A stretch of DNA of 64,000 nucleotides from Blastococcus colisei (GTDB lineage: Bacteria; Actinomycetota; Actinomycetes; Mycobacteriales; Geodermatophilaceae): assembly GCF_006717095.1 (NCBI RefSeq), contig NZ_VFQE01000001.1:3844001-3908000 (forward strand), given 5' to 3'. The notes under the pieces were generated by a model. The model worked only from the letters and a program-made list of their open reading frames with translations. It made no database searches and was not told the origin of the DNA. Shown in pieces: positions 1 to 64,000 of the stretch. The translations under genes and the position numbers were made by a program. Positions within the stretch are counted from its first letter, which is position 1, and each line of letters opens with the position of its first letter.

Positions 1-73
1 CAGCACCTCCCGATCGCTGCCGAAGGGACGTCGCACACACATGGAAGTGCGGATCCACAAGGAGGTGTACGGA

Positions 74-2032
74 ATGAGCAGCAGCAACCTGCATGGAGGT
101 GCTCCAGACGCGCCGAGTCACGGCGTGACCTGGGGCGGCGTCCCCCTGCATGCCACGCGAGCGATGACCGTCGCCGTGGCCACGCTCGTGGCGGCAGGGC
201 TCACCGGCCCCGCTACCGCGAACGCAGCCACGCTGATGTCGTCGGCCGACCCGGTGTCGGTCATCGTGCGCGAGGCCACCGGCTCGGGGAACGCCCCCGA
301 GCGGGCGGTGGCCGCGTTCGGCGGCTCCGTCAGCCGGCAGCTGGGAATCATCGGCGGCTTCACCGCCGACGTCCCGGTCGACCGGGTCGACGCGCTCCGC
401 GCGGTGCCCGGCGTCCAGTCGGTCACCGAGAACGCCGGGCTCGCCCTGCAGAGCACCGACGTGGAGAGCCAGCTGGCGCAGCCGGGTTCGCTCTACACGA
501 TCGCCAACGAGGTCACCGGCGCCTCCGCGATGTGGGACGCCGGGTTCACCGGCGAGGGCGTGGACGTGGCCGTCATCGACTCGGGCACCGTCCCGGTCGA
601 CGGGTTCACCGCGCCCGGCAAGCTGGTCTACGGGCCGGACCTCTCCTTCGAGGTCGGCACGCCGTTGGAGAACCTGGACACCAACGGTCACGGCACGCAC
701 ATGGCCGGCATCATCGCCGGCCGGGACGACGCCGCGACCGGGGCGTACTCCGGGGACTCGAGCAACTTCGTCGGCATGGCGCCGGACGCCCGCATCGTCA
801 GCATCAAGGTCGCTGACGCGCTCGGGCACACCGACGTCTCGCAGGCGATCGCCGCCATCGACTGGGTCGTGGAGCACGGGGACGACAACGGCCTGAACGT
901 CCGTGTCGTCAACATGTCGTTCGGTACCGACGGCGTGCAGAGCTACCACCTCGACCCGCTGGCCTACGCGGCCGAGCAGGCGTGGCACAAGGGCATCGTG
1001 GTCGTCGTCGCCGTCGGCAACGAGGGCTTCGGGACGGGCAGGGTCAACAACCCGGCCACCGACCCGTACGTCATCGCCGTGGGCAGCAACGACGCCAAGG
1101 GCACGGCCGACCCGGCCGACGACGTCGTCTCGGCGTTCTCGAACGACGGTGACGGCACCCGCAACCCCGACGTGGTCGCCCCCGGCGAGCGCGTGGTGAG
1201 CCTGCGGAGCCCGAATTCGTTCCTGGACCAGGAGGCTCCGGCCGCCCGCATCGGCGAGCGGCTGTTCCGCGGTAGCGGCACCTCGCAGGCGGCAGCCGTC
1301 GTCTCGGGCGCCGCGGCGCTGCTGATCGACCAGCGTCCGGACATCACGCCCGACGAGGTCAAGGCCCTGCTCATGGGGACCGCCACGACGCTGCCCAACG
1401 CCACGGCGCGGCAGCAGGGTGCGGGCCTCATCGACCTGGCCGCGGCCATGAACGCGCCCACGCCGGAGAACGCGGTGCAGTCGTATCCGCGCTCCACCGG
1501 TGCGGGTTCGCTCGACGCCGCGCGTGGGTCGGTGGTCGTCGAGGTCGACGGCCAGGCGGTCACCGGTGAGGTCGACGTGGCCGGCAAGGCCATCGGCCAG
1601 TCCAACGCCCAGAACCTCGCCAAGGGCGTCAAGGAGAGGGTCGACAAGCAGGCGCGCGGACACGCCGCGGCGATCGGAAGGATGCCGGCCCACAAGCAGG
1701 CCCGGGAGATCGCCAAGCTCCCGGCAGCGCAGAAGGCCAAGGTCATCGACGCGCTCCCGCCGGGGCAGCGGAACAAGGTGCTCGCCCAGATGCCGGCCGA
1801 GGAGCAGGCCGCGCTGTCCGGGGTCACGTGGTCCGGGGTGACCTGGTCCGGGGTGACCTGGTCCGGGGTGACCTGGTCCGGCGTCACGTGGTCCGGCGTG
1901 ACCTGGTCCGGCGTGACCTGGTCCGGCGTGACGTGGTCCGGCGTGACCTGGTCCGGCGTGACGTGGTCCGGCGTGACGTGGTCCGGCGTCACGTGGTCGG
2001 GCGTCACCTGGTCCGGTTCGGGCTGGGCGTGA
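74..2032 (+). CDS. Secreted S8 (subtilisin-like) serine peptidase with SGVTW repeat tail
   Basis: This is an exported endopeptidase of family S8. I chose the ATG at 74 because GGAGGTG lies 7 bases upstream; an in-frame ATG at 41 has no such site. A hydrophobic signal segment (about residues 30-52, ending ATANAA) is followed by an I9-like propeptide and the catalytic domain: Asp169 in VAVIDSG, His206 in NGHGTH, oxyanion Asn316 in AVGNEG and Ser404 in GSGTSQAA. A charged Lys/Ala/Gln linker (about 505-580) leads to 13 perfect SGVTW pentapeptides and the end WSGSGWA. One GVTW also sits in the n-region before the signal helix. Tryptophan-rich pentapeptide tails on S8 enzymes occur in other actinobacteria; their role is unknown to me. 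The tail may anchor or assemble the enzyme at the surface. The next gene starts four bases downstream, so the two are probably co-transcribed. Confidence 0.93.
   Translation: MSSSNLHGGAPDAPSHGVTWGGVPLHATRAMTVAVATLVAAGLTGPATANAATLMSSADPVSVIVREATGSGNAPERAVAAFGGSVSRQLGIIGGFTADVPVDRVDALRAVPGVQSVTENAGLALQSTDVESQLAQPGSLYTIANEVTGASAMWDAGFTGEGVDVAVIDSGTVPVDGFTAPGKLVYGPDLSFEVGTPLENLDTNGHGTHMAGIIAGRDDAATGAYSGDSSNFVGMAPDARIVSIKVADALGHTDVSQAIAAIDWVVEHGDDNGLNVRVVNMSFGTDGVQSYHLDPLAYAAEQAWHKGIVVVVAVGNEGFGTGRVNNPATDPYVIAVGSNDAKGTADPADDVVSAFSNDGDGTRNPDVVAPGERVVSLRSPNSFLDQEAPAARIGERLFRGSGTSQAAAVVSGAAALLIDQRPDITPDEVKALLMGTATTLPNATARQQGAGLIDLAAAMNAPTPENAVQSYPRSTGAGSLDAARGSVVVEVDGQAVTGEVDVAGKAIGQSNAQNLAKGVKERVDKQARGHAAAIGRMPAHKQAREIAKLPAAQKAKVIDALPPGQRNKVLAQMPAEEQAALSGVTWSGVTWSGVTWSGVTWSGVTWSGVTWSGVTWSGVTWSGVTWSGVTWSGVTWSGVTWSGVTWSGSGWA
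1817..2011 (+). repeat. 13 x 15-bp coding tandem repeat (SGVTW)
   Basis: Thirteen in-frame 15-bp units of the type TCCGGCGTGACCTGG run without interruption to the penultimate codons of the S8 peptidase gene. Variation is confined to synonymous positions (GGG/GGC for Gly, GTC/GTG for Val, ACG/ACC for Thr). The protein is therefore invariant while the DNA has diverged, which suggests selection on the peptide. Copy number may vary between strains by slippage or recombination. Confidence 0.97.
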
Positions 2033-2036
2033 CCTG

Positions 2037-4676
2037 ATGACGACGATGACGAACGGCTCCGACGCCGTGCAGATCACCCTCCTGGGCCGGCTCACCCCGT
2101 CCCAGCGGATCATGCTGCTCACTGCGACCGTGGCAGTGGCCGCGGTGGCGCTGTTCGTCATCGTCGTCCACCCGCTTCCCGGAGCCCCCACGGCCCTGAA
2201 CCTGCCGTGGGTGCTCTGGGCGGCCGCCTTCGCCCTGGGCGAGGTGCTCGTCGTCCACTGGCAGTGGAAGCGGGACGCACACAGCTTCTCCATGGGCGAC
2301 CTCGTACTGGCCGTCGCCCTCTTCCTGGCCACCCCCACCCAACTCGTGACCGCGATGGCGCTCGGATCGGGCGCTGCCCTGGTCCTGCACCGGCGTCAGC
2401 GCGGGCTGAAGCTCGCCTTCAACGTCGCCGAGTACGCCCTGGGCGCTGCCATGGCGCTGATCGTCTTCCACAGCCTCTCGGGTGTGCTCGGCGAACGGCT
2501 CGACTGGGTGGCCGCTCTGGCTGCCGTCCTGACGGCGACGCTGACCGCCGACCTGTGCATCTTCGGCATCATGACCATCCTCGAGGGCCGCATCGACACG
2601 GCGAAGCTCGTGGAACTGCTCGGCCTGTCCGTTCCGTTCGCACTGGGCTCGGCCGGCATGGGACTGGTGGTCGCCCGCACGGTGGTCAACGACCCGGCCT
2701 CCCTGGCGCTGCTGACGCTGCCGACCCTGCTCATCGTCGTGGCCTATCGGGCCTACACCGGCGCGAAGGAGCAGCAGGACAACCTGCGCCTGCTGCACGA
2801 GGTGACCTCGCTCCTGCACGCCGGGGACACGCAGGAAGCCCTCGGCGACTTCCTCGACTCGGTGCGCTCGGCCTTCCGGGCCGAGATGGCCGAACTCGTC
2901 CTGCTCGGCCCCGCCGGGCGCGAAGGCGCCACCGTGAGCCGGAGCCGCGAAGGCACCGAGCCCATCGTCATGGCCCCGCTCGACGACCCGGACGACCACC
3001 ACCGGCTGCTGCGCCTGGCCACCTCGTCGGGTGCCCTCACCACGCGGACCGGCACCGGGCCGGGCGCGCAGCTGGACAGCTACGCCGCCGACCGCGGCCT
3101 CAAGGACGCCGTCGCCGCGGCGCTGCGCACCGAGGACCGGGTGCACGGCCTGCTGCTCGTCGGGGGTCGCATCGGCGACGTCACCACCTTCACCTCGCGC
3201 GACCTCGCCCTCCTGGACACCTTCGCCCGCCACGTCGCCACCTCGCTGGAGCGCGGCCGCCTGGAGGAGAACCTCCGGCAGGTCACCGACCTCAAGGAGC
3301 AGCTGCGGCACCAGGCCCTGCACGACCCCCTGACCGGGCTGCCCAACCGCACCCTGTTCCTCGACCGCGTGCGGCACGCCGTCGACAGCGCGGGGCGCTC
3401 CGGAGTCGCGCCGGCCGTCCTCTACCTGGACCTCGACGGGTTCAAGCCGGTCAACGACACCTACGGCCACGAGGCCGGCGACGTCCTGCTGCGCACGGTC
3501 GCCGACCGGCTGCGCGGCTGCCTGCGGCCGGCCGACACCGCCGCCCGGCTCGGTGGCGACGAGTTCGTCGTCCTGCTCAACGGCCCGATCGACCGGTTCG
3601 GCGTGGCGCGGGTCGTGGAACGCATCCGCGCGCAGCTCGACGTCCCTGTGCTCCTCGGCGCCGACGTCGTGACGACCGTAGGGGCCAGCATCGGTGTCGC
3701 CCTCGGCGACGATGTCCCGGACGCCGGCACCCTCGTCCGGCACGCCGACGTCGCGATGTACGCGGCCAAGCGCTCGAGCGGCAACGACTTCATCGTCTAC
3801 GAGCCGGGCCTCGGCAACACCACGTCCACCCGCAAGGACTCCACGGCCGAGCTGGCCGCGGCGATCGACGCCGGCGAGCTGCGGACGGTCTACCAGCCGC
3901 TCATCGACATGCGCACCGGGCGCCCGATCGGCGCCGAGGCGCTCGTGCGCTGGCAGCACCCGGTCGACGGGCTGCGGTCGCCGGACCAGTTCATCGGCCT
4001 GGCCGAGGAGAGCGGCCTGATCACGCGGATCGGCGAGCTGGTCCTGGGCGACGCCTGCACGCAGGCCGCCCTCTGGGTGGCCGAGTCGCCGGACCAGGAG
4101 GACCTGCTGGTGACGGTGAACCTCTCGGCCCGCCAGGTCGCCGACGAGCAGATCGTGGAGCAGGTCAGCGCCGCGTTGGCCGCTTCCGGGCTCGAGCCGC
4201 ACCGCCTGGTCCTGGAGATCACCGAGACCGTCCTCATGCACGACCGTGACGCCGCGGCCGCGACCCTGTGGCTGCTGAAGGGTCTGGGCGTGCGGATCGC
4301 GATCGACGACTTCGGCACCGGGTACTCGTCGCTGGCCTACCTGCGCCGCTTCCCGATCGACATGCTGAAGGTGGCCCGCGAGTTCGTCGACGGGCTCGGC
4401 CGGGACGCCCACGACGACGTCATCACCCGCGCGATCGTGGAGCTGGCCGGGACCCTGGGCCTGCTCACCGTGGCCGAGGGGGTCGAGACCACCCAGCAGT
4501 CGGAGACCGTCGCCGCCCTCGGTTGCGACATCGCGCAGGGCTACCTGTTCTCGCGGCCGATCGAGGCCGACGCCGTCAGCGCCGTCATGTCGGCGTCGCT
4601 GGTCGCGGCGCACCTCCGCCCCCGGCCGGTCGACCTCGGCCGTTCCGGCTCGACCGGAGAACTGGCGTCGGCCTGA
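2037..4676 (+). CDS. Membrane GAF-GGDEF-EAL cyclic-di-GMP enzyme
   Basis: This 879-residue protein is predicted to make and/or degrade c-di-GMP at the membrane. About seven or eight hydrophobic segments (residues 25-240, MASE-like) precede a GAF-like region (about 250-410), a GGDEF domain with intact GGDEF near residue 506, and an EAL domain with intact EALVRW near 635. An RPAD inhibitory-site motif lies exactly five residues before GGDEF, so product inhibition is expected. In the EAL domain, DDFGTGYSS, AEGVET and the late Gln in AQGYLF are present. The usual KID motif reads LKVAR, so its aspartate is alanine, which may lower phosphodiesterase activity. The ATG is four bases after the stop of the S8 peptidase gene, so the pair forms an operon. 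Confidence 0.94.
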   Translation: MTTMTNGSDAVQITLLGRLTPSQRIMLLTATVAVAAVALFVIVVHPLPGAPTALNLPWVLWAAAFALGEVLVVHWQWKRDAHSFSMGDLVLAVALFLATPTQLVTAMALGSGAALVLHRRQRGLKLAFNVAEYALGAAMALIVFHSLSGVLGERLDWVAALAAVLTATLTADLCIFGIMTILEGRIDTAKLVELLGLSVPFALGSAGMGLVVARTVVNDPASLALLTLPTLLIVVAYRAYTGAKEQQDNLRLLHEVTSLLHAGDTQEALGDFLDSVRSAFRAEMAELVLLGPAGREGATVSRSREGTEPIVMAPLDDPDDHHRLLRLATSSGALTTRTGTGPGAQLDSYAADRGLKDAVAAALRTEDRVHGLLLVGGRIGDVTTFTSRDLALLDTFARHVATSLERGRLEENLRQVTDLKEQLRHQALHDPLTGLPNRTLFLDRVRHAVDSAGRSGVAPAVLYLDLDGFKPVNDTYGHEAGDVLLRTVADRLRGCLRPADTAARLGGDEFVVLLNGPIDRFGVARVVERIRAQLDVPVLLGADVVTTVGASIGVALGDDVPDAGTLVRHADVAMYAAKRSSGNDFIVYEPGLGNTTSTRKDSTAELAAAIDAGELRTVYQPLIDMRTGRPIGAEALVRWQHPVDGLRSPDQFIGLAEESGLITRIGELVLGDACTQAALWVAESPDQEDLLVTVNLSARQVADEQIVEQVSAALAASGLEPHRLVLEITETVLMHDRDAAAATLWLLKGLGVRIAIDDFGTGYSSLAYLRRFPIDMLKVAREFVDGLGRDAHDDVITRAIVELAGTLGLLTVAEGVETTQQSETVAALGCDIAQGYLFSRPIEADAVSAVMSASLVAAHLRPRPVDLGRSGSTGELASA

Positions 4677-4686
4677 TCGATCAGGC
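4671..4686. other. 16-bp perfect palindrome holding both convergent stop codons
   Basis: GCCTGATCGATCAGGC is a perfect palindrome. It contains the TGA of the GGDEF-EAL gene (4674-4676) and the TGA of idi on the other strand. It may work as a compact bidirectional transcription end, but it is too short to be sure. Confidence 0.5.
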
Positions 4687-5208
4687 GGCGGGCACCAGCC
4701 CGGCGTCCTCGATCATGCGCGCCTGCTCACGGCACCACGGCGACCAGGCGTCACCCTCGGACTCCTGCCGACGGCGGAATCCGGCCCAGTCCAGCAGCTC
4801 CCACTCCTCCACCTCGGAGGCGTCGGGCTCGGGCGAGCCGGTGAAGCGGCCCAGGTAGACCGGGCAGATCTCGTTCTCGACGACGCCCTGGAACTCCGCG
4901 CGGTAGCGGTACCCGGGCAGCGCAGGCCGGATGTCGGCCACCCCGAGGCCGAGCTCGAACCGCGCGCGCCGGGCGATCGCGTCGGCGTCGTCCTCGTCGG
5001 GGCCCGGGTGCCCGCAGACCGTGTTGGTCCACATCCCCGGGAACGTCGCCTTGTCCACCGCCCGGCGCGTGATGAGCAGGCGGCCGGCGTCGTCGAACAG
5101 GTAGGCGGAGAACGCGCGGTGCAGCGGTGTCTCGCCGTGGTGCACCAGCGGCTTGGGCATGGTGCCGATGGCCAGCCCGTCGTCGTCGACCAGCACGATG
5201 AGCTCCAT
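4681..5208 (-). CDS. idi: Isopentenyl-diphosphate delta-isomerase, type I
   Basis: Interconverts isopentenyl and dimethylallyl diphosphate in isoprenoid synthesis (carotenoids, menaquinone, polyprenyl carriers). The 175-residue length is typical of bacterial type I enzymes. Visible signatures are the active-site cysteine in NTVCGHP, the metal-binding His residues, a Nudix-like helix (ARRARFELGLGV) and the catalytic Glu region ENEICPVY. It ends four bases from the convergent GGDEF-EAL gene. No other isoprenoid gene is adjacent. Confidence 0.95.
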   Translation of the reverse strand: MELIVLVDDDGLAIGTMPKPLVHHGETPLHRAFSAYLFDDAGRLLITRRAVDKATFPGMWTNTVCGHPGPDEDDADAIARRARFELGLGVADIRPALPGYRYRAEFQGVVENEICPVYLGRFTGSPEPDASEVEEWELLDWAGFRRRQESEGDAWSPWCREQARMIEDAGLVPAA

Positions 5209-5289
5209 GCCTCATTGTCTCCCTACCGGTCGACGACCGCGGCCAGGGGGCGTTCCCCGGTTGCGCTGAGCCCCTTTCGGCCCTCGTCG

Positions 5290-5426
5290 GGGACCCTTCG
5301 GGCCCCGCTCGTCACGCCGCCTCGCGGGGCGGCTCCGCGTCGCTCCTCGGGGAGCCTCCGGCCCCCACTCGTCGCGACGCAGCCTCCGGCCCCCGCTCGT
5401 CACGACACCACTCCTCACGACACCGC
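5290..5426. repeat. Intergenic GC-rich short direct repeats
   Basis: The 244-base gap between idi and the hydrolase gene holds no credible gene. It carries two near-identical units (5354-5379 and 5382-5406, period 28) built on GCCTCCGGCCCCC-CTCGTC-CGAC, a third partial unit near 5300-5316 (GGGCCCCGCTCGTCACG), and two CACGACACC copies (5401 and 5416). It looks like a lineage-specific dispersed intergenic repeat. The promoter of the downstream gene must lie inside or just after it. Confidence 0.6.
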
Positions 5427-5452
5427 TCCCGCACTTTGGCAGCATCTGGGAG

Positions 5453-6283
5453 GTGGACAGCTTCCGCCGCGACGGCCTGACCTTCGACGTCCTCGACGCC
5501 GGTCCCTCCGACGGTGATCCCGTCGTCCTGCTGCACGGCTTCCCGCAGGACGCGACCGCCTGGGACCGGGTGACGCCGGCGCTGCACCAGCACGGACTCC
5601 GGACCCTGGCGCCGGACCAGCGGGGCTACTCCCCCATGGCCCGTCCCCGGGGCCGGGCCCACTACCGGCTGCGGGAGACGACCGGTGACGTCCTGGCCCT
5701 GCTGGACACCGCGGGGCTCGATAGCGCGCACGTCGTGGGTCACGACTGGGGTGGCCTCGTCGCCTGGGCGCTGGCCGCCTGGCACCCCGACCGGGTGCGG
5801 ACGCTGACCGCGATCTCGGTGCCGCACCCGGGGGCGATGGCGAAGGCGATGGTGACCAGCGACCAGGCGCTGCGCTCCTCCTACGTGGGGCTGTTCCAGC
5901 TGCCGATGGTGCCCGAGCGGCTGATGCTCGCGGGCGACGGCGCGGCTCTCCGCCGGGTGCTGCGCCATGGCGGGCTCCCCGACGACGCCGTCGACCGCTA
6001 TGTCGCCCGCATGTGCGAGCCGCGGGCGTTGTCGGGGGCGCTCGGCTGGTACCGGGCCCTGCCCTGGAGCGGGCGCGACCCGGTGGGGAAGGTCCGCGTG
6101 CCCACGTTGCACCTGTGGAGCACCCGCGACGCCTTCCTCGGGCGGGCCGCCACCGAGGCCACCGCGCAGTTCGTGGAGGGCCCCTACCGGCTCGAGGTGC
6201 TCGACGACGTTCCGCACTGGATCCCCGAACTGGCTCCCGACCGGGTCGCGGAGCTGGTCACCGCCCACGTCCGCACCACCTGA
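5453..6283 (+). CDS. Alpha/beta hydrolase, epoxide hydrolase-like
   Basis: A 276-residue alpha/beta-hydrolase with the oxyanion motif HGFPQD, an Asp nucleophile in GHDWGG (as in epoxide hydrolases and haloalkane dehalogenases rather than Ser esterases), a cap region, an acid in the STRDAF strand and a catalytic His in DVPHWIPE. The substrate cannot be told. The start is the GTG at 5453; GGGAGG touches it directly, too close for a normal ribosome site, so initiation may be leaderless. An MFS transporter gene begins seven bases after the stop, suggesting uptake and hydrolysis of one compound. Confidence 0.85.
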   Translation: MDSFRRDGLTFDVLDAGPSDGDPVVLLHGFPQDATAWDRVTPALHQHGLRTLAPDQRGYSPMARPRGRAHYRLRETTGDVLALLDTAGLDSAHVVGHDWGGLVAWALAAWHPDRVRTLTAISVPHPGAMAKAMVTSDQALRSSYVGLFQLPMVPERLMLAGDGAALRRVLRHGGLPDDAVDRYVARMCEPRALSGALGWYRALPWSGRDPVGKVRVPTLHLWSTRDAFLGRAATEATAQFVEGPYRLEVLDDVPHWIPELAPDRVAELVTAHVRTT

Positions 6284-6289
6284 GGAACG

Positions 6290-7639
6290 ATGACGGCGAC
6301 CGACGCTCCGCTCCCCCGGGCCGAACGGCTCGACCGGCTTCCCTTCACCCGTGAGCACGGCCGGCTGGTCGTGGGCTCGGGGCTCGGCTGGGCGCTCGAC
6401 GCCATGGACGTCGGGCTCATCTCCTTCGTCATGGCCGCGCTCGCCGTGCAGTGGCAGCTCTCCCCCACCGAGCTGTCCTGGATCGGCTCCATCGGCTTCG
6501 CCGGGATGGCGCTCGGCGCCACGCTCGGCGGCCTGCTGGCCGACCGGTTCGGACGGCGACAGGTCTTCGCGATCACGCTGCTGATCTTCGGCTTGGCGAC
6601 CGGTGCCGCCGCGCTGTCCTGGTCGGTCGGCGCGCTGCTGGTGTTCCGCTTCCTCATCGGCCTGGGCCTCGGCGCCGAGCTGCCGGTGGCGTCCACGTTG
6701 GTCAGCGAGTTCGCGCCGGCCCGCGTGCGCGGTCGCGTGGTCGTGCTGCTCGAGGCGTTCTGGGCGGTGGGATGGACGCTGGCGGCGCTGATCGGCTACT
6801 TCGTGGTCCCCCGCAGCGACGACGGCTGGCGCTGGGCGCTGGCGATCGGCGCGCTCCCGGCGCTGTACGCCGTCGTCGTCCGGCTGGGGTTGCCCGAGTC
6901 GGTGCGCTTCCTGGAGACCCGCGGCCGCGTGGAGGAGGCCGAGGCGGCCGTCCGCCGGTTCGAGCGGGCCGCCGGGGTCGCACCGGTCGAGTCGCCGCTG
7001 CCGGAGCCGGCGCAGGCCCCCGGCCCCGGCGCGTTGTGGGCCGCGGCCACGCGAGTGCGCACGGCCGCGCTGTGGGTCGTCTGGTTCAGCATCAACTTCG
7101 CCTACTACGGGGCCTTCATCTGGCTGCCGACCCTGCTCGTGGCGAACGGCTTCTCGCTGGTCCGGTCGTTCGGCTACACCCTGGTCATCACGCTGGCCCA
7201 GCTGCCCGGGTACGCGGTGGCCGCGTACCTGATCGAGGTGTGGGGACGGCGCGCCACGCTCGCGACCTTCCTCGCCGGCTCCGCCCTGGGCGCCGGCCTG
7301 TTCGCGGCGGCCGACGGCGAGACCGCGGTCCTGCTCACCGGCATGGTCCTGTCCTTCTTCAACCTCGGCGCCTGGGGCGCGCTCTACGCGGTGACGCCGG
7401 AGGTCTACCCGACGGTCCTCCGGGCGACCGGAGCCGGCGCGGCGGCAGGGTTCGGCCGGCTGGCGTCCATCGCCGCACCGCTGTGCGTGCCGCCGCTGCT
7501 GGATGCGGGTGGCACCGGCCTGGTCTTCGGCACGTTCGCGGCGTTCTTCGTCCTGGGCGGCATCGCCACCCGGTGGCTGCCCGAGCGGCGCGGCCAGGCC
7601 CTGGACGACGTCGTCGGGGCCCCCGCCCGGTCGGCCTGA
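6290..7639 (+). CDS. MFS transporter, NiaP/aromatic-acid or sugar symporter type
   Basis: A 449-residue major facilitator with about 12 membrane segments. The family A-loop signature DRFGRRQ follows TM2. GAELPVASTLVSE in TM4 and LPESVRFLE after TM6 resemble the metabolite:H+ symporter branch that includes niacin/benzoate carriers (NiaP-like). The gene follows the epoxide-hydrolase-like gene within seven bases and is probably translated from the same mRNA. The substrate is unknown. NAD salvage genes (pncB, pncA) lie 22 kb away, so a link to niacin uptake would be speculative. Confidence 0.85.
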   Translation: MTATDAPLPRAERLDRLPFTREHGRLVVGSGLGWALDAMDVGLISFVMAALAVQWQLSPTELSWIGSIGFAGMALGATLGGLLADRFGRRQVFAITLLIFGLATGAAALSWSVGALLVFRFLIGLGLGAELPVASTLVSEFAPARVRGRVVVLLEAFWAVGWTLAALIGYFVVPRSDDGWRWALAIGALPALYAVVVRLGLPESVRFLETRGRVEEAEAAVRRFERAAGVAPVESPLPEPAQAPGPGALWAAATRVRTAALWVVWFSINFAYYGAFIWLPTLLVANGFSLVRSFGYTLVITLAQLPGYAVAAYLIEVWGRRATLATFLAGSALGAGLFAAADGETAVLLTGMVLSFFNLGAWGALYAVTPEVYPTVLRATGAGAAAGFGRLASIAAPLCVPPLLDAGGTGLVFGTFAAFFVLGGIATRWLPERRGQALDDVVGAPARSA

Positions 7640-7691
7640 GCGGCGTCGCGGAGCCTGGTCACGGCGCCGTCGCCGGAGAACAGTGACGGCC

Positions 7692-8030
7692 ATGAGCCTG
7701 GACCCGGTGCAGAGCAACCCCGAGCGCTACACGGTGGTCTACGAGAACGACCGGGTGCGCGTCCTGGAGTACACCGACCGACCCGGCGATTCCACGACCC
7801 CGCACCAGCACCCGGACAGCGTCATGCACACGCTGAGTGCATTCCGGCGGCGGTTGCGCTCGGGGGACGCCCACCGCGACGTGGAGATGCCGGCGGGCCT
7901 GACCGGTTGGTTGCCGGCGCAGGTGCACAGCGGGGAGAACATCGGCGACACCCCGACCCACGTGCTCTTCGTCGAGCTGAAGGACACACCGGCGGGGCCG
8001 GCCGACACCGCTCGCCTGGGACCGGACTGA
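7692..8030 (+). CDS. Small cupin-domain protein
   Basis: A 112-residue single-domain cupin. The metal-binding histidines are in TTPHQHPDSVMHTL, with a later His in AQVHSGEN; no other domain is present. GGAG at 7675-7678 is 13 bases from this ATG and 4 bases from an in-frame GTG at 7683, so either start is possible. Small cupins of this kind are often cytoplasmic isomerases, dioxygenase relatives or sensors; nothing here decides the reaction. It lies 52 bases after the MFS gene in the same direction. Confidence 0.75.
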   Translation: MSLDPVQSNPERYTVVYENDRVRVLEYTDRPGDSTTPHQHPDSVMHTLSAFRRRLRSGDAHRDVEMPAGLTGWLPAQVHSGENIGDTPTHVLFVELKDTPAGPADTARLGPD

Positions 8031-8139
8031 GCGGCAGGATCGCCGGGTGACCAGCCCGCTGGCGTTCCCGTGCGCGGGCTTCACTCCGCTGAGACCTGCG
8101 GCCCCGGTTGGCGCAGGACGCGTCGGGTAGCGGCAGACC

Positions 8140-9258
8140 ATGGCTGAGCTCTCCCCCGATCATCTCCAGGGCATGACGGTCGCGGTCACCGGCGCCACCG
8201 GGAACGTGGGCACCGCGCTCCTGCGCCGGCTGACGTCGCCGCGGTCGGGGATCGCCGAGGTCCGCGGTCTCGCGCGGCGGCAGCCACCGGACACCGAGCC
8301 GTACAGCGAGGTGCGCTGGCACCTCGCCGACCTGGGCGAGGCCGCCAGCGAGGAGGTCCTCGCGGAGTTCCTGGACGGTGTCGACGCCGTCGTCCACCTC
8401 GCCTGGGCGTTGCAGCCCGGACGCCGTCCCGACGACCTCCGCCAGGTCAACGTCGAGGGCACCCGCCGGGTGGTGCGGGCCGCGGCGGCAGCCGGGGTGC
8501 GGCAGTTCGTGCACATGTCCTCGATCGGCGCCTACGCCGCCGGCGCCGTCGGGCAGAAGGTCACCGAGGACTGGCCGACGACCGGGATCCCGAGCGCTCA
8601 GTACAGCCGGGACAAGTCCGAGGCCGAACGGGTGGTCCGGGAGGTGCTGTCGCGGCACCCGGGCACCACGCTCACCGTCGCCCGCCCCACGCTGGTCCTC
8701 CAGCCCGAGGCGAGCAGCGAGATCGGCCGCTACTTCCTCGGGCCGCTGGTGTTCGGCGCCGCCCGCCTGCTGCCCGGCGCCGTGGCCAAGCTGCTTCCCC
8801 TCCCGCTGCCGAAGGTGGCGGTCTCCTTCATCCACGCCGACGACGTCGCCGATGCCCTCGAGCGGATGCTGGACCACCGCGCCCCCGGCCCGTTCAACCT
8901 GGGCGCCGAGCCCCTGCTGGACTCCGACGCCATCGCCCGCGCGCTCGGCACCGTGCGCATCCCGGTCCCCGCCGTCGCGCTGCGGACCGCACTGAGCGCT
9001 GCCTTCGCGGCACACGTCGTCCCGACCGAGCCGGGGTGGCTCGACATCGGCACCGGTGTGCCCGCCCTCGACACCTCCCGGGCGCGGAGGCTGCTGGGGT
9101 GGACGCCGGTGCACCGCAGCGACGAGGTGCTGGCGCAGTTCGTCGCCGCCCTGGGACGCGGCAAAGGTGCGCCGGGCCCGCTCCTGCGCCCTGCGGGCGG
9201 GCCTTCCCTCGATCCGTCCGGCGACCCGGCCAACGCCCCCGACCCGCGCGAAGGCTAG
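8140..9258 (+). CDS. NAD(P)-dependent epimerase/dehydratase (extended SDR)
   Basis: A 372-residue extended short-chain dehydrogenase. GATGNVGTALL (residues 17-27) is the dinucleotide-binding glycine motif; STRDK-like YSRDK is the catalytic YxxxK; SSIGAY supplies the Ser. The substrate is unknown (nucleoside sugars and various hydroxyl substrates are typical of the family). The TAG stop codon lies inside the CTAG at the left edge of the TnpB element, so the native C-terminus may have been altered by insertion: the last 30 or so residues (Pro/Gly/Asp-rich) look unstructured. Confidence 0.85.
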   Translation: MAELSPDHLQGMTVAVTGATGNVGTALLRRLTSPRSGIAEVRGLARRQPPDTEPYSEVRWHLADLGEAASEEVLAEFLDGVDAVVHLAWALQPGRRPDDLRQVNVEGTRRVVRAAAAAGVRQFVHMSSIGAYAAGAVGQKVTEDWPTTGIPSAQYSRDKSEAERVVREVLSRHPGTTLTVARPTLVLQPEASSEIGRYFLGPLVFGAARLLPGAVAKLLPLPLPKVAVSFIHADDVADALERMLDHRAPGPFNLGAEPLLDSDAIARALGTVRIPVPAVALRTALSAAFAAHVVPTEPGWLDIGTGVPALDTSRARRLLGWTPVHRSDEVLAQFVAALGRGKGAPGPLLRPAGGPSLDPSGDPANAPDPREG

Positions 9259-9281
9259 TACCGCGGCCGGCAACGTTCGCC
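9255..9281 (+). repeat. Left terminal inverted repeat of TnpB element
   Basis: Left arm of the 22/27 inverted repeat. It begins with CTAG, whose TAG is the stop codon of the upstream SDR gene, and includes GGCAACGTTCGCC (9269-9281), which differs by one base from the right arm. Confidence 0.75.
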
Positions 9282-9312
9282 TCGTCGGTGCCGTCGTCGT
9301 TGTGTCGGTGGT

Positions 9313-10833
9313 GTGGGGCATGGTGCGGGTGTGCCTCGTCGTCGGGAGTCGTCCGCGCCACCGGTGGTGTACCGGACGGCGCGGGTGGCGCTGCGGGTGA
9401 CGGTCGGTCAGCGGCGGCGGCTGTTCGGGCTGCTGCGGTCGGGTGGGGATGTGTGGGCGGCGGTGCTGCTGCTCAACCGCTGGCGCCGGCAGCGTGGTGA
9501 CCGGCCGATCGTGGGCTATCAGGAGCTGTGCCGGGAGCTGGCCGCCGCCGGGGAGGGCGCCTTCGGTGAACTGTCCACCGTGGGCGCCCGGTCGGTGCTG
9601 CGCGCCTACTCGGATGCGTGGATGAGCGCCGCCCGACGCCGCCGGGCCGGCGACGAGACGGCGCGGTTTCCGCGGCGGCGGCGGGGGCTGGTGCCGGTCC
9701 GCTTCTACGCCGGCACCTTCACCGTGACCGGCGGGCGGGTGCGGCTGCCGGTGGCCCGGGGCCGCCCGCCGTTGTGGGTGCGGCTGGCCCGCCCGCTCCC
9801 GTACCCCGCGGAACAGGTGCGCTCGGTGCGGCTGACGTGTGCTGGGCGGCGGCTGTGCCTGGAGGTCACCGCCGAGGTCCCGGTCGCGGTCTACCCGGCG
9901 GGGGCGGGCCCGGATCCGGACCGGGTCGCGGGCGTGGATCTGGGCATCATCCATCCCTACGCCGTCCTCGCTCCCGGCGGCGGCGAGGGGCCGGATGCGG
10001 CGCTGCTGGTGTCGGGGCGGGCGCTGCGGGCCGAGCACCGGCTGCACCTGGCCGAGGCCAAGGCCCGCGCCCGCGCCGCCGCCCGACGCGCCCCGGCCCG
10101 AGGGCAGCGCGGCTCCCGGCGGTGGAAGCAGTTCCGCCGGCGCAGCCGCGTGCTGGAGGGCCGGCACCGCCGGCGACTCGGTCAGGCCCGGCACGAAGCC
10201 GCCAAGGCGGTCGTGTCCTGGGCCGTCGGGCAGCGGGTCGGCACCCTGGCCGTGGGCGATCCGCGCGGCGTGCTGGCCCGCGACGCCGGGCGGCGGCAGA
10301 ACAAGGCCGTCCGCGACTGGGCCGTCGGTGACCTGCTGCGGGCGCTGGCCGACAAGGCCGCACAGGCCGGCATCGCCGTCGAGCTGGTCGACGAGCGGGG
10401 CACCTCCTCCTCCACCTGCCCGTCCTGCGCCGCCCGCGTGGCCAAGCCGCGGGGGCGGGTCTTTGACTGCCGGCACTGCCGGTTCACCGGGCACCGCGAT
10501 CTGGTCGGTGCCGCCAACATCGCCACCCGCACCACCGCCGTCGCCGGTGGCGGCACCGGTGGTGGACCTGTCGTCGGCGGTTCGTCGCCGGTGACCACGC
10601 ACCGTCGAGCCGGCCGGCACCTGCCCGGTGCCGGCCGGTCCCGGCGTGATCCCCGCCGCGGACTGATCAGCCGGCCCCCGGCCGGCCGATCTCCACCGAT
10701 CCGGTGGGACGCGGCGGCGGGTCCATCTGGCCCGCCGTGGCCCGCCCCGGAACCGGTCCCGGTTCCGGGGAGTCGCTCGCCGGCACCCGCCGCGAGGATC
10801 AGGCACCGCCCCACCGGGGCGAACCTTGCCTGA
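9313..10833 (+). CDS. tnpB: TnpB-family RNA-guided nuclease/transposase-associated protein
   Basis: A 506-residue TnpB homologue. The RuvC-I Asp is D209 in GVDLGII, the zinc finger is CPSC (369-372) with CRHC (386-389), and the RuvC-III Asp is D396 in GHRDLVGAANI. The RuvC-II position, normally Glu in a motif like xEDLN, reads VGDPRG (G315-D316), so the canonical Glu is missing with an Asp next to it. TnpB families with displaced catalytic residues and nuclease-dead TnpB relatives are both known, so activity is open. The N-terminus is a Lys/Arg-rich wedge region. About 110 residues follow RuvC-III, low complexity, coded by the structured right end. The start is GTG 9313; GTG 9331 is an alternative. 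Confidence 0.85.
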   Translation: MGHGAGVPRRRESSAPPVVYRTARVALRVTVGQRRRLFGLLRSGGDVWAAVLLLNRWRRQRGDRPIVGYQELCRELAAAGEGAFGELSTVGARSVLRAYSDAWMSAARRRRAGDETARFPRRRRGLVPVRFYAGTFTVTGGRVRLPVARGRPPLWVRLARPLPYPAEQVRSVRLTCAGRRLCLEVTAEVPVAVYPAGAGPDPDRVAGVDLGIIHPYAVLAPGGGEGPDAALLVSGRALRAEHRLHLAEAKARARAAARRAPARGQRGSRRWKQFRRRSRVLEGRHRRRLGQARHEAAKAVVSWAVGQRVGTLAVGDPRGVLARDAGRRQNKAVRDWAVGDLLRALADKAAQAGIAVELVDERGTSSSTCPSCAARVAKPRGRVFDCRHCRFTGHRDLVGAANIATRTTAVAGGGTGGGPVVGGSSPVTTHRRAGRHLPGAGRSRRDPRRGLISRPPAGRSPPIRWDAAAGPSGPPWPAPEPVPVPGSRSPAPAARIRHRPTGANLA

Positions 10834-10844
10834 CACGGCACTAG
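10555..10844 (+). ncRNA. Candidate omega/reRNA at the right end of the TnpB element
   Basis: TnpB guide RNAs are known to overlap the 3' end of tnpB and finish at the element's right end. Here that stretch folds strongly: a 12-bp hairpin at 10610-10638 (CCGGCCGGCACC, loop TGCCC), a CCGGCC hairpin at 10671-10685, and a 12-bp inverted repeat at 10745-10770 (CCCCGGAACCGG). These sit inside the low-complexity tail of the tnpB reading frame, as expected if the RNA rather than the protein is under selection. No expression evidence is available; the guide would be the host sequence just past 10844. Confidence 0.45.
10818..10844 (-). repeat. Right terminal inverted repeat of TnpB element
   Basis: Right arm of the 22/27 inverted repeat, containing GGCGAACCTTGCC (10818-10830) and ending CTAG (10841-10844), 27 bases before the stop of the acyl-CoA dehydrogenase gene. 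Confidence 0.75.
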
Positions 10845-10871
10845 GGCGCCGCGACGAACCCGGGCGCCGGG

Positions 10872-12026
10872 TCAGCCACGGGCCATGCCGGCCTCGCGCA
10901 GCAGGCCGCTGCCGATGATCACCCGCTGCACCTCGCTGGTGCCCTCGTAGAGCCGGAACAGCCGTGCGTCGCGGTAGAACCGCTCCACCGGCGTCGTCCG
11001 CAGGTATCCCATGCCACCGTGCACCTGCACCGCCGCGTCGGTCGCCCGGCCGACCATCTCGGTGCAGAAGAGCTTGGCCGACGACGGGCCGATCGACATG
11101 TCCTCGCCGCTGTCGTACCGGGCAGCGACCTCGCGCACGAGGCTCCGGCCGGCGAGCAGCTCGGCGTGCATGTCCGCGATCAGTCCCTGGACCAGCTGGA
11201 ACCGGCCGATGGGGGCGCCGCCCTGCTTGGCGGTCGCGGCGTAGGCGACCGACTCGTCGAGCACCCGCTGCGCCATGCCCACGCACAGGGCGGCGATGTG
11301 CAGGCGGCCGCGGGAGAGCACCGTGAGCGCCTTCGCGTACCCCCGGCCCTCCTCGCCGATGAGCGCGTCGGCGGGCACGCGGACGTCGTCGAAGAACACC
11401 TCGGCCGTCCAGGCGCCCGACTGCCCCATCTTCTTGTCCTTGGGGCCGACGCTGACGCCGGGCGTCGTGGTCTCGACGACGAAGCTGGAGATGCCGCGGC
11501 CACCCCGCTCGTCGGGATTGCTGCGGGCGAAGACGACGAACAGGTCGGCGATCGGCGCGTTGGTGATGTAGCGCTTGCTGCCGTTGATCACCCATTCCTC
11601 GCCGTCGCGGCGGGCCGTCGTCCGCAGGCCGGCCGGATCGGAGCCGGCCTCGGCCTCGGTGAGGGCGAAGGAGCCGATCATGGAACCGTCGGCCAGCCGC
11701 GGCAGGTACTTCTTCTTCTGCTCGTCGGTGCCGAACTTGGCGATGACCTGCCCGGCGATGCCGTTGTTGGTACCGAACAGCGACCGGAACGCCGGGGTGG
11801 TGTAGCCGAACTCGAAAGCGAGCTGGACGTCCTCGGTCATGGTCACGCCCAGGCCGCCGTGCTCCTCGGGGAGCGCGTAGCCGAACAGCCCCATGTCGGC
11901 CGCCTGCGCCCGGAGGTCGTCGGGGATGCGGTCCTCGTCCTCGATCTGCTCCTCGCGGGGCACGACGGAGTCGCGGACCAGCTGGCGCACGGCGTCCCGG
12001 ATCTGGCGGAAGTCTTCAGCGTCCAC
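10872..12026 (-). CDS. Acyl-CoA dehydrogenase
   Basis: FAD-dependent alpha,beta-oxidation of an acyl-CoA. The 384-residue length is standard. Family signatures are ALTEAEAGSD (FAD/substrate loop), RYITNAPIADLF, QVHGGMGYL and the catalytic Glu in YEGTSEVQR near the C-terminus. The start is placed at GTG 12026, where homology begins; an in-frame ATG at 12074 would add an Arg-rich stretch (MDPGRSPRRR) with no family match. No electron-transfer or CoA-ligase partner is adjacent, so the chain-length or branched-chain specificity cannot be set. The TnpB element lies just beyond its 3' end. Confidence 0.92.
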   Translation of the reverse strand: MDAEDFRQIRDAVRQLVRDSVVPREEQIEDEDRIPDDLRAQAADMGLFGYALPEEHGGLGVTMTEDVQLAFEFGYTTPAFRSLFGTNNGIAGQVIAKFGTDEQKKKYLPRLADGSMIGSFALTEAEAGSDPAGLRTTARRDGEEWVINGSKRYITNAPIADLFVVFARSNPDERGGRGISSFVVETTTPGVSVGPKDKKMGQSGAWTAEVFFDDVRVPADALIGEEGRGYAKALTVLSRGRLHIAALCVGMAQRVLDESVAYAATAKQGGAPIGRFQLVQGLIADMHAELLAGRSLVREVAARYDSGEDMSIGPSSAKLFCTEMVGRATDAAVQVHGGMGYLRTTPVERFYRDARLFRLYEGTSEVQRVIIGSGLLREAGMARG

Positions 12027-12180
12027 GCGGCCATGGTGACGCCTGCGCCGTCGCGGTGAGCGGCCGGGGTCCATCGACGGCGCGCCGCCCGCAACACAAA
12101 CTTCTTGCAATCGAACGGTCGCTCTCCGTTGTGGAAGAGAGGGAGACGACCTAGCCTCGGAACTGGCCACCGTCGTCCGG

Positions 12181-12627
12181 GTGGCCGACGCGTCCCAGTC
12201 GTCGGAGGCATGTGTGCCCCTGCTCAACGCCACGCTCGTCCCGGCACCGGACCAGGTCGTCGTCCGGCTCACCGGGGACGCCGACCTGTCGACGGCACCG
12301 TTCGTGGCCGACGTCCTCACCCAGGCCGGGAGCCTGGGCACGCGGCAGGTCGTGGTGGACCTGGGCAGCGCGCGCTTCTGGGACTGCTCCGGCCTGCACG
12401 CGCTGGCCAGGTTCACCCGGGAGCTGACCGTGGCCGGCCGGGCCTGCCGGATCGTGGGTGCACAGCGGGAGACCCGCCGGCTGATCGGCATGGCGAACCT
12501 GGCCGGGGATCTCCAGCTCGACGGCCTCCCGACCGCACCGGCCAGGCGCGTCACCTCGACCGGGCGCACGCCCCTCCGGGAGCCCGTGGCCGTGGCCGAC
12601 GGCCTGGTGGCCGCCGGTCACCGCTGA
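12181..12627 (+). CDS. STAS-domain anti-sigma-factor antagonist
   Basis: A 148-residue protein with one STAS domain (about residues 14-110). VVVDLGSARFWDCSGLHAL carries the phosphorylatable Ser in DCSG, as in SpoIIAA/RsbV partners of anti-sigma kinases. A roughly 40-residue Arg/Thr/Pro-rich tail follows. No anti-sigma kinase or phosphatase gene is adjacent, so its partner is encoded elsewhere. GTG 12181 is taken as the start without a visible Shine-Dalgarno; a TAGCCT at 12151-12156 could be a -10 box giving a leader of about 24 bases. Confidence 0.85.
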   Translation: MADASQSSEACVPLLNATLVPAPDQVVVRLTGDADLSTAPFVADVLTQAGSLGTRQVVVDLGSARFWDCSGLHALARFTRELTVAGRACRIVGAQRETRRLIGMANLAGDLQLDGLPTAPARRVTSTGRTPLREPVAVADGLVAAGHR

Positions 12628-12630
12628 GGG

Positions 12631-13485
12631 TCAGGCGAGGGCGTCCAGCCGTGCCATGTCCTCGTCGGAGAGGGTCAGCCGCGCCGCACCGAGGTTCTCG
12701 GTGAGGTGGTCCACGGACTTGGTGCCCGGGATCGGCAGCACGACCGGCGACTTCTGCAGCAGCCAGGCCAGCGCCACCTGCGACGGCGTCGCATCCAGTT
12801 CACGGGCGATGTCGGCGACCGGGCTGGCGGGTGCGGCGAGGTCGCCGGTGGCGATCGGGAACCACGGGATGAAGGCGATGCCCTCGGCGGTGGCGTGGTC
12901 GAGGACGTCCTGGCTCTGCCGATTGATCAGGTTGTAGAGGTTCTGGACGCTGACGATGTCGACGATCTCGCGGGCGGCCTGCAGTTCCTCGACCGAGACC
13001 TCGGAGAGGCCGATGTGGCGCACCTTGCCCTGCTCCTGCAGCTCCTTGAAGGCGCCGAGCTGGTCGGCCAGCGGGACCTCGGGGTCGATGCGGTGCAGCT
13101 GGATCAGGTCGATCCGCTCCAGCCGGAGGTGCCGCAGCGACAGCTCCACCTGCTGCTTCAGGTACGCCGGCCGGCCGACGGCGGTCCAGATGCCGGGGCC
13201 CTGACGGGTCAGACCGGCCTTGGTCGCGATGACGAGCTGCTCCGGATAGGGATGCAGCGCCTCGGCGATGATCTGCTCGCTGACCTCGGGGCCGTAGGAG
13301 TCGGCGGTGTCGATGAAGTCCACGCCCTGCTCGACGGCGGCCTGCACGACCCGGACCGCGGCGGCCCGGTCGGCCGGCTCGCCCCAGACGCCCGGGCCGG
13401 GCAGCTGCATGGCGCCGTAGCCGAGGCGGTGGACAGGGAGGTTCCCGCCGATGGAGAAGGTGTCAGCGGGCGCGACCGTGGTCAT
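12631..13485 (-). CDS. Aldo/keto reductase
   Basis: A 284-residue NAD(P)H-dependent oxidoreductase of the AKR superfamily. The catalytic tetrad is visible: Asp in FIDTAD, Tyr in DSYGP, Lys in IATKAG and His in [20 protein letters not shown] forms the cofactor-binding end. It is closest in pattern to the oxidoreductases of the YghZ/IolS type. AGGAGG is correctly placed before ATG 13485. It converges on the STAS gene with three bases between stops. Confidence 0.92.
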
Positions 13486-13616
13486 GGGTCCTCCTGGGAT
13501 GGGGGCGGCCCCGGGCGGATGCGCTCGGGGGTCTCCTTCGGCCAGCGCAGCAGCCGGTGATGCTCTTCCCGTCGTCCCGCGATGTGACCGGCGCCACGAT
13601 CGATCGAGGAGGCCCC

Positions 13617-14216
13617 ATGGGCGAGGTGGTGGTCGTCCGGCACGGGGCGACGGAGTGGAGCCGGAACGGGCAGCACACCGGGATGAGCGACCCGCCCCTG
13701 CTCCCCGACGGCGAGGACGACGGCCGGCGGCTGCGCCCGGTGCTGGCCGACCGGCAGCTCACGCACGCCTTCGTGAGCCCGCTCGCCAGGGCCCGGCGCA
13801 CCGCCGAGCTGGCCGGGCTGCTCGACGGCTCGGTCGACACCCGCACCGAACCGGATCTGGTCGAGGTCGACTACGGCGGCTACGAGGGGCGGACGACGAA
13901 GGAGATCAGCGCGGAGCTCGGTCGCCCCTGGTCGCTGTGGGCCGACGGCACGGTGCCCGGGGAGACCCTCGGGGAGGATCTCGCACAGGTGGCCGAGCGG
14001 GTCGACCGGGTGCTCGCCCGGGTACGGCCGTTGCTCGACGACGGAGACGTGGTCCTGGTCGCGCACGGGCACGTGCTGCGGATCCTCACCGCCCGCTGGC
14101 TGGGGTTGGCACCCGAGGCCGGCGCGCTGTTCCCCCTGGCCACCGGGCGTTACGGCGTCCTCGGCACCGAGCACTCCTGGCCCGCCCTGACCGGCTGGAA
14201 CACCGGTTGCCCCTGA
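13617..14216 (+). CDS. Histidine phosphatase family protein (phosphoglycerate mutase-like)
   Basis: A 199-residue member of histidine-phosphatase branch 1. [10 protein letters not shown] holds the phosphoacceptor His, [12 protein letters not shown] the second Arg, [10 protein letters not shown] the acid and [10 protein letters not shown] the second His. Length and lack of extra domains suggest a broad phosphatase rather than glycolytic mutase. GAGGAGG sits six bases before ATG 13617, which decides against upstream in-frame starts. No operon partner: neighbours on both sides are on the other strand. Confidence 0.88.
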
Positions 14217-14250
14217 CGCCGCCGGTCAGCCGGATCGCGGCGGCTACCCC

Positions 14251-15381
14251 TCACCGCCGCGCGGGGGTGACCGGCTGCCAGCGCCCCTCGAGCTCCTCCA
14301 CCGGCGGGTCGGGCCGCACCGGCCGGCCGAACAGCCAGCCCTGACCCAGGTCTGCACCGAGGGCGGTGACCTCCTCGGCCAGCCGCTCGGTCTCGATCCC
14401 CTCGGCCACGACCACGGCCCCCAGCTGGTGGGCCAGCTCGGTCACGGCCTTCAGGACCGTGCGCGCTCCGTCGTCGGGCAGTTCCTGCACCAGCCGCTTG
14501 TCGAGCTTCACCACGTCGGGCCGGACGGCGGCCAGCAGTGACAGGCTCGACCAGCCGGCGCCGACGTCGTCCAGGGCGACCCGCCAGCCCAGCGACCGGT
14601 AGTGGTCGAGGATCGAGACGAGGTGGCCCCGGTCGGCGATGGCGTGGGACTCCACGACCTCGAAGACCAGCTGCTCCGGCGCGATCCCGGTGTCGTGGAC
14701 GACGCGCTCGGTGCCGACCAGGCAGACCTGCGGCCGGTAGATGGAGGTCGGGTTGAAGTTGACGAACAGGTCGTCGTCCCCGAGCCAGGGCACGGCTCCG
14801 GCGATCGCCGACTCCCGGCCGATCCGGTCGAGTCGGTGCAGCCAGCCCGCCTGCTCGGCGACGAAGAAGAGGTCACCGCCGCCGACCTCGCGGCCGTCGA
14901 CGACGCCGCGCAGCAGCGCCTCGTGGGCGACGACGGAGCGGTCGGCGAGGGAGACGATCGGCTGGTAGACCGACCACAACTCCGCCTCGGCCAGCACTCC
15001 CACCTCGACGGTCACGCCGCGGCGAGCCAGCTCCACGGCCAGGGTCGGTGCCGTGAGCAGCCGGGCGGTGAGCGGGGCGCCGTCGGCCGGCGGATCGGTG
15101 ACCACCCGAACCGCCTCGGTTTCGGCGGCGGTGAGCTCGCGGGCGAGCCGCTGGAAGAGCATGTCCAGGCGCCGCCCACCGCGGTCGTCGCGGATGTCGA
15201 CGAGCTGCGGCGACGGGTGGACGGTCATGCCCATCGCCTTGGCCAGGCGTGAGACGGTCGGCAGCACGTGGCCGATGGAGGTCGCCAGCAGGGCGCGGGT
15301 CGCGGGCCCCGGCACCTCCCAGTTCTGGCGACATCCACAGACACCGCCGCAGATGGTTCCCACGAACGCAGGATGACTCAC
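14251..15381 (-). CDS. EAL-domain c-di-GMP phosphodiesterase with N-terminal Cys cluster
   Basis: A 376-residue soluble protein with an EAL domain in the C-terminal two thirds. The motif is HEALLRG (EAL at 154-156). Metal and catalytic positions look complete: Asn in FVNFNPTS, Glu in FEVVESH, Asp-Asp in ALDDVGAG, Lys in VVKLDK, Glu in AEGIETE and Gln in GQGWLFGRP. Activity is therefore likely. The first 20 residues carry ICGGVCGCRQ with Cys11, Cys15 and Cys17, a possible metal or redox site, before a helical region that could sense something. There is no GGDEF domain. GTG 15381 is the start if the Cys cluster is translated. It is divergent from the TetR gene. Confidence 0.9.
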   Translation of the reverse strand: MSHPAFVGTICGGVCGCRQNWEVPGPATRALLATSIGHVLPTVSRLAKAMGMTVHPSPQLVDIRDDRGGRRLDMLFQRLARELTAAETEAVRVVTDPPADGAPLTARLLTAPTLAVELARRGVTVEVGVLAEAELWSVYQPIVSLADRSVVAHEALLRGVVDGREVGGGDLFFVAEQAGWLHRLDRIGRESAIAGAVPWLGDDDLFVNFNPTSIYRPQVCLVGTERVVHDTGIAPEQLVFEVVESHAIADRGHLVSILDHYRSLGWRVALDDVGAGWSSLSLLAAVRPDVVKLDKRLVQELPDDGARTVLKAVTELAHQLGAVVVAEGIETERLAEEVTALGADLGQGWLFGRPVRPDPPVEELEGRWQPVTPARR

Positions 15382-15434
15382 GGTGCGTTCCCGACCGGGC
15401 AGGCGCGCGGCGGTCGTCCGGCCCGTCCAGGTGA

Positions 15435-15473
15435 TTGCCAGTCAAGTGACAGCGAAGTTCTGGAACGTTGCCA
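15435..15473. promoter_or_regulatory. Candidate operator in the EAL/TetR divergent region
   Basis: Two TTGCCA copies 33 bases apart (15435 and 15468) flank the palindrome GTTCTGGAAC (15457-15466) in the gap between the divergent EAL and TetR genes. TetR proteins commonly bind palindromes beside their own genes, so autoregulation or control of the EAL gene is plausible. Confidence 0.35.
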
Positions 15474-15484
15474 GCTTTATTGTC

Positions 15485-15490
15485 TAAGGT
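15485..15490 (+). promoter_or_regulatory. -10 box TAAGGT of TetR gene (leaderless)
   Basis: TAAGGT ends seven bases before ATG 15498. This spacing puts the transcription start at or next to the start codon, as in leaderless actinobacterial mRNAs. Confidence 0.5.
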
Positions 15491-15497
15491 CAGCCGC

Positions 15498-16109
15498 ATG
15501 ATCGCCGTTCCGACAGCCGACGTCGTCCGCCCGAGCCGTGGTGGCCGCCCCCGCGACCCCAGTCGCGACGGAGTCATCCGCGCCGCCATCCTGCGGCTGC
15601 TCGCGGACGTGGGCTACGGCTCCCTCACCATGGACGCCGTCGCATCGGAGGCCGGGGTCGGCAAGGCGACGATCTACCGCCGCTGGCGGACCAAGCAGGA
15701 CCTGGTCGTGGACACCATCTCCGACCTCAACCGCATCGAGGCCGCTGCGGTCGACACCGGCTCCCTCGAGGGCGATCTGCGCGCGATGATGCACAAGATG
15801 GTGGCGATGATCGACGGCCCGTCGGGCGCGGCCACGCTGTCGCTGCTGTCCACGATCCCGCACCAGCCGGCGCTCGCACAGGCCTTCCAGGAGGGCCCGC
15901 TCGCGGTGTGGCGGAAGGCGTTCGAGGACCTGTGGGCGCGCGCCGAGGCGCGCGGGGAGATCCGGCCGGGCCTGGCGAACTCGGTGATCGCCGAGACGAC
16001 GAGTGCCCTGATGGTGCAGCGGTGGCTCCTGACCGGGCTACCCGTGGACACGGCCTTCGCCGACGAGGTCCTCGACACCGTGGTCATGCCCCTGATCCGC
16101 ACCGCCTGA
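15498..16109 (+). CDS. TetR/AcrR family transcriptional regulator
   Basis: A 203-residue regulator. The N-terminal helix-turn-helix spans about residues 20-65, with the recognition segment GVGKATIYRRW and family motif LTMDAVASEAG. The C-terminal ligand domain is unlike any I can name. ATG 15498 is preferred because a TAAGGT -10 box lies seven bases upstream; an in-frame ATG 30 bases earlier would be upstream of that promoter. Candidate operator sequences lie between it and the divergent EAL gene, which may be its target. Confidence 0.9.
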   Translation: MIAVPTADVVRPSRGGRPRDPSRDGVIRAAILRLLADVGYGSLTMDAVASEAGVGKATIYRRWRTKQDLVVDTISDLNRIEAAAVDTGSLEGDLRAMMHKMVAMIDGPSGAATLSLLSTIPHQPALAQAFQEGPLAVWRKAFEDLWARAEARGEIRPGLANSVIAETTSALMVQRWLLTGLPVDTAFADEVLDTVVMPLIRTA

Positions 16110-16126
16110 CCGAGTGGCCCTGGCGG

Positions 16127-16155
16127 GCGCCCCTTCCGCATGGCGGAGGGGGCGC
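16127..16155. terminator. Bidirectional hairpin terminator
   Basis: A 13-bp stem (GCGCCCCTTCCGC with GCGGAGGGGGCGC, one wobble pair) around loop ATG, between the convergent TetR and DUF427 genes. There is no T-tract, as is common in actinobacteria. Confidence 0.7.
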
Positions 16156-16171
16156 TCGGTGCGTCAACGGC

Positions 16172-16666
16172 CTACCAGCCGAGGGTGCCGGGCTCGCCCT
16201 TGAAGGGCCCGACGACCTCGTCGGTGATCCAGCCGCCGTAGAAGCCACCGGCCTGCGGGCGGACGTGCTCGCCGTCGAGGGTCGCCCGGCCGACCCGGCC
16301 GGGATAGAAGGCGACCGCACCCCGCAGGTGCTCGAAGCCGCGGGTGGGGTCCTCGTAGGACCAGCCGACCGCCGGGAAGCGGCGCCCGTCGACGACGGCG
16401 TCCCAGTAGGTCGCCGCGCCCTTCCACTCGCACCACGAACTGCCCGAGGCCTGCTCGAGCACGCCGTCGGCGACGTCGTCGCGGGGGACGTAGTAGACCG
16501 GCGGGTGGCTGGTCTCGCAGACGCGGACCGCGCGCACGGTGTCGGCGACCACGCGGCCACCGATCTCGACGACGACCCGCTTCGGGATTCGGTCCGCCGA
16601 CGGCGGGCGGGGGTAGTCCCAGACCGACTCCTGGCCGGGACCGACGGGATCGCGGCGCCGGGGCAC
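16172..16666 (-). CDS. DUF427 domain protein
   Basis: A 164-residue protein with the DUF427 signature: RVCETSHPPVYYVP, SSWCEWKG, ATYWD and a late WSYEDPTRGF. The fold is beta-rich and the function is unknown in the literature I recall. It starts four bases after the DUF3618 gene, so the two are co-transcribed. Confidence 0.85.
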   Translation of the reverse strand: MPRRRDPVGPGQESVWDYPRPPSADRIPKRVVVEIGGRVVADTVRAVRVCETSHPPVYYVPRDDVADGVLEQASGSSWCEWKGAATYWDAVVDGRRFPAVGWSYEDPTRGFEHLRGAVAFYPGRVGRATLDGEHVRPQAGGFYGGWITDEVVGPFKGEPGTLGW

Positions 16667-16670
16667 CGGA

Positions 16671-16925
16671 TCAGTCGTTGCGGTGCCGGATCTTCTGGAC
16701 GACGACGACGGTGACCAGCAGCCCGACGGCGGCGACCGTGGCCTGGCCGGCGGGCGTCTGCAGGAAGCGCTGGACGGCGAGCCTGCCCTTGGCCTTGATG
16801 CGCGTCGGGCTGGTCCGGTAGGTCAGCTGGTCCAGGGTGGCGGCCAGCGACTCGCGGGCGGCGTCGATCTCCAGCTGGATCTGTCGTGGGTCGCGAGGCA
16901 CGGCGACAGCCTGCCAGACGTTCAT
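16671..16925 (-). CDS. Small DUF3618 membrane protein
   Basis: An 84-residue protein with the DUF3618 pattern RDPRQIQLEIDAARESLAATL, then TRIKAKGR and one membrane helix (about 60-77). A GTG at 16901 giving PRDPRQI near the N-terminus is an alternative start. A longer DUF3618 paralogue is encoded at 53673-54341. The family usually accompanies phage-holin-like and stress genes in actinobacteria; here its partner is DUF427. Confidence 0.82.
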   Translation of the reverse strand: MNVWQAVAVPRDPRQIQLEIDAARESLAATLDQLTYRTSPTRIKAKGRLAVQRFLQTPAGQATVAAVGLLVTVVVVQKIRHRND

Positions 16926-16973
16926 CGGTCCAGCTCGCCCGGGAACGGCAGCGACACCCGCGTGGGGTACTTC

Positions 16974-16979
16974 TAGACT
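16974..16979 (+). promoter_or_regulatory. -10 box of tRNA-Leu
   Basis: TAGACT ten bases before the tRNA 5' end matches the actinobacterial TANNNT consensus. Confidence 0.55.
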
Positions 16980-16989
16980 CCTGCGCTGA

Positions 16990-17070
16990 GCGGGAGTGGT
17001 GTAACGGCAGCCACGCCAGACTTAGGATCTGGTGCCTTCGGGCGTGGGGGTTCGACTCCCCCCTCCCGCA
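16990..17070 (+). tRNA. tRNA-Leu (anticodon UAG)
   Basis: The 81-base cloverleaf has acceptor GCGGGAG/CTCCCGC with A73, anticodon stem CCAGA/TCTGG around loop CTTAGGA (anticodon TAG), a long variable arm (TGCCTTCGGGCG) typical of class II leucine tRNA, and T arm GGGGG-TTCGACT-CCCCC. CCA is not encoded. It reads CUA and other CUN codons. No integrated element is seen at its 3' end. Confidence 0.97.
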
Positions 17071-17089
17071 CCGAGACGGCCGGGTGCCG

Positions 17090-19087
17090 TCAGCTGCGGA
17101 GGACTCCCCGGGTGGCGTCGTACCAGCCCTCCAGCTCCGACGCCGGCATCGGTCGGGCCAGGTGGTATCCCTGCGCGAGATCGCAACCGGCCGCCCGGAG
17201 CCGCTGCCAGGTGGCCTCGTCCTCGACCCCCTCCGCCACCGTCGTCAGGCCGAGGTTGTGCCCGAGCTCCACGACCGCGCGGACGATCAGCGCGTCGCTG
17301 CGGTCGGTGGTCATGGAGGCGACGAACGAGCGGTCGATCTTCAGCTGGTGGATCGGCAGGTCCTTGAGGTGCGCCAGCGACGTGTAGCCGGCACCGAAGT
17401 CGTCGATCGACAGCGTGATGCCGGCGTCGGCGAGCCGGCCGAGGATCTGCTGCGCCCGGGCGGGGTCGGCCATGATCGCGCTCTCGGTGACCTCCAGTTC
17501 CAGGCAGGCGGCCGGCACTCCGCGGCGGACGAGCAGTTCCAGCACGTCGTCGACGAAGCCGTCGTCGAGCAGGTTGCGTGCGGAGACGTTGACGGCCACC
17601 TGCAGCGTTCGACCCTCCGCCTGCCAGCGCGCGCACTGGGCCAGCGCGGTGTCGATGACGTACCGGGTCAGCGGGTGGATCAGCGGCGTGCGCTCCGCGA
17701 GCGGGATGAACAGCGCCGGCGGGATGATCCCGCGCTCGGGATGCTGCCAGCGCACGAGGGCCTCGACGCCGCAGACCTCCTCGCTGACCATCGCCATCTT
17801 GGGCTGGTAGTGCAGCACCAGCTCACCGGAGTCGATGGCCCGGCGCAGCTCACCGAGCAGGCCGAGACGTTCCGGGCTGTGGTCGTCCAGCCCCGTGTCG
17901 AAGACGCACACGCCGACACCACGGTCCTTGGCGGAGTACATGGCGATGTCGGCATTGCGCAGCAGCGACTCCACGTCGCCCCCGTCCACCCCCGAGAGCG
18001 CGATGCCGATGCTGGCGTCGACGTCCAGGGTGGCGCCCTCGGCCTCTATGGGAGCCTCCATCGCGGCCTGCGCCCGGGCTGCCAGCTCGAGAGCGGCGTC
18101 CGCCCCATGCACGTTCGGCAGCAGGATGGCGAACTCGTCGCCCCCCAGCCGGGCCACGGTGTCCGTGGCCCGCACCGCACCCAGCAGCCGCTCGCCGACG
18201 ACCTGCAGCACGACGTCGCCGTACGCGTGCCCCAGCGTGTCGTTGATCTCCTTGAACCGGTCGAGGTCGATCAGCATGAGGGCCACGGTTCCCGGGCCCG
18301 CGGCTGCCGCGTCCAGCGCTGCTGCTGCACGCTGGCGCAGCAGCGTGCGGTTCGGCAGTCCGGTGAGGGCGTCGTGCAGGGCCTGCTGCCGGTTCTCCTC
18401 GGCCCGCGCGGCCGTTTCGCGGCGACTGCGATGCAGGACGGTGGTGCACCAGGCGACCAGCGCCAGGCCGACACCGAACACGGCCGGCGTCACCCACAGC
18501 AGCACCTGGTGGGCGCCGCGCAGGTCGGCCAGCGCTTCGTCGGCGGCACTACGGTGCTCCCACACCTCGGCCTGGACGACCTCTTCGACGGCGTCGAAGT
18601 GCACCTCGACGTGCTCCTCCTCGAACTCCTCTGCAACGGTCGGGTCGGTGCGAGCCACGTCGAGAAGTTCCGCGACCGTCGCCTCGTACCGGGCCTGCAA
18701 CCCCAGCCAGCGCTCCAGCTGCTGCAGATCCTCGCCGTGCGCGGTGCCGATCCCCCGGAGCGCTTCACGGGTGGCCCCGGCGGCCGCCTGGTACGCGGCT
18801 CGTGTCCCGGCGTCGTCCTCGACGACGAGGTCGTCGACGAGTTCCTCCTGCATCGCCAAGGACTGCTCGGCCGCATCCGCCAGCTCCGAGACCTCGACGC
18901 TGAGCTCTGCCTCGGTCGCGGCAGCGGCGTTGGTGATCGCCGCACCCACCGAGAAGACGGTGAGCACCAGCAGGACGGCGACGAGGCCGGCCGAGGCCGT
19001 GTGAGCCGAGAGCCGCAGCCTCCGTCCCGCGCTATCCGCGGTCCGCCGCTCCCTCGAAGCGGGGACAGCGGTCGGCTGGCTCGTCAT
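17090..19087 (-). CDS. Membrane sensor GGDEF-EAL protein
   Basis: A 665-residue bifunctional-type c-di-GMP protein. TM1 (about 33-52) and TM2 (about 193-215) enclose an extracytoplasmic, mostly acidic helical sensor of about 140 residues rich in Glu and Ala. GGDEF is intact at 315-319 with I-site RATD five residues before; EAL is intact at 442-444, with IDDFGAGYTSL, LKIDRSFV and AEGVED all canonical. Unlike the EAL domain encoded at 2037-4676, the KID motif is complete, so it can probably hydrolyse c-di-GMP. The 3' end abuts tRNA-Leu on the opposite strand. No signal can be assigned. Confidence 0.94.
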   Translation of the reverse strand: MTSQPTAVPASRERRTADSAGRRLRLSAHTASAGLVAVLLVLTVFSVGAAITNAAAATEAELSVEVSELADAAEQSLAMQEELVDDLVVEDDAGTRAAYQAAAGATREALRGIGTAHGEDLQQLERWLGLQARYEATVAELLDVARTDPTVAEEFEEEHVEVHFDAVEEVVQAEVWEHRSAADEALADLRGAHQVLLWVTPAVFGVGLALVAWCTTVLHRSRRETAARAEENRQQALHDALTGLPNRTLLRQRAAAALDAAAAGPGTVALMLIDLDRFKEINDTLGHAYGDVVLQVVGERLLGAVRATDTVARLGGDEFAILLPNVHGADAALELAARAQAAMEAPIEAEGATLDVDASIGIALSGVDGGDVESLLRNADIAMYSAKDRGVGVCVFDTGLDDHSPERLGLLGELRRAIDSGELVLHYQPKMAMVSEEVCGVEALVRWQHPERGIIPPALFIPLAERTPLIHPLTRYVIDTALAQCARWQAEGRTLQVAVNVSARNLLDDGFVDDVLELLVRRGVPAACLELEVTESAIMADPARAQQILGRLADAGITLSIDDFGAGYTSLAHLKDLPIHQLKIDRSFVASMTTDRSDALIVRAVVELGHNLGLTTVAEGVEDEATWQRLRAAGCDLAQGYHLARPMPASELEGWYDATRGVLRS

Positions 19088-19192
19088 AGGGGCTGGCGTC
19101 CTCGTGTCCGGCGGGTCGCCCGATGCGGCCGCGCACCCGGGACATCGGCGGGAGGACGCCGCACCTGCAACGGCGCCGAGGCAGACCTCCCC

Positions 19193-20161
19193 CTATCGGG
19201 GGAACGACCTAGGAAGCTCGACGCGCAGGTCGATCGCGGCCGACGGCGTGTCCGGATCGTCGTCGTCCACGACGGCCAGCAGGTGCACGTGTCCGTCGCG
19301 GACCTCGCGGAGCGCCAGCCCCTCGACCTTGTGCACGTGGCCGTCCACCTCGGGGATCGGCGCGACGGCCAGCACCTCCTCGCCGTCCACCAGCGCGAGC
19401 GCCGTCGCGACGACCGGCCCGTCGTCGACCGCGTTGGGGCTGTCCTCCGCCGCCGCGCTCAGGAGCACCCGGCCGTCGGGCAGCGTGACCGCGTCGGTGA
19501 CCGCCAGCCCGACGCCGTCGACCTCACCCAGGTCGTAGACGCGCGGCGACCCGACGGAGACCGACGCCGCATCGGTGCGTCCGAGGACCACGGGAACGAG
19601 CTCCTGCAGCGGCACGTCCACGCTGGCGGAGGAGACGCCTGCGGCGAGGTTGCCGCGGTTGAACCAGCGCACCAGGTCGCCGTGCCGGCTCGCCCCCTCG
19701 AGGTTCAGCTGGTCCATCGGCAGGCCGAGCCGGGCGGCGACGTGTGCGTACAGCGGACCGAGACCGGTCACCTGGACCTGCGGCTGCCCGTCGACGAGTC
19801 GCACGAGGGCGCCACGCATCCGTCGATCCGTCGAACCAGACCCGAGCAGGAGGACGGCGGGCTCGCCGTCGACCTCGGCGGGGCAGGCCACCTCGAGGTC
19901 GGGCTTGAGGCGCTTGGTGCCGGCGGCCTCGGTGAACCGGTCGAGGCCCGCCACGGGCGGCAGCACCCGCACCGGTGTCACCGAATCCTCGTGCAGCCAG
20001 GCAGCGACGGTGGCGTCGTCCTGCGCCACGAGCCAGCCCGCGCCCAGCGGCGCGATGCCGGAGGCGGCGGTCACCGGCGACCCGTCGTCGAAACGCAGCG
20101 CCCTGACCTCGTCCACGTAGATGAGCACCGGCGCTCTGTGCCCGGGGAGCGGCGAGCGCAC
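19193..20161 (-). CDS. Uncharacterised beta-rich protein
   Basis: A 322-residue protein that I cannot assign with confidence. It has no signal peptide or membrane helix. The pattern (LLLGSGST, GALVRL, LNLEGASRHGDLVRWFNRGN, LSAAAEDSPNA, HKVEGLAL, AVVDDDDP) suggests a beta-propeller similar to the DUF6929-type or phytase-like proteins, with acidic Asp/Glu motifs that could bind metal. The gene precedes a cupin gene by ten bases in reverse order (cupin downstream), so they may share an mRNA. Confidence 0.7.
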   Translation of the reverse strand: MRSPLPGHRAPVLIYVDEVRALRFDDGSPVTAASGIAPLGAGWLVAQDDATVAAWLHEDSVTPVRVLPPVAGLDRFTEAAGTKRLKPDLEVACPAEVDGEPAVLLLGSGSTDRRMRGALVRLVDGQPQVQVTGLGPLYAHVAARLGLPMDQLNLEGASRHGDLVRWFNRGNLAAGVSSASVDVPLQELVPVVLGRTDAASVSVGSPRVYDLGEVDGVGLAVTDAVTLPDGRVLLSAAAEDSPNAVDDGPVVATALALVDGEEVLAVAPIPEVDGHVHKVEGLALREVRDGHVHLLAVVDDDDPDTPSAAIDLRVELPRSFPR

Positions 20162-20171
20162 GCCTGACCGG

Positions 20172-20618
20172 TCAGCCCGGGTAGTCGCCCACGATCTCGG
20201 TGCCGTGCTCTGCCGCCAGCGCGACGAGCCGCTCAGGGTCGGCCAGCAGCTCCTCCTCCCCCGCTCGCACGACGGCCTCGAAGAAGTGCTCCATCCCCGC
20301 GGGCGAGACGACGGTCAGCATCCGCACCGCGTCGTCCCCGAGCCGCCGCAGCGCATGCGGCGTGCCCCGCGGCACGAGGAGGAACGCACCCGGCCCCGCC
20401 TCGGTCTCCGCGCCGTCCATCCACACCCCCGCCCGCCCGGAGACCACGTAGAAGGCCTCCTCCGCGCCGGTGTGGGTGTGCAGGGGCGTGCTGTCGCCCC
20501 AGAACTCCTCCTCGACCAGCCAGTACGCGCCGCCGGTCGCCGCCCCGTCGGCCTTCGTCGTGTACGTCGAGCCCAGCGCGGTCAGCCGCCGGCCTTCCGT
20601 CGGTTCCAGCACGGGCAC
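20172..20618 (-). CDS. Cupin-domain protein
   Basis: A 148-residue single cupin. PLHTHTGAEEAFYVVSG is the first metal motif (His-x-His...Glu) and LVPRGTPHALR the second. GTG 20618 has GGAGGTGG just upstream, which fixes the start despite a longer open frame. The C-terminal helix region (EEELLADPERLVALAAEHG) resembles cupins that act on small aromatic or sugar substrates. It lies upstream of the uncharacterised gene at 19193-20161 on the same strand. Confidence 0.85.
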   Translation of the reverse strand: MPVLEPTEGRRLTALGSTYTTKADGAATGGAYWLVEEEFWGDSTPLHTHTGAEEAFYVVSGRAGVWMDGAETEAGPGAFLLVPRGTPHALRRLGDDAVRMLTVVSPAGMEHFFEAVVRAGEEELLADPERLVALAAEHGTEIVGDYPG

Positions 20619-20738
20619 GAGCCACCTCCGACCGCCGCCTCCAGCACGGACGCCCACCGTGCCGACGGCCGCGCCCGGCGTCAACCGCCTGACGGACCAC
20701 GGCTTCCGTCGCGCGGCGCCGCGGGGCATGCTCCGGCG

Positions 20739-21350
20739 ATGGGCCTCTACGGCAACCACCTGCGGCCCCGGCTGCACGCCTACGCGCTGGACGACCGCAT
20801 CACCGGCGAGGTGCGGGCCCGGGTGTGCGCCGGGCTCACCGGCGACGTCCTGGAGATCGGCTACGGCGCAGGGCTGAACCAGCCGCACCTGCCGGCCGCG
20901 GTGACCGGCGTGTGGGCGGTGGAGCCGTCGACGACGGCGCTGCGCCTGTCGCAGGAACGCCGGGACGCATCAGCAGTTCCGGTCGTCGTCGCCGGCGACG
21001 ACGCGCAGTTCCTCGACCTCCCCGACGACCGCTTCGACGCCGCGCTCTGCACCTGGGTCCTCTGCGGCATCCCGGATGCCGGCGCCGCGCTCGCGGAGGT
21101 GGCGCGCGTCCTCAAGCCGGGCGGGAGCCTGCACTTCGTCGAGCACGGTCTGGCCCCCGATGCGGGCGTCGTCCGCTGGCAGCGCCGCGTCAACGGGGTC
21201 AGCAGGGTTGTCTCCGGATGCCTCCTGGACAACGACGTCGACGCGTTGCTCGCCGCCTCCCCGCTGACCGTCACCGCACGCACCACCTGGTACGAGAAGG
21301 CGGCACCGAAGGCGGCCGGTCACATGTACGCGGGTCGCGCCACGGCCTGA
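20739..21350 (+). CDS. Class I SAM-dependent methyltransferase
   Basis: A 203-residue methyltransferase of the UbiE/COQ5-like class. Motif I is VLEIGYGAGLN, the acidic ribose contact is AVEPS, motif II is DAALCTWVLCGI and the post-motif is LKPGGSLHFVEHG. Proteins of this size often methylate lipids, quinones or small hydroxyl compounds. No partner gene indicates the substrate. The ribosome site is weak. Confidence 0.88.
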   Translation: MGLYGNHLRPRLHAYALDDRITGEVRARVCAGLTGDVLEIGYGAGLNQPHLPAAVTGVWAVEPSTTALRLSQERRDASAVPVVVAGDDAQFLDLPDDRFDAALCTWVLCGIPDAGAALAEVARVLKPGGSLHFVEHGLAPDAGVVRWQRRVNGVSRVVSGCLLDNDVDALLAASPLTVTARTTWYEKAAPKAAGHMYAGRATA

Positions 21351-21429
21351 CCGCCTCGTCCTCACCCGTCCGGGGTGGGAGGGGGCAGCGGTCCTCAGGA
21401 CGGGCGCCGGCCGGTCCGAACACCTGACC

Positions 21430-21696
21430 ATGACCACCCGCCCCTCCTCGGCCTCGTGGCTGCCCGCGGCGATCGCTCGCGCCGCCGTCGTGAACGCGCC
21501 TCCCGCCCAGGACGTCCCCCGCTCCGGCCGCCACAGCGCCCCCGAGGTGCCCGGCACGATGCGGATCGCCACCCCGGAGGGTCTGCTGCGTACCGGCCGG
21601 CACGCCGAGCCCGAGTGGAGCCGCGACCTGCACGACCCGAAGCGCGACGAGGCCGACTCGCTGTCGTGGCTGGGCTTCCGGCCCACCCGCCACTGA
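21430..21696 (+). CDS. Small hypothetical protein with duplicated GRHxxPE motif
   Basis: An 88-residue protein that I do not recognise. It is rich in Pro, Ala, Arg and His, with no signal or membrane segment. Two copies of a short motif, RSGRHSAPEVP (about 31-41) and RTGRHAEPEWS (about 54-64), and a C-terminal SLSWLGFRPTRH are visible. ATG follows a run CCTGACC with no strong ribosome site. The frame stays open with typical third-position G/C, which argues for coding; function unknown. Confidence 0.6.
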   Translation: MTTRPSSASWLPAAIARAAVVNAPPAQDVPRSGRHSAPEVPGTMRIATPEGLLRTGRHAEPEWSRDLHDPKRDEADSLSWLGFRPTRH

Positions 21697-21718
21697 GATC
21701 CAGCGCGGCGAACCTGAC

Positions 21719-22345
21719 TCAGCGCCGCGCGAGCACCCCGGCGAGCACCGGCACCAGGGCGGCGAAGGCCTGCCCGCGGTGGCTGCGCGCGTCCTTCTCC
21801 CCGGGGGACAGCTCCGCGGAGGTGACGTCGAGCCCTTCGGGCACGAAGACGGGGTCGTAGCCGAAGCCGTTGCTGCCGCGCTTCTCACGGATCAGCCGGC
21901 CGCGCCACTGCCGTTCGATGACCTGCTCCGCACCGTCGGGGGTGACCAGCGCGGCCGCGCAGACGAACGCCGCGCCCCGCCTCTCGTCGGGCACGTCGGC
22001 GACCTGCCCCAGCAGCAGGGCCGTGTTCGCGTCGTCGTCGCCGTGCCGGCCCGACCAGCGCGCCGAGAGCACGCCCGGCATCCCGTTGAGCGCGTCGACG
22101 GTCAGCCCGGAATCGTCGGCGACGGCGGGCAGCCCGGTGTGACGCACGGCCTCACGGGCCTTGAGCAGGGCGTTCTCCTCGAAGGTCGCCCCGGTCTCGG
22201 GCGCCTCCGGGTACTCCGGGACGTCCCGGAGGCCGATCACCTCCACGCCGGGGACGGCGTCCTCCAGCAGCCGCTGCAGCTCGGCCAGCTTGCCCGCGTT
22301 CCGGGTGGCCAGGAGCAGCCGGGTGGTCGCGCGAGCGCTGCTCAT
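21719..22345 (-). CDS. rdgB: XTP/dITP diphosphatase (RdgB/HAM1)
   Basis: Removes non-canonical purine nucleotides (dITP, XTP) from the pool. It is 208 residues. The family motifs are [50 protein letters not shown] and the final SHRGQAF. The ATG overlaps the TGA of rph (ATGA), giving translational coupling, the same order as in mycobacteria (Rv1340-Rv1341). Confidence 0.97.
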
Positions 22346-23079
22346 CGATGCGCCGCAGGTGAGGACAAGGCGTCGGCCTGCAGCCGGGTCAGCTCGCCGC
22401 ACCCCGCGACGGCGAGGTCGAGCAGCGCGTCGAGCGTCCTGCGGTCGAAGACGGCCCCCTCGGCGGTGCCCTGCACCTCCACGAAGTTGCCGTCGCCGGT
22501 GCAGACGACGTTCATGTCGGTGCCGGCCGTCACGTCCTCCTCGTAGGCGAGGTCCAGTCGAGGCTCGCCGTCGATGACGCCGACGCTCACGGCCGCCACC
22601 GACTGCACGATCGCCGTCGGGCGGGCCAGCTTCTTCCGCTCCCCGAGCCACGAGACGGCGTCGGCCAGTGCGACGTAGGCGCCGGTGATCGCCGCGGTGC
22701 GGGTGCCTCCGTCGGCCTGGAGGACGTCGCAGTCGATGGCGATGCTGTTCTCACCCAGCGCGGCGAGGTCGATGGAGGCGCGCAGCGAACGGCCGATGAG
22801 CCGGCTGATCTCGTGGGTCCGCCCGCCGATGCGCCCCTTGACCGACTCCCGGTCGCTGCGAGTGTGGGTCGCGCGCGGCAGCATCGAGTACTCGGCGGTC
22901 ACCCAGCCCAGCCCGGAGCCCTTCCGCCAGCGGGGCACGCCCTCGGTGACGCTGGCCGCACAGAGCACCCGCGTCCGGCCGAACTCGACGAGCACGGAGC
23001 CTTCCGCGTGGTCGAGCCAGTTGCGGGTGATGGTCACCGGGCGGAGCTGGTCGGCGCTTCGGCCGTCGGGGCGAGTCAC
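22342..23079 (-). CDS. rph: Ribonuclease PH
   Basis: Phosphorolytic 3' exonuclease that trims tRNA precursors and forms a hexamer. It is 245 residues. Motifs include [66 protein letters not shown] and [19 protein letters not shown] 23079 lies eight bases after a TACTCT -10 box. It is followed directly by overlapping rdgB. Confidence 0.97.
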
Positions 23080-23087
23080 GGGAACCG

Positions 23088-23093
23088 AGAGTA
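23088..23093 (-). promoter_or_regulatory. -10 box of rph-rdgB (near-leaderless)
   Basis: TACTCT on the minus strand, eight bases before GTG 23079, with no Shine-Dalgarno between them. Confidence 0.45.
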
Positions 23094-23156
23094 GATGGCC
23101 CGTGATCGCGGCCTGCCGGCGTGCACGCGTCGGCAGGCACGGCCAAGATCGACCGC

Positions 23157-23561
23157 ATGCGATCGGAGCTGCGTGCGGTCCGGACCGGCGGCGCCCCCGT
23201 GGTGGTGGACCTGACCGACGAGTGCGCCGGCTTCGTGAAGGAGGAGACCGACGGGCTGCTGCAGGTGTTCGCCCCGCACGCGACCGCCGGCATCGCCATC
23301 CTGGAGACCGGCGCGGGCAGTGACGACGACCTGCTGGCCCAGCTCGACGAGCTCCTCCCCCGCGACGACCGCTGGCGGCACCGGCACGGCAGCGCCGGCC
23401 ACGGCCGCGACCACGTCCTCCCGGCGTTCGTTCCGCCGCACGCCACCGTTCCCGTGCTCGAGGGCCTGATGCAGCTGGGCACCTGGCAGCGCATCTGCCT
23501 GGTCGACACCAACGTGGACAACCACACGCGCCACGTCCGGTTCTCCTTCCTGGCCGGCTGA
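23157..23561 (+). CDS. YjbQ/UPF0047 family protein
   Basis: A 134-residue member of the YjbQ family, for which a secondary thiamine-phosphate synthase activity has been reported in E. coli. Conserved elements are [12 protein letters not shown], the [11 protein letters not shown] segment with metal-binding-type His residues, VPPHATVPV and the C-terminal [22 protein letters not shown] 23157 is preferred to an in-frame upstream start. It is divergent from rph and 57 bases before bcp. Confidence 0.9.
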
Positions 23562-23618
23562 CCCGATCCCGCCGCCCCCGGTGCCCGCCCACGGGCCGGA
23601 CACGGCAGGATGCCGGAC

Positions 23619-24119
23619 ATGAGCGAGACCGACAGCGGGCCGGGCACGGCGCCCGTCCGCCTCTCCCCCGGCGACCCGGCACCGGCCTTCACCCTTCCCG
23701 ACGCCGACGGCACGCCGGTGTCGCTCGCCGACCACCGCGGTCGCCGCGTGATCGTGTACTGCTACCCGGCGGCGTTGACCCCGGGCTGCACCACGCAGGC
23801 CGTCGACTTCACCGCGGCCGCGGGCCACCTGGCCGAGGCCGGCCTGGACATCATCGGGATCAGCCCCGACCAGCCGGAGAAGCTGCTGCGCTTCCGGGAG
23901 AAGGAGGAGCTCGGCATCACGCTGGTCTCCGACCCCGAGAAGGCCGTGCTCCGGGCCTACGGCGCATACGGGCCGAAGAAGCTGTACGGCAAGGAGGTCG
24001 TCGGCGTGATCCGCTCGACCTTCATCGTCGACGCCGAGGGCCGTATCGAGCAGGCCTCCTACAACGTCAAGGCGACCGGCCACGTCGCCAAGCTGATGCG
24101 TGACCTGGGCATCGACTGA
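23619..24119 (+). CDS. bcp: Peroxiredoxin, Bcp/PrxQ type, apparently 1-Cys
   Basis: A thiol peroxidase that reduces peroxides with thioredoxin-like partners. It is 166 residues from ATG 23619 (GCAGGA eight bases before; an ATG at 23610 overlaps that site). The peroxidatic Cys is in [12 protein letters not shown]. The resolving Cys that PrxQ enzymes often have five residues later is Val here, so an external thiol or the Cys in VYCYP must resolve it. [17 protein letters not shown] and [10 protein letters not shown] are standard. Confidence 0.93.
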
Positions 24120-24151
24120 TGGGACACGACCGGCGGGACGTGGACTGATCC

Positions 24152-24637
24152 TCACGCCCGCCACGTCCCGGGACGGGGCTGGCACTCGGGCCCGCACGGA
24201 TAGCCGTCGTCCCACGGGAACATGCCGTCGGCGTGGTCCCAGGTGAGCTGGTAGGCGGGCACCGAGTACTCGGCCGGCCGCTCGTAGAACCGGTTCGCGG
24301 CCAGGAGCACCTCACCCGCGTTGGGCAGGCGCTCGACGACGAGCCGCCCCTCGTGGTCGGGCCAGGTCAGCAGCTCGCCGGCCACCAGGTCGCGTCCGTC
24401 GGCCACCATGCCCGCGACCCGGCCGAGCATCGCGTGCGCCGTCCCGGCCCCCACCCCGACGACGACCACCTCCGGGTGGCCGAGGCCGAACAGCCCGATG
24501 GTGTAGCCGAAGGCCGGCTCGCCGGGCTGCTCGCCCTCGCCGACGTACTGGACCGCCCAGCGGTGGGCCCGGATGGTCTGCGCGAGGTGGGCGTCCTCCT
24601 GGTCCAGCCAGGCGATGGTCTGCGGGTCGCTCGTCAT
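24152..24637 (-). CDS. DUF4262 domain protein
   Basis: A 161-residue protein with the DUF4262 pattern [19 protein letters not shown] and the end [18 protein letters not shown]. Function is unknown. It is on the same strand as the LigD polymerase gene upstream, with 83 bases between. An inverted repeat (GGGACGTGG 24135-24143, CCACGTCCC 24161-24169) overlaps its 3' end and could end transcription of bcp and this gene. Confidence 0.87.
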
Positions 24638-24720
24638 GCGCCACAGCGTCCGCCGCAGCACCGACAGAACGCCCGGTCGGCCGCGGACCTGTGGATCGAG
24701 GTCGGACCTGGGGACGGCGG

Positions 24721-25674
24721 TCAGCCGCCGTCGCTCTCCCGCTTCGCCCGGGCCCGGCGCCTGCCCTCGTGCATGGCCTGGACGCGGGCGATCGGGATGG
24801 TGTGCCCCTCCGCGACCACGTCCGCGGGCAGCTCCTGCGGCGCCGGAAGGGCGGCCGCCCACGGATCGTCGTCGCCCAGCACCCGCCGCGCCGTCGTGAC
24901 CGTGACCGCCCCGGGACGCGCCTGGTCCACCGAATCCCAGGACACCGGCGCCGACACCGGCAGCCCGCGCCGGATGCGCGGGCTGTAGGCGGCCACGATC
25001 GTCGACTGGCCGGCGCGGGTGGAGTCGACGAAGACCTTCCCGCCCCGGTCCTCCTTGATGTACGCCGTCGTCGCGAGCTCCGGGTCCAGCCGCTCGGTCC
25101 TGGCCGCGAGCGCCCGGGTCGCCGCCGCCACGTCCTCGAAGGGCGCGCCCCGGACGGGAACCACGACGTGCAGCCCCTTCGCCCCGCTGGTCTTCACCGC
25201 CCCGGCGAGTCCGGCGTCCTCCAGCGCTTGCCGGACGAGGTGCGCCGTCCGCACCACCACGTCGAAGTCCGTCCCCTCGGGCGGGTCCAGGTCGAGGACG
25301 AGGCCCGTGGGCTCGTGCTCGCCGACGCGGAAGTTCGGCACGTGGAACTCGACCGCCCGCTGGTTGGCCAGCCACAGCAGCGTGCGCCGGTCGTCGCAGA
25401 GCACCTGGTGCACCTCGCGGCGCGCGGCCTCCGACCACACGGTCACGGTGCGCACCCAGTCGGGAGCGCCCTTGGAGACGTTCTTCTGCATGAACGGCGC
25501 GGAGCCGGGGCGCACCCGCTTGATGGTGAGCGGACGGCCGGCGAGCAGTGGCACGATGCGCTCGGAGAAGGCGTCGAGGTGGTCGACGAGGTCGCCCTTG
25601 GTCACGTCGAGGCCGTCACCCAGGGGCTGGTCGAGGCTGGTCAGCCGAACGCCGTCCCGTTCGTCGTCGGCCAT
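24721..25674 (-). CDS. Stand-alone LigD polymerase (PolDom) protein
   Basis: An archaeo-eukaryotic primase-type DNA/RNA polymerase domain as found in LigD of bacterial non-homologous end joining. It is 317 residues, with only the polymerase domain (no ligase or phosphoesterase). Visible are [26 protein letters not shown] (metal Asp pair), [13 protein letters not shown] and the Lys/Arg-rich end. No ku or ligase gene is adjacent, although such genes are often encoded elsewhere in actinobacteria. It starts nine bases after the MBL gene stop, so it belongs to that operon, inside an otherwise conserved metabolic block. Confidence 0.92.
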
Positions 25675-25683
25675 CGTCGCCCC

Positions 25684-26424
25684 TCAGATGTCGTAGGTGG
25701 CGCCCGAGCGGACCAGCTCGGTCTCGGAGAAGACCGCACTGGCGGCGAAGAGCTGCCCGATCTCGTCGACCCAGGCGGGGATGTGGGTGAGCAGCAGCCG
25801 GCCGACCCCGGCCGCGGCGGCGTGCTCGCCCGCCTCGCGCCCGGTGAGGTGCAGGCCCTTCGGCAGGCCGGGGCCGGGCGGGTGGGCGGCCTCGGCGAGC
25901 AGCACGTCGGCGCCCCGGGCCAGTTCCACGACACGCTCGCACGGGCCGGTGTCACCGGTGTAGACCAGCGACCGTCCGCCGACCGTCAGCCGGATCGCAT
26001 AGCACTCGATGGGATGGGCGGTGCGGGCGAGCGTCACCTCGAACGGGCCCAGCGTGAACGAGCCCGGTCCGACCGGCACGAAGTCGAAGACGTCGGTGAT
26101 CCCGTCGCCGTCGACGTCGTAGGCCAGGGCGAGGCGCCGCTCGGCGGCCACCGGCGCGTAGAGCGGCACGTGCTTCTTCGTGGCCCGTCCGGAGTACCGG
26201 TGCCAGACGACGAACGGCGCGACGTCGAGGCAGTGGTCGGCGTGCAGGTGGGACAGGTAGACGGCGTCGATCGAGTCCGGGTCGGCCACGCCCTGCAGCG
26301 CGCCGAACGCCCCGCTCCCCAGGTCGAGCAGCAGCCGGAAGCCGTCGTGCTCGACGAGATAACTGGACGCCGCCGACTTCGGCCCCGGCGCGCTGCCCGA
26401 GCAGCCGACGACGGTGAGCTTCAC
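25684..26424 (-). CDS. MBL-fold hydrolase, Rv1339/cyclic-nucleotide phosphodiesterase-like
   Basis: A 246-residue metallo-beta-lactamase-fold protein. The metal motif is SLSHLHADHCLD, with further His in AHPIE and the Asp in VYTGDTGP. Its position between cysM and rph matches Rv1339 of Mycobacterium tuberculosis, which has been reported as an atypical class II cyclic nucleotide phosphodiesterase. An RNase Z-like activity is an alternative. It precedes the LigD-polymerase gene in the operon. Confidence 0.85.
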   Translation of the reverse strand: MKLTVVGCSGSAPGPKSAASSYLVEHDGFRLLLDLGSGAFGALQGVADPDSIDAVYLSHLHADHCLDVAPFVVWHRYSGRATKKHVPLYAPVAAERRLALAYDVDGDGITDVFDFVPVGPGSFTLGPFEVTLARTAHPIECYAIRLTVGGRSLVYTGDTGPCERVVELARGADVLLAEAAHPPGPGLPKGLHLTGREAGEHAAAAGVGRLLLTHIPAWVDEIGQLFAASAVFSETELVRSGATYDI

Positions 26425-26541
26425 GCGGCGACTCCCGAGCGCCCGCCGCCGCTCCGCGCCCCTGCTGCCACCGCCACGATCATCATCGCCGGTCAGGCTA
26501 ACGGCCGGCGCCGACGCTCTGCAGACCGCGTACCGCCGGGC

Positions 26542-27507
<966 letters not shown>

Positions 27508-27533
27508 TCAGGGAGCGGGTCGTGGACGGCCGT

Positions 27534-27809
27534 TCAGCCGCCGGCGACCGCCGGGAGGATCGTGACCGAGTCGCCGTCCTTGACCTGGGTGTCCAGGGCA
27601 CCGGTGAAGCGGACGTCCTCGTCGTTGACGTAGACGTTGACGAACCGGTGCAGCTTGCCCTCCTCGGTGACGAGGCGGTTCTTCAGACCCGGGTGCTGGC
27701 TGTCCAGGTCGTCGACGAGCGCGCCCAGCGTGGCGCCGCTGCCCTCGACGGTCTTGTTGCCGCCGGTGTGGGTGCGCAGGATGGTCGGGATCCGGACCTC
27801 GATGGCCAT
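27534..27809 (-). CDS. cysO: Sulfur carrier protein CysO
   Basis: A 91-residue MoaD/ThiS-like beta-grasp protein. The C-terminal Gly-Gly (PAVAGG end) is the site of thiocarboxylate formation. It carries sulfur to CysM; the CysO-cysteine adduct is cleaved by Mec. AGGAGA lies about ten bases before the ATG. A pair of hairpins separates it from mec, so it may be transcribed on its own with cysM. Confidence 0.95.
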   Translation of the reverse strand: MAIEVRIPTILRTHTGGNKTVEGSGATLGALVDDLDSQHPGLKNRLVTEEGKLHRFVNVYVNDEDVRFTGALDTQVKDGDSVTILPAVAGG

Positions 27810-27889
27810 GGCGTGTGGTTCTCCTCGCGAGCTGGGATGTCAGGGCGCCGCGCAACAGCATGGAACTGCGGCGGCGTTCGTGCGTCTGG

Positions 27890-27933
27890 ACGGGCCAACG
27901 CCCGTTCCCCGCCGCCGATTCCGGACGGCGGGG
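27890..27933 (-). terminator. Tandem hairpins between mec and cysO
   Basis: ACGGGC-CAAC-GCCCGT (27890-27905) and CCCCGCCG/CGGCGGGG with an 11-base loop (27907-27933) lie 12 bases after the mec stop. They could terminate or attenuate the mec transcript before cysO-cysM. Confidence 0.55.
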
Positions 27934-27944
27934 CAGATCACCCG

Positions 27945-28418
27945 TCAGTCGTAGACGACGGTCGTGGGCGAGTGACCGAAGAGGTAGGACTCGACGATCT
28001 CGACCTCTTCCTCGCGCACCTCGCCGTCGACGATGCGGAAGCTGCGGAACTCGACCTCGTCGTCGGCCACGCCGGTCTGCGCCTCGTGGTGCCGCGTGGA
28101 GACCAGCACGTAGTGGGCCTCGGGCTCGGAGGCGTAGCTGATGTCGGTGCGCGACGGATAGGCCTCGGTGGCCGTGTGCGAGTGGTAGATGACGACCGGG
28201 ACCTCGTCGCGGTCGTCCATGTCGCGGTAGAGCTTCAGCAGGTCGCCGGAGTCGAACTCGTAGAACGTCGGAGACCGTGCGGCGTTGAGCATCGGGATGA
28301 AGCGCTCAGGGCGGTCGCTGCCCTCGGGACCGGCGACGACGCCACAGGCCTCGTCCGGGTGGTCCTCCCGGGCGTGGGCCACGATGGCGTCGTAGGTCGC
28401 GCGGTCGATGCGCAGCAC
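27945..28418 (-). CDS. mec: CysO-cysteine peptidase Mec (JAMM/Mov34)
   Basis: A zinc isopeptidase that releases cysteine from CysO-Cys. It is 157 residues. The JAMM motif is complete: Glu in DEACGVV, then YHSHTATEAYPSRTDISYA (His-x-His...Ser-x-x-Asp). It is the first gene of the cysteine trio; GTG 28418 is preceded by a perfect leaderless promoter. Confidence 0.95.
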   Translation of the reverse strand: MLRIDRATYDAIVAHAREDHPDEACGVVAGPEGSDRPERFIPMLNAARSPTFYEFDSGDLLKLYRDMDDRDEVPVVIYHSHTATEAYPSRTDISYASEPEAHYVLVSTRHHEAQTGVADDEVEFRSFRIVDGEVREEEVEIVESYLFGHSPTTVVYD

Positions 28419-28424
28419 ACCAGC

Positions 28425-28430
28425 AGTCTA
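28425..28430 (-). promoter_or_regulatory. -10 box of mec (leaderless)
   Basis: TAGACT on the minus strand ends six bases before GTG 28418, so the mRNA should begin at the start codon. No ribosome site is visible. Confidence 0.6.
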
Positions 28431-28507
28431 GGCGGGCGCGGGCAGCGCCCCCTGCAGGGTCCCGCCCAGGGCCTGCGAGGGGTGGGGGGCAGGGGTCCTT
28501 CGTCCGA

Positions 28508-28513
28508 TACCTT
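28508..28513 (+). promoter_or_regulatory. -10 box of the small membrane gene (leaderless)
   Basis: TACCTT ends seven bases before GTG 28521, divergent from the mec promoter. Confidence 0.5.
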
Positions 28514-28520
28514 CCGGTAC

Positions 28521-28874
28521 GTGCTGGTGAAGCTTCTGGTGGCCCTCGGGGTCCTCGTCTTCCCCGTGCCCGCGCTCGTCCTGGGCGCGCGGGGCTGGCT
28601 GAAGCGACCCGGTTACAGCGTCGACGAGCCGGCCGACCGCGTCTCCTACGTGCTGCTGGTGGCCCTGCGCGCGCTGGTGCTGCTCCTGCTGCTTGCCCTC
28701 TCGGCGGTGGTCCTGGTGTCCGCCGTCGGCGCGGCCGTCGTCGACGTCCAGTTGCACGGCATGGTCTACGTGTTCTTCGGCCTCGACCTGCTCCTGGCGC
28801 TGCTGGTCGTGCTCAGCTTCGGCCGCCCCGCCCGGCGACCAGTGCGTCGACGAGCGAGCCCTGCAACGCGGTGA
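28521..28874 (+). CDS. Small three-helix membrane protein, unknown
   Basis: A 117-residue protein with three hydrophobic helices (about 2-24, 43-70 and 77-100) and a basic C-terminus (RPARRPVRRR). I do not recognise a family. The GTG at 28521 is supported by a TACCTT -10 box seven bases upstream and by the start of the hydrophobic pattern. Its last 62 bases overlap the convergent DUF2017 gene tail to tail, so the two transcripts may interfere. Confidence 0.7.
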   Translation: MLVKLLVALGVLVFPVPALVLGARGWLKRPGYSVDEPADRVSYVLLVALRALVLLLLLALSAVVLVSAVGAAVVDVQLHGMVYVFFGLDLLLALLVVLSFGRPARRPVRRRASPATR

Positions 28875-29313
28875 GCCAGTAGTAGACGGCCAGCTGCTGG
28901 TCCTCCTCGCCGGCGATCTCCTCGGGCGGCTCCGTCTCCTCGCTGATCTCCAGGCGGGTGCCGAGGGCCAGCCTCAGATCGTTGGTGCTGCGCAGCCAGG
29001 CCGCCGCCTGGTCGGCGTCCAGACGGACCTCTCCCCCGGCCTCGGGCAGCGTGGCCCGCACCGTCGCGAGGTCGTCGGCCTTGCCGCTGCGCAGCGAGGC
29101 CTCGGTGAGCTCCCGGTAGTCGGCGGCCGCCTCCGGATCACCCCGGTGCCCGTCAGGCAGCAGCCGCGCGATCACCGGGTCGCCGCCCACGTCGTCGACG
29201 TCGGCCTCCAGCAGCTGCTCGAGCTGGTCGAGCAGCAAGCCGACGATGCCCGCCTCGGCCGCCTCCAGGCGTGCGACGAGGTCGCCACCACGGGCAGCGC
29301 GGAAGGGTTTCAC
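28813..29313 (-). CDS. DUF2017 domain protein (Rv1332-like)
   Basis: A 166-residue protein that follows clpS in many actinobacteria. It is helical and acidic, with LDQLEQLLEAD, DPVIARLLPDG, AAAWLRSTNDLRLALGTRLEI and YYWLTALQGSLVDAL. Function is unknown; the tight linkage suggests a role with ClpS or the downstream sulfur genes. It starts 73 bases after clpS. Confidence 0.88.
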   Translation of the reverse strand: MKPFRAARGGDLVARLEAAEAGIVGLLLDQLEQLLEADVDDVGGDPVIARLLPDGHRGDPEAAADYRELTEASLRSGKADDLATVRATLPEAGGEVRLDADQAAAWLRSTNDLRLALGTRLEISEETEPPEEIAGEEDQQLAVYYWLTALQGSLVDALVAGRGGRS

Positions 29314-29316
29314 GCA

Positions 29317-29390
29317 CCCCTCCCCGCTGCGCTCGTCGGACGCGTGACACCTGGGTGCTCTGTCGTCAGTGAGCTCGCGGGCTCGCTCAT
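29317..29390. repeat. Short intergenic inverted repeats between clpS and DUF2017
   Basis: The 73-base gap contains a near-palindrome TGAGC...GCTCA (29370-29389, which includes the clpS stop) and a CACGC...GCGTG pair at about 29311-29346 around CTGCGCTCGTCGG. The gap resembles dispersed intergenic repeats of this lineage. Confidence 0.4.
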
Positions 29391-29683
29391 GAATCCCTCT
29401 GGAAGCTGGCCCACAACCCGTACGCGTGCAGCCGGCTGGTGTCGTGCTCCATCCGCTCGCGCGGGCCGGAGCTGACGATCGCCTTGCCCTCGTGGTGCAC
29501 CTGCAGCATCAGCGTCGTGGCCGTCGGCTCGTCGTAGCCGAACAGCTCCTGCAGCACGAAGGTCACGTAGGTCATGAGGTTGACCGGGTCGTTCCACACG
29601 ATCGTCACCCACGGACGGGCGAGGTCGCCCAGTTCCTCGTCCGTGGTCTCCGGCGTCCGAGTCGGAGCGAGAGGTCCGGCCAC
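29387..29683 (-). CDS. clpS: ATP-dependent Clp protease adaptor ClpS
   Basis: Delivers N-end-rule substrates to ClpAP/ClpCP. It is 98 residues. [21 protein letters not shown] is the N-degron-binding region (split across residues 25-45), followed by [18 protein letters not shown] 29683 sits six bases after a perfect TAAGGT -10 box, divergent from pncB, as in M. tuberculosis. Confidence 0.95.
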
Positions 29684-29689
29684 GGGTCC

Positions 29690-29695
29690 ACCTTA
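29690..29695 (-). promoter_or_regulatory. -10 box of clpS (leaderless)
   Basis: TAAGGT on the minus strand ends six bases before GTG 29683. Confidence 0.55.
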
Positions 29696-29728
29696 GGACG
29701 CCGATCTGCCCTGATCCCCGGCCCCGCC

Positions 29729-29734
29729 TACGCT
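29729..29734 (+). promoter_or_regulatory. -10 box of pncB
   Basis: TACGCT nine bases before ATG 29744; the leader would be only two or three bases. Confidence 0.5.
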
Positions 29735-29743
29735 TCGTCGATC

Positions 29744-31051
29744 ATGACTGTGGACACCGGGCTCACTCCCCCGCCGGCACCCGCACTCTTCACCGACCGC
29801 TACGAGCTCACGATGGTGGCCGCGGCCCTCGCCGACGGCACCGCCGACCGGGAGTGCGTGTTCGAGGTCTTCGCCCGCCGGCTGCCGTTCGGCCGCCGCT
29901 ACGGCGTCCTGGCCGGCACCGGGCGCCTGCTGGAGGCCCTCCCGCACTTCCGCTTCGGCGAGGACGAGCTCACCGCCCTGCGCGACCAGGGACTGACCGA
30001 CGAGCGGCTGCTCGACTGGCTGGCCGGCTACCGCTTCTCCGGCGACATCGAGGGCTACGCGGAGGGCGACCTGTACTTCCCGGGCTCGCCGGTCCTCACC
30101 GTCCGCGCCCCGTTCGCGGAAGCTGTGCTGCTGGAGACCCTCGCCCTGTCGGTGCTCAACCACGACAGCGCCATCGCCTCGGCCGCGGCCCGCATGGTGG
30201 CCGCCGCCTGCGAGCGCCCCTGCATCGAGATGGGGTCCCGGCGCACGCACGAGGAGGCGGCGGTGGCGGCGGCCCGCGCCGCCCACCTGGTCGGTTTCGC
30301 GTCCACGTCCAACCTGGAGGCCGGCCGGCGCTACGGCATCCCGACCTCGGGGACCAGCGCGCACGCCTTCACGCTGCTGCACGACGACGAACGGTCGGCC
30401 TTCCAGGCCCAGGTGAACGCCCTGGGCCCCGGGACGACGCTGCTCGTGGACACCTACGACGTCGACCAGGGCATCCGGACGGCGGTCGAGGTGGCCGGCA
30501 CCGGGCTCGGCGGCATCCGCCTGGACTCCGGTGACCTGCCGACGCTGGCCACCCACGCCCGGGAGCTGCTGGACTCCCTCGGCGCCACGACGACCCGCAT
30601 CGTGGTGACCAGCGACCTCGACGAGTACGCGATCTCGGGGCTCATGGCGGCGCCGGTCGACCGCTACGGGGTCGGCACCTCCCTGGTGACGGGCTCGGGT
30701 GCCCCCACGGTGGGGATGGTCTACAAGCTCGTCGAGCGCGACGGCGTGCCGGTGGCGAAGAAGTCCGAGGGCAAGCGGTCGGTGGGTGGGCGCAAGTACG
30801 CCGTCCGCCGGCACGACGCCGACGGCGTGGCCGTCGCCGAGGTGGTCAGCAGCGCGCCGGTCACGCCCCGGGACGGCGACCGCGACCTCGTCGTCCCCCT
30901 GGTGGCCGGTGGTGAGGTCTGCGAGCCGGCGAGCCCGGTGGAGGCCCTCGCACGGGCGCGGGCCCACCACGAGCGGGTCCGCCAGGCACTTCCGCAGGAG
31001 GGCTGGGCGTTGTCACGGGGGGAACCCGTGCTGGAGACGGTCTCGTCGTGA
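29744..31051 (+). CDS. pncB: Nicotinate phosphoribosyltransferase
   Basis: Makes nicotinate mononucleotide in NAD salvage. It is 435 residues. TDRYELTM at the N-terminus, EMGSRRTHEEAA, the phosphorylated His region GTSAHAF, IRLDSGDLP and YGVGTSLVTG are diagnostic. It is followed after 14 bases by pncA, so deamidation of nicotinamide and use of the nicotinate are coupled. It is divergent from clpS. Confidence 0.96.
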   Translation: MTVDTGLTPPPAPALFTDRYELTMVAAALADGTADRECVFEVFARRLPFGRRYGVLAGTGRLLEALPHFRFGEDELTALRDQGLTDERLLDWLAGYRFSGDIEGYAEGDLYFPGSPVLTVRAPFAEAVLLETLALSVLNHDSAIASAAARMVAAACERPCIEMGSRRTHEEAAVAAARAAHLVGFASTSNLEAGRRYGIPTSGTSAHAFTLLHDDERSAFQAQVNALGPGTTLLVDTYDVDQGIRTAVEVAGTGLGGIRLDSGDLPTLATHARELLDSLGATTTRIVVTSDLDEYAISGLMAAPVDRYGVGTSLVTGSGAPTVGMVYKLVERDGVPVAKKSEGKRSVGGRKYAVRRHDADGVAVAEVVSSAPVTPRDGDRDLVVPLVAGGEVCEPASPVEALARARAHHERVRQALPQEGWALSRGEPVLETVSS

Positions 31052-31065
31052 GAGGAGGGACGGAG

Positions 31066-31635
31066 ATGACCCGCGCACTGATCGTGGTCGACGTCCAGAA
31101 CGACTTCTGCGAAGGCGGCAGCCTCGCCGTCGCGGGCGGTACCGCCGTGGCCGGGGCGATCACCGAACTGCTGTCCGGCTCGCACGGCTACGCCCACGTC
31201 GTCGCCACCCGTGACCACCACATCGACCCGGGCCACCACTTCGCCGAGCAACCGGACTTCCTGGAGACCTGGCCGGCGCACTGCGTCGTCGGAACCGGCG
31301 GCGTGGAACTGCATCCGGCACTGGACCGCGAGCCGCTCGATGCGGTCTTCGACAAGGGCGAGTACGCCGCCGCCTACTCCGGCTTCGAGGGCCGGGCGGG
31401 CGACGTGCCGCTGGCCGAGTGGCTGCGCGAGCGCGGCGTGGACGCGGTCGACGTCGTCGGCATCGCGACCGACCACTGCGTGCAGGCCACGGCACTCGAC
31501 GCCGTGGGGAACGGCTTCTCCACCCGGGTGCTGCTGAATCTCACCGCCGGCGTCAGCGAGGCGAGCACCGAGGCCGCGCTGGAACAGCTGCGGACGGCCG
31601 GCGTGCAGCTCGAAGGTTCGGTCCACCGGGCCTGA
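31066..31635 (+). CDS. pncA: Nicotinamidase / isochorismatase-family hydrolase
   Basis: Converts nicotinamide to nicotinate for the adjacent PncB. It is 189 residues. The catalytic triad is Asp in VDVQNDF, Lys in FDKGEY and Cys in ATDHCVQAT; the metal site is RDHHIDPGHHF. GGAGG and GGAG precede ATG 31066. The same fold hydrolyses pyrazinamide in mycobacteria. Confidence 0.94.
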   Translation: MTRALIVVDVQNDFCEGGSLAVAGGTAVAGAITELLSGSHGYAHVVATRDHHIDPGHHFAEQPDFLETWPAHCVVGTGGVELHPALDREPLDAVFDKGEYAAAYSGFEGRAGDVPLAEWLRERGVDAVDVVGIATDHCVQATALDAVGNGFSTRVLLNLTAGVSEASTEAALEQLRTAGVQLEGSVHRA

Positions 31636-31668
31636 CCAGCTCCTTGCGACGTCCTCCCTCACCGCGCG

Positions 31669-31704
31669 GGGTCCTACCTCACGGTCGACGCCGAGGTAGG
31701 ACCC
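31669..31704. terminator. Perfect 12-bp hairpin between pncA and serB
   Basis: GGGTCCTACCTC (31669-31680) and GAGGTAGGACCC (31693-31704) enclose a 12-base loop containing CGGTCGAC. It is well placed as a bidirectional terminator for two convergent genes. A relative with the same loop lies at 36998-37033. Confidence 0.75.
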
Positions 31705-31737
31705 TCGTCACCTGATCGTCGAGGCGCTCGAGCAGAA

Positions 31738-33015
31738 TCACGGCGCCGCGTCGAGGACCTCGTCGCGGGTGAAGCCCAGCACCTGCAGGACGGCGTCCAG
31801 GTAGGGCTGGTTGAGCGCGGTGTGCGCCTGCTCGCGGACGAACGGCTTGGCGTTGAAGGCGATGCCCAGACCGGCGGCATTGAGCATGTCGAGGTCGTTG
31901 GCGCCGTCCCCGACGGCCACGGTCTGGTCCAGCGGGATGCCGTACTGCTCGGCGAACCGGGCCAGGGCCCGCGCCTTGCCCGGCCGGTCGACGATCTCCC
32001 CCACCAGGCCCCCGGTGAGCTTCCCGTCGACGACCTCCAGGGTGTTCGCGGCCGAGAAGTCCAGTCCCAGTGTCTCGGCGAGCGGCTCGGTGATCTGGGT
32101 GAACCCGCCACTGACGATCCCGCAGCGGAACCCCAGCCGCTGCAGCGTGCGGATCAGTGTCCGGGCGCCCGGGGTCAGCACCAGCGCCTCGCGCACCTCG
32201 TCGAGCACCTCCACCGGCAGACCGGCCAGGACGGCGACCCGCGCGCGGAGCGACTCGGCGAAATCCAGCTCGCCGTTCATCGCCGCCGCGGTGATCCGGG
32301 CGACCTCGGCGGCCCGGCCGGCACGAGCGGCCAGTTCGTCGATGACCTCGCCCCGGACCAGCGTCGAGTCGACGTCCAGCACGATCAGGCGCTTGCTGCG
32401 GCGGGCCAGGCCGACCTGTTCGACGGCGATGTCGGCGCCGGTGGCGGCGGCGACCGCCGCCAGGCGGGTGCGCAGGGTCGTCGCGTCGGCACCCGAGACG
32501 GTCAGCTCGAAGCTGGTCACGGGATAGTCCGAGAGCCGCCGGATGGCGTCGATGTTGCCGCCGATCCCGGCGATCGCCCGGGCGGCTCCCGCCACCGCGT
32601 CCGGGGGCACCGGCCGGCCCAGCACGATGACGTGGTGGGGGCGCCCCGGCAGCGGTGGCGAGCCCCCCGACGACGCCGCCTCGACCTGCACGTCCATCCC
32701 GGTCTCGTCGGCCACCCGGGCCGCGAGGTCCACGAGCCGGGCGACGAACACCGGTTCGGGTTCCGGGACGGCCCCCGCGGTGGGCGACGCCGCGACCACC
32801 ACCCCGAGCACCAGGTGCCCGTGGACGACGACCTGCTCGACGTCGACCACCTCCACCGGGGCGCCGTCGCCGTCGGCGAGCGCGGAGAACAGCCGGGCGG
32901 TGACGCCGGGTCGGTCCTCCCCGGTCACGGTCAGGACGGCGCGCGCGACGGAAGGATGGTCGTCGACCGGGCGGCGGGAGATGGGGTCGAGCGGCACGCG
33001 CTCATCGTGCCGCAC
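31738..33015 (-). CDS. serB: Phosphoserine phosphatase with N-terminal ACT domains
   Basis: Last step of serine synthesis. It is 425 residues, longer than E. coli SerB (322) because two ACT-like regions (about 25-110 and 115-195) precede the HAD domain, as in mycobacterial SerB2; serine feedback is likely. The HAD motifs are VLDVDSTLV, the Ser in GIVSGGF, and GDGANDLDML. GTG 33015 and GTG 32997 are both possible starts. Serine feeds the cysteine route encoded near 27 kb. Confidence 0.94.
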   Translation of the reverse strand: MRHDERVPLDPISRRPVDDHPSVARAVLTVTGEDRPGVTARLFSALADGDGAPVEVVDVEQVVVHGHLVLGVVVAASPTAGAVPEPEPVFVARLVDLAARVADETGMDVQVEAASSGGSPPLPGRPHHVIVLGRPVPPDAVAGAARAIAGIGGNIDAIRRLSDYPVTSFELTVSGADATTLRTRLAAVAAATGADIAVEQVGLARRSKRLIVLDVDSTLVRGEVIDELAARAGRAAEVARITAAAMNGELDFAESLRARVAVLAGLPVEVLDEVREALVLTPGARTLIRTLQRLGFRCGIVSGGFTQITEPLAETLGLDFSAANTLEVVDGKLTGGLVGEIVDRPGKARALARFAEQYGIPLDQTVAVGDGANDLDMLNAAGLGIAFNAKPFVREQAHTALNQPYLDAVLQVLGFTRDEVLDAAP

Positions 33016-33042
33016 CGTCGTCGGGGCGCATGCACCCGGACC

Positions 33043-33095
33043 AGTGGACCGGAGAGGCCCAGAACCATGACGGTTCTGGGCCTCTCCGGTCCACT
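33043..33095. terminator. Perfect 24-bp hairpin after ctaD
   Basis: A 24-bp perfect stem (33043-33066 with 33072-33095) with loop ATGAC lies 12 bases beyond the ctaD stop and upstream of serB. It is the strongest simple hairpin in the window and should terminate ctaD mRNA; it may also stabilise its 3' end. Confidence 0.85.
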
Positions 33096-33106
33096 GCCCT
33101 GCGGAC

Positions 33107-34858
33107 TCAGGTGGGGTCGGGGTCCTTCGGACCCTGGCGTGGGCCGGTGCCCCCGACCAACTCGCTGGCGTAGTGGCCCTTCCCCTTGCCGGCGTGCGCC
33201 TCGTCCTGCAGCCGCTGGAGGAGGTGCGGGTAGTGGGCCTCGAACGCCGGTCGCTCGGAACGGATCTTGGGGATCTCGACGAAGTTGTGCCGCGGCGGCG
33301 GGGACGACGTCGCCCACTCCAGCGAGTTGCCGGCCCCCCACGGATCGTCGCGCAGCGCGAGCTCCCCGTACTTCCAGGACTTCACCACGTTGTAGATGAA
33401 CGGGATGACCGAGGCGCCGAGGATGAACGACCCGATGGTCGACACCATGTTCAAGGCCGTGAAGGTGTCGGTCTCCAGGTAGTCCACGTAGCGGCGGGGC
33501 ATGCCCTCGCCGCCCAGCCAGTGCTGCACCAGGAAGGTGGTGTGGAAGCCGATGAAGGTCAGCCAGAACTGCAGCTTGCCCAGCCGCTCGTCCATCATCC
33601 GGCCGCACATCTTCGGGAACCAGAAGTAGATGCCCGCGTAGGCGGCGAAGACCACGGTGCCGAACACCACGTAGTGGAAGTGGGCGACGACGAAGTAGCT
33701 GTCGTTCACGTGCCAGTCCAGCGGCGGGCTGGCCAGCAGCACACCGGTGAGGCCGCCGAGCAGGAAGGTGACCATGAAGCCGATCGAGAACAGCATCGGC
33801 GTCTCGAAGGTCATCTGACCCCGCCACATCGTGCCGATCCAGTTGAAGAACTTGATCCCGGTGGGCACGGCGATCAGGTAGGTGAGGAAGGCGAAGAAGG
33901 GCAGCAGGACCGCGCCGGTGGCGTACATGTGGTGCGCCCACACCGCCAGCGACAGCGCGCCGATGGAGATGGTGGCGAAGACCATGCCCTTGTAGCCGAA
34001 CAGCGGCTTGCGGCTGAACACCGGGATGATCTCGGTGACGATGCCGAAGAACGGCAGCGCGATGATGTAGACCTCGGGGTGGCCGAAGAACCAGAACAGG
34101 TGCTGCCACAGCATCGGCCCGCCGTTCTCATCGGAGTAGATGAGGGCGTCGAGGTTGCGGTCGGCCAGCATGCCGAAGATGGCGGCGGTCAGGATCGGGA
34201 AGGCCAGCAGGACGAGCACGCTGGTGACCAGCGCGTTCCAGGTGAAGATCGGCATCCGGAAGAGCGTCATCCCGGGCGCGCGCAGGCAGACGATCGTGGT
34301 GATGAAGTTGACGCCACCCAGGATCGTGCCCAGGCCGCTGACGGCCAGGCCGGCGAACCACAGGTTCGCTCCGGGACCCGGCGAGTGCACGCCGTTGGAC
34401 AGCGGGGCGTAGGCATACCAGCCGAAGTCGGCGGCCCCGCCCGGGGTCAGGAAACCGGAGACCGCGATGAGGCTGCCGAAGAGGAACAGCCAGAAGGAGA
34501 AGGCGTTCAGCCGCGGGAACGCGACATCGGGAGCGCCGATCTGCAGCGGCATGATCAGGTTGCCGAACGCGAAGAACAGCGGCGTCGCGAACATCAGCAG
34601 CATGACCGTGCCGTGCATGGTCAGCAGCTGGTTGTACTGCTCCGGCGACAGGAACTGCAGCTCCGGCCGGGCGAGCTCGGCGCGCATCAGCAGCGCCATC
34701 AACCCGCCCCCGATGAAGAACGCGAACGAGGTGACCATGTACATCAGGCCGATGGTCTTGTGGTCGGTCGTCCGCAGCAGGTTGGACAGCCGCGAACCCT
34801 TGTCCGCCACGTGGACCGGACTCGGCCGACTCACGATGGGCGCCGGTGCAATCGTCAC
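33107..34858 (-). CDS. ctaD: Cytochrome c oxidase subunit I
   Basis: Catalytic subunit of the aa3 terminal oxidase. It is 583 residues with 12 membrane helices. Heme and copper ligands are visible: His in TMHGTVMLL, the His-Tyr pair in [12 protein letters not shown], and the two His of AHFHYVVFG. The C-terminal extension is cytoplasmic and charged. GTG 34858 lies seven bases after a TAAGCT -10 box. No other cta gene is adjacent; the assembly factor ctaG is 2.2 kb away on the same strand. Confidence 0.97.
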
Positions 34859-34865
34859 GCAGCGC

Positions 34866-34871
34866 AGCTTA
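34866..34871 (-). promoter_or_regulatory. -10 box of ctaD (leaderless)
   Basis: TAAGCT on the minus strand ends seven bases before GTG 34858. Confidence 0.55.
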
Positions 34872-35079
34872 GACGGTGCCCGTGCAGCAGCTCCGACCGA
34901 CGAGGGAGGCGCGCCGGTCGGTGTCCCTGCGTGCCGCGCCGACAGGGACGCGGACGTCGTTCTGTGACCTAGGACACGATAGCGCCGAGGCCCCGGTCGT
35001 CACCAGGGTCCGGGCCCGAGGGCGGCCCTACGATCCCGGCACCTCGTCCGCATCCGCGGACCAGCACCGGGAGGTCGGC

Positions 35080-35343
35080 GTGGACGTCGGCGGCATCGTG
35101 CTCACGCTGGCCATCGGCCTGGTGGCCGGACTCATCGCCCGCGCCGTCGTCCCCGGCAAGCAGGACCTCGGCATCATCGCCACGCTGGTGCTCGGCCTCA
35201 TCGGCTCCGTCGTCGGCAACCTGGTGGCCGGCCTGCTCCGCGACGGGCACGTGCAGTTCGACCTGGGCGGCTGGTGGGCCTCGATCCTCGGCGCCGTCCT
35301 CGTCCTGGCCCTCTACGTCGCCGTGGCCGGTCGCCGCCGGTAG
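35080..35343 (+). CDS. GlsB/YeaQ/YmgE family membrane protein
   Basis: An 87-residue protein with three helices and the family pattern GLVAGLIARAVVPGKQDLG, TLVLGLIGSVVGN and LGGWWASILGAVLVL. These transglycosylase-associated-type proteins are stress induced, but their action is unclear. GGGAGG lies five bases before GTG 35080. The last 31 bases overlap the convergent RlmA-like gene. Confidence 0.9.
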   Translation: MDVGGIVLTLAIGLVAGLIARAVVPGKQDLGIIATLVLGLIGSVVGNLVAGLLRDGHVQFDLGGWWASILGAVLVLALYVAVAGRRR

Positions 35344-36203
35344 GCGGTGACGTCGACCGAGACGGTGACGTCGACCGAGACGGTGACGTCGATCCGCTCG
35401 GGCAGCCTGGCCAGCCCGGCGTCGACCGCGGCCGGGGTCGTGTGCCGGGCGTGCGGCCCCATCCCGACCAGCGTGGCGGCGGCCGCCCGGGACAGTGACA
35501 GCTCCCACCGGTGCGTCGTGGCCCCGACCGGCTGCAGGTGCGGCTGCAGGGATGCCGCCAGGCGCGCGGCCTTGTCGGGATCCACCCGCAGGAGCTCCAG
35601 CGGGCCGACCAGTTCCCGCAGGTGCTCCGCCGCCGGGGTCACCACGACCAACCGGCCGTCCGGCCGGAGGACCCGGGCGATCTCCGGCCCGTTGCGCGGC
35701 GCGAAGACGACGAGGACCCGGTCGACGGCGTCGTCCCGCACCGGGAGCCGGGCCCAGCTGTCGGCGACGACCGCCACCGCGCGCTCGTGCGCCCGGGCCG
35801 CCCGGCGGGCGGCGTAGGGCGAGGAGTCCAGCACCACACCCACCGCGTCGGGCAGGCGGTCCAGCACACCGGCCAGGTGGTGCCCGGTTCCACCGCCGAG
35901 GTCGAGCAGGGAGGCGGGGACCCCGCCCGCCTCCACCGCATCGGCCACCGCCGCGGTGATCCCGGCGTAGTGACCCACCTCGAGGAAGGCCACCCGGTCG
36001 GCGACCATGGCTGCCGAGTCCCCCGACGGTGCCCGGTGCCCGGGCGGCAGCAGCGTGACGTGTCCCTGGCGGGCCCGGTCGAACGCGTGGCCCTCGTCGC
36101 AGCGCAGACCCGAGTCGTCCGGCAGCGCCTCCAGCGCCCGCCCGCACACCGGGCAGGCCAGCAGGGCGACGGCCCGCCGGTCCAGCGTCGGGCGCGGGCT
36201 CAC
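35313..36203 (-). CDS. RlmA-like 23S rRNA (guanine-N1) methyltransferase
   Basis: A 296-residue methyltransferase with an N-terminal zinc finger (CPVCG, then RCDEGHAFDRARQGHVTLL) and a class I SAM domain (LLDLGGGTGHH, VVLDSS). This domain order is typical of RlmA(I)/RlmA(II); the tylosin-resistance TlrB type is a relative. The C-terminus is oddly repetitive: VDVTVS repeats coded by an 18-bp tandem repeat. GTG 36203 overlaps the TGA of the gene downstream in the operon (metallophosphoesterase is upstream in position 36200 end). Confidence 0.88.
   Translation of the reverse strand: MSPRPTLDRRAVALLACPVCGRALEALPDDSGLRCDEGHAFDRARQGHVTLLPPGHRAPSGDSAAMVADRVAFLEVGHYAGITAAVADAVEAGGVPASLLDLGGGTGHHLAGVLDRLPDAVGVVLDSSPYAARRAARAHERAVAVVADSWARLPVRDDAVDRVLVVFAPRNGPEIARVLRPDGRLVVVTPAAEHLRELVGPLELLRVDPDKAARLAASLQPHLQPVGATTHRWELSLSRAAAATLVGMGPHARHTTPAAVDAGLARLPERIDVTVSVDVTVSVDVTAYRRRPATAT
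35345..35393. repeat. 18-bp coding tandem repeat at the end of the RlmA-like gene
   Basis: About 2.6 copies of an 18-base unit (CGGTGACGTCGACCGAGA) encode the VDVTVS repeats. The unit sits immediately beyond the convergent GlsB gene's stop at 35343. Confidence 0.8.
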
Positions 36204-36715
36204 CGCCGCGGCGGAACGGCGTGGAAGACGACGTCCCGCAGCTTCCCGTCGTCGGCGACGGCGGTGACGTAGGTGCCGTGCGGCTGGCGGCGTCGATCGG
36301 TGGGCGAGCCGGGGTTGAGCAGCCGCAGCCCGGAGGCCGCGGTGGTGTCCCAGGGGATGTGGCTGTGCCCGAACACCAGGACGTCGGTGCCGGGGAAGCG
36401 GGCCGCGCAGCGCAGCTCCCGCCCCTTGGCATCACCGGTCTCGTGGACGACGGCGAAGCGGATGCCCTCGAACTCGGTGCGCGCGATCTCGGGGAGACGC
36501 TCGCGGAGGGGTCCGTGGTCGTTGTTGCCGTACACCGCCACGAGCCGCCGCGAGCGGGCCTCGAACAGGTCGAGCAGGGCCGCGTCCACCCAGTCGCCGG
36601 CGTGGATCACGACGTCCGCCTCGGAGATCGCCGTCCACAGGGCATGAGGCAGGTCACGCGCGCGCTTCGGGACGTGCGTGTCCGAGGTGAACACCAGCGA
36701 AACAGGCACGACCAC
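36200..36715 (-). CDS. Metallophosphoesterase, YfcE-like
   Basis: A 171-residue calcineurin-type phosphoesterase. Metal motifs are FTSDTHVPKR (Asp-x-His), IHAGDWVD (GD), VYGNNDHG (GNxD), VVHE (His) and VFGHSHIPW (GHxH). These enzymes cleave small phosphodiesters. GTG 36715 is taken as start; 36709 is an alternative. Its stop overlaps the GTG of the RlmA-like gene (GTGA), so the two are translationally coupled. Confidence 0.9.
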   Translation of the reverse strand: MVVPVSLVFTSDTHVPKRARDLPHALWTAISEADVVIHAGDWVDAALLDLFEARSRRLVAVYGNNDHGPLRERLPEIARTEFEGIRFAVVHETGDAKGRELRCAARFPGTDVLVFGHSHIPWDTTAASGLRLLNPGSPTDRRRQPHGTYVTAVADDGKLRDVVFHAVPPRR

Positions 36716-36785
36716 ATGGTTGCAGGCCGCTACGTTCTCTCCCCGCCGGCGATCCGGCTCGATCCGCACGACCTGAGGACCTCCC

Positions 36786-36968
36786 GTGACCGAACCTCCC
36801 CGCTACCCCGCTGCGCCGGTCGGCCTGGCCGCGCAGGTGGAGGGCTACACCACCGCGTTCAGGTGGGCGGCCGCGCTGCTGCTGCTCGGTGCCGTCGTCG
36901 CGGTGGGGGTCCTGATCAAGGTGACCAGGGACGACCTGCCGGCCGAGATGGTGGTGCACGCGGGGTAG
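36786..36968 (+). CDS. Short membrane protein, possible remnant of an MFS exporter
   Basis: A 60-residue frame with one hydrophobic helix (about 27-45). The sequence QVEGYTTAFRWAAALLLLGA resembles the last helix of DHA2 (EmrB/QacA) exporters, and the polar end LPAEMVVHAG resembles their C-termini. It may be the tail of a decayed transporter that kept or gained a start (GTG after GAGGACCTCCC), or a genuine small protein. Two hairpins follow its stop. Confidence 0.5.
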   Translation: MTEPPRYPAAPVGLAAQVEGYTTAFRWAAALLLLGAVVAVGVLIKVTRDDLPAEMVVHAG

Positions 36969-36974
36969 CGCTGA

Positions 36975-37033
36975 TGATCAGGTTCCCTGATCACGATGGG
37001 ACCTCCCTCGCGGTCGACACCGAGGGAGGACCC
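36975..37033. terminator. Two hairpins after the short membrane gene
   Basis: TGATCAGG-TTC-CCTGATCA (36975-36993) is followed by a 12-bp stem with one A-A mismatch (GGGACCTCCCTCG to CGAGGGAGGACCC, 36998-37033) with loop CGGTCGACAC. The second resembles the terminator at 31669-31704 and separates this gene from convergent ctaG. Confidence 0.7.
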
Positions 37034-37062
37034 CATACGGCGAGGGAGGACGAACGCCGGCG

Positions 37063-38022
37063 TCAGCCGTTCCGTTCGGCGAGTGCGCGCAGCCGGGCGT
37101 TGTAGGCCTCGAGCTCGGCGTTCCCGTCCCGGTCGGCGGCCCGGTCCAGCGCCTTGGCCCGCCGGTCGTCAGAGCCGGCCCACGAGAAGAAGACGACGGC
37201 CAGGACCAGGACGGTCGGCAGCTCGCCGAACGCCCACACGATGCCGCCGGCTTCGCCCTGATCCCGGAGCGGGTCGACGCCCCAGCCGGCCGGGGGCTGG
37301 GCAAACGTGTCGACGACCAGTGAGCCGGCCATCATGATCGCGACGCCGAAGAAGGCGTGGAACGGCACCGGCAGGAAGAGCTCGAGCATCCGCCCGGGGT
37401 GGCTCAGCGTCCGCGGCCACGGGTCCTGCCCCACGATCGGCCCGAAGAACAGCAGCCCGGTGACGACGAAGTGGGCCAGCATCAGCTGGTGCCCGGCCGG
37501 GTTGGACATGAGCGCGTCGAAGAGCGGCGTGAAGTAGACGCCGTAGAGGCTCGCGATGAACAGCGGGATCGTGAAGAGCGGGGAGGCGAGGAACCGCGCC
37601 AGCCGGCTGTGCAGCCCATTGAGCAACAGGGCTCGCGGGACCCCCGCCGCACCGTGGCCCCGGGGCAGGGTCCGCAGCGCCAGGGTGACCGGCGCGGCGA
37701 TGAGGAGCAGCAGCGGCGTGATCAGCGACAGAACCATGTGCTGGGTCATGTGGACGCTGAACAGCACCATGCTGTAGCCGTTGAACCAGGTGCCGGTGAC
37801 GGCGAACAGCGAGGCAGTGCCGCCGATCCAGGCGAGCACCCGCCACCACGGCCAGGAGACGCCGGTCCGCCGCAGCCGCACCACGGCGCCCAGGTACACC
37901 AGCAGTCCGACGACGCTCAGGACGGCGAGGACCGACCACGGGTCCAGGTGCGGGAGGAACATCCGTCCCCACGTCGGCGGCTCGGCGGGCACCCACATGC
38001 CCGAGTGGTGCCCGTGCTCCAC
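37063..38022 (-). CDS. ctaG: Cytochrome c oxidase assembly protein, caa3 CtaG type
   Basis: A 319-residue polytopic membrane protein (about seven helices) of the actinobacterial/Bacillus CtaG family needed for copper insertion or assembly of oxidase. SVHMTQHMVLS, LAHFVVTGLLFFGP and PFHAFFG carry conserved His. GTG 38022 is chosen because AGGAGGAG is four bases upstream. The first residues are His-rich (EHGHHSG), a possible copper contact. It lies near ctaD. Confidence 0.9.
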   Translation of the reverse strand: MEHGHHSGMWVPAEPPTWGRMFLPHLDPWSVLAVLSVVGLLVYLGAVVRLRRTGVSWPWWRVLAWIGGTASLFAVTGTWFNGYSMVLFSVHMTQHMVLSLITPLLLLIAAPVTLALRTLPRGHGAAGVPRALLLNGLHSRLARFLASPLFTIPLFIASLYGVYFTPLFDALMSNPAGHQLMLAHFVVTGLLFFGPIVGQDPWPRTLSHPGRMLELFLPVPFHAFFGVAIMMAGSLVVDTFAQPPAGWGVDPLRDQGEAGGIVWAFGELPTVLVLAVVFFSWAGSDDRRAKALDRAADRDGNAELEAYNARLRALAERNG

Positions 38023-38143
38023 CGACTCCTCCTGACCGCTGCCGTCGCTGCTGCTCCACTGTCCCACCCCCGGCGGCCGGGCGGTGGCCCCCGTGCAGGG
38101 GGTCGCCGCGAGCCTGCGAGGGGCGGGGAAGAGGCAGCCTTCT

Positions 38144-39061
38144 TCAGTCGTGGACCGGCGACTCGTGCCCCGCGTGCGCCTCCGCCTCCAACTGGAACGT
38201 GCAGTGCTCCATGTCGAAGTGCTCCCCGAGGCACTCGCACAGCGCGTCGAGGACCCGGCCGCCGTGCCCGGCGGCCAGCGCCTCCTCGGTGACGACCACG
38301 TGCGCGGAGAGGACCGGCGACCCGGAGGTGATCGTCCAGGCGTGCAGGTCGTGGACCCCGAGGACGCCGTCGATCCCCAGGATGTGGGTGCGCACGACGT
38401 CCAGGTCGACGCCCCGGGGTGCGGCCTCGAGCAGGACGTCGAGCGCCTCGCGGAGCAGGCGCCAGGCACGGGGCACCACCAGGACCCCGATCACGGCCGA
38501 GGCGATGATGTCCGCAGGCGTCCAGCCGGTCGTCAGGATGACGACGGCGGCCACGATCACGGCGACCGATCCGAGGGCGTCGGCGAGCACCTCCAGGTAG
38601 GCGCCCCTCAGGTTCAGCGACGCGTCGCGCCCGCGGTGCAGCACCGCCAGGGAGCCGAGGTTCACGACCAGGCCGACGGCGGCGACGACCAGCATCAGGC
38701 CGGACCCGATCTCGGGCGGCTCCCCGATCCGGCGCACCGCCTCGACGAGGACGTAACCGGCGACCACGAGGAGCAGCAGACCGTTGGCGACGGCGGCGAG
38801 GATCTCGACCCGCTGCCAGCCGAAGGTGCGGCGGCCCCGCGCGGGCCGCTGGGCGAGACTCACCGCTGCCAGGGCGAGGGCGATCCCGGCCGCGTCGGTG
38901 GCCATGTGGCCGGCATCGGCCAGCAGCGCGAGGGAGCCCGACAGCAGGCCCCCGACGATCTCGGCGGCCATGACGCCGAGGGTCAGGGCGAGGACGACCG
39001 CCAGGCGGCGGCGATGGCCTCCTGCCGCGGTTCCCGGCGCGTGCGTGTGCCCGTGCCCCAC
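38144..39061 (-). CDS. Cation diffusion facilitator (CDF) metal exporter
   Basis: A 305-residue six-helix exporter of the CzcD/ZitB type. The His-rich N-terminus GHGHTHAPG, LLADAGHMATDAAG (TM2 metal site HxxxD) and LEVLADALGSVAVI (TM5 DxxxD) support Zn/Co/Cd efflux; the C-terminal domain ends EAHAGHESPVHD. GGGGAGG precedes GTG 39061. It is on the same strand as ctaG, 122 bases upstream. Confidence 0.93.
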   Translation of the reverse strand: MGHGHTHAPGTAAGGHRRRLAVVLALTLGVMAAEIVGGLLSGSLALLADAGHMATDAAGIALALAAVSLAQRPARGRRTFGWQRVEILAAVANGLLLLVVAGYVLVEAVRRIGEPPEIGSGLMLVVAAVGLVVNLGSLAVLHRGRDASLNLRGAYLEVLADALGSVAVIVAAVVILTTGWTPADIIASAVIGVLVVPRAWRLLREALDVLLEAAPRGVDLDVVRTHILGIDGVLGVHDLHAWTITSGSPVLSAHVVVTEEALAAGHGGRVLDALCECLGEHFDMEHCTFQLEAEAHAGHESPVHD

Positions 39062-39158
39062 CGTTCGCCTCCCCCCACCGACTCCTGAGGGCAGTCTCCC
39101 CCAACGCCGGCACCCCCCGCCGGGAGGCCGGCAGGGGGCGTCAGCGTTGCGGCGGAGC

Positions 39159-40769
39159 TCAGATGGCGACGCCGCGCTCCCGGAGCCACGGCAGCGGGTC
39201 GATCTTCTGGCCGTCGAGTCCGCCGACGTGCACCTCGAAGTGCAGGTGCGGACCGGTGGACTGGCCGCGGTTGCCCAGCAGCGCGATGGTGTCGCCCGCG
39301 CGGACGACCTGACCGGCCTCGACCAGGATCGAGTCCATGTGGCCGTAGACGGTGACGTCGCCGTTCTCGTGCTGGATGTACACGGCGAGGCCGAAGCCAC
39401 TGGCCGGGCCGGCCTCGAGCACGACGCCGTCCATGACCGCGTACTCGGGGGTCTGCATGGGCGCCGCGAGGTCGATGCCCGCGTGGAGGGTGCCCCAGCG
39501 GGGACCGAACTGGCTGGTGAGGCGCGCTCCCTGGACCGGGAGGACGGCCTTGGGGCGGGCGGCCTCGGCCGCCGCCTCGGCGGCGACCCGGTCGGCCTCG
39601 GCCTGGACCTGGGCGGCCGCCGCCTGCTCGGCGTCGCGGACGCTGCGGCTGGCCGCCAGGTCCCCGAGAAGCTCCGCCGCGTCGGTGTCGGTGATGGCCT
39701 CGGCCGGCGTCGCCTCGATGCCGAGTTCCTCCGCGACGCTCACCGAGTGGCTCATCGTGGCGGTTGCCTGAGCGGCGGGCTCGGTGGTCGTGACCGCGCT
39801 GATGCTCATGGCGCCGACCAGGGCCGCCGCCAGGTACAGGGCCGGATGACGGCCGATCGACGGCGGCCGGCGACGCATGAAGCGCGCCCCCCGACGTCCG
39901 GTCGGGTCGGCCACCGCCGTCCCGGTGGTGGGGGCGGGCTGCGCGGCGGCAATCGCCTCGGACGACTCGGCCGGCGACGCGAGGACCTGCACCGCGGGAA
40001 CGGTGCGCTTGTGGGGCGTCGGCCGGACCCGGGTGGGCTCGCCTGCCGTCGCGACGGTGCCGGCCGTCGCGGTCTTCTGCGCGGCCGGAGCAGCCTTCGC
40101 CGTGGCGGCCTCGGCGGCAGTGGCGGGCTTCCCAGCGGGGGCGGCCTTCGCAGCGGTCGTCTTGGCCGCGGCAGCGGGCTTCGCGGTGGTCGCGGCCTTG
40201 GTCGTGCGCTTGGTCGCGGCGGCAGGCTTCGCGGCCGGAGCAGCCTTCGCCGTGGCGGCCTCGGCGGCAGTGGCGGGCTTCCCAGCGGGGGCGGCCTTCG
40301 CAGCGGTCGTCTTGGCCGCGGCAGCGGGCTTCGCGGTGGTCGCGGCCTTGGTCGTGCGCTTGGTCGCGGCGGCAGCCTTGGCGGCGGTGGCGGCCTTGAC
40401 GGTGGCGGACTTGGCCGTGACCGCCTTCTCCGACGCCGCCTTGGTGGTCGCCGCCTTGACCGTCGCGGCCTTGGCCGAGGCGACCTTCCTGGTCGCCGTC
40501 CCGGCAGCCTTGGCGCGAGCGCCCAGCGTGCCGGCGGCCTCGGCACCGGTGGTGCGAGGGGTGCGACCTGCGGCGGCCGTGGCACCGGTGGTCGTCTGGG
40601 TGGACCCGGAGCGCTTCGCCGTCCCCTGGCGCTGCGTCGGGACCGAGCTGGTCGCCTCCTCGACAGCCGGCCGGCGCGAGGTCCCGCGGGCCGTGGCGAG
40701 GGTCGAAGCGGACCCGGTCTCGGGCTCCGATCCCTCGGCGAGGAGGCGGTCCTGGTGGAGCGAGCTCAT
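39159..40769 (-). CDS. M23 metallopeptidase with a histone-H1-like cytosolic tail
   Basis: A 536-residue predicted single-pass membrane protein. Residues 1-300 are a Lys/Ala/Thr-rich low-complexity tail (AAK, TTKAATTAK units) like histone H1 or the HupB tail, containing a 50-residue tandem duplication. A basic patch (RRGARFMRRR) and one helix (about 325-345, PALYLAAALVGAMS) follow. The C-terminus is an M23 (LytM) domain: FGPRWGTLHAGIDL, VYGHMDS and GPHLHFEVH hold the zinc ligands. By the positive-inside rule the tail is cytosolic and the peptidase outside, where it would cut peptide cross-links. It might bind nucleic acid or be disordered spacer. Confidence 0.88.
   Translation of the reverse strand: MSSLHQDRLLAEGSEPETGSASTLATARGTSRRPAVEEATSSVPTQRQGTAKRSGSTQTTTGATAAAGRTPRTTGAEAAGTLGARAKAAGTATRKVASAKAATVKAATTKAASEKAVTAKSATVKAATAAKAAAATKRTTKAATTAKPAAAAKTTAAKAAPAGKPATAAEAATAKAAPAAKPAAATKRTTKAATTAKPAAAAKTTAAKAAPAGKPATAAEAATAKAAPAAQKTATAGTVATAGEPTRVRPTPHKRTVPAVQVLASPAESSEAIAAAQPAPTTGTAVADPTGRRGARFMRRRPPSIGRHPALYLAAALVGAMSISAVTTTEPAAQATATMSHSVSVAEELGIEATPAEAITDTDAAELLGDLAASRSVRDAEQAAAAQVQAEADRVAAEAAAEAARPKAVLPVQGARLTSQFGPRWGTLHAGIDLAAPMQTPEYAVMDGVVLEAGPASGFGLAVYIQHENGDVTVYGHMDSILVEAGQVVRAGDTIALLGNRGQSTGPHLHFEVHVGGLDGQKIDPLPWLRERGVAI
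40081..40375. repeat. 150-bp tandem duplication inside the M23 peptidase gene
   Basis: 40081-40225 and 40231-40375 are identical over 145 bases with a 150-base period, so one 50-residue unit is duplicated in frame. The lack of even silent differences marks a recent event. Confidence 0.95.
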
Positions 40770-40839
40770 GCACCTGACTTCCGTTGGCGGACATTCCACG
40801 TGCACTCCCGGGGAGAGGAGCGGGGCCCATGTAAACACG

Positions 40840-40856
40840 TCGTGATGTTTTCGTGA
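40840..40856. promoter_or_regulatory. Direct repeat TCGTGA-N5-TCGTGA upstream of the M23 gene
   Basis: Two TCGTGA hexamers with an 11-base period lie about 70 bases upstream of the M23 start, a layout typical of OmpR-family sites (for example MtrA, which controls wall peptidases in other actinobacteria). The rest of the 288-base gap (40770-41057) holds the two divergent promoters; I see no riboswitch or small gene in it. Confidence 0.35.
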
Positions 40857-41057
40857 CCTGGCCGCCTGGGTATTCACCTGCAGTTTTGTGTCCTGGGCCA
40901 CCAGAACGCACGGATGTAGTTCCGCAGCGCGTGCTCGTTTGGATACAGAGCGTCATCGCCACGCCTCGATTTGTTGAAAGTGGCGCGATCCAAGTCACGG
41001 AGGGGCAGGAGTGCCTCCAAGGGGGCCGAACCGCGGCCCGATCGAGGGAGTCGAGAC

Positions 41058-42239
41058 ATGCGCGCAGTGACATGGCACGGCCGAGCGGACGTCCGCGTCG
41101 ACACGGTTCCGGACCCCGTCATCCAGGAGCCGACGGACGTGATCATCGAGGTCACCTCCAGCGGCATCTGCGGTTCCGACCTCCACCTCATCGAGGTCAT
41201 GGCGCCGTTCATGACGGTCGGCGATGTCATGGGTCACGAGCCGATGGGCGTCGTCCGCGAGGTGGGTGCGGAGGTCACGGAGGTGAAGCCCGGCGACCGC
41301 GTCGTCGTCCCCTTCAACATCTCGTGCGGCACCTGCTGGACGTGCTCCCAGGGGCTGCAGTCCCAGTGCGAGACGACGCAGAACCGGGAGCGGGGCTTCG
41401 GCGCCTCCCTGTTCGGCTACACCAAGCTCTACGGCCAGGTGCCCGGCGGTCAGGCCGAGTACCTCCGCGTGCCCTTCGGCAACACCCTTCCGATCACGGT
41501 GCCCGAGGGCCCGGCCGACGACCGCTTCGTCTACCTCTCCGACGTCCTGCCGACCGCCTGGCAGGCGGTGCAGTACGCCGGCATCCCCGACGGCGGCACG
41601 GTGCTCGTGCTCGGCCTGGGTCCGATCGGCGACATGGCGACCCGCATCGCCCTGCACCTGGGTGCGGGCACGGTGTTCGGCGCCGACGTGGTGCCCGAGC
41701 GCCTCGCGCGGGCGCGCGCGCGTGGAGTCACGGTGATCGACTCCACGAAGCAGGCCGACGTCGTCCAGGCCGTGCGCGACGCCACGTCCGGCCGCGGCCC
41801 TGACGCCGTCATCGACGCCGTCGGCATGGAGGCCCACGGTTCACCCGTGGCCTCGATCGTGCAGAAGGCGACCGCCGTCGTCCCGGACGCGATCATGGAG
41901 AAGGTCATGCAGGTGGCCGGCGTGGACCGCCTGGCGGCCCTGAACACCGCCATCGAGGCGGTGCGCCGCGGCGGCACGATCTCGCTCTCCGGCGTCTACG
42001 GCGGCGCCACCGACCCACTGCCGCTCATGCGCATGTTCGACAAGCAGATCCAGCTCCGCATGGGCCAGGCCAACGTGTGGCGCTGGGTGCCCGACATCCT
42101 GCCGCTGCTCACCGACGAGGACCCGCTGGGCGTCGACACCTTCGCCACCCACCACGTGCCGCTCGCCGATGCCCGCGACGCCTACATGAACTTCCGCGAG
42201 AAGAAGGAAGGCCACGTCAAGGTCCTGCTCAAGCCGTGA
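41058..42239 (+). CDS. Zinc-dependent alcohol dehydrogenase, formaldehyde dehydrogenase-like
   Basis: A 393-residue MDR-family enzyme. The catalytic zinc is set by SGICGSDLH and GHEPMG; the structural zinc by CGTCWTCSQGLQSQC. The NAD-binding motif is VLGLGPIGDMA followed by the ADVVPER acidic end. The large insertion and QNRERGFGASLFGYT pattern resemble glutathione-independent formaldehyde dehydrogenases. GAGGGAG precedes ATG 41058 by seven bases. A hairpin terminator follows. Confidence 0.92.
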   Translation: MRAVTWHGRADVRVDTVPDPVIQEPTDVIIEVTSSGICGSDLHLIEVMAPFMTVGDVMGHEPMGVVREVGAEVTEVKPGDRVVVPFNISCGTCWTCSQGLQSQCETTQNRERGFGASLFGYTKLYGQVPGGQAEYLRVPFGNTLPITVPEGPADDRFVYLSDVLPTAWQAVQYAGIPDGGTVLVLGLGPIGDMATRIALHLGAGTVFGADVVPERLARARARGVTVIDSTKQADVVQAVRDATSGRGPDAVIDAVGMEAHGSPVASIVQKATAVVPDAIMEKVMQVAGVDRLAALNTAIEAVRRGGTISLSGVYGGATDPLPLMRMFDKQIQLRMGQANVWRWVPDILPLLTDEDPLGVDTFATHHVPLADARDAYMNFREKKEGHVKVLLKP

Positions 42240-42246
42240 CGACGGC

Positions 42247-42271
42247 GGGGCGCCGGGTCCACCGGCGCCCC
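42247..42271 (+). terminator. Hairpin terminator of the ADH gene
   Basis: GGGGCGCCGG-GTCCA-CCGGCGCCCC, a perfect 10-bp stem seven bases after the stop. Confidence 0.75.
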
Positions 42272-42438
42272 GCACCGTGTGACCAGACCCACCACCGTTC
42301 CCGGGCATGCCGGGCCGTCCCAGCCCCTTGCCTGTGAGCAGAGGACCGTCGCAGCGACGTCCCCGGTCCAGTGAGGACGACGAAGTCCGCCGGCCCGCTC
42401 CCCCGCCCGCGTACCCGCGTCCCCTGGAGTCCCGCCCC

Positions 42439-43632
42439 GTGCCTCGCGCGCTCCTCGCCCTGTGCATCGGCGCCTTCGGCATCGGCACCACCGAGTTCGT
42501 CGTCATGGGCATGCTGCCCGAGATCGCCGAGGGGCTGGGGGTCTCGGTGTCGGCCGTCGGCATCCTCATCTCCGCCTACGCGATCGGCGTCGTCGTCGGG
42601 GCGCCCACCCTGACCGCGCTCGGACTCCGCTTCACCCCGCGGCAGACCCTCGTCGCGCTGATGGTGATCTTCGTCGTCGGCAACACCCTGGCCGCCCTCG
42701 CCCCGTCGTACGGGCTGCTGGTCGCGGCGCGGGTGCTCACCGCCCTGGCGCACGGTTCGTTCTTCGGCGTCGGCGCGGTCGCCGCGCGCCGGCTCGTGCC
42801 GCCCGACCACGCCACCCGCGCGATCGCCCTGATGATCACCGGGCTCACGCTGGCGAACGTCATCGGCGTGCCGCTGGGAACCTTCGTCGCCCAGCACGCC
42901 GGCTGGCGGATCGTGCTGGCCGGCATCGCCCTCATCGGCGTCGGAACGATCGCCGGACTGCTCGCCTGGATGCCCGCGGGCCCCGGCGAGCCGACCGACC
43001 TGAAGGCCGAGCTGCACGCCTTCCGGCGAGGTCAGGTCTGGCTGGTCCTGGCCCTGACGATGATCGGATTCTCCGCCCTGTTCGCCGTGTACAGCTACGT
43101 CAGCCCGATCCTCACCGAGCTGGGCGGCATCCCGACGGAGTGGGTCACGCCGGTGCTCGCGCTCTTCGGCATCGGGACGACGGTCGGGACGCTCGCGGGC
43201 GGCCGGCTCGGTGACCGCTACGGCTTCTCCTTCGTCGCCGTCGGGCTGGTGGCGATGGCCGGCGTCCTGGTCGCCTTCGCCTTCCTCGCCCGCACCACGG
43301 TCGCCGCCGTCGCCCTGCTCGTGCTCTTCGGCACGCTGTCCTTCGCGATCGGCCCGGTGGTGCAGAACGCCGTCATCGACGCCGCCCGGGTGCCCGGGGG
43401 CAGTCTGGTGTCGGCGGCCAACCAGGGCGCCTTCAACGTGGCCAACGCCGTGGGCGCGGCCCTGGGGGCGCTGGTCATCTCCCAGGGGTTGGGCTACACG
43501 GCTCCGATGTGGGTGGGCGCCGTCCTCGCGCTCGTCGGCGCGGTGCTCGCCGTCCTGGCCCGCCGGTCGGCCGTCGCCGACGTCGGCCTCGTCGACTGTC
43601 GGCCCGAGCCCACGGTGACCTCGGCCGCCTGA
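42439..43632 (+). CDS. MFS transporter, DHA1 (AraJ/SotB-like) efflux type
   Basis: A 397-residue 12-helix transporter. GIGTTEFVVMGMLPEIA in TM1 and ARVLTALAHGSFFGVG in TM4 are hallmarks of the sugar-efflux/chloramphenicol-resistance branch. GTG 42439 has GGAG nine bases upstream; the upstream open frame is Pro/Arg-rich and not family-like. Substrate unknown; no regulator is adjacent. Confidence 0.9.
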   Translation: MPRALLALCIGAFGIGTTEFVVMGMLPEIAEGLGVSVSAVGILISAYAIGVVVGAPTLTALGLRFTPRQTLVALMVIFVVGNTLAALAPSYGLLVAARVLTALAHGSFFGVGAVAARRLVPPDHATRAIALMITGLTLANVIGVPLGTFVAQHAGWRIVLAGIALIGVGTIAGLLAWMPAGPGEPTDLKAELHAFRRGQVWLVLALTMIGFSALFAVYSYVSPILTELGGIPTEWVTPVLALFGIGTTVGTLAGGRLGDRYGFSFVAVGLVAMAGVLVAFAFLARTTVAAVALLVLFGTLSFAIGPVVQNAVIDAARVPGGSLVSAANQGAFNVANAVGAALGALVISQGLGYTAPMWVGAVLALVGAVLAVLARRSAVADVGLVDCRPEPTVTSAA

Positions 43633-43797
43633 CCGCGGTGGCCCCGGCTCAGCGTCGGCTGACTCGTCGACGCCGGATCACCGGGGGCTCGTGGGGCGGG
43701 TGGTGAGCCGGCCACCCGTGTCGCACGCGACCTCCGCTGTACGGGCCGGTCCGCACATACGGTCCCGTCCGTATCCGTGCCAGTCCGAGGAGTGACC

Positions 43798-44646
43798 GTG
43801 TCCTATCCACCGCAGGCCCCGTACCAGCAGTACGACCCTCCGTCCTACGGCCCGCCGTCCGGCCCGCCGCCGAAGCGGGGGGCGGGGCTCGCGATCGCCT
43901 CGATGGTGCTCGGCATCATCGCGCTGCTGCTGAGCTGGATCCCGATCATCAACAACGTCGCCGCGGTCATCGCGGTCGTCGGACTCGGTCTGGGGATCCC
44001 GGCCCTGATCCGCGCCCGGCGGGGCACCCACAACGGCACGGGCATGGCGATCACCGGCCTGGTGACCTCCGTGCTCGCCATCGTCCTCGTGATCCTGACG
44101 CAGATGCTCTTCGTGAAGGCCATCGAGGAGGTGGAGCAGAGCATCAACGAGGGCCTCGCCGAGGCCGAGGTCGCGCCGGTCGACCCGGGTGCAGAGGAAG
44201 CCACCGCGGACGAAGCCACCGCGCAGACGCCGGAGGTCGTGCCCCTCGGTGTTCCGGCTCAGGTCGGTGACTACCAGGTGACCCTCGACGCCATCGAGCT
44301 CAACGCCAACGAGACGGTGGCCGGTGCCAACGAGTTCAACGAGCCGCCGACCGGCCAGTACGTCATCACCCAGCTGACCGTCACCTACGTCGGAGCGGAC
44401 GAGGGCATGCCGGGCTTCGACCTGACGGCGATCTTCCACGGCACCGACTCCCGCCAGTACAGCGACAGCGAGTGCTCGGCACTCCTGCCCGATGACGGCA
44501 TCGATGCCCCGACGCTGAACAGCGGCGGGTCGGACACCTTCCAGTTCTGCATGGACGTGCCGCCGGCGGCCATCGAGGGCGGACAGCTGTCGATCGAGCC
44601 CACCATGAGCTTCGACGACGAGCGCGTCTTCTACGCCATCGGATAG
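43798..44646 (+). CDS. DUF4190 + DUF4352 membrane-anchored protein
   Basis: A 282-residue protein. A Pro/Tyr-rich cytosolic head (YPPQAPYQQY) leads to two helices with the DUF4190 pattern (GLAIASMVLGIIALLL and GTGMAITGLVTSVLAIVL), an acidic linker and an extracytoplasmic DUF4352 beta-sandwich (DYQVTLDAIE, YVITQLTVTYVG). Two Cys in the outer domain may form a disulfide. Function is unknown. GAGGAG sits just before GTG 43798. Confidence 0.85.
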   Translation: MSYPPQAPYQQYDPPSYGPPSGPPPKRGAGLAIASMVLGIIALLLSWIPIINNVAAVIAVVGLGLGIPALIRARRGTHNGTGMAITGLVTSVLAIVLVILTQMLFVKAIEEVEQSINEGLAEAEVAPVDPGAEEATADEATAQTPEVVPLGVPAQVGDYQVTLDAIELNANETVAGANEFNEPPTGQYVITQLTVTYVGADEGMPGFDLTAIFHGTDSRQYSDSECSALLPDDGIDAPTLNSGGSDTFQFCMDVPPAAIEGGQLSIEPTMSFDDERVFYAIG

Positions 44647-44656
44647 TTCCGCATCG

Positions 44657-44697
44657 CAGCGCCGCCGGTCCGCCCTCAGGTCGGTCCGGCGGCGCTG
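44657..44697. terminator. Bidirectional hairpin terminator
   Basis: CAGCGCCGCCGG (44657-44668) pairs perfectly with CCGGCGGCGCTG (44686-44697) between the convergent DUF4190 and ABC-F genes. Confidence 0.8.
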
Positions 44698-44700
44698 TGG

Positions 44701-46323
44701 TCACCAGCGGGCGCGCTGGACCCGTGTCTCGTCGAAGACGGGCTCGGTCGACTCGTAGACCCGGCCGTCGGCACCGAAGACCACGAACCGGTCGAAGGAC
44801 CGGGCGAACCACCGGTCGTGGGTGACGGCGAGGACGGTGCCGTCGAACGCGGCCAGTGCCTCCTCCAGCGCCTCGGCGGAGAGGACGTCGAGGTTGTCGG
44901 TCGGCTCGTCCAGGAGCAGCAGGGTCGAGCCCGACAGCTCCAGCAGCAGGATCTGGAAGCGCGCCTGCTGGCCGCCCGACATCGTCCGGAACGGCTGCTC
45001 GGCGGCCCCGGTCAGCCCGTAGCGGCGCAGCGCCGCCATCGCACGGCCCCGGTCGACACCCGGACGACCGGGCTCGCCGTGCCACAGCAGGTCGACCGGC
45101 GTGCGGTCCTGCCACTCCGGATGGGCGTGCGTCTGGGCGAAGAACCCGGGGACGACGCGGGCCCCGAGCCGCCAGTCGCCGGTGTGCGCCACGGACTGCC
45201 CGGCCAGCAACCGCAGGAAGTGCGACTTGCCCGCCCCGTTCGCCCCGAGGACACCGACCCGGTCGCCGTAGAAGATCTCCAGGTCGAACGGCTGCATCAG
45301 CCCGCTCAGCTCCAGCTGCTCGGCCATGACCGCCCGTACGCCGGTGCGGCCACCGCGCAGCCGCATCGACACCTTCTGCTCGGGTGGACGCTCCGGCGGC
45401 GGCCCGGCCGCCTCGAACTTCGCCAGTCGGGTCTGCATCGCGTGGTACCGGCTGGCCATGTCCGGCGAGTTGGCCGCCTGCTGCTGCAGGGTGCGGACCA
45501 GGTCGATCAATCGCTGGTGCTCCTCGTCCCAGCGCCGCCGCAGCTCGGCCAGCCGCTCGTGCCGCGCCGTGCGGGCTGCGTGGTAGCTGGCGAAGCCGCC
45601 GCCGTGCACCCACGCCGTCCCGCCCTCGACGGTCACCACCCGATCGGCGACGCGGGCCAGCAACTCGCGGTCGTGGCTGACGAACAGCACGGTCTTGCGG
45701 GTGTCGAGCAGCCGTTCCTCCAGCCACCGCTTGCCCGGGACGTCGAGATAGTTGTCCGGCTCGTCCAGCAGGAGCACCTCGTCGGGGCCGCGCAGCAGAG
45801 CCTCGAGCGCCAGCCGTTTCTGCTCCCCACCGGAGAGGGTCGACAGCTCGCGGTACTTGCAGTGGTCGTAGGGGACCCCGAGGGCGGCGACGGTGACCGT
45901 GTCCCAGGTGACCTCGGCGTCGTAGCCGCCGGCGTCGCCCCATTGCGCCAGCGCATCGGCGTAGGCCATCTGCGAGCGCTCGTCGTCGGTCTCCATGAGC
46001 GTGAGCTCGGCGGACTCCAGCGTGTCCCAGGCCGTTCGGACGGCGGGCGGCGAGAGGTCGACGAGCATCCGCTGGACCGTGGTGTCGTCACGGACGGAGC
46101 CGATGAACTGTCGCATCACGCCGAGCCCGCCGGTGCGCGCGATCGACCCGGCCTCCGGCGTCAGGTCACCGGCGATGATCCGCAGCAGCGTCGTCTTCCC
46201 GGCACCGTTCTCGCCGACCAGCGCCGCGCGGGCACCTTCGCCGATGCGGAAGTTGACGTCGTCCAGCAGCACCCGCCCGTCGGAGAGGGTGTGCCGTACC
46301 GCGCTCACATCGACGTAGCCCAC
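44701..46323 (-). CDS. ABC-F family ATPase
   Basis: A 540-residue soluble protein with two ABC domains: Walker A GENGAGKTT and GANGAGKSH, signatures LSGGE and MSGGQ, Walker B LLLDEPD and LLLDEPT, and the interdomain linker (about 245-320, Arg/Glu/Gln helices). ABC-F proteins act on the ribosome, either as translation factors or as antibiotic protection. The second Walker A has His where Thr/Ser-Thr is common. GGGAGG lies nine bases before GTG 46323. No macrolide-type gene is adjacent, so resistance is not proven. Confidence 0.92.
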   Translation of the reverse strand: MGYVDVSAVRHTLSDGRVLLDDVNFRIGEGARAALVGENGAGKTTLLRIIAGDLTPEAGSIARTGGLGVMRQFIGSVRDDTTVQRMLVDLSPPAVRTAWDTLESAELTLMETDDERSQMAYADALAQWGDAGGYDAEVTWDTVTVAALGVPYDHCKYRELSTLSGGEQKRLALEALLRGPDEVLLLDEPDNYLDVPGKRWLEERLLDTRKTVLFVSHDRELLARVADRVVTVEGGTAWVHGGGFASYHAARTARHERLAELRRRWDEEHQRLIDLVRTLQQQAANSPDMASRYHAMQTRLAKFEAAGPPPERPPEQKVSMRLRGGRTGVRAVMAEQLELSGLMQPFDLEIFYGDRVGVLGANGAGKSHFLRLLAGQSVAHTGDWRLGARVVPGFFAQTHAHPEWQDRTPVDLLWHGEPGRPGVDRGRAMAALRRYGLTGAAEQPFRTMSGGQQARFQILLLELSGSTLLLLDEPTDNLDVLSAEALEEALAAFDGTVLAVTHDRWFARSFDRFVVFGADGRVYESTEPVFDETRVQRARW

Positions 46324-46372
46324 CCGGACATCCTCCCGGTGCGGGCAACCGCGCTTCCGGGCGCGGGCGGCG

Positions 46373-46582
46373 TCAGTCCAGGGAGACCCGGAGGCGCTGG
46401 CGGGCCAGCCGCTCGACGAGCTCGGGGAGCGCGCCGTCGGGAGAGCCGCGGAGTTCCTCGCGGCAGGTGCGGACGACGAGCACGATCGGGCCGGAACCGA
46501 GTTCGGGGAACTCCTGCCTCAACCGCGCGACGGCGGAACGGACGGACGGGTCGGGGACGGTGGGCGGGACAGCCAACGTCAT
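46373..46582 (-). CDS. Small three-helix-bundle dimerisation-type protein
   Basis: A 69-residue acidic/basic helical protein. The pattern VARLRQEFPELG...VVRTCREEL...LPELVERLARQRL resembles a small actinobacterial family described as a three-helix bundle dimerisation domain. AAGGA precedes the ATG. It is 49 bases upstream of the ABC-F gene on the same strand. The 163 bases upstream hold no gene I can support. Confidence 0.65.
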   Translation of the reverse strand: MTLAVPPTVPDPSVRSAVARLRQEFPELGSGPIVLVVRTCREELRGSPDGALPELVERLARQRLRVSLD

Positions 46583-46745
46583 GGACGGTCCTTCGGTGCG
46601 CGTGCCGCTGGTGCGGCGGTGGATGTTTCCCCCGACAGCCGCCTCGCCTGGCGGCCGATGTCGTGCTGGAACACCGTGACCTGTGTGGTTCCTGGGAACC
46701 AGGGACCAAGGTCCCCAGGGCTGCTCGGCCCCGGCGTGGCGCGGA

Positions 46746-47171
46746 TCAGACGGTGGCGTAGCCGTTGTTCCCGGCCGCGGTGGCCGCCACGGCGTCCCGG
46801 ACGAGGGCGCTCAGCTCGCCGGTGTCGACCGCGTCCAGGGACGTGAAGCGGATGCAGCTCCTGCCACAGGACACCTTCCCGAGCCGCTCGGCCCGCTGCT
46901 CGGCGATGTACTCGCCGTCGACGACTGCGCACACGTACAGGGAGAGGTGCCGCTTCTGGGCCGCCAGCGAGATCAGCGGCCACCTGGTCGTCTCCTTGGC
47001 CGACCTCGGCCGGTAGGGCATGAGCCCGTAGCCGAGCATCGCCGAGGAGCTCATGGGCACCAGCTGCCGGTCGATGCCCGGGGCGGCCGCCATGACCAGC
47101 TCGTCCACCCGGCGCAGTTCCTGACCGCGGGTTCCCGCGGCGTCGAACCAGGCTTCGATCTCGTCGGCCAT
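46746..47171 (-). CDS. DUF1801 domain protein
   Basis: A 141-residue protein of the DUF1801 (YdhG-like) fold: PMSSSAMLGYGLMPYR, RWPLISLAAQKRHLSLYV and SCGRSCIRFTSLD are typical. Function unknown. It begins nine bases after the stop of the 41-residue gene, probably coupled. Confidence 0.85.
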   Translation of the reverse strand: MADEIEAWFDAAGTRGQELRRVDELVMAAAPGIDRQLVPMSSSAMLGYGLMPYRPRSAKETTRWPLISLAAQKRHLSLYVCAVVDGEYIAEQRAERLGKVSCGRSCIRFTSLDAVDTGELSALVRDAVAATAAGNNGYATV

Positions 47172-47180
47172 GCGGGCGGC

Positions 47181-47306
47181 TCAGGTGAGGAGGATGGAGA
47201 ACAGCGTCGCCCCGACTGCCAGGACCATCCCGAACACGACGACCACCGCGACCATCCGCCGACGCCGTTCCGCCCGCGAGCCGCGGGTACCGCTCATCCT
47301 CGTCAT
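47181..47306 (-). CDS. 41-residue single-helix membrane peptide
   Basis: ATG 47306 to TGA 47181 encodes a basic N-terminus (MTRMSGTRGSRAERRRR) and one hydrophobic helix (MVAVVVVFGMVLAVGATLFS). GGAGGT lies ten bases upstream of the ATG. It sits between the methyltransferase and DUF1801 genes on the same strand with 29- and 9-base gaps, which supports a real gene. Function unknown. Confidence 0.65.
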   Translation of the reverse strand: MTRMSGTRGSRAERRRRMVAVVVVFGMVLAVGATLFSILLT

Positions 47307-47335
47307 GGCCGCACGCTACCTCCGGAACCGGCAGT

Positions 47336-47914
47336 TCAGGACCCCTTCCGCCCCCACAGCACGGTGTCCAGGGCGGTGCCGGCCGGCGTCTCCCGGCGCA
47401 CCTGGTCCAGCCGGTCGACGACGAGCAGCTCGGCGACCGGCGCCAGGCGGGCGACGCTGTGCAGGATCGCCGGTTCCTGCGGTCCGCCGACGCCGGCCTC
47501 GATGTTGGCCACGTCGTGCCCCAGGACCAGCAGCCGGCCGCCGGTCCGCAGCCAGGTGACCGCCCGGTCCAGAACGGCGACGGTGTCGGGCTCGGGCAGG
47601 TGCAGGTAGGCCACGAGGACCAGGTCGACGCTCGCGGGAGGCGCCGTCCAGGTGGTGACGTCGGCGGTCACCCAGCTGACCCGCTCCGCGCCGGACCGCT
47701 CCTCGCCCCGTGCGAGGCCGACGGCGGAGAAATCGACGGCCGTCACCCGCCAGCCACGCCCGGCCAGCCAGAGCGCGTGCCGCCCCTCCCCCGCGGCGAG
47801 GTCCACGGCGTCCCCGGGCGGGAGGCCGGCCAGCAGCTGCGCGATCAGCGCGTTGGGCTCCGACGACCACTGCTGCCGTTCGGCGTACCGCTCGTCCCAG
47901 TCCTCCGCCCGCAC
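47336..47914 (-). CDS. Class I SAM-dependent methyltransferase (TehB-like)
   Basis: A 192-residue methyltransferase. DWDERYAERQQWSSEPN at the N-terminus, VDLAAGEGRHALWLA (motif I), VTAVDFS and DLVLVAYLHLP resemble TehB/thiopurine-type methyltransferases. GTG 47914 has no ribosome site; a CAGACT eight bases upstream may be a leaderless -10. Divergent from the AlkZ-like gene 38 bases away. Confidence 0.87.
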   Translation of the reverse strand: MRAEDWDERYAERQQWSSEPNALIAQLLAGLPPGDAVDLAAGEGRHALWLAGRGWRVTAVDFSAVGLARGEERSGAERVSWVTADVTTWTAPPASVDLVLVAYLHLPEPDTVAVLDRAVTWLRTGGRLLVLGHDVANIEAGVGGPQEPAILHSVARLAPVAELLVVDRLDQVRRETPAGTALDTVLWGRKGS

Positions 47915-47952
47915 CCGTGGAGTCTGTCGCACCCGCCTGCCACGGTGTCCAC

Positions 47953-49017
47953 GTGACGACGCTCCAGGAGATCGGGCTGCTGCGGCTGGCGGCTCTCGGG
48001 CTGGCGGGTCCGGGAGCGCCTGCCGCGGTCGAGGCCGTCCGGCGGCTCGGCGCCGTGCAGGCGCAGGACTTCCCCGGGGCGCTGACCTCGGTGGCCCTGC
48101 GGACGGCGGCCCGGCTGCGGGCCGACGTCGAGGCGGCACTCGACGCCGGGGACGTCGTCCGCTCGTGGCCGATGCGCGGCACCCTGCACCTGGTCGCCGC
48201 CGACGACCTGCGCTGGTTCCTCGACACCGTCGGCGTCCGCGCCCTCACCGGGATCGGCAAGCGGTGGGAGTACCTGGAACTCGACGAGGCCCAGGCCGAG
48301 CGGTCCCGGGAGGTGGTCCTGGGCGCGCTCGCCGGAGGGGGACGGGCGACCCGCGCGGAGCTGCTCGCCGCGATCGCCGAGGGCGGCGTCGCCGTCACCG
48401 GTCAGCGTGACTACCACCTCCTCTGGTACCTCTCCCAGACCGGCACCCTGTGCCTGGGCCCCACGGACGGCGCCGGCGAGCAACTGTTCGTCCTGCTCGA
48501 CGAGTGGGTCGGCAACCGGCGCCGCCTCGACCGCGACGAGGCGCTGGCCGAGCTGGCGCTGCGCTTCTTCTCCGGCCACGGGCCGGCCACCGTCGCCGAC
48601 CTGGTGCGCTGGGCCGGCTGCACCGCCCGCGACGTGCGGGCCGGGCTGGCCGAGGTGCGGGACCGGCTGGCGGTGCTGACGGTCGACGGCGCCGAGTACC
48701 TCATGGACCCCGGCACGCCCGACCGCCTGTCCACCGCGCGGGCCGAGGCCGAGGGCGTGTTCCTCCTACCGGGCTTCGACGAGTTCGTCCTCGGCTACGG
48801 CGACCGCACCGCCGTCGTCCCCGCCGAGTTCGCCGACCGGCTCGTGCCGGGGAGGAACGGCATGTTCCGGGCGACCGTCGTGCATCGCGGGCAGGTCGTC
48901 GCCGTCTGGCGGTGGCACGGGCGCGGGACGAAGCGGGCCCCCGCCGTCGAACCCTTCACCGAGCTGCCGCCCGACGTCGCCGCGGCGATCCCCTCGCTGG
49001 CCGCAGCCCTGCCCTGA
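47953..49017 (+). CDS. AlkZ/YcaQ-like winged-helix DNA glycosylase family protein
   Basis: A 354-residue HTH_42 family protein. AVQAQDFPGAL contains the Gln-x-Gln motif of AlkZ, which excises bulky alkyl lesions and confers self-resistance in antibiotic producers; SWPMRGTLHLV is the second conserved block. It has tandem winged-helix modules and a C-terminal beta-barrel. YcaQ-like interstrand-crosslink repair is an alternative. No biosynthetic cluster is visible here, so a general repair role is likelier. Start GTG 47953, with no Shine-Dalgarno. Confidence 0.88.
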   Translation: MTTLQEIGLLRLAALGLAGPGAPAAVEAVRRLGAVQAQDFPGALTSVALRTAARLRADVEAALDAGDVVRSWPMRGTLHLVAADDLRWFLDTVGVRALTGIGKRWEYLELDEAQAERSREVVLGALAGGGRATRAELLAAIAEGGVAVTGQRDYHLLWYLSQTGTLCLGPTDGAGEQLFVLLDEWVGNRRRLDRDEALAELALRFFSGHGPATVADLVRWAGCTARDVRAGLAEVRDRLAVLTVDGAEYLMDPGTPDRLSTARAEAEGVFLLPGFDEFVLGYGDRTAVVPAEFADRLVPGRNGMFRATVVHRGQVVAVWRWHGRGTKRAPAVEPFTELPPDVAAAIPSLAAALP

Positions 49018-49021
49018 CCCG

Positions 49022-49468
49022 TCAGCTCCGGCGCTCGAAGAGGAAGACGGGGATCTCGCGGTCGGTCTTCTCCTGGTAGTCCGCGTAGGAGGGGTACGCG
49101 GCCACCGACCGCTCCCACCAGACCGCCCGCTCCTCACCGGTGATCTCGCGGGCGACGCCGTCCCACGGCTCGGGCCCGTCCTGCAGGGTCACCTGGTCGG
49201 GGTGCGCGCGGAGGTTGTGCACCCAGCCCGGGTCAGTGGGGGCACCCCCCTGCGACCCGACCATCGCGTAGACCCCGTCGTGCTCCACCCGCATGAGCCC
49301 GAGCTTGCGGACCTTCCCGCTCTTCACCCCGCGCGTGCTGACGACGACGATCGGCAGCCCGGTGTCGCGCAGGGTGCCGGCCTCCCGCCCGCCGGTCGAC
49401 TCGTAGCGCTCGACCTGGTCGCGGACCCAGGCCGCCGCGCTCGGCTCGTACTCACCCTCCAGTGGCAT
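49022..49468 (-). CDS. Deazaflavin (F420)-dependent nitroreductase-family protein (Ddn-like)
   Basis: A 148-residue split-beta-barrel protein. TRGVKSGKVRKLGLMRVEHDGVYAMVGSQGG is the F420-binding block (shown as residues about 45-75) and PGWVHNLRAHP the family signature. It probably reduces quinones or nitro compounds with F420H2. It ends four bases from the convergent AlkZ-like gene. Confidence 0.92.
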   Translation of the reverse strand: MPLEGEYEPSAAAWVRDQVERYESTGGREAGTLRDTGLPIVVVSTRGVKSGKVRKLGLMRVEHDGVYAMVGSQGGAPTDPGWVHNLRAHPDQVTLQDGPEPWDGVAREITGEERAVWWERSVAAYPSYADYQEKTDREIPVFLFERRS

Positions 49469-49486
49469 GGCCCGAACCTAGGGCGG

Positions 49487-50731
49487 CTACCGCACGCCCG
49501 CCTGCGGGGGGCGGTAGTCGACGGCGTGCGGCACGAAGTAGCTCAGGTTGTCGGTGATCAGGCCGTCGCTCTCGCGGATGCCGAGCCCGGCCGGCTCGCC
49601 GTCCACCACCCAGGCCCCGAGCACCGGGTGGTGCGGCCCGTCCACCCCCCGGAAGTCCGGCAGCGGAGCGAGCTCCTGGACCACGAAGCCCTCGGTCCCG
49701 TAGCGACCCGGGAGCTCGTCGGCGACCGCCCCGCCCCGGACGATGGCGACGTTGGCGCCCTCCCGGCCCCACAGCGGCTTGCGCACGTAGTCACGCCAGG
49801 ACGACGGCATCTCGTCGGCGAAGTACGCCGGCAGCAGGAGCTCGCCGAGCACCGGATCGCTGCCGAACAGCTGCCACAGGACCGGCAGCAGAGCCTTCGT
49901 GCTCCACAGCATCTTGTAGGCCGGCTCCACCCACGTCGTCCCGCCCGGGCGCATGCCGTCGGCGAGCACGGCCGGGCCGAACTCGTCCTCGATCAGCCAC
50001 TCCCAGGGGTAGAGCTTGAAGACGACGTCGAGGTGGCGGCCCTGCGCGTCGTAGAACCGGCCGTCGCCGTCGTCGAGCACGATGTCCTCGACGACGAGCT
50101 CGATCGCCTCGTAACCGGCCTGGACGACGGTGTCCATGAGGTAGGCGACCGTCATCCGGTCCTCGCCGGACTTCTCCTCGCTGGTCCACGCCAGGTGCAC
50201 CCGTGGCCGGACGCCGGTGCGGCGTTCCCACTTGAGCAGGTTGCGCTGCCAGGCGGCGACGAGCTTGTCGTGCAGCGCGTTCCACTGGTCGCTGCCCTGG
50301 CCGGTGAACAGGTGCCAGTTCCACTGGGTGACGGCGGACTCGACCAGGCCGGTCGGGGTGTCGGCGTTGAACTCCAGCAGCTTCGGCGGCCCCTCGCCGT
50401 CGTATCGCAGGTCGAACCGGCCGTAGACGCTCGGCGGTTCGGCCTCCCAGGTGCGGCGGATCGGCGGGCGCGCCATCGGCGGGATGCGCATCCGGTCGAA
50501 CAACTCGTTCTCGACGATGTGGTCGCCGGCGGCCACGCACATCTCGAACAGCTGGGCGACCGCCCCCTCCAGGCGCTGGATCTCGGCCATGGAGAAGTCG
50601 TAGAACGGACCCTCGCGCCAGTAGCTGCGCACCTCGCCACCCGGCAGGTGCGTCCGGTTGTAGACCAGACCCTGGGCCTCGATCTCGGCCTCCCAGCCCG
50701 GCCGGACGATCCCGCTCTCGATCCGTCTCAT
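49487..50731 (-). CDS. Glutathionylspermidine synthase-like ATP-grasp protein
   Basis: A 414-residue protein of the GSP_synth family (YgiC/YjfC type): only the ATP-grasp ligase domain, no amidase. LLEFNADTPTGLVES, VFKLYPWEWL, WSTKALLPVLWQ and RKPLWGREGANV are the family blocks with substrate and ATP contacts. Actinobacteria mostly lack glutathione, so the real substrate is unclear; it may ligate an amine to a peptide. A lipoprotein gene lies 25 bases upstream on the same strand, like ygiB-ygiC in E. coli. Confidence 0.9.
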   Translation of the reverse strand: MRRIESGIVRPGWEAEIEAQGLVYNRTHLPGGEVRSYWREGPFYDFSMAEIQRLEGAVAQLFEMCVAAGDHIVENELFDRMRIPPMARPPIRRTWEAEPPSVYGRFDLRYDGEGPPKLLEFNADTPTGLVESAVTQWNWHLFTGQGSDQWNALHDKLVAAWQRNLLKWERRTGVRPRVHLAWTSEEKSGEDRMTVAYLMDTVVQAGYEAIELVVEDIVLDDGDGRFYDAQGRHLDVVFKLYPWEWLIEDEFGPAVLADGMRPGGTTWVEPAYKMLWSTKALLPVLWQLFGSDPVLGELLLPAYFADEMPSSWRDYVRKPLWGREGANVAIVRGGAVADELPGRYGTEGFVVQELAPLPDFRGVDGPHHPVLGAWVVDGEPAGLGIRESDGLITDNLSYFVPHAVDYRPPQAGVR

Positions 50732-50756
50732 CGCGCCACTCGCTGCCGCCGCGACG

Positions 50757-51158
50757 TCAGCTGCCGGCGCCGGTCCCGGCCCGGTTGCCGACCCCGCTGC
50801 CGATCCCGCCGCTCACCCGCTGCCCGGCGCTCACCGTGCCCGTGGCCGGCAGCCCCGCGCGCTGACGGGCGACGGAGTCGTTCGGGTTGATCCGCGTGCC
50901 GCCCGACGGCAGGACCGTCCCCACGGGGAGGCGCGGCCGAAACGCACCGAGATAGAGGAAGAACAGCCCCCCGCCGCCACCCACCCGGTCGTCGTCGCAG
51001 AGGTCCTCGTCGACGATCTCGCCGTTCTCGTCGGTGCAGTAGGCGACCTGTTCCTCTTCCTCCTCGCCCCCCGCTCCGCAGCCCGCCATGAAGCCGGTGG
51101 CGGCGGTGGTGAGCACGGTCGTCGTCAAGGCGGCACGGATGCGGTTGGAGACCGCCAC
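50757..51158 (-). CDS. Small acidic lipoprotein linked to GSP_synth
   Basis: A 133-residue lipoprotein. A signal segment (VSNRIRAALTTTVLTTAATG) ends in the lipobox FMAGC, followed by an EEEEE run, a Cys pair (AYCTDENGEIVDEDLCDDD) and a Gly/aromatic stretch (VGGGGGLFFLYLG). GTG 51158 has GGGGGAG six bases upstream. It may be the functional counterpart of the YgiB (DUF1190) lipoprotein that pairs with YgiC. Function unknown. Confidence 0.72.
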   Translation of the reverse strand: MAVSNRIRAALTTTVLTTAATGFMAGCGAGGEEEEEQVAYCTDENGEIVDEDLCDDDRVGGGGGLFFLYLGAFRPRLPVGTVLPSGGTRINPNDSVARQRAGLPATGTVSAGQRVSGGIGSGVGNRAGTGAGS

Positions 51159-51286
51159 GACCACTCCCCCTTCATCGGTTGGGACCGACCCTAGGTCGTC
51201 GCGGCGCCGCTGTGGGCCCTCCACCCCGCCCGGTGGATCCGGCGGTCTGCCAGAGTCCCTGCGCCGAGCCGTCCCGGGAGGTCGTC

Positions 51287-51991
51287 GTGAGCAGTTCCGT
51301 CCCGCAGGTCCCCGCCCCCGAGGCGGGAGGTCCTCAGGTCGTCGTCCGCGGTGAGGCCGTGCTCCAGGTGGAGCCGGAACTCGCCGATGTCTGGGTCACC
51401 GTCCGCGTCCGCGCCCGTGACCGGCAGACGGCGCTGGAGCGCTGCCAGGCCGCTCAGGAGCAGGTGTCGGCCGTGGCGAACGGGGCCGGGGACGCGGTGG
51501 AGACCCTGGAGACCACCGCCGTCTCGGTCCACCTGGAGGTCCGTGACCGCCGAGCACCCGGCGAACCGGTCGCCACGGTCTCGACCCGGCTGACCGTCTC
51601 CCGCCTGGACGCCGTCGGCGACCTGGTGGTGAGGCTCGGGCGGCTCGACGACGTCGACGTGACCGGACCAACCTGGCGGCTGCGACCCGAGAGCCCCGCC
51701 GTGGAGCGGGCCCGGCTCGACGCCGTGACCGACGCGGTGCGCCGGGCGCGGCAGTACGCAGCCGCCTTCGGGGCGCACCTCACCGGGCTGCTGGAGGTCA
51801 GTGACGCGGGGCTCGGCGGAGGCGGCCTCCGAGCCGCGGTGTCCATGGCGTCGATGACACGGTTCGAGAGCAGCGAACCGCACCTCGACATCACCCCACC
51901 CCGCCAGGAGGTGCACGGCGCGGTCGAGGTGCGGTTCGCGATGTCGGCACCGGACAGCAGCCTGTGGCGCACGGAGGTCCTCCCGGGTTGA
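51287..51991 (+). CDS. SIMPL (DUF541) domain protein
   Basis: A 234-residue protein with the SIMPL fold: VVVRGEAVLQVEPELADVWVTV, TRLTVSRLDAVGDLV and the late EVRFAMS. No signal peptide is seen, unlike many periplasmic relatives. GGGAGG is five bases before GTG 51287. It is divergent from the lipoprotein gene. Function unknown. Confidence 0.87.
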   Translation: MSSSVPQVPAPEAGGPQVVVRGEAVLQVEPELADVWVTVRVRARDRQTALERCQAAQEQVSAVANGAGDAVETLETTAVSVHLEVRDRRAPGEPVATVSTRLTVSRLDAVGDLVVRLGRLDDVDVTGPTWRLRPESPAVERARLDAVTDAVRRARQYAAAFGAHLTGLLEVSDAGLGGGGLRAAVSMASMTRFESSEPHLDITPPRQEVHGAVEVRFAMSAPDSSLWRTEVLPG

Positions 51992-52260
51992 GGTATCGCG
52001 AGAGCGCAAGCCTCGACACATCGTCGGGGTGTCGACGTCCGACGAGTGCCGTCCGCCGCTCATCCGCTGGTCGGGCTGGACGACCGCTTCCGTTTCGATC
52101 ACCGCGGCCCCGGGGTACCAGGGCCCTGCGACGCTCCCCTCCGGAGGCAGGCTCGGCGCGGTGTGCACCCGTGCCGCCGACTGTCTCCCCGCCCGCCCGT
52201 GACGCACGGATGCGCCGGGCGGCAAGCCCCCGTTCCCGCAGGCTCTGCCACTGGTGGCAG

Positions 52261-52285
52261 GTGTGGCGGCACGGCGGGGGGGTAG
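52261..52285 (+). promoter_or_regulatory. Candidate SigB/SigF-type stress promoter
   Basis: GTGT-N15-GGGTAG lies 38 bases before ATG 52324, close to the actinobacterial stress-sigma consensus GTTT-N14-17-GGGTAT. A second match, GTTT-N17-GGGTAC, is at 52092-52118. The 332-base gap 51992-52323 otherwise holds no gene. Confidence 0.45.
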
Positions 52286-52323
52286 CGCCTCATCCGACCA
52301 CGAAACACTGCCGAGGAGGACCG

Positions 52324-53124
52324 ATGACTCACAGCATCGACGCCCCATTCCCGCCCCCCGCCACCGCGGGGTCCACATCCCCGTCGAGCACCAGCCAGTC
52401 GACCACCGGCGGCAAGGCCCAGGAGACCAAGGACGTCGCGATGGGCGAGGCCAAGAACGTCGGCCAGACCGCCGCGCAGGCCGGTGGCCAGGTCGCGTCG
52501 ACCGCGGCCGACGAGGCCAAGAACGTCGCGCAGGAGACCCAGCGCCAGGCCAAGGACCTGCTCGACCAGGGCAAGTCGCAGGTGAAGGACCAGGTCGTCT
52601 CCCAGCAGCAGAAGGCGGGACAGAGCCTGTCCGCCCTGGCGCAGGAGCTGCGCAGCCTGGCCGACGGCACCAGCGAGGGCGCCCCCGGCCCCGCCCGGGA
52701 CCTGCTCCAGCAGGCCTCGAGCTCGGTCGAGAACTTCGCCTCGATGCTGCAGAACCGCGAGCCTGCGCAGCTCCTCGACGACGTCCGCAGCTTCGCCCGT
52801 CGCAAGCCGGGCCTGTTCCTGCTGGGCGCCGCCGCGGCCGGTGTGCTCGCCGGACGGCTGACCAGCGGCGTCAAGGCCGCGCACAGCGACACCGGCCCGG
52901 CCAACGGCTTCGCCGCCCAGTCGAACTACGTCGACCCCGCGCCGACCTACTCCGACTACTCGGCGCCCACCACCAGCACCTACGCCACCACGGGTGCGGC
53001 CACCGGCGGCGCTCCGCTCCCGCCGCCGCCGTACGGCACCGTTCCCCCCGAGGGCAGCATGGTGCCCCCGGCCACCCCGGCCGGCTGGGACGACCCGGCC
53101 CGGCGTTCCGGTGGGGTGAGCTGA
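52324..53124 (+). CDS. LEA/apolipoprotein-like helical protein with a membrane helix
   Basis: A 266-residue protein. Residues 30-110 are repeats of Ala/Lys/Gln/Glu heptad- or undecad-like helices (AKNVGQTAAQAGGQVAST, AKNVAQETQRQAKDLL) as in LEA and CsbD-type stress proteins. A helix RKPGLFLLGAAAAGVLAGRL (about 160-180) may enter the membrane, and a Pro/Tyr/Ser-rich tail follows. GAGGAGG precedes the ATG. It is first of three genes; the next starts three bases later. Confidence 0.8.
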   Translation: MTHSIDAPFPPPATAGSTSPSSTSQSTTGGKAQETKDVAMGEAKNVGQTAAQAGGQVASTAADEAKNVAQETQRQAKDLLDQGKSQVKDQVVSQQQKAGQSLSALAQELRSLADGTSEGAPGPARDLLQQASSSVENFASMLQNREPAQLLDDVRSFARRKPGLFLLGAAAAGVLAGRLTSGVKAAHSDTGPANGFAAQSNYVDPAPTYSDYSAPTTSTYATTGAATGGAPLPPPPYGTVPPEGSMVPPATPAGWDDPARRSGGVS

Positions 53125-53127
53125 GGA

Positions 53128-53649
53128 ATGAGCACTCCCTACTCCGGGGCGACCCCGGCCGGGGCCCCGCAGGGCTATGCCGAACCGGGAGTCGCCGACC
53201 CGACGCCTCAGAACTACGCGGCGGACTACAGCGGCGGCATGGGCACTCCCACGACCGACTCGGGGCACCCCGACGTCCAGGGCGTGTCCGTCGGCCAGCT
53301 GATCGGTGAGGTGAGCAAGGACCTCTCGACGCTGATGCGCCAGGAGCTCGAGCTGGCCAAGGTCGAGATGAAGGCCGAGGCGAAGAAGGCGGGCACCGGT
53401 GCAGGTCTGTTCGGGGTCGCCGGCTTCGCCGGCTACATGGTGGCGCTGTTCCTCTCCCTCGCCCTGATGTGGGCGCTGGCCAGCGCCATTCCCACCGGCT
53501 GGGCCGGGCTCATCGTCGCCGTCCTCTGGGCCATCGTCGGCGCCGTCGCCGGACTGATGGGCAAGAAGAAGTTCCAGCAGGTCAACCCCAAGCCCGAGCG
53601 CACCGTGGACACCCTCCAGCAGGTTCCCGGCGCCCTGAAGCCCAACTGA
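53128..53649 (+). CDS. Phage-holin-family (DUF1469/YqjE-like) membrane protein
   Basis: A 173-residue protein. SVGQLIGEVSKDLSTLMRQELELAKVEMK is the conserved amphipathic region (about 53-82), then two membrane helices (about 90-118 and 123-145). Despite the name the family is mostly chromosomal and envelope/stress related. It sits between LEA-like and DUF3618 genes, a frequent actinobacterial trio. Confidence 0.88.
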   Translation: MSTPYSGATPAGAPQGYAEPGVADPTPQNYAADYSGGMGTPTTDSGHPDVQGVSVGQLIGEVSKDLSTLMRQELELAKVEMKAEAKKAGTGAGLFGVAGFAGYMVALFLSLALMWALASAIPTGWAGLIVAVLWAIVGAVAGLMGKKKFQQVNPKPERTVDTLQQVPGALKPN

Positions 53650-53672
53650 CCCCCCGATTCCGAGGAGTACCG

Positions 53673-54341
53673 ATGACCACCAGTGACCCGGACGTCATCC
53701 GGCGACAGATCGAGGACACCCGGCGCGAGCTCAGCTACGACGTCGACGCCCTCAACGAGAAGGTCAACCCGGCCCGCGTCGTCGACCGCCGCGTGACCGC
53801 GGCCAAGGGACGCATGAGCACCCTCAAGGAGAAGGTCATGGGTTCCGCCCAGGACACGTCGGCGACGGCGCAGCATCGGGCGTCGAACGTGGCCGGCTCC
53901 GTCCAGGGCTCCGCGTCCAGTGCTGCCGGCACCGTGCAGGATGCGGCGTCGAACGCGGTCGGCGCCGTGCAGCAGGCTCCCGACACGGTCATCCGCCAGA
54001 CCCAGGGCAACCCCCTGGCCGCGGGCCTCATCGCCTTCGGCGTCGGCTGGCTCGTCTCGAGCCTCCTGCCGGCATCGGAGAAGGAGAAGCAGCTGGCCCA
54101 GCAGGCCGAGACGGCCGTCAAGGAGCACAAGGACACGCTCCTCGAGCCGGCCAAGCAGGCCGCCCAGGAGATGGGCGAGCAGCTCAAGCCCGCCGCTCAG
54201 GAGGCCGTGGAGTCGGTGAAGGCCACCGCTCAGGACGCCGCCACCACGGTCACCGAGGAGGGCAAGTCCGCCGCCGCGGACGTGCAGGGCCAGGCCCAGC
54301 AGTCCAAGGAGACGGTGCAGAGCAAGGCACCGACCTCCTGA
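53673..54341 (+). CDS. DUF3618 protein with apolipoprotein-like helices
   Basis: A 222-residue protein. The DUF3618 head (DPDVIRRQIEDTRRELSYDVDAL) is followed by Ala/Ser/Gln repeats (SNVAGSVQGSASSAAGTVQ), a helix GNPLAAGLIAFGVGWLVSSLL and a long charged Ala/Lys/Glu helical tail. GAGGAG precedes ATG 53673. It is the last gene of the operon; terminator hairpins follow directly. Confidence 0.87.
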   Translation: MTTSDPDVIRRQIEDTRRELSYDVDALNEKVNPARVVDRRVTAAKGRMSTLKEKVMGSAQDTSATAQHRASNVAGSVQGSASSAAGTVQDAASNAVGAVQQAPDTVIRQTQGNPLAAGLIAFGVGWLVSSLLPASEKEKQLAQQAETAVKEHKDTLLEPAKQAAQEMGEQLKPAAQEAVESVKATAQDAATTVTEEGKSAAADVQGQAQQSKETVQSKAPTS

Positions 54342-54344
54342 ACC

Positions 54345-54405
54345 GCGGGTCGATCCGACCCGCCCCAACGCCTGCGCCCCGCCCGGTTCTCCCGGCGGGG
54401 CGCAG
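54345..54405 (+). terminator. Double hairpin terminator of the stress operon
   Basis: GCGGGTCG-ATC-CGACCCGC (54345-54363) followed by a 12-bp perfect stem CTGCGCCCCGCC/GGCGGGGCGCAG (54372-54405). Confidence 0.85.
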
Positions 54406-54417
54406 TGCTGTCCGCCC

Positions 54418-54445
54418 GCCTCCTCACCCCACGGGGTGAGGAGGC
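54418..54445. promoter_or_regulatory. 13-bp inverted repeat upstream of the response regulator
   Basis: GCCTCCTCACCCC-AC-GGGGTGAGGAGGC, perfect arms, about 100 bases before GTG 54543. With only two bases between arms it suits an operator at least as well as a terminator. Confidence 0.5.
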
Positions 54446-54542
54446 GCCGCACCGACCTGCAGGGCCCTGATCAAGACGCCGTTGTCCCTCGTGACGACGC
54501 CGTGTCGGCTCCACCGAGCCGCCTGATCGACAGGAGCTCCCC

Positions 54543-54971
54543 GTGGACGAGACCGTGTCCGTCCTCGTCCCCCCGGCGGCTCCTGCTCCCTCTCCCGTCC
54601 GCGTGCTGGTGGCCGACGACGAGGAGGACATCCGCGCCCTGGTCTGCCTTGCGGTCACCAAGGCCGGCTGCACCGTCATCGGCTCGGTCGCCGACGGAAG
54701 CGCCGCCCTGGCCACCGCCCGCGCCGACGTCCCCGATCTGGCCGTCCTCGACGTCTCCATGCCCGGGGCCACCGGCCTCGAGGTCTGCACCGCTCTGCGG
54801 GCCGACCCGGCCACCGCGGGCATCCGCATCCTGCTCCTGTCGGCCGGCGCGTCCTTCGAGGACGTCGCCCGCGGGCTGGCTGCCGGCGCCGACGCCTACC
54901 TCGCCAAGCCCTTCGGGGTCGCCGGGCTGGTGCACCAGGTCCGCGCGCTCACCACCAGGCAGCCCGCATGA
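54543..54971 (+). CDS. Single-domain response regulator
   Basis: A 142-residue receiver-only protein. Acidic pocket VADDEED, phosphoacceptor Asp70 in LAVLDVSMPG, Ser in LLLSAG and Lys in LAKPF are all present. With no output domain it probably passes phosphate on or binds the kinase. AGGAGC precedes GTG 54543. Its TGA overlaps the ATG of the kinase gene (ATGA). Confidence 0.93.
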   Translation: MDETVSVLVPPAAPAPSPVRVLVADDEEDIRALVCLAVTKAGCTVIGSVADGSAALATARADVPDLAVLDVSMPGATGLEVCTALRADPATAGIRILLLSAGASFEDVARGLAAGADAYLAKPFGVAGLVHQVRALTTRQPA

Positions 54972-56284
54972 CGACCGTCGACCCACGGACGGCCGCGGCA
55001 CGGCCGGGACGGCTACCGCGGCCGAGGGCCGCCCGCCCGGACGTCCCGGACGCCGAGCTCGAACGGCTGCGCGAGGAGAACGCCGCCCTGCGCGCGCAGG
55101 TCCGGACCCGAGCCGACGAGCTCGACCTCGCCACCCGGATGCTCGCCGCCCGCGCTCAGACCATGACCAGCGTCATCGACGCGGTCACCGAGCAGTCGAT
55201 CATCGGCACCGACCGCGACGGCGTGATCCGCGTCTGGAACCCCGGCGCCGAGAAGATGCTGGGGCTCCCGCGTCCCGACGTCGTCCGGAAGCGCTCGATC
55301 GTCGAGTTCCACCAGCCCGAGGAGCTGGAGGCGGCGGCGGAGGGGTGCGGCTCGGCCACCGGCCTCGCCGCTCTCGTGCACGCGGCGCAGGAACACGGCA
55401 GCGACGTCCGCGACTGGACGTACGTGGCCGCCGACGGGCAGGAACGAACGGTCTCGGTCGCCGTCACGCCGCGCACCGACGACCGCGGCGTGCACGCCGG
55501 CTGGAACTTCGTGGGCACCGACATGACCGAGGCCCGTGCCACCGAGCGGATGAAGGACCAGTTCGTCAGCCTGATCAGCCACGAGCTGCGCACCCCGCTG
55601 ACCTCGATCCTCGGTTACCTGGAACTGGTCCTCGAGGACGAGGGCCAACCGCTCACCGAGGAGCAGCGCAAGTACCTGACGACCGTCGAGCGCAACGCCG
55701 ACCGTCTGCTGCGGCTCGTCGGCGACCTGCTGTTCACCGCGCAGGTGGACGCCGGTCGTTTCAGCCTCCAGCCGCAGGACGTCGACCTGGCCGGCGTCCT
55801 CCGAGCGGCGGAGGAGACCGCCCGCGTCACCGCGGACGCCGCCGGCGTCGAGGTCGTCGTCGAGATCCCGGAGGACGGCGTCGTCGTTCCCGGTGACGCC
55901 GTGCGGCTGGGCCAGGCGTGCGACAACCTCGTGTCCAACGCCGTGAAGTTCACGCCCTCCGGCGGCCGGGTGACCCTCTCGCTGCGCAGCGGCTGGGCGG
56001 CCCCCGACGGCACGGTGGGCGACGAGCCGCGGTTCGGCTCGGCCCCCGTCGCCCAGCTGGCGGTCAGCGACACCGGCATGGGCATCCCCACCGGCGAGCA
56101 GGGCAAGCTCTTCGCCCGCTTCTTCCGGTCCTCCACCGCCCAGCGCAACGCCGTCCCCGGCGTGGGGCTCGGCCTGGCCATCACCAAGGCCATCACGACG
56201 GCGCACGGCGGCACGCTGGATGTCGTGAGCGCCGAGGGCGAGGGCACGACCTTCACCCTGACGCTCCCCCGCGCCACCGCCTGA
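54968..56284 (+). CDS. PAS-domain sensor histidine kinase
   Basis: A 438-residue soluble kinase: basic head, coiled coil (about 28-65), PAS domain (about 66-185), HisKA with His205 in SLISHELRTPL, and HATPase_c with N-box DNLVSNAVKF, DTGMGI and GVGLGLAI. No membrane segment, so the signal is cytosolic. It is coupled to the response regulator gene upstream and lies before the fibre-protein genes it may control through the downstream receiver-HPt proteins. Confidence 0.94.
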   Translation: MTTVDPRTAAARPGRLPRPRAARPDVPDAELERLREENAALRAQVRTRADELDLATRMLAARAQTMTSVIDAVTEQSIIGTDRDGVIRVWNPGAEKMLGLPRPDVVRKRSIVEFHQPEELEAAAEGCGSATGLAALVHAAQEHGSDVRDWTYVAADGQERTVSVAVTPRTDDRGVHAGWNFVGTDMTEARATERMKDQFVSLISHELRTPLTSILGYLELVLEDEGQPLTEEQRKYLTTVERNADRLLRLVGDLLFTAQVDAGRFSLQPQDVDLAGVLRAAEETARVTADAAGVEVVVEIPEDGVVVPGDAVRLGQACDNLVSNAVKFTPSGGRVTLSLRSGWAAPDGTVGDEPRFGSAPVAQLAVSDTGMGIPTGEQGKLFARFFRSSTAQRNAVPGVGLGLAITKAITTAHGGTLDVVSAEGEGTTFTLTLPRATA

Positions 56285-56465
56285 TCCCCCGGCGCGGTCG
56301 CCCTCCGCCGTCCCCGCGCCCGCAGTCGACGCCCCCGGCGATTCCCGCGCTCGCACGCATGCGGGCGGTCGAGAGGGCACGCATTCCCGCTTCCTGGCGC
56401 ATTCAGGCGACGTCGCGACGGCCCGGGAAACCGGCGAAAGGGCCCGATTGCGCCTCGTTCCCCCC

Positions 56466-56487
56466 ATTCCTTGCGGATTCCTTGCGG
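56466..56487 (+). promoter_or_regulatory. 11-bp tandem direct repeat upstream of the TasA-like gene
   Basis: ATTCCTTGCGG occurs twice in tandem (56466-56476, 56477-56487), about 95 bases before ATG 56581. One helical turn per repeat is typical of OmpR/PhoB-type regulator sites; such a regulator is encoded at 59882-60589. The 296-base gap 56285-56580 holds no gene and is less GC-rich here, as expected of a promoter. Confidence 0.5.
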
Positions 56488-56580
56488 AACGCTGGCGGGT
56501 GCCCTGCGGTACGGCACCCAGAGTTCTCCTTGTCGCCGGGAACGCCGGTCGACGAACCGGACGCAGGGAGACAGACGGAC

Positions 56581-57198
56581 ATGAGCACCAAGACCATCGC
56601 CACCAGCTCCACCGCCCGCAAGGTCGTCGGCTCGCTCGGCGTCATCGGCGCCGCCGCCGCGGTCGCCGGTATGGGCACCTTCGGTACCTTCACCGACAGC
56701 ACCGCCCCGGTCACCACGACCGTCTCCTCGGGCACGGTCAACATCGACCTCGCCGCCGCCGGCGAGGCCATCCCGGCGAACGTCGCCGGCTTCGTGCCCG
56801 GCGACTCGCTCACCCGGGCGGTCAACCTGGTCAACGCCGGCACCTCGGCGCTGGAGTCGGTCATGCTGAACACGACCGTCACGAACCCGAGCATCCTGAC
56901 CACCGACACGGTCAACGGCCTGAAGCTGACCGTCAGGTCCTGCTCGGTCGCCTGGACCGAGGGTGGCACCCCGGACGCCCGGACCTACACCTGCTCGGGT
57001 ACCTCGCGTCTGCTCGGCTCCGTCCCCGTCAGCTCGGGCATGACCCTGAGCAGCCCGGCCTCGCTGGCCGTGGGCGGAACGGACCACCTCACGGTCGACA
57101 TCACGCTGCCGAGCGGCGCCGACAACACCTTCCAGGGCAAGTCCTCCGGGCTGAGCCTGGTCTTCACCGGCACCCAGCGCGCCGGCACCGCCCGCTGA
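56581..57198 (+). CDS. TasA/camelysin-like secreted fibre protein
   Basis: A 205-residue exported protein of the SipW-dependent type. The signal region (KVVGSLGVIGAAAAVAGMGTFGTF) ends before TFTDS, the usual processing context of TasA/CalY relatives, then TVSSGTVNIDLA and a beta-rich domain (FVPGDSLTRAVNLVNAGTS). Two Cys may form a disulfide. TasA makes amyloid-like matrix fibres in Bacillus; this function is inferred here. GGGAG precedes the ATG. The cognate signal peptidase gene follows after 32 bases. Confidence 0.85.
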   Translation: MSTKTIATSSTARKVVGSLGVIGAAAAVAGMGTFGTFTDSTAPVTTTVSSGTVNIDLAAAGEAIPANVAGFVPGDSLTRAVNLVNAGTSALESVMLNTTVTNPSILTTDTVNGLKLTVRSCSVAWTEGGTPDARTYTCSGTSRLLGSVPVSSGMTLSSPASLAVGGTDHLTVDITLPSGADNTFQGKSSGLSLVFTGTQRAGTAR

Positions 57199-57230
57199 TC
57201 ACGGCCTGACGACCCCACGGAGATCTCGCC

Positions 57231-57839
57231 ATGACCGCCGTCCTCCCTGTCCGTCGCCCGGGGGCAGCTGACCAGCTGCCCCCGGCCGAGGACACGCGCT
57301 CCCGCGCCGCCCGGACCCTGGGCCGCGTGGCCCCGTGGCTGGTCCGCGGAGTCATGGGCCTGGCCGTCCTGGCGTTCCTCGTCCTGGCCGTCGGACCGCA
57401 CCTGCTCGGCTACCGCACCATGACCATGCTGACCGCCAGCATGTCGCCGGAGATCGACCCGGGTGACGTCACCATCGTCACGCCGATCGCGATCTCCGAG
57501 GTCACCGAGGGCATGGTCATCACCTACCACAAGCCCATCGGCGACCGCGGCCTGGTGACCCACCGGGTCGTCTCGGTCGAGACCGGCCCGGACGGCGCGA
57601 TCCAGGTCCAGACCAAGGGCGACGCGAACAACGGCATCGACCCCTGGACCGCATCCCTCCAGGGCGACATCGCCTACGAGGTCCGCGCCGTCATCCCCGA
57701 GGTCGGCCACCTGATCCAGGCCCTGCGCGCCCCCGTGGTCACGCAGGTGCTGCTCTACGGCGCCCCGGCACTCCTGGCCGGCTGGCTCCTGCTGACCATC
57801 TGGCGCCCCACCCGTGAGGAAGAGGAGGACAAGGCATGA
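57231..57839 (+). CDS. sipW: Signal peptidase I, SipW/ER type
   Basis: A 202-residue membrane peptidase. Catalytic Ser is in LTASMSPEIDPGD. The base is His in LVTHRVVSVE rather than Lys, as in SipW and eukaryotic ER signal peptidases. Box E-like KGDANNGIDPW follows. There is an N-terminal helix and a C-terminal helix with acidic end. It probably processes the TasA-like protein and the next gene's product. ATGA overlap with the next gene. Confidence 0.93.
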   Translation: MTAVLPVRRPGAADQLPPAEDTRSRAARTLGRVAPWLVRGVMGLAVLAFLVLAVGPHLLGYRTMTMLTASMSPEIDPGDVTIVTPIAISEVTEGMVITYHKPIGDRGLVTHRVVSVETGPDGAIQVQTKGDANNGIDPWTASLQGDIAYEVRAVIPEVGHLIQALRAPVVTQVLLYGAPALLAGWLLLTIWRPTREEEEDKA

Positions 57840-58432
57840 CCGGCATCCGTCGAGTCCTGATCCTGATCGGCCTCACGCTGGCCGTCGTCGTCGGCTCCAG
57901 CATCCCGGCCTCGGCCACCTTCGCCGAGATCGTGGCGCTCCCGCAGACCTCCATCGCCACCGGCACCGTCGCGGCGCCCACCTCACTGTCCGTCGACGAC
58001 TGGTGCATCACCACCACGACCACCACCAAGCGGACGGTCTACACCGACCCGGTCACCGGGGTCCAGACCCAGACCGCCTGGAGCCAGACCTCGAGCGACG
58101 CCGCCAGCAGCACCAACGTCAACAGCGACACCAGCAGCACGACGGCGGGTCCCGGCGCGTACGAGACGACGACCACCAGGATCGTCGAGGACACCGAGCT
58201 GTACGTGTCGATGACCTGGACGGCCAGCGGTTCGCGTGGCGTCACCGGCTACGCGGTGGCCGCGCACCTGTCCAACGGGTCCGCCTACCTCATGGCCAGG
58301 ACGGCCGGCACGAGCATGAGCGGCCACGAGGACGCCGACGCTCTCTGGTACAGCCCGCGCCTGTCCGTGACGACGCTGACCAGCTACAACTGGACTGCGA
58401 CGTCGGCTCCGACCCGGGTGCTGTCGTGCTGA
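57836..58432 (+). CDS. Secreted protein of unknown function in the SipW operon
   Basis: A 198-residue exported protein. The signal peptide (VLILIGLTLAVVVGSSIPASA) is followed by TFAEIVALP, then a Thr/Ser-rich domain (CITTTTTTKRTV, SSTNVNSDTSSTTAG) and a beta-rich C-terminus ending in Cys. A fibronectin-like fold is possible. By position it could be a TapA-like anchor or minor subunit, but no sequence similarity supports that. The start overlaps sipW by four bases; the end overlaps the receiver-HPt gene by seven. Confidence 0.78.
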   Translation: MTGIRRVLILIGLTLAVVVGSSIPASATFAEIVALPQTSIATGTVAAPTSLSVDDWCITTTTTTKRTVYTDPVTGVQTQTAWSQTSSDAASSTNVNSDTSSTTAGPGAYETTTTRIVEDTELYVSMTWTASGSRGVTGYAVAAHLSNGSAYLMARTAGTSMSGHEDADALWYSPRLSVTTLTSYNWTATSAPTRVLSC

Positions 58433-59103
58433 CCGCCCTGGTCGTCGACGACGAAGCCGACGCCCGCCGCCGCGTGGCCGGCCTCCTCCGCCTCGGCGGC
58501 TGGCAGGTCCGCGAGGCCGCCGACGCCGAGAGCGCCCGCCGCGTCACCGCCGCCGACGACGTCGACCTCGTCGTCACAGATGTGTCGGTGCCCGGCGGGA
58601 CCGGCCCGGCGATGCTCCGCCGGATGCGGCACGACGGATCCCGCGCCCGCTTCCTCGTGGTCACCACGGATCCCACGGACGAGGTCCGGGCCGATGCGAT
58701 CACCGCCGGCGCGATGGCCTGCCTGGCCAAGCCGGTCGGGGCACGGATCCTCCTCGACTTCCTGCGCAGCCGGACCACGGGGCCGGCTGCGCAGGATCAC
58801 CTCGCCGAGCTCCGCGACTGGGCCGACCTCCACGACGAGGACGTCGACGCGGGGCTGATGGACCGGCTGCACGAGATGTACCTGGACGCGCTGCCCGCCC
58901 GGCTCCGCGCCATCGCCTCCGGCACCCGGTCCGGGAACGCACCGGCCGTCGTGTCGGCCGCGCACACCCTCGCCGGCACCAGCGGCCAGTTCGGTCACCC
59001 GGAGGTCGCCTCGATCTGCCAGGCCATCGCCGCCGACGCCCGCCGCGGGGTCATGGCCCACGCCCGGGTCGTCGAACTGCAGGAACTCGCACAGGTCTCC
59101 TGA
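58426..59103 (+). CDS. Receiver-HPt phosphorelay protein
   Basis: A 225-residue two-domain protein. The receiver (1-120) has DDE acid pocket, Asp52 in VVTDVSVPGG, Thr in LVVTTD and Lys102 in LAKPV. The HPt domain (about 145-220) has phosphoacceptor His180 in SAAHTLAGTSGQFG. It can carry phosphate on both Asp and His. GTG 58426 overlaps the preceding stop, linking its translation to the secreted-protein gene. The neighbouring kinase could be its donor. Confidence 0.88.
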   Translation: MLTALVVDDEADARRRVAGLLRLGGWQVREAADAESARRVTAADDVDLVVTDVSVPGGTGPAMLRRMRHDGSRARFLVVTTDPTDEVRADAITAGAMACLAKPVGARILLDFLRSRTTGPAAQDHLAELRDWADLHDEDVDAGLMDRLHEMYLDALPARLRAIASGTRSGNAPAVVSAAHTLAGTSGQFGHPEVASICQAIAADARRGVMAHARVVELQELAQVS

Positions 59104-59159
59104 CCCGCACCTCGGAACCCGCCCCCCACCCCCACTGACCAGAGACGGAGGACCGGACC

Positions 59160-59900
59160 ATGTCCCAGCCCCACGTCGACACTCACGTCGTCCGGACCGC
59201 CCTGGTCGTCGACGACTCCGCCGCCGCACGACACCGGGCCGCCACCCTGCTCCGGCTCGGCGGCTGGCAGGTCGTCGAGGCCGTCGGTACCGACGCCGCA
59301 CTACGCATGGCCGCGATCGCCGACTTCGACCTCGTGGTCACCGAGATGGCGATGCGGAACGGCCACGGCGCGACCCTGATCCGCAAGCTGCGCGAGAGCG
59401 GCAGCCGTGCCCGCTTCCTCGTGACGGCTTCCCGTCGCACCCAGCAGGTCCGGTTGCTGGCCGCCTCGGCGGGTGCGGTGGCCTGCCTGGCCAAGCCGGT
59501 GGACCCACGGCTCTTCGTGGACGTGATGCGCGGTCTGGCCCCCGTCGTCCACCAGCCCGTCGAGGCCGCCGCACCGGCGCCGGAGCCTGGTGCCGGTGCG
59601 CGGCAGCGCGCCGAGGAGATGTACGCCAGCGCGCTCCCCCACCGGCTCGCCTCGATCGCGGCCGGCGCACGGGAAGGCGACGCCGACGCCGTCGCGTACC
59701 TCGCTGACCTGCTGGCGGCGGCCAGCGACCGGATGGGCTACACCGAGGTGGCAGTGGCCGCCCACGCCGTCGCGGACGACGCCCGTCGCGGGGTCGTGCC
59801 GCAGTCGCGGCTGATGGCGCTCGTCGGCGTCTGCTCGCGCGTCGAAGGGACCCGCTGGGGCGCCGTGGGCCAGGAGGCGACTCAGGCGACGAGCCGGTAG
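59160..59900 (+). CDS. Degenerate paralogue of the receiver-HPt protein
   Basis: A 246-residue protein clearly homologous to the preceding one (TALVVDD, LLRLGGWQV, GSRARFLV, ACLAKPV, DDARRGV shared). The receiver phosphoacceptor is Glu62 (VVTEMAM) and the HPt His is Asp183 (LADLLAAASDRMGY). Acid pocket and Lys112 remain. It cannot take part in normal phosphotransfer; Glu for Asp often mimics the phosphorylated state, so it may act as a constitutive competitor or scaffold. GGAGGACC precedes the ATG. Its end overlaps the convergent OmpR gene by 19 bases. Confidence 0.87.
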   Translation: MSQPHVDTHVVRTALVVDDSAAARHRAATLLRLGGWQVVEAVGTDAALRMAAIADFDLVVTEMAMRNGHGATLIRKLRESGSRARFLVTASRRTQQVRLLAASAGAVACLAKPVDPRLFVDVMRGLAPVVHQPVEAAAPAPEPGAGARQRAEEMYASALPHRLASIAAGAREGDADAVAYLADLLAAASDRMGYTEVAVAAHAVADDARRGVVPQSRLMALVGVCSRVEGTRWGAVGQEATQATSR

Positions 59901-60589
59901 CCCACTCCGCGCACCGTACGGATCTCAGGAGAGCTGAGGCCGGCGGCGACGAGCTTGCGGCGCAGGTTGGACATGTGCGCCTCAACCAGCCGGAGGTTGC
60001 CCTCCCAGTCGGTCTGCCAGACCTCGCGCAGCAGTGTCTCGCGCTGCAGCACCCGGCCCGGCCGGGAGGCCAGGGCGGCCAGCAGGTCGAACTCGGTGCG
60101 GGTCAGGTCGACGACGGAACCGTCGACGCGGACCTCGCGGGTCTCCTCGTCCACCTCGAGCTCGGCGAGCCGGCGCACCGACTCCTCGGCCGCGGCGGCG
60201 GTCTCGACGGGGGCGGGCGCGGTCCGGGGGAAGCGCAGCATCGCCTGCACGCGGGCGACGAGCTCCCGCGGCGAGAACGGCTTGGCCATGTACCCGTCCG
60301 CACCGACGGCCAGCCCGATGAGCAGGTCGACCTCCTCGGCGCGCGCGGTGAGCATCAGGACGTAGCACTGGGTCTCGGCCCGGATCTGCCGGCACACCTC
60401 GGTGCCGTCGGCGTCCGGGAGGCCGAGGTCGAGCACGATCAGGTCGGGGGCGTCGCGCCGGACCTCCTCGAGGCACGCGGCCCCGGAAGCCGCCTCGCGG
60501 ACATCGAACCCGGCCCGGCCCAGCACCGTGGTGACGAGCTCGCGGATCTCGTCGGTGTCCTCCACGACGAGCACGGACTGTGCGGGCAC
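59882..60589 (-). CDS. OmpR/PhoB-family response regulator
   Basis: A 235-residue regulator. Receiver with VVEDTDE, Asp54 in IVLDLGLPD, Thr in LMLTAR and Lys in MAKPF; winged helix from about 135 (LTRTEFDLLAALASRPGRVLQRETLL, VEAHMSNLRRKL, IRTVRGVGYRLV). AGGAGGAG precedes GTG 60589. It has no adjacent kinase of its own. Direct repeats upstream of the TasA-like gene (56466) and near the M23 gene are possible targets. Confidence 0.94.
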   Translation of the reverse strand: MPAQSVLVVEDTDEIRELVTTVLGRAGFDVREAASGAACLEEVRRDAPDLIVLDLGLPDADGTEVCRQIRAETQCYVLMLTARAEEVDLLIGLAVGADGYMAKPFSPRELVARVQAMLRFPRTAPAPVETAAAAEESVRRLAELEVDEETREVRVDGSVVDLTRTEFDLLAALASRPGRVLQRETLLREVWQTDWEGNLRLVEAHMSNLRRKLVAAGLSSPEIRTVRGVGYRLVA

Positions 60590-60618
60590 GACCTCTCCTC
60601 CTCACCGGCGGCGGGGTG

Positions 60619-60635
60619 CGGAGGACAGCCCTCCG
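60619..60635. promoter_or_regulatory. Small inverted repeat upstream of the OmpR gene
   Basis: CGGAGG-ACAGC-CCTCCG lies 30 bases before the start. The 385-base gap 60590-60974 has no convincing gene; short frames there lack start signals and family likeness. It must hold the promoter of the regulator and the 3' end of the glycosyltransferase transcript. Confidence 0.35.
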
Positions 60636-60974
60636 TTCACCTGTCCGGGTGATCGGCAGCGGGGCGCCCCGGCTTGAGTCCAGCGTGTGGGTCCGGGCCC
60701 GGCTCCCCCCTCCGAGTGAGGGTGCCCTCGGCGTCCGCCCGGTTCCCGGCCACTGCCGACGGAGGAGCCGGCGCCTGCCCCCACAGCCGCTCGAGGCCGC
60801 CTGGGGCCGGAAGTCCTGGCGAGACGGAACTCTCGGGACGGGCCGGGCAGCGAACATGCGGGCCCCTCGACCACGCAGCCGTGTTCCCTCACCGGGCGGG
60901 GCGTCCGGCATCCCACACGGGTCGCACGCGGATCTCTCCAGGCAGTGCAGCCTGCCGGCTCGGGCAGTTCGCGC

Positions 60975-62405
60975 TCAGGTCGCCTCGACGAATCCCTTGC
61001 GCGGCATGGCGCCCCACTGGGTGCTTCCGGGCGCCAGCGCCCGCAGCCGCCACCACAGCGTGAGCGGCCGGTAGAGGAACGGCTCGGCCAGCGCGACGAG
61101 GAACAGCCGCGCCAGGTCAGCGGTGTCCCGGTATCGCCCGAAGCGGCGCTCCTGCAGGTAGACCGCGACACCGGTGGTCAGCCAGCCGGCCAGCAGGGCA
61201 CAGCCGGCCACGGCCGCCGCCACCACCAGGTCCAGGGCTCCGGTCGCGGCCGCAGCGACGAGGGTCAGGTAGCCGATCGCCTCCATCAGCGGTGCCAACA
61301 GCTCGAACGCGGTGAGGTAGGTCATCCCGAGCAGCCCGAAACCGCGGTAGCGCGGATTGCCGATGAGCCGCCAGTGGTCGCGCAGGCACGTGATCAGCCC
61401 CCTGTGCCACCGGATCCGCTGGCGGCCCAGTACCCGGAGCGTCTCCGGCACCTCGGTCCACAGCACGGCCTCGGGAACCTGCAGCACCGGACCACCGGGC
61501 ATGTCACGGCCGGCGTCCATCGCCTGCTGGACCAGCCGGATGGTGATGTCGAGGTCCTCCCCCAGGTGTCCGACCGCGAACCCTCCGACGCGGCGGAGCT
61601 CCTCGGTGCGGAACAGGCCGAACGCTCCGGAGACCAGGGTCACCGACGCGAGTGCGCCCATGCCGGCCTTGCCGACCACGAAGCTGCGGAGGTACTCCAG
61701 CAGCTGGCAGGCGGCCAGGAAGTTGCGTGGCACGCGCGGGCGCACCACCTGCCCGGCGGAGACCTCGCAGTCGTTGACCGGCAGGATCGTGCCGCCCACC
61801 GCAACGGGGTCGCCCCGGTGGTCGCGCAACGCCGCGACCGCCCTGGCCAGCGCCTGGGGCTCGACGAGCCCGTCGCCGTCGCCCACCACGATGAGCGGCG
61901 TGTCGGCCAGGCTGACACCGACGTTGATCGCGTCGGCCTTGGAGCCGCCGGCCTCCTTGTCCACGACCCGCAGCGGGATACCGCGCCTGCAGGGTTGCCA
62001 GACCGCGCGGACCGGCCGGCCGGGCAGTGCCGCGAAGGCCTCCGGCGGCAGCTGCGTGGGCAGCAGGTCGAATGCGGTGACCAGGCGCTCGAGCGTGTCG
62101 TCGGTGGAACCGTCGTTGACCACGACGACCTGCAGCGCCGGGTAGTCCAGTGCCAGCAGGGAGGTGACTGCGGGGACGATGACCGGGCCCTCGTTGTACG
62201 CGGGGACCACCACGGTGACCGGGGCGGGGTCTGCGGTGCGGCGGAGCTCGGCGAGCCGCCCGGATCGCCGGGACGGGCCGAGCCGCGCCAAAGACACCGC
62301 GGCGGACGCCGAGAGAAGGAGCATGACGGCCTGCAGTGCCACGGTGTAGCCCAGGCCCGCGACCCCGAGGACGACCAGCAGCTCCGTGCTGAGCTCAGCG
62401 AGCAT
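60975..62405 (-). CDS. Family 2 glycosyltransferase, processive membrane type
   Basis: A 476-residue membrane glycosyltransferase like PgaC/IcaA, hyaluronan synthase and related polysaccharide synthases. TM1 (about 8-38), GT2 domain with VVVPAYNEG, VNDGSTDDT, the DxD-type GDGDG, GEDLD and QRIRWHRG (R-x-R-W product motif), then three or four C-terminal helices. It should polymerise an exported sugar chain. Gly-Gly spacing is standard. Its start overlaps the HEAT-repeat gene by 11 bases. Confidence 0.92.
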   Translation of the reverse strand: MLAELSTELLVVLGVAGLGYTVALQAVMLLLSASAAVSLARLGPSRRSGRLAELRRTADPAPVTVVVPAYNEGPVIVPAVTSLLALDYPALQVVVVNDGSTDDTLERLVTAFDLLPTQLPPEAFAALPGRPVRAVWQPCRRGIPLRVVDKEAGGSKADAINVGVSLADTPLIVVGDGDGLVEPQALARAVAALRDHRGDPVAVGGTILPVNDCEVSAGQVVRPRVPRNFLAACQLLEYLRSFVVGKAGMGALASVTLVSGAFGLFRTEELRRVGGFAVGHLGEDLDITIRLVQQAMDAGRDMPGGPVLQVPEAVLWTEVPETLRVLGRQRIRWHRGLITCLRDHWRLIGNPRYRGFGLLGMTYLTAFELLAPLMEAIGYLTLVAAAATGALDLVVAAAVAGCALLAGWLTTGVAVYLQERRFGRYRDTADLARLFLVALAEPFLYRPLTLWWRLRALAPGSTQWGAMPRKGFVEAT

Positions 62406-63681
62406 CGGCGCGATCCCGCGTGACGGCGGGCTGCCGGTGATCCCGCTGCTGCGGGACCGGCACCGCGAGCAGCGCGCCCAGCCGCTCCCGGACTCCCGGG
62501 TGGGGATAACGAGCCGCGGCCTCGGTGAGCAGCGCGGTCATCTGCCCGCGCTGCACCAGGGCCGCGACGGCGGCCTCGGCCACGCCCCGGCGGGCCGGAT
62601 CGTCGGCGATCAGGTCGGTCAGCAGTCCCGTGCCGACGAAGGCCTGCTGCAGTCCGGTCGCCGCCGCGGTGGTGACGAACTGCGGGCTGCGGCCGATGAG
62701 GTCGGTGAGCACTGTCACGCCCCCGGGAACCGCCGCGACGGCTGCGGCCGCGCGCTGGCGCACCGACCACTGCGGGTCGTCGAGCAGTCCGACGAGCGCG
62801 GGCACGACCTGCGGCACGCCGATCTGCCCGAGGGCGGTTGCCGCATGGGCGCGCACCTCCTCGTCGGGGTCGCCGAGAGCCGCCAGCAGTCCGGGCACGG
62901 CGAGCGTCGTCGCCCCACGGGTCAGTCCGCGGGCGGCCTCCACGCGCACCCGGCTGTCCGGCGCCGCCAGCGCCTCCACCATCACCGGCTGGGCGATCAT
63001 CGGGTCGCCACAGGCGACGAGGACCCGCAGCATCCGGGGAGTCCGCTCGCCGGCCCCGATCTGCTCCAGGACCGCCGGCGCGGCCGCAGGTCCCAGCAGG
63101 CTCACCAGGTCGGCGAGCCGCTCTGCGGCGCGCTCCTCCTCCGTGCCCAGCATCCGCAGCAGCGCGGGGGCGGCCCGGTGCGCGTCCAGCCGGATGTAGG
63201 CGGTGGCGGCCGCCACCCGCACGTCCGCGGCATCGTCCCGCATCGCGATGTGCAGCGCCTCGACGGCCATGGGCAGGCGTAGGGCGCCGATGGTCTCGGC
63301 GGCGGCCGCACGCCGGTTCTGGTCGGGGTCCCGCAATTGCTCGAGCAGCTCGGCCTCGATGCCGACGGCCGCGGCGAGTTCCGACAGACGACCGTCAGCC
63401 TCACCGCGGACCGTGCCGGCGACCGACGTCGCCAGGTCGCGCAGCAGGTGGCGGCCGGACTTCCGCCGTGCCACGTCCTGCAGCCGGCGGCGCGCCTCGC
63501 TGTCGTCCTCGCGCCCGAGGACGACGGCCAGCAGGTCTCGGCGGACGTCGGCACGGATCGCCGTCACGCGGCGGATCCGTCGGCGACGCCCCCCGCGCAG
63601 CACCGCGACGGCCACGACGACGGCCACGACCGCGGCCGACAGAAGCGGCAGCGCGGCCAGGAATGTGGTGCGCACTGTCAC
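62395..63681 (-). CDS. HEAT-repeat membrane-anchored protein
   Basis: A 428-residue protein. One N-terminal helix (LPLLSAAVVAVVVAVAVL) and a basic patch are followed by about eight HEAT-like repeats (for example DDAADVRVAAATAYIRL, GDPDEEVRAHAATALGQIG, DDPQWSVRQRAAAAVAAV). HEAT solenoids mediate protein contact; it may regulate the overlapping glycosyltransferase. The GTG overlaps the upstream stop (GTGA), and its 3' end overlaps the glycosyltransferase start, so all three genes are translated together. Confidence 0.88.
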   Translation of the reverse strand: MTVRTTFLAALPLLSAAVVAVVVAVAVLRGGRRRRIRRVTAIRADVRRDLLAVVLGREDDSEARRRLQDVARRKSGRHLLRDLATSVAGTVRGEADGRLSELAAAVGIEAELLEQLRDPDQNRRAAAAETIGALRLPMAVEALHIAMRDDAADVRVAAATAYIRLDAHRAAPALLRMLGTEEERAAERLADLVSLLGPAAAPAVLEQIGAGERTPRMLRVLVACGDPMIAQPVMVEALAAPDSRVRVEAARGLTRGATTLAVPGLLAALGDPDEEVRAHAATALGQIGVPQVVPALVGLLDDPQWSVRQRAAAAVAAVPGGVTVLTDLIGRSPQFVTTAAATGLQQAFVGTGLLTDLIADDPARRGVAEAAVAALVQRGQMTALLTEAAARYPHPGVRERLGALLAVPVPQQRDHRQPAVTRDRADAR

Positions 63682-64000
63682 GCCTCGTCCGCCGTGCGGC
63701 GCAACACCGCGGCCAGCGAGGAGCGAAGTTCTCCTGCGTGCACGGGAAGTGCCAGCACGGCGTCGGCTCCGGCGTCGAGCGCGGCGATGCGGGCGGTCGG
63801 GCTCTCCTGGTCCACCAGGGCGAATCGGGCGGCGCCCGGTGCCGTCTCCGCGCAGGCTGCCAGCGCCGCCGACAGCGAAGTTCCGGGAAGCGGAGCAACG
63901 AGGACGACCGCGACGGGCGCGGGGGAGCGCGCAAGCCTGGCCGTGAGCGCGGCGCTGTCCTCCGCGATGTCGATGTGCGCACCGGTGCCGGCGAGGATCT
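63678..64000 (-). CDS. Degenerate receiver-like protein (partial)
   Basis: The C-terminal 106 residues of a gene that runs past the window edge. The pattern AVVLVAPLPGTSL, FALVDQESPTARI and LDAGADAVLALPVHAGELRSSLAAVLRR matches the second half of a receiver domain. The phosphoacceptor Asp position is hydrophobic and the conserved Lys (usually KP) is Leu (LALPV), so it is unlikely to be phosphorylated. It is coupled to the HEAT gene by GTGA overlap. Anything N-terminal is outside the window. Confidence 0.75.
   Translation of the reverse strand, partial: ILAGTGAHIDIAEDSAALTARLARSPAPVAVVLVAPLPGTSLSAALAACAETAPGAARFALVDQESPTARIAALDAGADAVLALPVHAGELRSSLAAVLRRTADEA

Follow-up and report, generated by a model that had tools for sequence, protein, structure and literature searches.

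In Bacillus subtilis, the tapA-sipW-tasA operon provides the TasA fiber, the SipW peptidase, and the starter TapA. Canonical HPt domains carry the motif HxxKG, and plant pseudo-HPt proteins of the AHP6 type keep the HPt fold without the phospho-histidine. B. subtilis SipW has been termed a bi-functional peptidase with a role besides cleavage (Terra 2012, as cited in PMC4238804). Direct repeats spaced by 11 bp, frequently in three to five copies, are presented in a passage of PMC3798270 as a known site type of ArcA/PhoB/OmpR regulators. Here we analyzed a window of 64,000 nucleotides from Blastococcus colisei, in which a TasA-like protein is encoded beside a SipW-type peptidase and several regulators. 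Text searches of the open-access literature listed, among their matches, no paper on such a locus in this phylum. Our comparisons make it fairly probable that the locus is a dedicated matrix-fiber regulon whose HPt-like docking module is coupled to SipW and probably acts in feedback.

Gene content and exported proteins

Table 1. Features of the locus, with positions in the window
Feature	Position	Strand	Evidence or remark
RR1, single receiver domain without output domain	54543..54971	+	Response_reg 83.7 bits
HK, PAS-HisKA-HATPase histidine kinase	54968..56284	+	PAS, HisKA, and HATPase_c over cut-off
Regulatory box, four direct repeats	56470..56509	+	Repeat pattern, 111 bp 5' of the tasA start
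CAGAGTT element	56519..56525	+	Just 3' of the box; shared with Nocardioides tasA promoters
TasA1, TasA/camelysin-like candidate fiber subunit	56581..57198	+	Pfam Peptidase_M73 (PF12389) 45.5 bits, curated cut-off 22.5
SipW-like S26B signal peptidase	57231..57839	+	TIGR02228 62.6 bits, cut-off 51.85
P, second exported protein, FN3/Ig-like	57836..58432	+	PDB profile search and model
RR-HPt, receiver and HPt	58426..59103	+	Response_reg and Hpt over cut-off
RR-HPt2, altered paralogue	59160..59900	+	Receiver acceptor Asp to Glu, HPt His to Asp
OmpR/PhoB-type response regulator	59882..60589	-	Response_reg and Trans_reg_C
GT2	60975..62405
HEAT	62395..63681

All genes of the preliminary description were recovered at their positions by ORF and profile checks (Table 1). 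The tight packing it reported was also confirmed, with overlaps of 4 bases for RR1/HK and SipW/P, 7 bases for P/RR-HPt, and 11 bases for GT2/HEAT, plus a 19-base tail-to-tail overlap between RR-HPt2 and OmpR. In relatives, as called by our own gene caller, the 4-base overlap recurred in 48 of 53 neighboring RR1-kinase pairs and in 44 of 51 SipW-P pairs, and P overlapped RR-HPt in 42/42 pairs (median, 7 bases). Three features had been absent from that description: an extra receiver gene 5' of HEAT (63678 to about 64046) that looks degenerate by eye, a second tasA (tasA2) about 104 kb from tasA1 in the same genome, and the promoter box.

The identification of a TasA-like protein and a His-type (S26B) signal peptidase held, as both scored over cut-off. 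TasA1 also matched PDB TasA structures by sequence profile (8aur, E = 2.8e-5; 5of1, E = 4.9e-5), and its AlphaFold model is mostly strands, with a block at residues about 71-200 of pLDDT 88-98 and an N-terminus of low confidence (residues 1-60, pLDDT <50). By sequence, TasA1 is a TasA-like candidate fiber subunit but falls short of TasA as NCBIfam defines the equivalog, with 27.5 bits against the Bacillus TasA equivalog NF046066 (cut-off, 450). The window SipW likewise fell below the Bacillus SipW model NF046067 (56.6 versus 190 bits); a hydropathy scan placed hydrophobic segments at 33-62 and 169-191, indicating two membrane segments and a short C-terminal tail. P, previously an unknown secreted protein, comprises a signal peptide, a TasA-like N-terminal motif, and an FN3/Ig-like domain, and the structure prediction called for earlier gave strand-rich models for both P (mean pLDDT, 93.4) and TasA1. 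Pfam and NCBIfam gave no match for P up to an E value of 1, and the PDB profile search listed FN3 domains (whole-sequence E = 5e-7; best single domain i-E = 8e-4), not TapA. Cys57 and Cys198 of P are invariant in 51 rows, and the similarity of the P and TasA N-termini is weak (hhalign E = 0.0085; probability, 4.7). Geodermatophilus obscurus has extracellular amyloid, according to a passage in PMC3035280. This TasA is apparently missing from that species, since our TasA search of family genomes gave no match in the genome taken as G. obscurus, and TasA is therefore an unlikely source of its amyloid.

Conservation of the gene set and its promoter box

RR1, HK, tasA, sipW, P, RR-HPt, and a convergent OmpR lie together in most of the Geodermatophilaceae searched, and the neighborhood search proposed earlier thus pointed to one conserved system of TasA-like protein, SipW, secreted partner, and regulators. 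In group g8 (L090, L094) the order is rearranged, with the set still together; Nocardioides and Pseudonocardia also have sipW, HPt, OmpR, and P as a group, and the core is partly kept in Kineosporia. Outside the family, OmpR is convergent with sipW or HPt. Among the 112 family genomes, 81 carry HK and 84 carry OmpR, and every HK genome also has OmpR, which is 79-98% identical in the family genomes having it and 65-75% in g8. Of the 14 genomes searched, two of them family members, 11 had their best OmpR match at a tasA or sipW locus; for Kineosporia (G712) and N. cremeus (G713), the tasA-linked OmpR was not among the OmpR matches listed. The phospho-sites of HK, RR1, and OmpR are conserved, with H205 of HK in 68/68 aligned rows and D70, the acceptor Asp of RR1, in 53/53 aligned relatives. 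A Kyte-Doolittle scan of HK revealed no hydrophobic segment, and the protein appears soluble by hydropathy. RR1 was not found in some HK-bearing loci (e.g., L078, L082, L087, L092, L096, L104), and no kinase of this type stands next to the Nocardioides loci examined. The kinase and OmpR also persist without a tasA match in at least 10 family genomes (G040, G041, G045-G048, G050, G051, G055, G058; the incomplete G037 was left out), and they may therefore have another task there or be relics.

The box reads CTTGCGG-n4-CTTGCGG-n4-CTGGCGG-n4-CCTGCGG, four direct repeats with an 11-bp period. Using a consensus from 13 window-clade sequences, themselves among the 78 scored, and a threshold of 13 of 14 chosen by us, the box was found before 76 of 78 family tasA genes at a distance of 79-119 bp (mostly 98-112, about 108); main, tandem-duplicate, and orphan copies carry it alike, and L061 lacked upstream sequence for scoring. 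The same scoring detected it before one of 951 unrelated genes and before 0/53 RR1, 0/67 HK, 0/69 OmpR, 1/68 sipW, 3/62 P, and 5/78 RR-HPt genes. Among the named loci, which are not independent of the family set because some genomes are shared (e.g., G038 is L126), it preceded 76/86 tasA, 5/49 P, and 1/56 sipW genes and none of RR-HPt (55), RR1 (45), OmpR (53), HK (45), or HPt (5). Five tasA-less loci (L107-L110, L115) have the box directly before RR-HPt, and at a sixth (L106) a short ORF lies in between. The 5.16-Mb genome has two perfect boxes, one before each of its two tasA genes; a three-repeat pattern allowing up to three mismatches matches the tasA1 box and misses that of tasA2, because the third repeat of the latter is poor.

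Outside the main family set, a relaxed box was found before tasA and before separately placed P genes, and before 0/340 other genes. The CAGAGTT element, possibly a core-promoter part, was counted there in 17/32 tasA rows, 4/17 sipW, 0/13 P, and 0/340 other genes. This tasA count equals 16/31 distinct genes, as L256 repeats one tasA of L238; when these were grouped by hand, it was 16/21 in genomes with a linked OmpR or relative and 0/10 in the others. No box reached the threshold before 5/21 tasA genes of the OmpR-linked group, and none was found before the tasA of G628, where the genome's best OmpR match lies about 10 kb away. Four of 20 class-level loci (L244, L246, L250, L254) went uncounted, the GC-rich gene caller having called no genes there. 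OmpR, in which both the receiver and the winged-helix domain are present, is our proposed reader of the box: the repeats are present, and binding is predicted.

Variation of the HPt phospho-histidine

The receiver-HPt protein and its altered paralogue were verified by domain matches and by the Glu and Asp replacements in the latter. RR-HPt of the window keeps D52 and K102 in its receiver and H180 in its HPt domain, which scored 35.6 bits against PF01627 (cut-off, 24.6). Across 67 family receiver-HPt rows, a set that leaves out eleven paralogue rows (ten by similarity and one, L066, by hand), the phospho-His is the most variable residue of the HPt motif: His is present in 24 rows, the neighboring L, A, G, S, and Q are invariant, and the canonical Lys position is Ala in 67/67. 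The His position changed at least seven times on a 61-row tree, and all ten rows of the window's clade (WIN, L046-L049, L051-L053, L057, L058) retain His. The receiver Asp also varies across the family, and the receiver is mostly or wholly lost in eight rows. Of the loci mapped, only those of the window's genus group carried RR-HPt2; none of ten paralogue rows has His at the phospho-position, and the L050 row is without the HPt part.

When the RR-HPt profile was run on 298 order genomes (nine candidates scored per genome), the outside-family matches among those listed covered the receiver part only; the Pseudonocardia and Nocardioides relatives were reached via TasA and OmpR. His is present in the Pseudonocardia HPt, and ten Nocardioides-type loci have Leu at this position (His, 0/10). 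Five Nocardioides stand-alone proteins gave 31.0, 28.7, 22.2, 19.7, and no match against the PF01627 cut-off of 24.6. In two Nocardioides-type loci (L240, L241), SipW and the pseudo-HPt form one ORF, with the latter fused to the C-terminal tail of SipW.

Proposed mechanism, alternatives, and comparison with known systems

In the regulon that we propose, the PAS kinase would phosphorylate OmpR, which would then bind the tandem repeats and switch on the tasA-sipW-P-RRHPt operon and the orphan tasA2. SipW would trim TasA and P, both with a similar N-terminal motif, for assembly outside the cell, where TasA would be the fiber subunit and P a TapA-like starter or cap engaged via donor-strand pairing. 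The HPt domain, which would be translated along with SipW or P, may dock on a receiver, most likely that of OmpR, mainly without phosphotransfer; the SipW tail fused to it in the two Nocardioides-type genomes is presumably cytoplasmic. Since the gene for the HPt domain lies in the operon under proposed OmpR control, the domain would be a feedback element, and it may couple the activity of the regulator to secretion. The window's clade retains both His and Asp, and some phosphotransfer may therefore remain there. A more tentative extension is that SipW, with a pseudo-HPt carried or co-translated, reports its own work by capturing OmpR at the membrane, so that matrix expression follows fiber-subunit export without phosphotransfer; the docking face would be frozen and the His dispensable.

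The dedicated phosphorelay of the preliminary description would run, in Spo0 fashion, from HK to RR1 or the RR-HPt receiver, to the HPt His, and on to OmpR, being real in the window's clade and decayed elsewhere. We regard this as unlikely, although the phospho-residues of HK, RR1, and the window RR-HPt are intact and the clade keeps its His throughout. Against it stand the scarcity and repeated loss of the His, the uniform Ala at the Lys position, the Leu of the Nocardioides-type loci, the eight eroded receivers, and the loci in which RR1 was not found. A relay with all phospho-sites conserved was not found across the family, in which the HPt His and the RR-HPt Asp vary, and we reject an obligate phosphorelay at that level. 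Mere synteny, by which genes of unrelated function would share a non-rearranging chromosome stretch, appears improbable. Upstream genes u1-u3 are as constant as the set (62 loci) and other neighbors are common to up to 49 loci, so in-family linkage is weaker evidence than it appears; however, the overlaps are constant, the set survives the g8 rearrangement, the core is kept in Nocardioides, Pseudonocardia, and partly Kineosporia, distant orphan tasA genes share the box, and SipW is fused to HPt. Hardly credible to us is a single matrix system in which a HEAT/GT2 polymer is co-regulated with the fiber, as the inclusion of a polysaccharide synthase had implied. GT2 does lie 385 bp from OmpR in the window, and in G012 a GT2 of 82% identity, accompanied by HEAT and a receiver gene, is found about 6 kb away from OmpR. 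Close relatives nevertheless occur in only 1 of 111 other family genomes, the pair is near the locus in G000 and at one more of the loci fetched (L096/L276), GT2 relatives in the remaining genomes are 35-41% identical and at other places (no HEAT match in nine regions fetched), and no box precedes GT2 or HEAT in the window. HEAT/GT2 was rejected as a member on this rarity, displacement, and missing box. The one-system claim thus holds for fiber, peptidase, P, kinase, and OmpR, with HEAT/GT2 outside; independent occurrence was seen for GT2 and not for tasA, sipW, and the kinase, apart from the tasA-less genomes with kinase and OmpR.

The proposed matrix-fiber regulon provides TasA-type fibers of this phylum with candidates for their regulator, DNA site, and gene set. 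The locus also offers a natural case of an HPt domain in which the motif is retained and the phospho-residue has been lost many times, as well as a fusion of the genes for a matrix peptidase and a signaling domain; how SipW influences matrix genes is therefore directly testable.

As in the B. subtilis tapA-sipW-tasA operon, a TasA-family subunit is encoded together with a SipW-type peptidase and another exported protein, which is Ig/FN3-like and bears a TasA-like N-terminal motif. The order here is tasA-sipW-P, however, and P had no TapA sequence match in the searches made; an OmpR-type regulator and a tandem box are linked here in place of SinR/Spo0A, and an HPt-like gene lies inside the operon, with no eps genes found linked. 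Like plant pseudo-HPt proteins, many relatives here lack the phospho-His, but these are bacterial, linked to a secretion peptidase, and changed at the His repeatedly within one gene family. The box shares direct repeats at 11-bp spacing with the ArcA/PhoB/OmpR boxes described in the passage of PMC3798270, but it differs in sequence and has two sites here by perfect-match count. Compared with the bi-functional SipW of B. subtilis, whose role is taken from the citing paper, the candidate for a regulatory part here is an HPt-like domain, either separate or fused.

Gene content of the module in Geodermatophilaceae

All the genes named in the preliminary description were present in the window at the positions it had assigned to them. 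Among the 112 family genomes, matches passing the E-value cut-offs were found for the kinase (HK, strong matches) in 81, the convergent OmpR regulator in 84, the receiver-HPt protein (RR-HPt) in 69, TasA in 76, and the second exported protein (P) in 63. The OmpR regulator accompanied the kinase in 81 of 81 kinase genomes and occurred alone in 3, whereas both were absent from 28. The window's own genome measures 5.16 Mb, and the rows closest to the window by HK and OmpR were loci L053 and L047. The commonest order in the mapped loci was RR1-HK-tasA-sipW-P-RRHPt with OmpR convergent (RR1, receiver; sipW, signal peptidase), and the gene overlaps within the module were strikingly constant. Variants of this order were informative: extra tandem tasA copies flanked RRHPt (e.g., L059, L062, and L097), group g8 (L090 and L094) was rearranged, and HK-RRHPt-OmpR was retained without tasA in L106-L110 and L115. 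Since at least 10 family genomes carried the kinase and OmpR without tasA, the regulators are not tied to the fibre alone. At L111 (G057), a decayed tasA/sipW remnant lies between the kinase and RR-HPt, and the fibre cassette there is in the course of loss. Three genes upstream of RR1 (u1-u3), which we take to be DUF883-, holin-, and DUF3618-like, held their position in 62 loci. A Blastococcus-type module, with most genes 65-93% identical to those of the window, was also carried by L135 (SPQJ01000016.1), whose title, 'UNVERIFIED_ORG: Bacillus sp. AZ43', is probably a mislabelling.

The polysaccharide synthase, proposed in the preliminary description as part of the system, does not belong to it. 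Relatives of the GT2 protein (E 1e-60) were found in 28 of the 112 family genomes, own genome counted, and the one in G012 (82%) alone exceeded 41% identity. In G012, a receiver-HEAT-GT2 triple lies ~6 kb past OmpR with 73-82% identity to the operon in the window, and the GT2 search of the 112 genomes found the other family genomes to be without it; nine further 12-kb regions with a GT2 relative gave no HEAT match. The triple forms a rare and independent unit.

Coordinates of features in the window and elsewhere in its genome
Feature	Sequence	Positions
u1-u3	window	52324-54341
receiver-HEAT-GT2 operon	window	60975-63681, on to about 64046
second tasA	L003 (G000:C1)	7212-7844

A repeat box before tasA

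When the tasA upstream sequences of 13 loci from the genus group of the window were aligned, they showed a box of tandem repeats, CTTGCGG-n4-CTTGCGG-n4-CTGGCGG-n4-CCTGCGG, plus a CAGAGTT element. When three repeats were scored against 200 mononucleotide shuffles per upstream region, the score lay above all shuffles in most of the 78 tasA upstream regions, with p 0.01-0.03 for L090, L094, L101, and L122. Under a single rule (two 7-mers, 11-bp period, at least 13/14 matches, within 200 bp upstream), the box preceded 76 of the 78 tasA genes, and the remaining two scored 12. Same-locus controls were without the box (RR1, 0/53; HK, 0/67; OmpR, 0/69; u1, u2, and u3, 0/62 each), and the same rule found it before sipW in 1/68, P in 3/62, RRHPt in 5/78, and other genes in 1/951. 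The five box-bearing RRHPt genes (L107-L110 and L115) all belong to tasA-less loci with RRHPt at the position of tasA, and the single other gene is a short ORF preceding RRHPt in L106; the promoter has thus outlasted the loss of the fibre genes. L109 (G047) retained the box and RR-HPt with no TasA match.

The perfect box pair occurs at 2 sites in the whole own genome, each preceding a tasA gene, and within the window the box stands at the tasA promoter only. Allowing up to one mismatch gave 7 sites, one of them within the box of the window's tasA (tasA1); the reversed control gave 3+3, so the other four one-mismatch sites are at noise level. The second tasA, about 104 kb before tasA1, has the same box; neither sipW nor P was matched in the 19.9 kb around it, and similar orphan tasA copies in the relatives L056, L070, and L122-L125 have the box or a near match. 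Outside the main set, under a rule relaxed after those sequences had been inspected, the box was found in 17/32 tasA rows, 8/13 P rows, and 2/17 sipW rows, compared with 0/14 for OmpR, 0/8 for HPt, and 0/340 for other genes. Passages of PMC3798270 describe 11-bp-spaced direct repeats as typical of the regulator family of OmpR, and we infer that the convergent OmpR reads the box.

The HPt domain without a constant histidine

Across 67 family receiver-HPt rows, paralogues left out, HPt positions +2, +3, +4, +6, and +8 from the histidine were invariant (67/67), as was +10 (66/66). In contrast, the histidine position itself held His in 24 of 67 rows and otherwise A, Y, Q, T, F, N, or another residue, while the phospho-sites of the kinase and the other regulators were conserved (HK H205, 68/68; OmpR acceptor Asp, 70/70; RR1 D70, 53/53). 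The 61-row HK and OmpR tree required at least 7 His/non-His changes and 19 changes of residue state. Leu occupies the position in ten Nocardioides-type loci (nine genomes), and His in Pseudonocardia. The receiver was mostly or wholly missing in 8 receiver-HPt rows, and sipW and HPt were fused in one reading frame in L240 and L241 (323 and 315 residues). Judged from these residue patterns, the HPt domain looks like a docking module rather than a phosphotransfer enzyme; the window's clade, with His and Asp retained, may perhaps be an exception to the docking-only reading. In the window's second copy (RR-HPt2), the receiver Asp is replaced by Glu and the HPt His by Asp. The receiver-HPt gene of L050 (G031) is seemingly broken into two reading frames, and three genomes of group g9 (G100, with L258; G101; and G089) hold another receiver-HPt-like protein elsewhere.

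Wider occurrence and comparison with Bacillus fibres

When named genomes were searched with the TasA profile, 79 loci were recovered, mostly from Blastococcus, Geodermatophilus, and Modestobacter, with further loci from Klenkia, Trujillonella, Nocardioides, Kineosporia, and Pseudonocardia. In four Nocardioides loci, sipW-HPt is accompanied by a convergent OmpR, with tasA ahead and P farther on; in L181, the HPt gene sits between tasA copies. In L256, from a Nocardioides-type genome, sipW-HPt, OmpR, and P are retained, and tasA lies some 10 kb away. Pseudonocardia has sipW-P-RRHPt facing a convergent OmpR 65% identical to that of the window. At E 1e-15, TasA profile matches were found in 22 of 394 class genomes; of the loci fetched from these, neither L242 nor the weakly scoring ones had the OmpR neighbour or the box.

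No paper on such a locus was among the matches listed for SipW, TasA, or camelysin with actinobacteria, Nocardioides, Geodermatophilaceae, or biofilm, and the word TasA appeared in none of the best matches listed for TasA paired with Geodermatophilaceae genera. In its text on Geodermatophilaceae, PMC9686282 names Tad pili and mentions neither amyloid nor camelysin.

The TasA profile matches solved TasA structures. The predicted model consists largely of strands, and its N-terminus has low confidence, which would fit donor strand pairing with the next subunit, a feature attributed to Bacillus subtilis TasA in sections of PMC9674648. The only profile alignment between P and TasA (P 25-45 vs TasA 33-53) was weak (E 0.0085; probability 4.7). 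P itself has a strand-rich predicted model (mean pLDDT, 93.4), and its profile search matched FN3 domains; TapA, as described in parts of PMC10151520, is an Ig-fold protein whose N-terminus is donated to TasA. Thus, P is plausibly an analogue of TapA.
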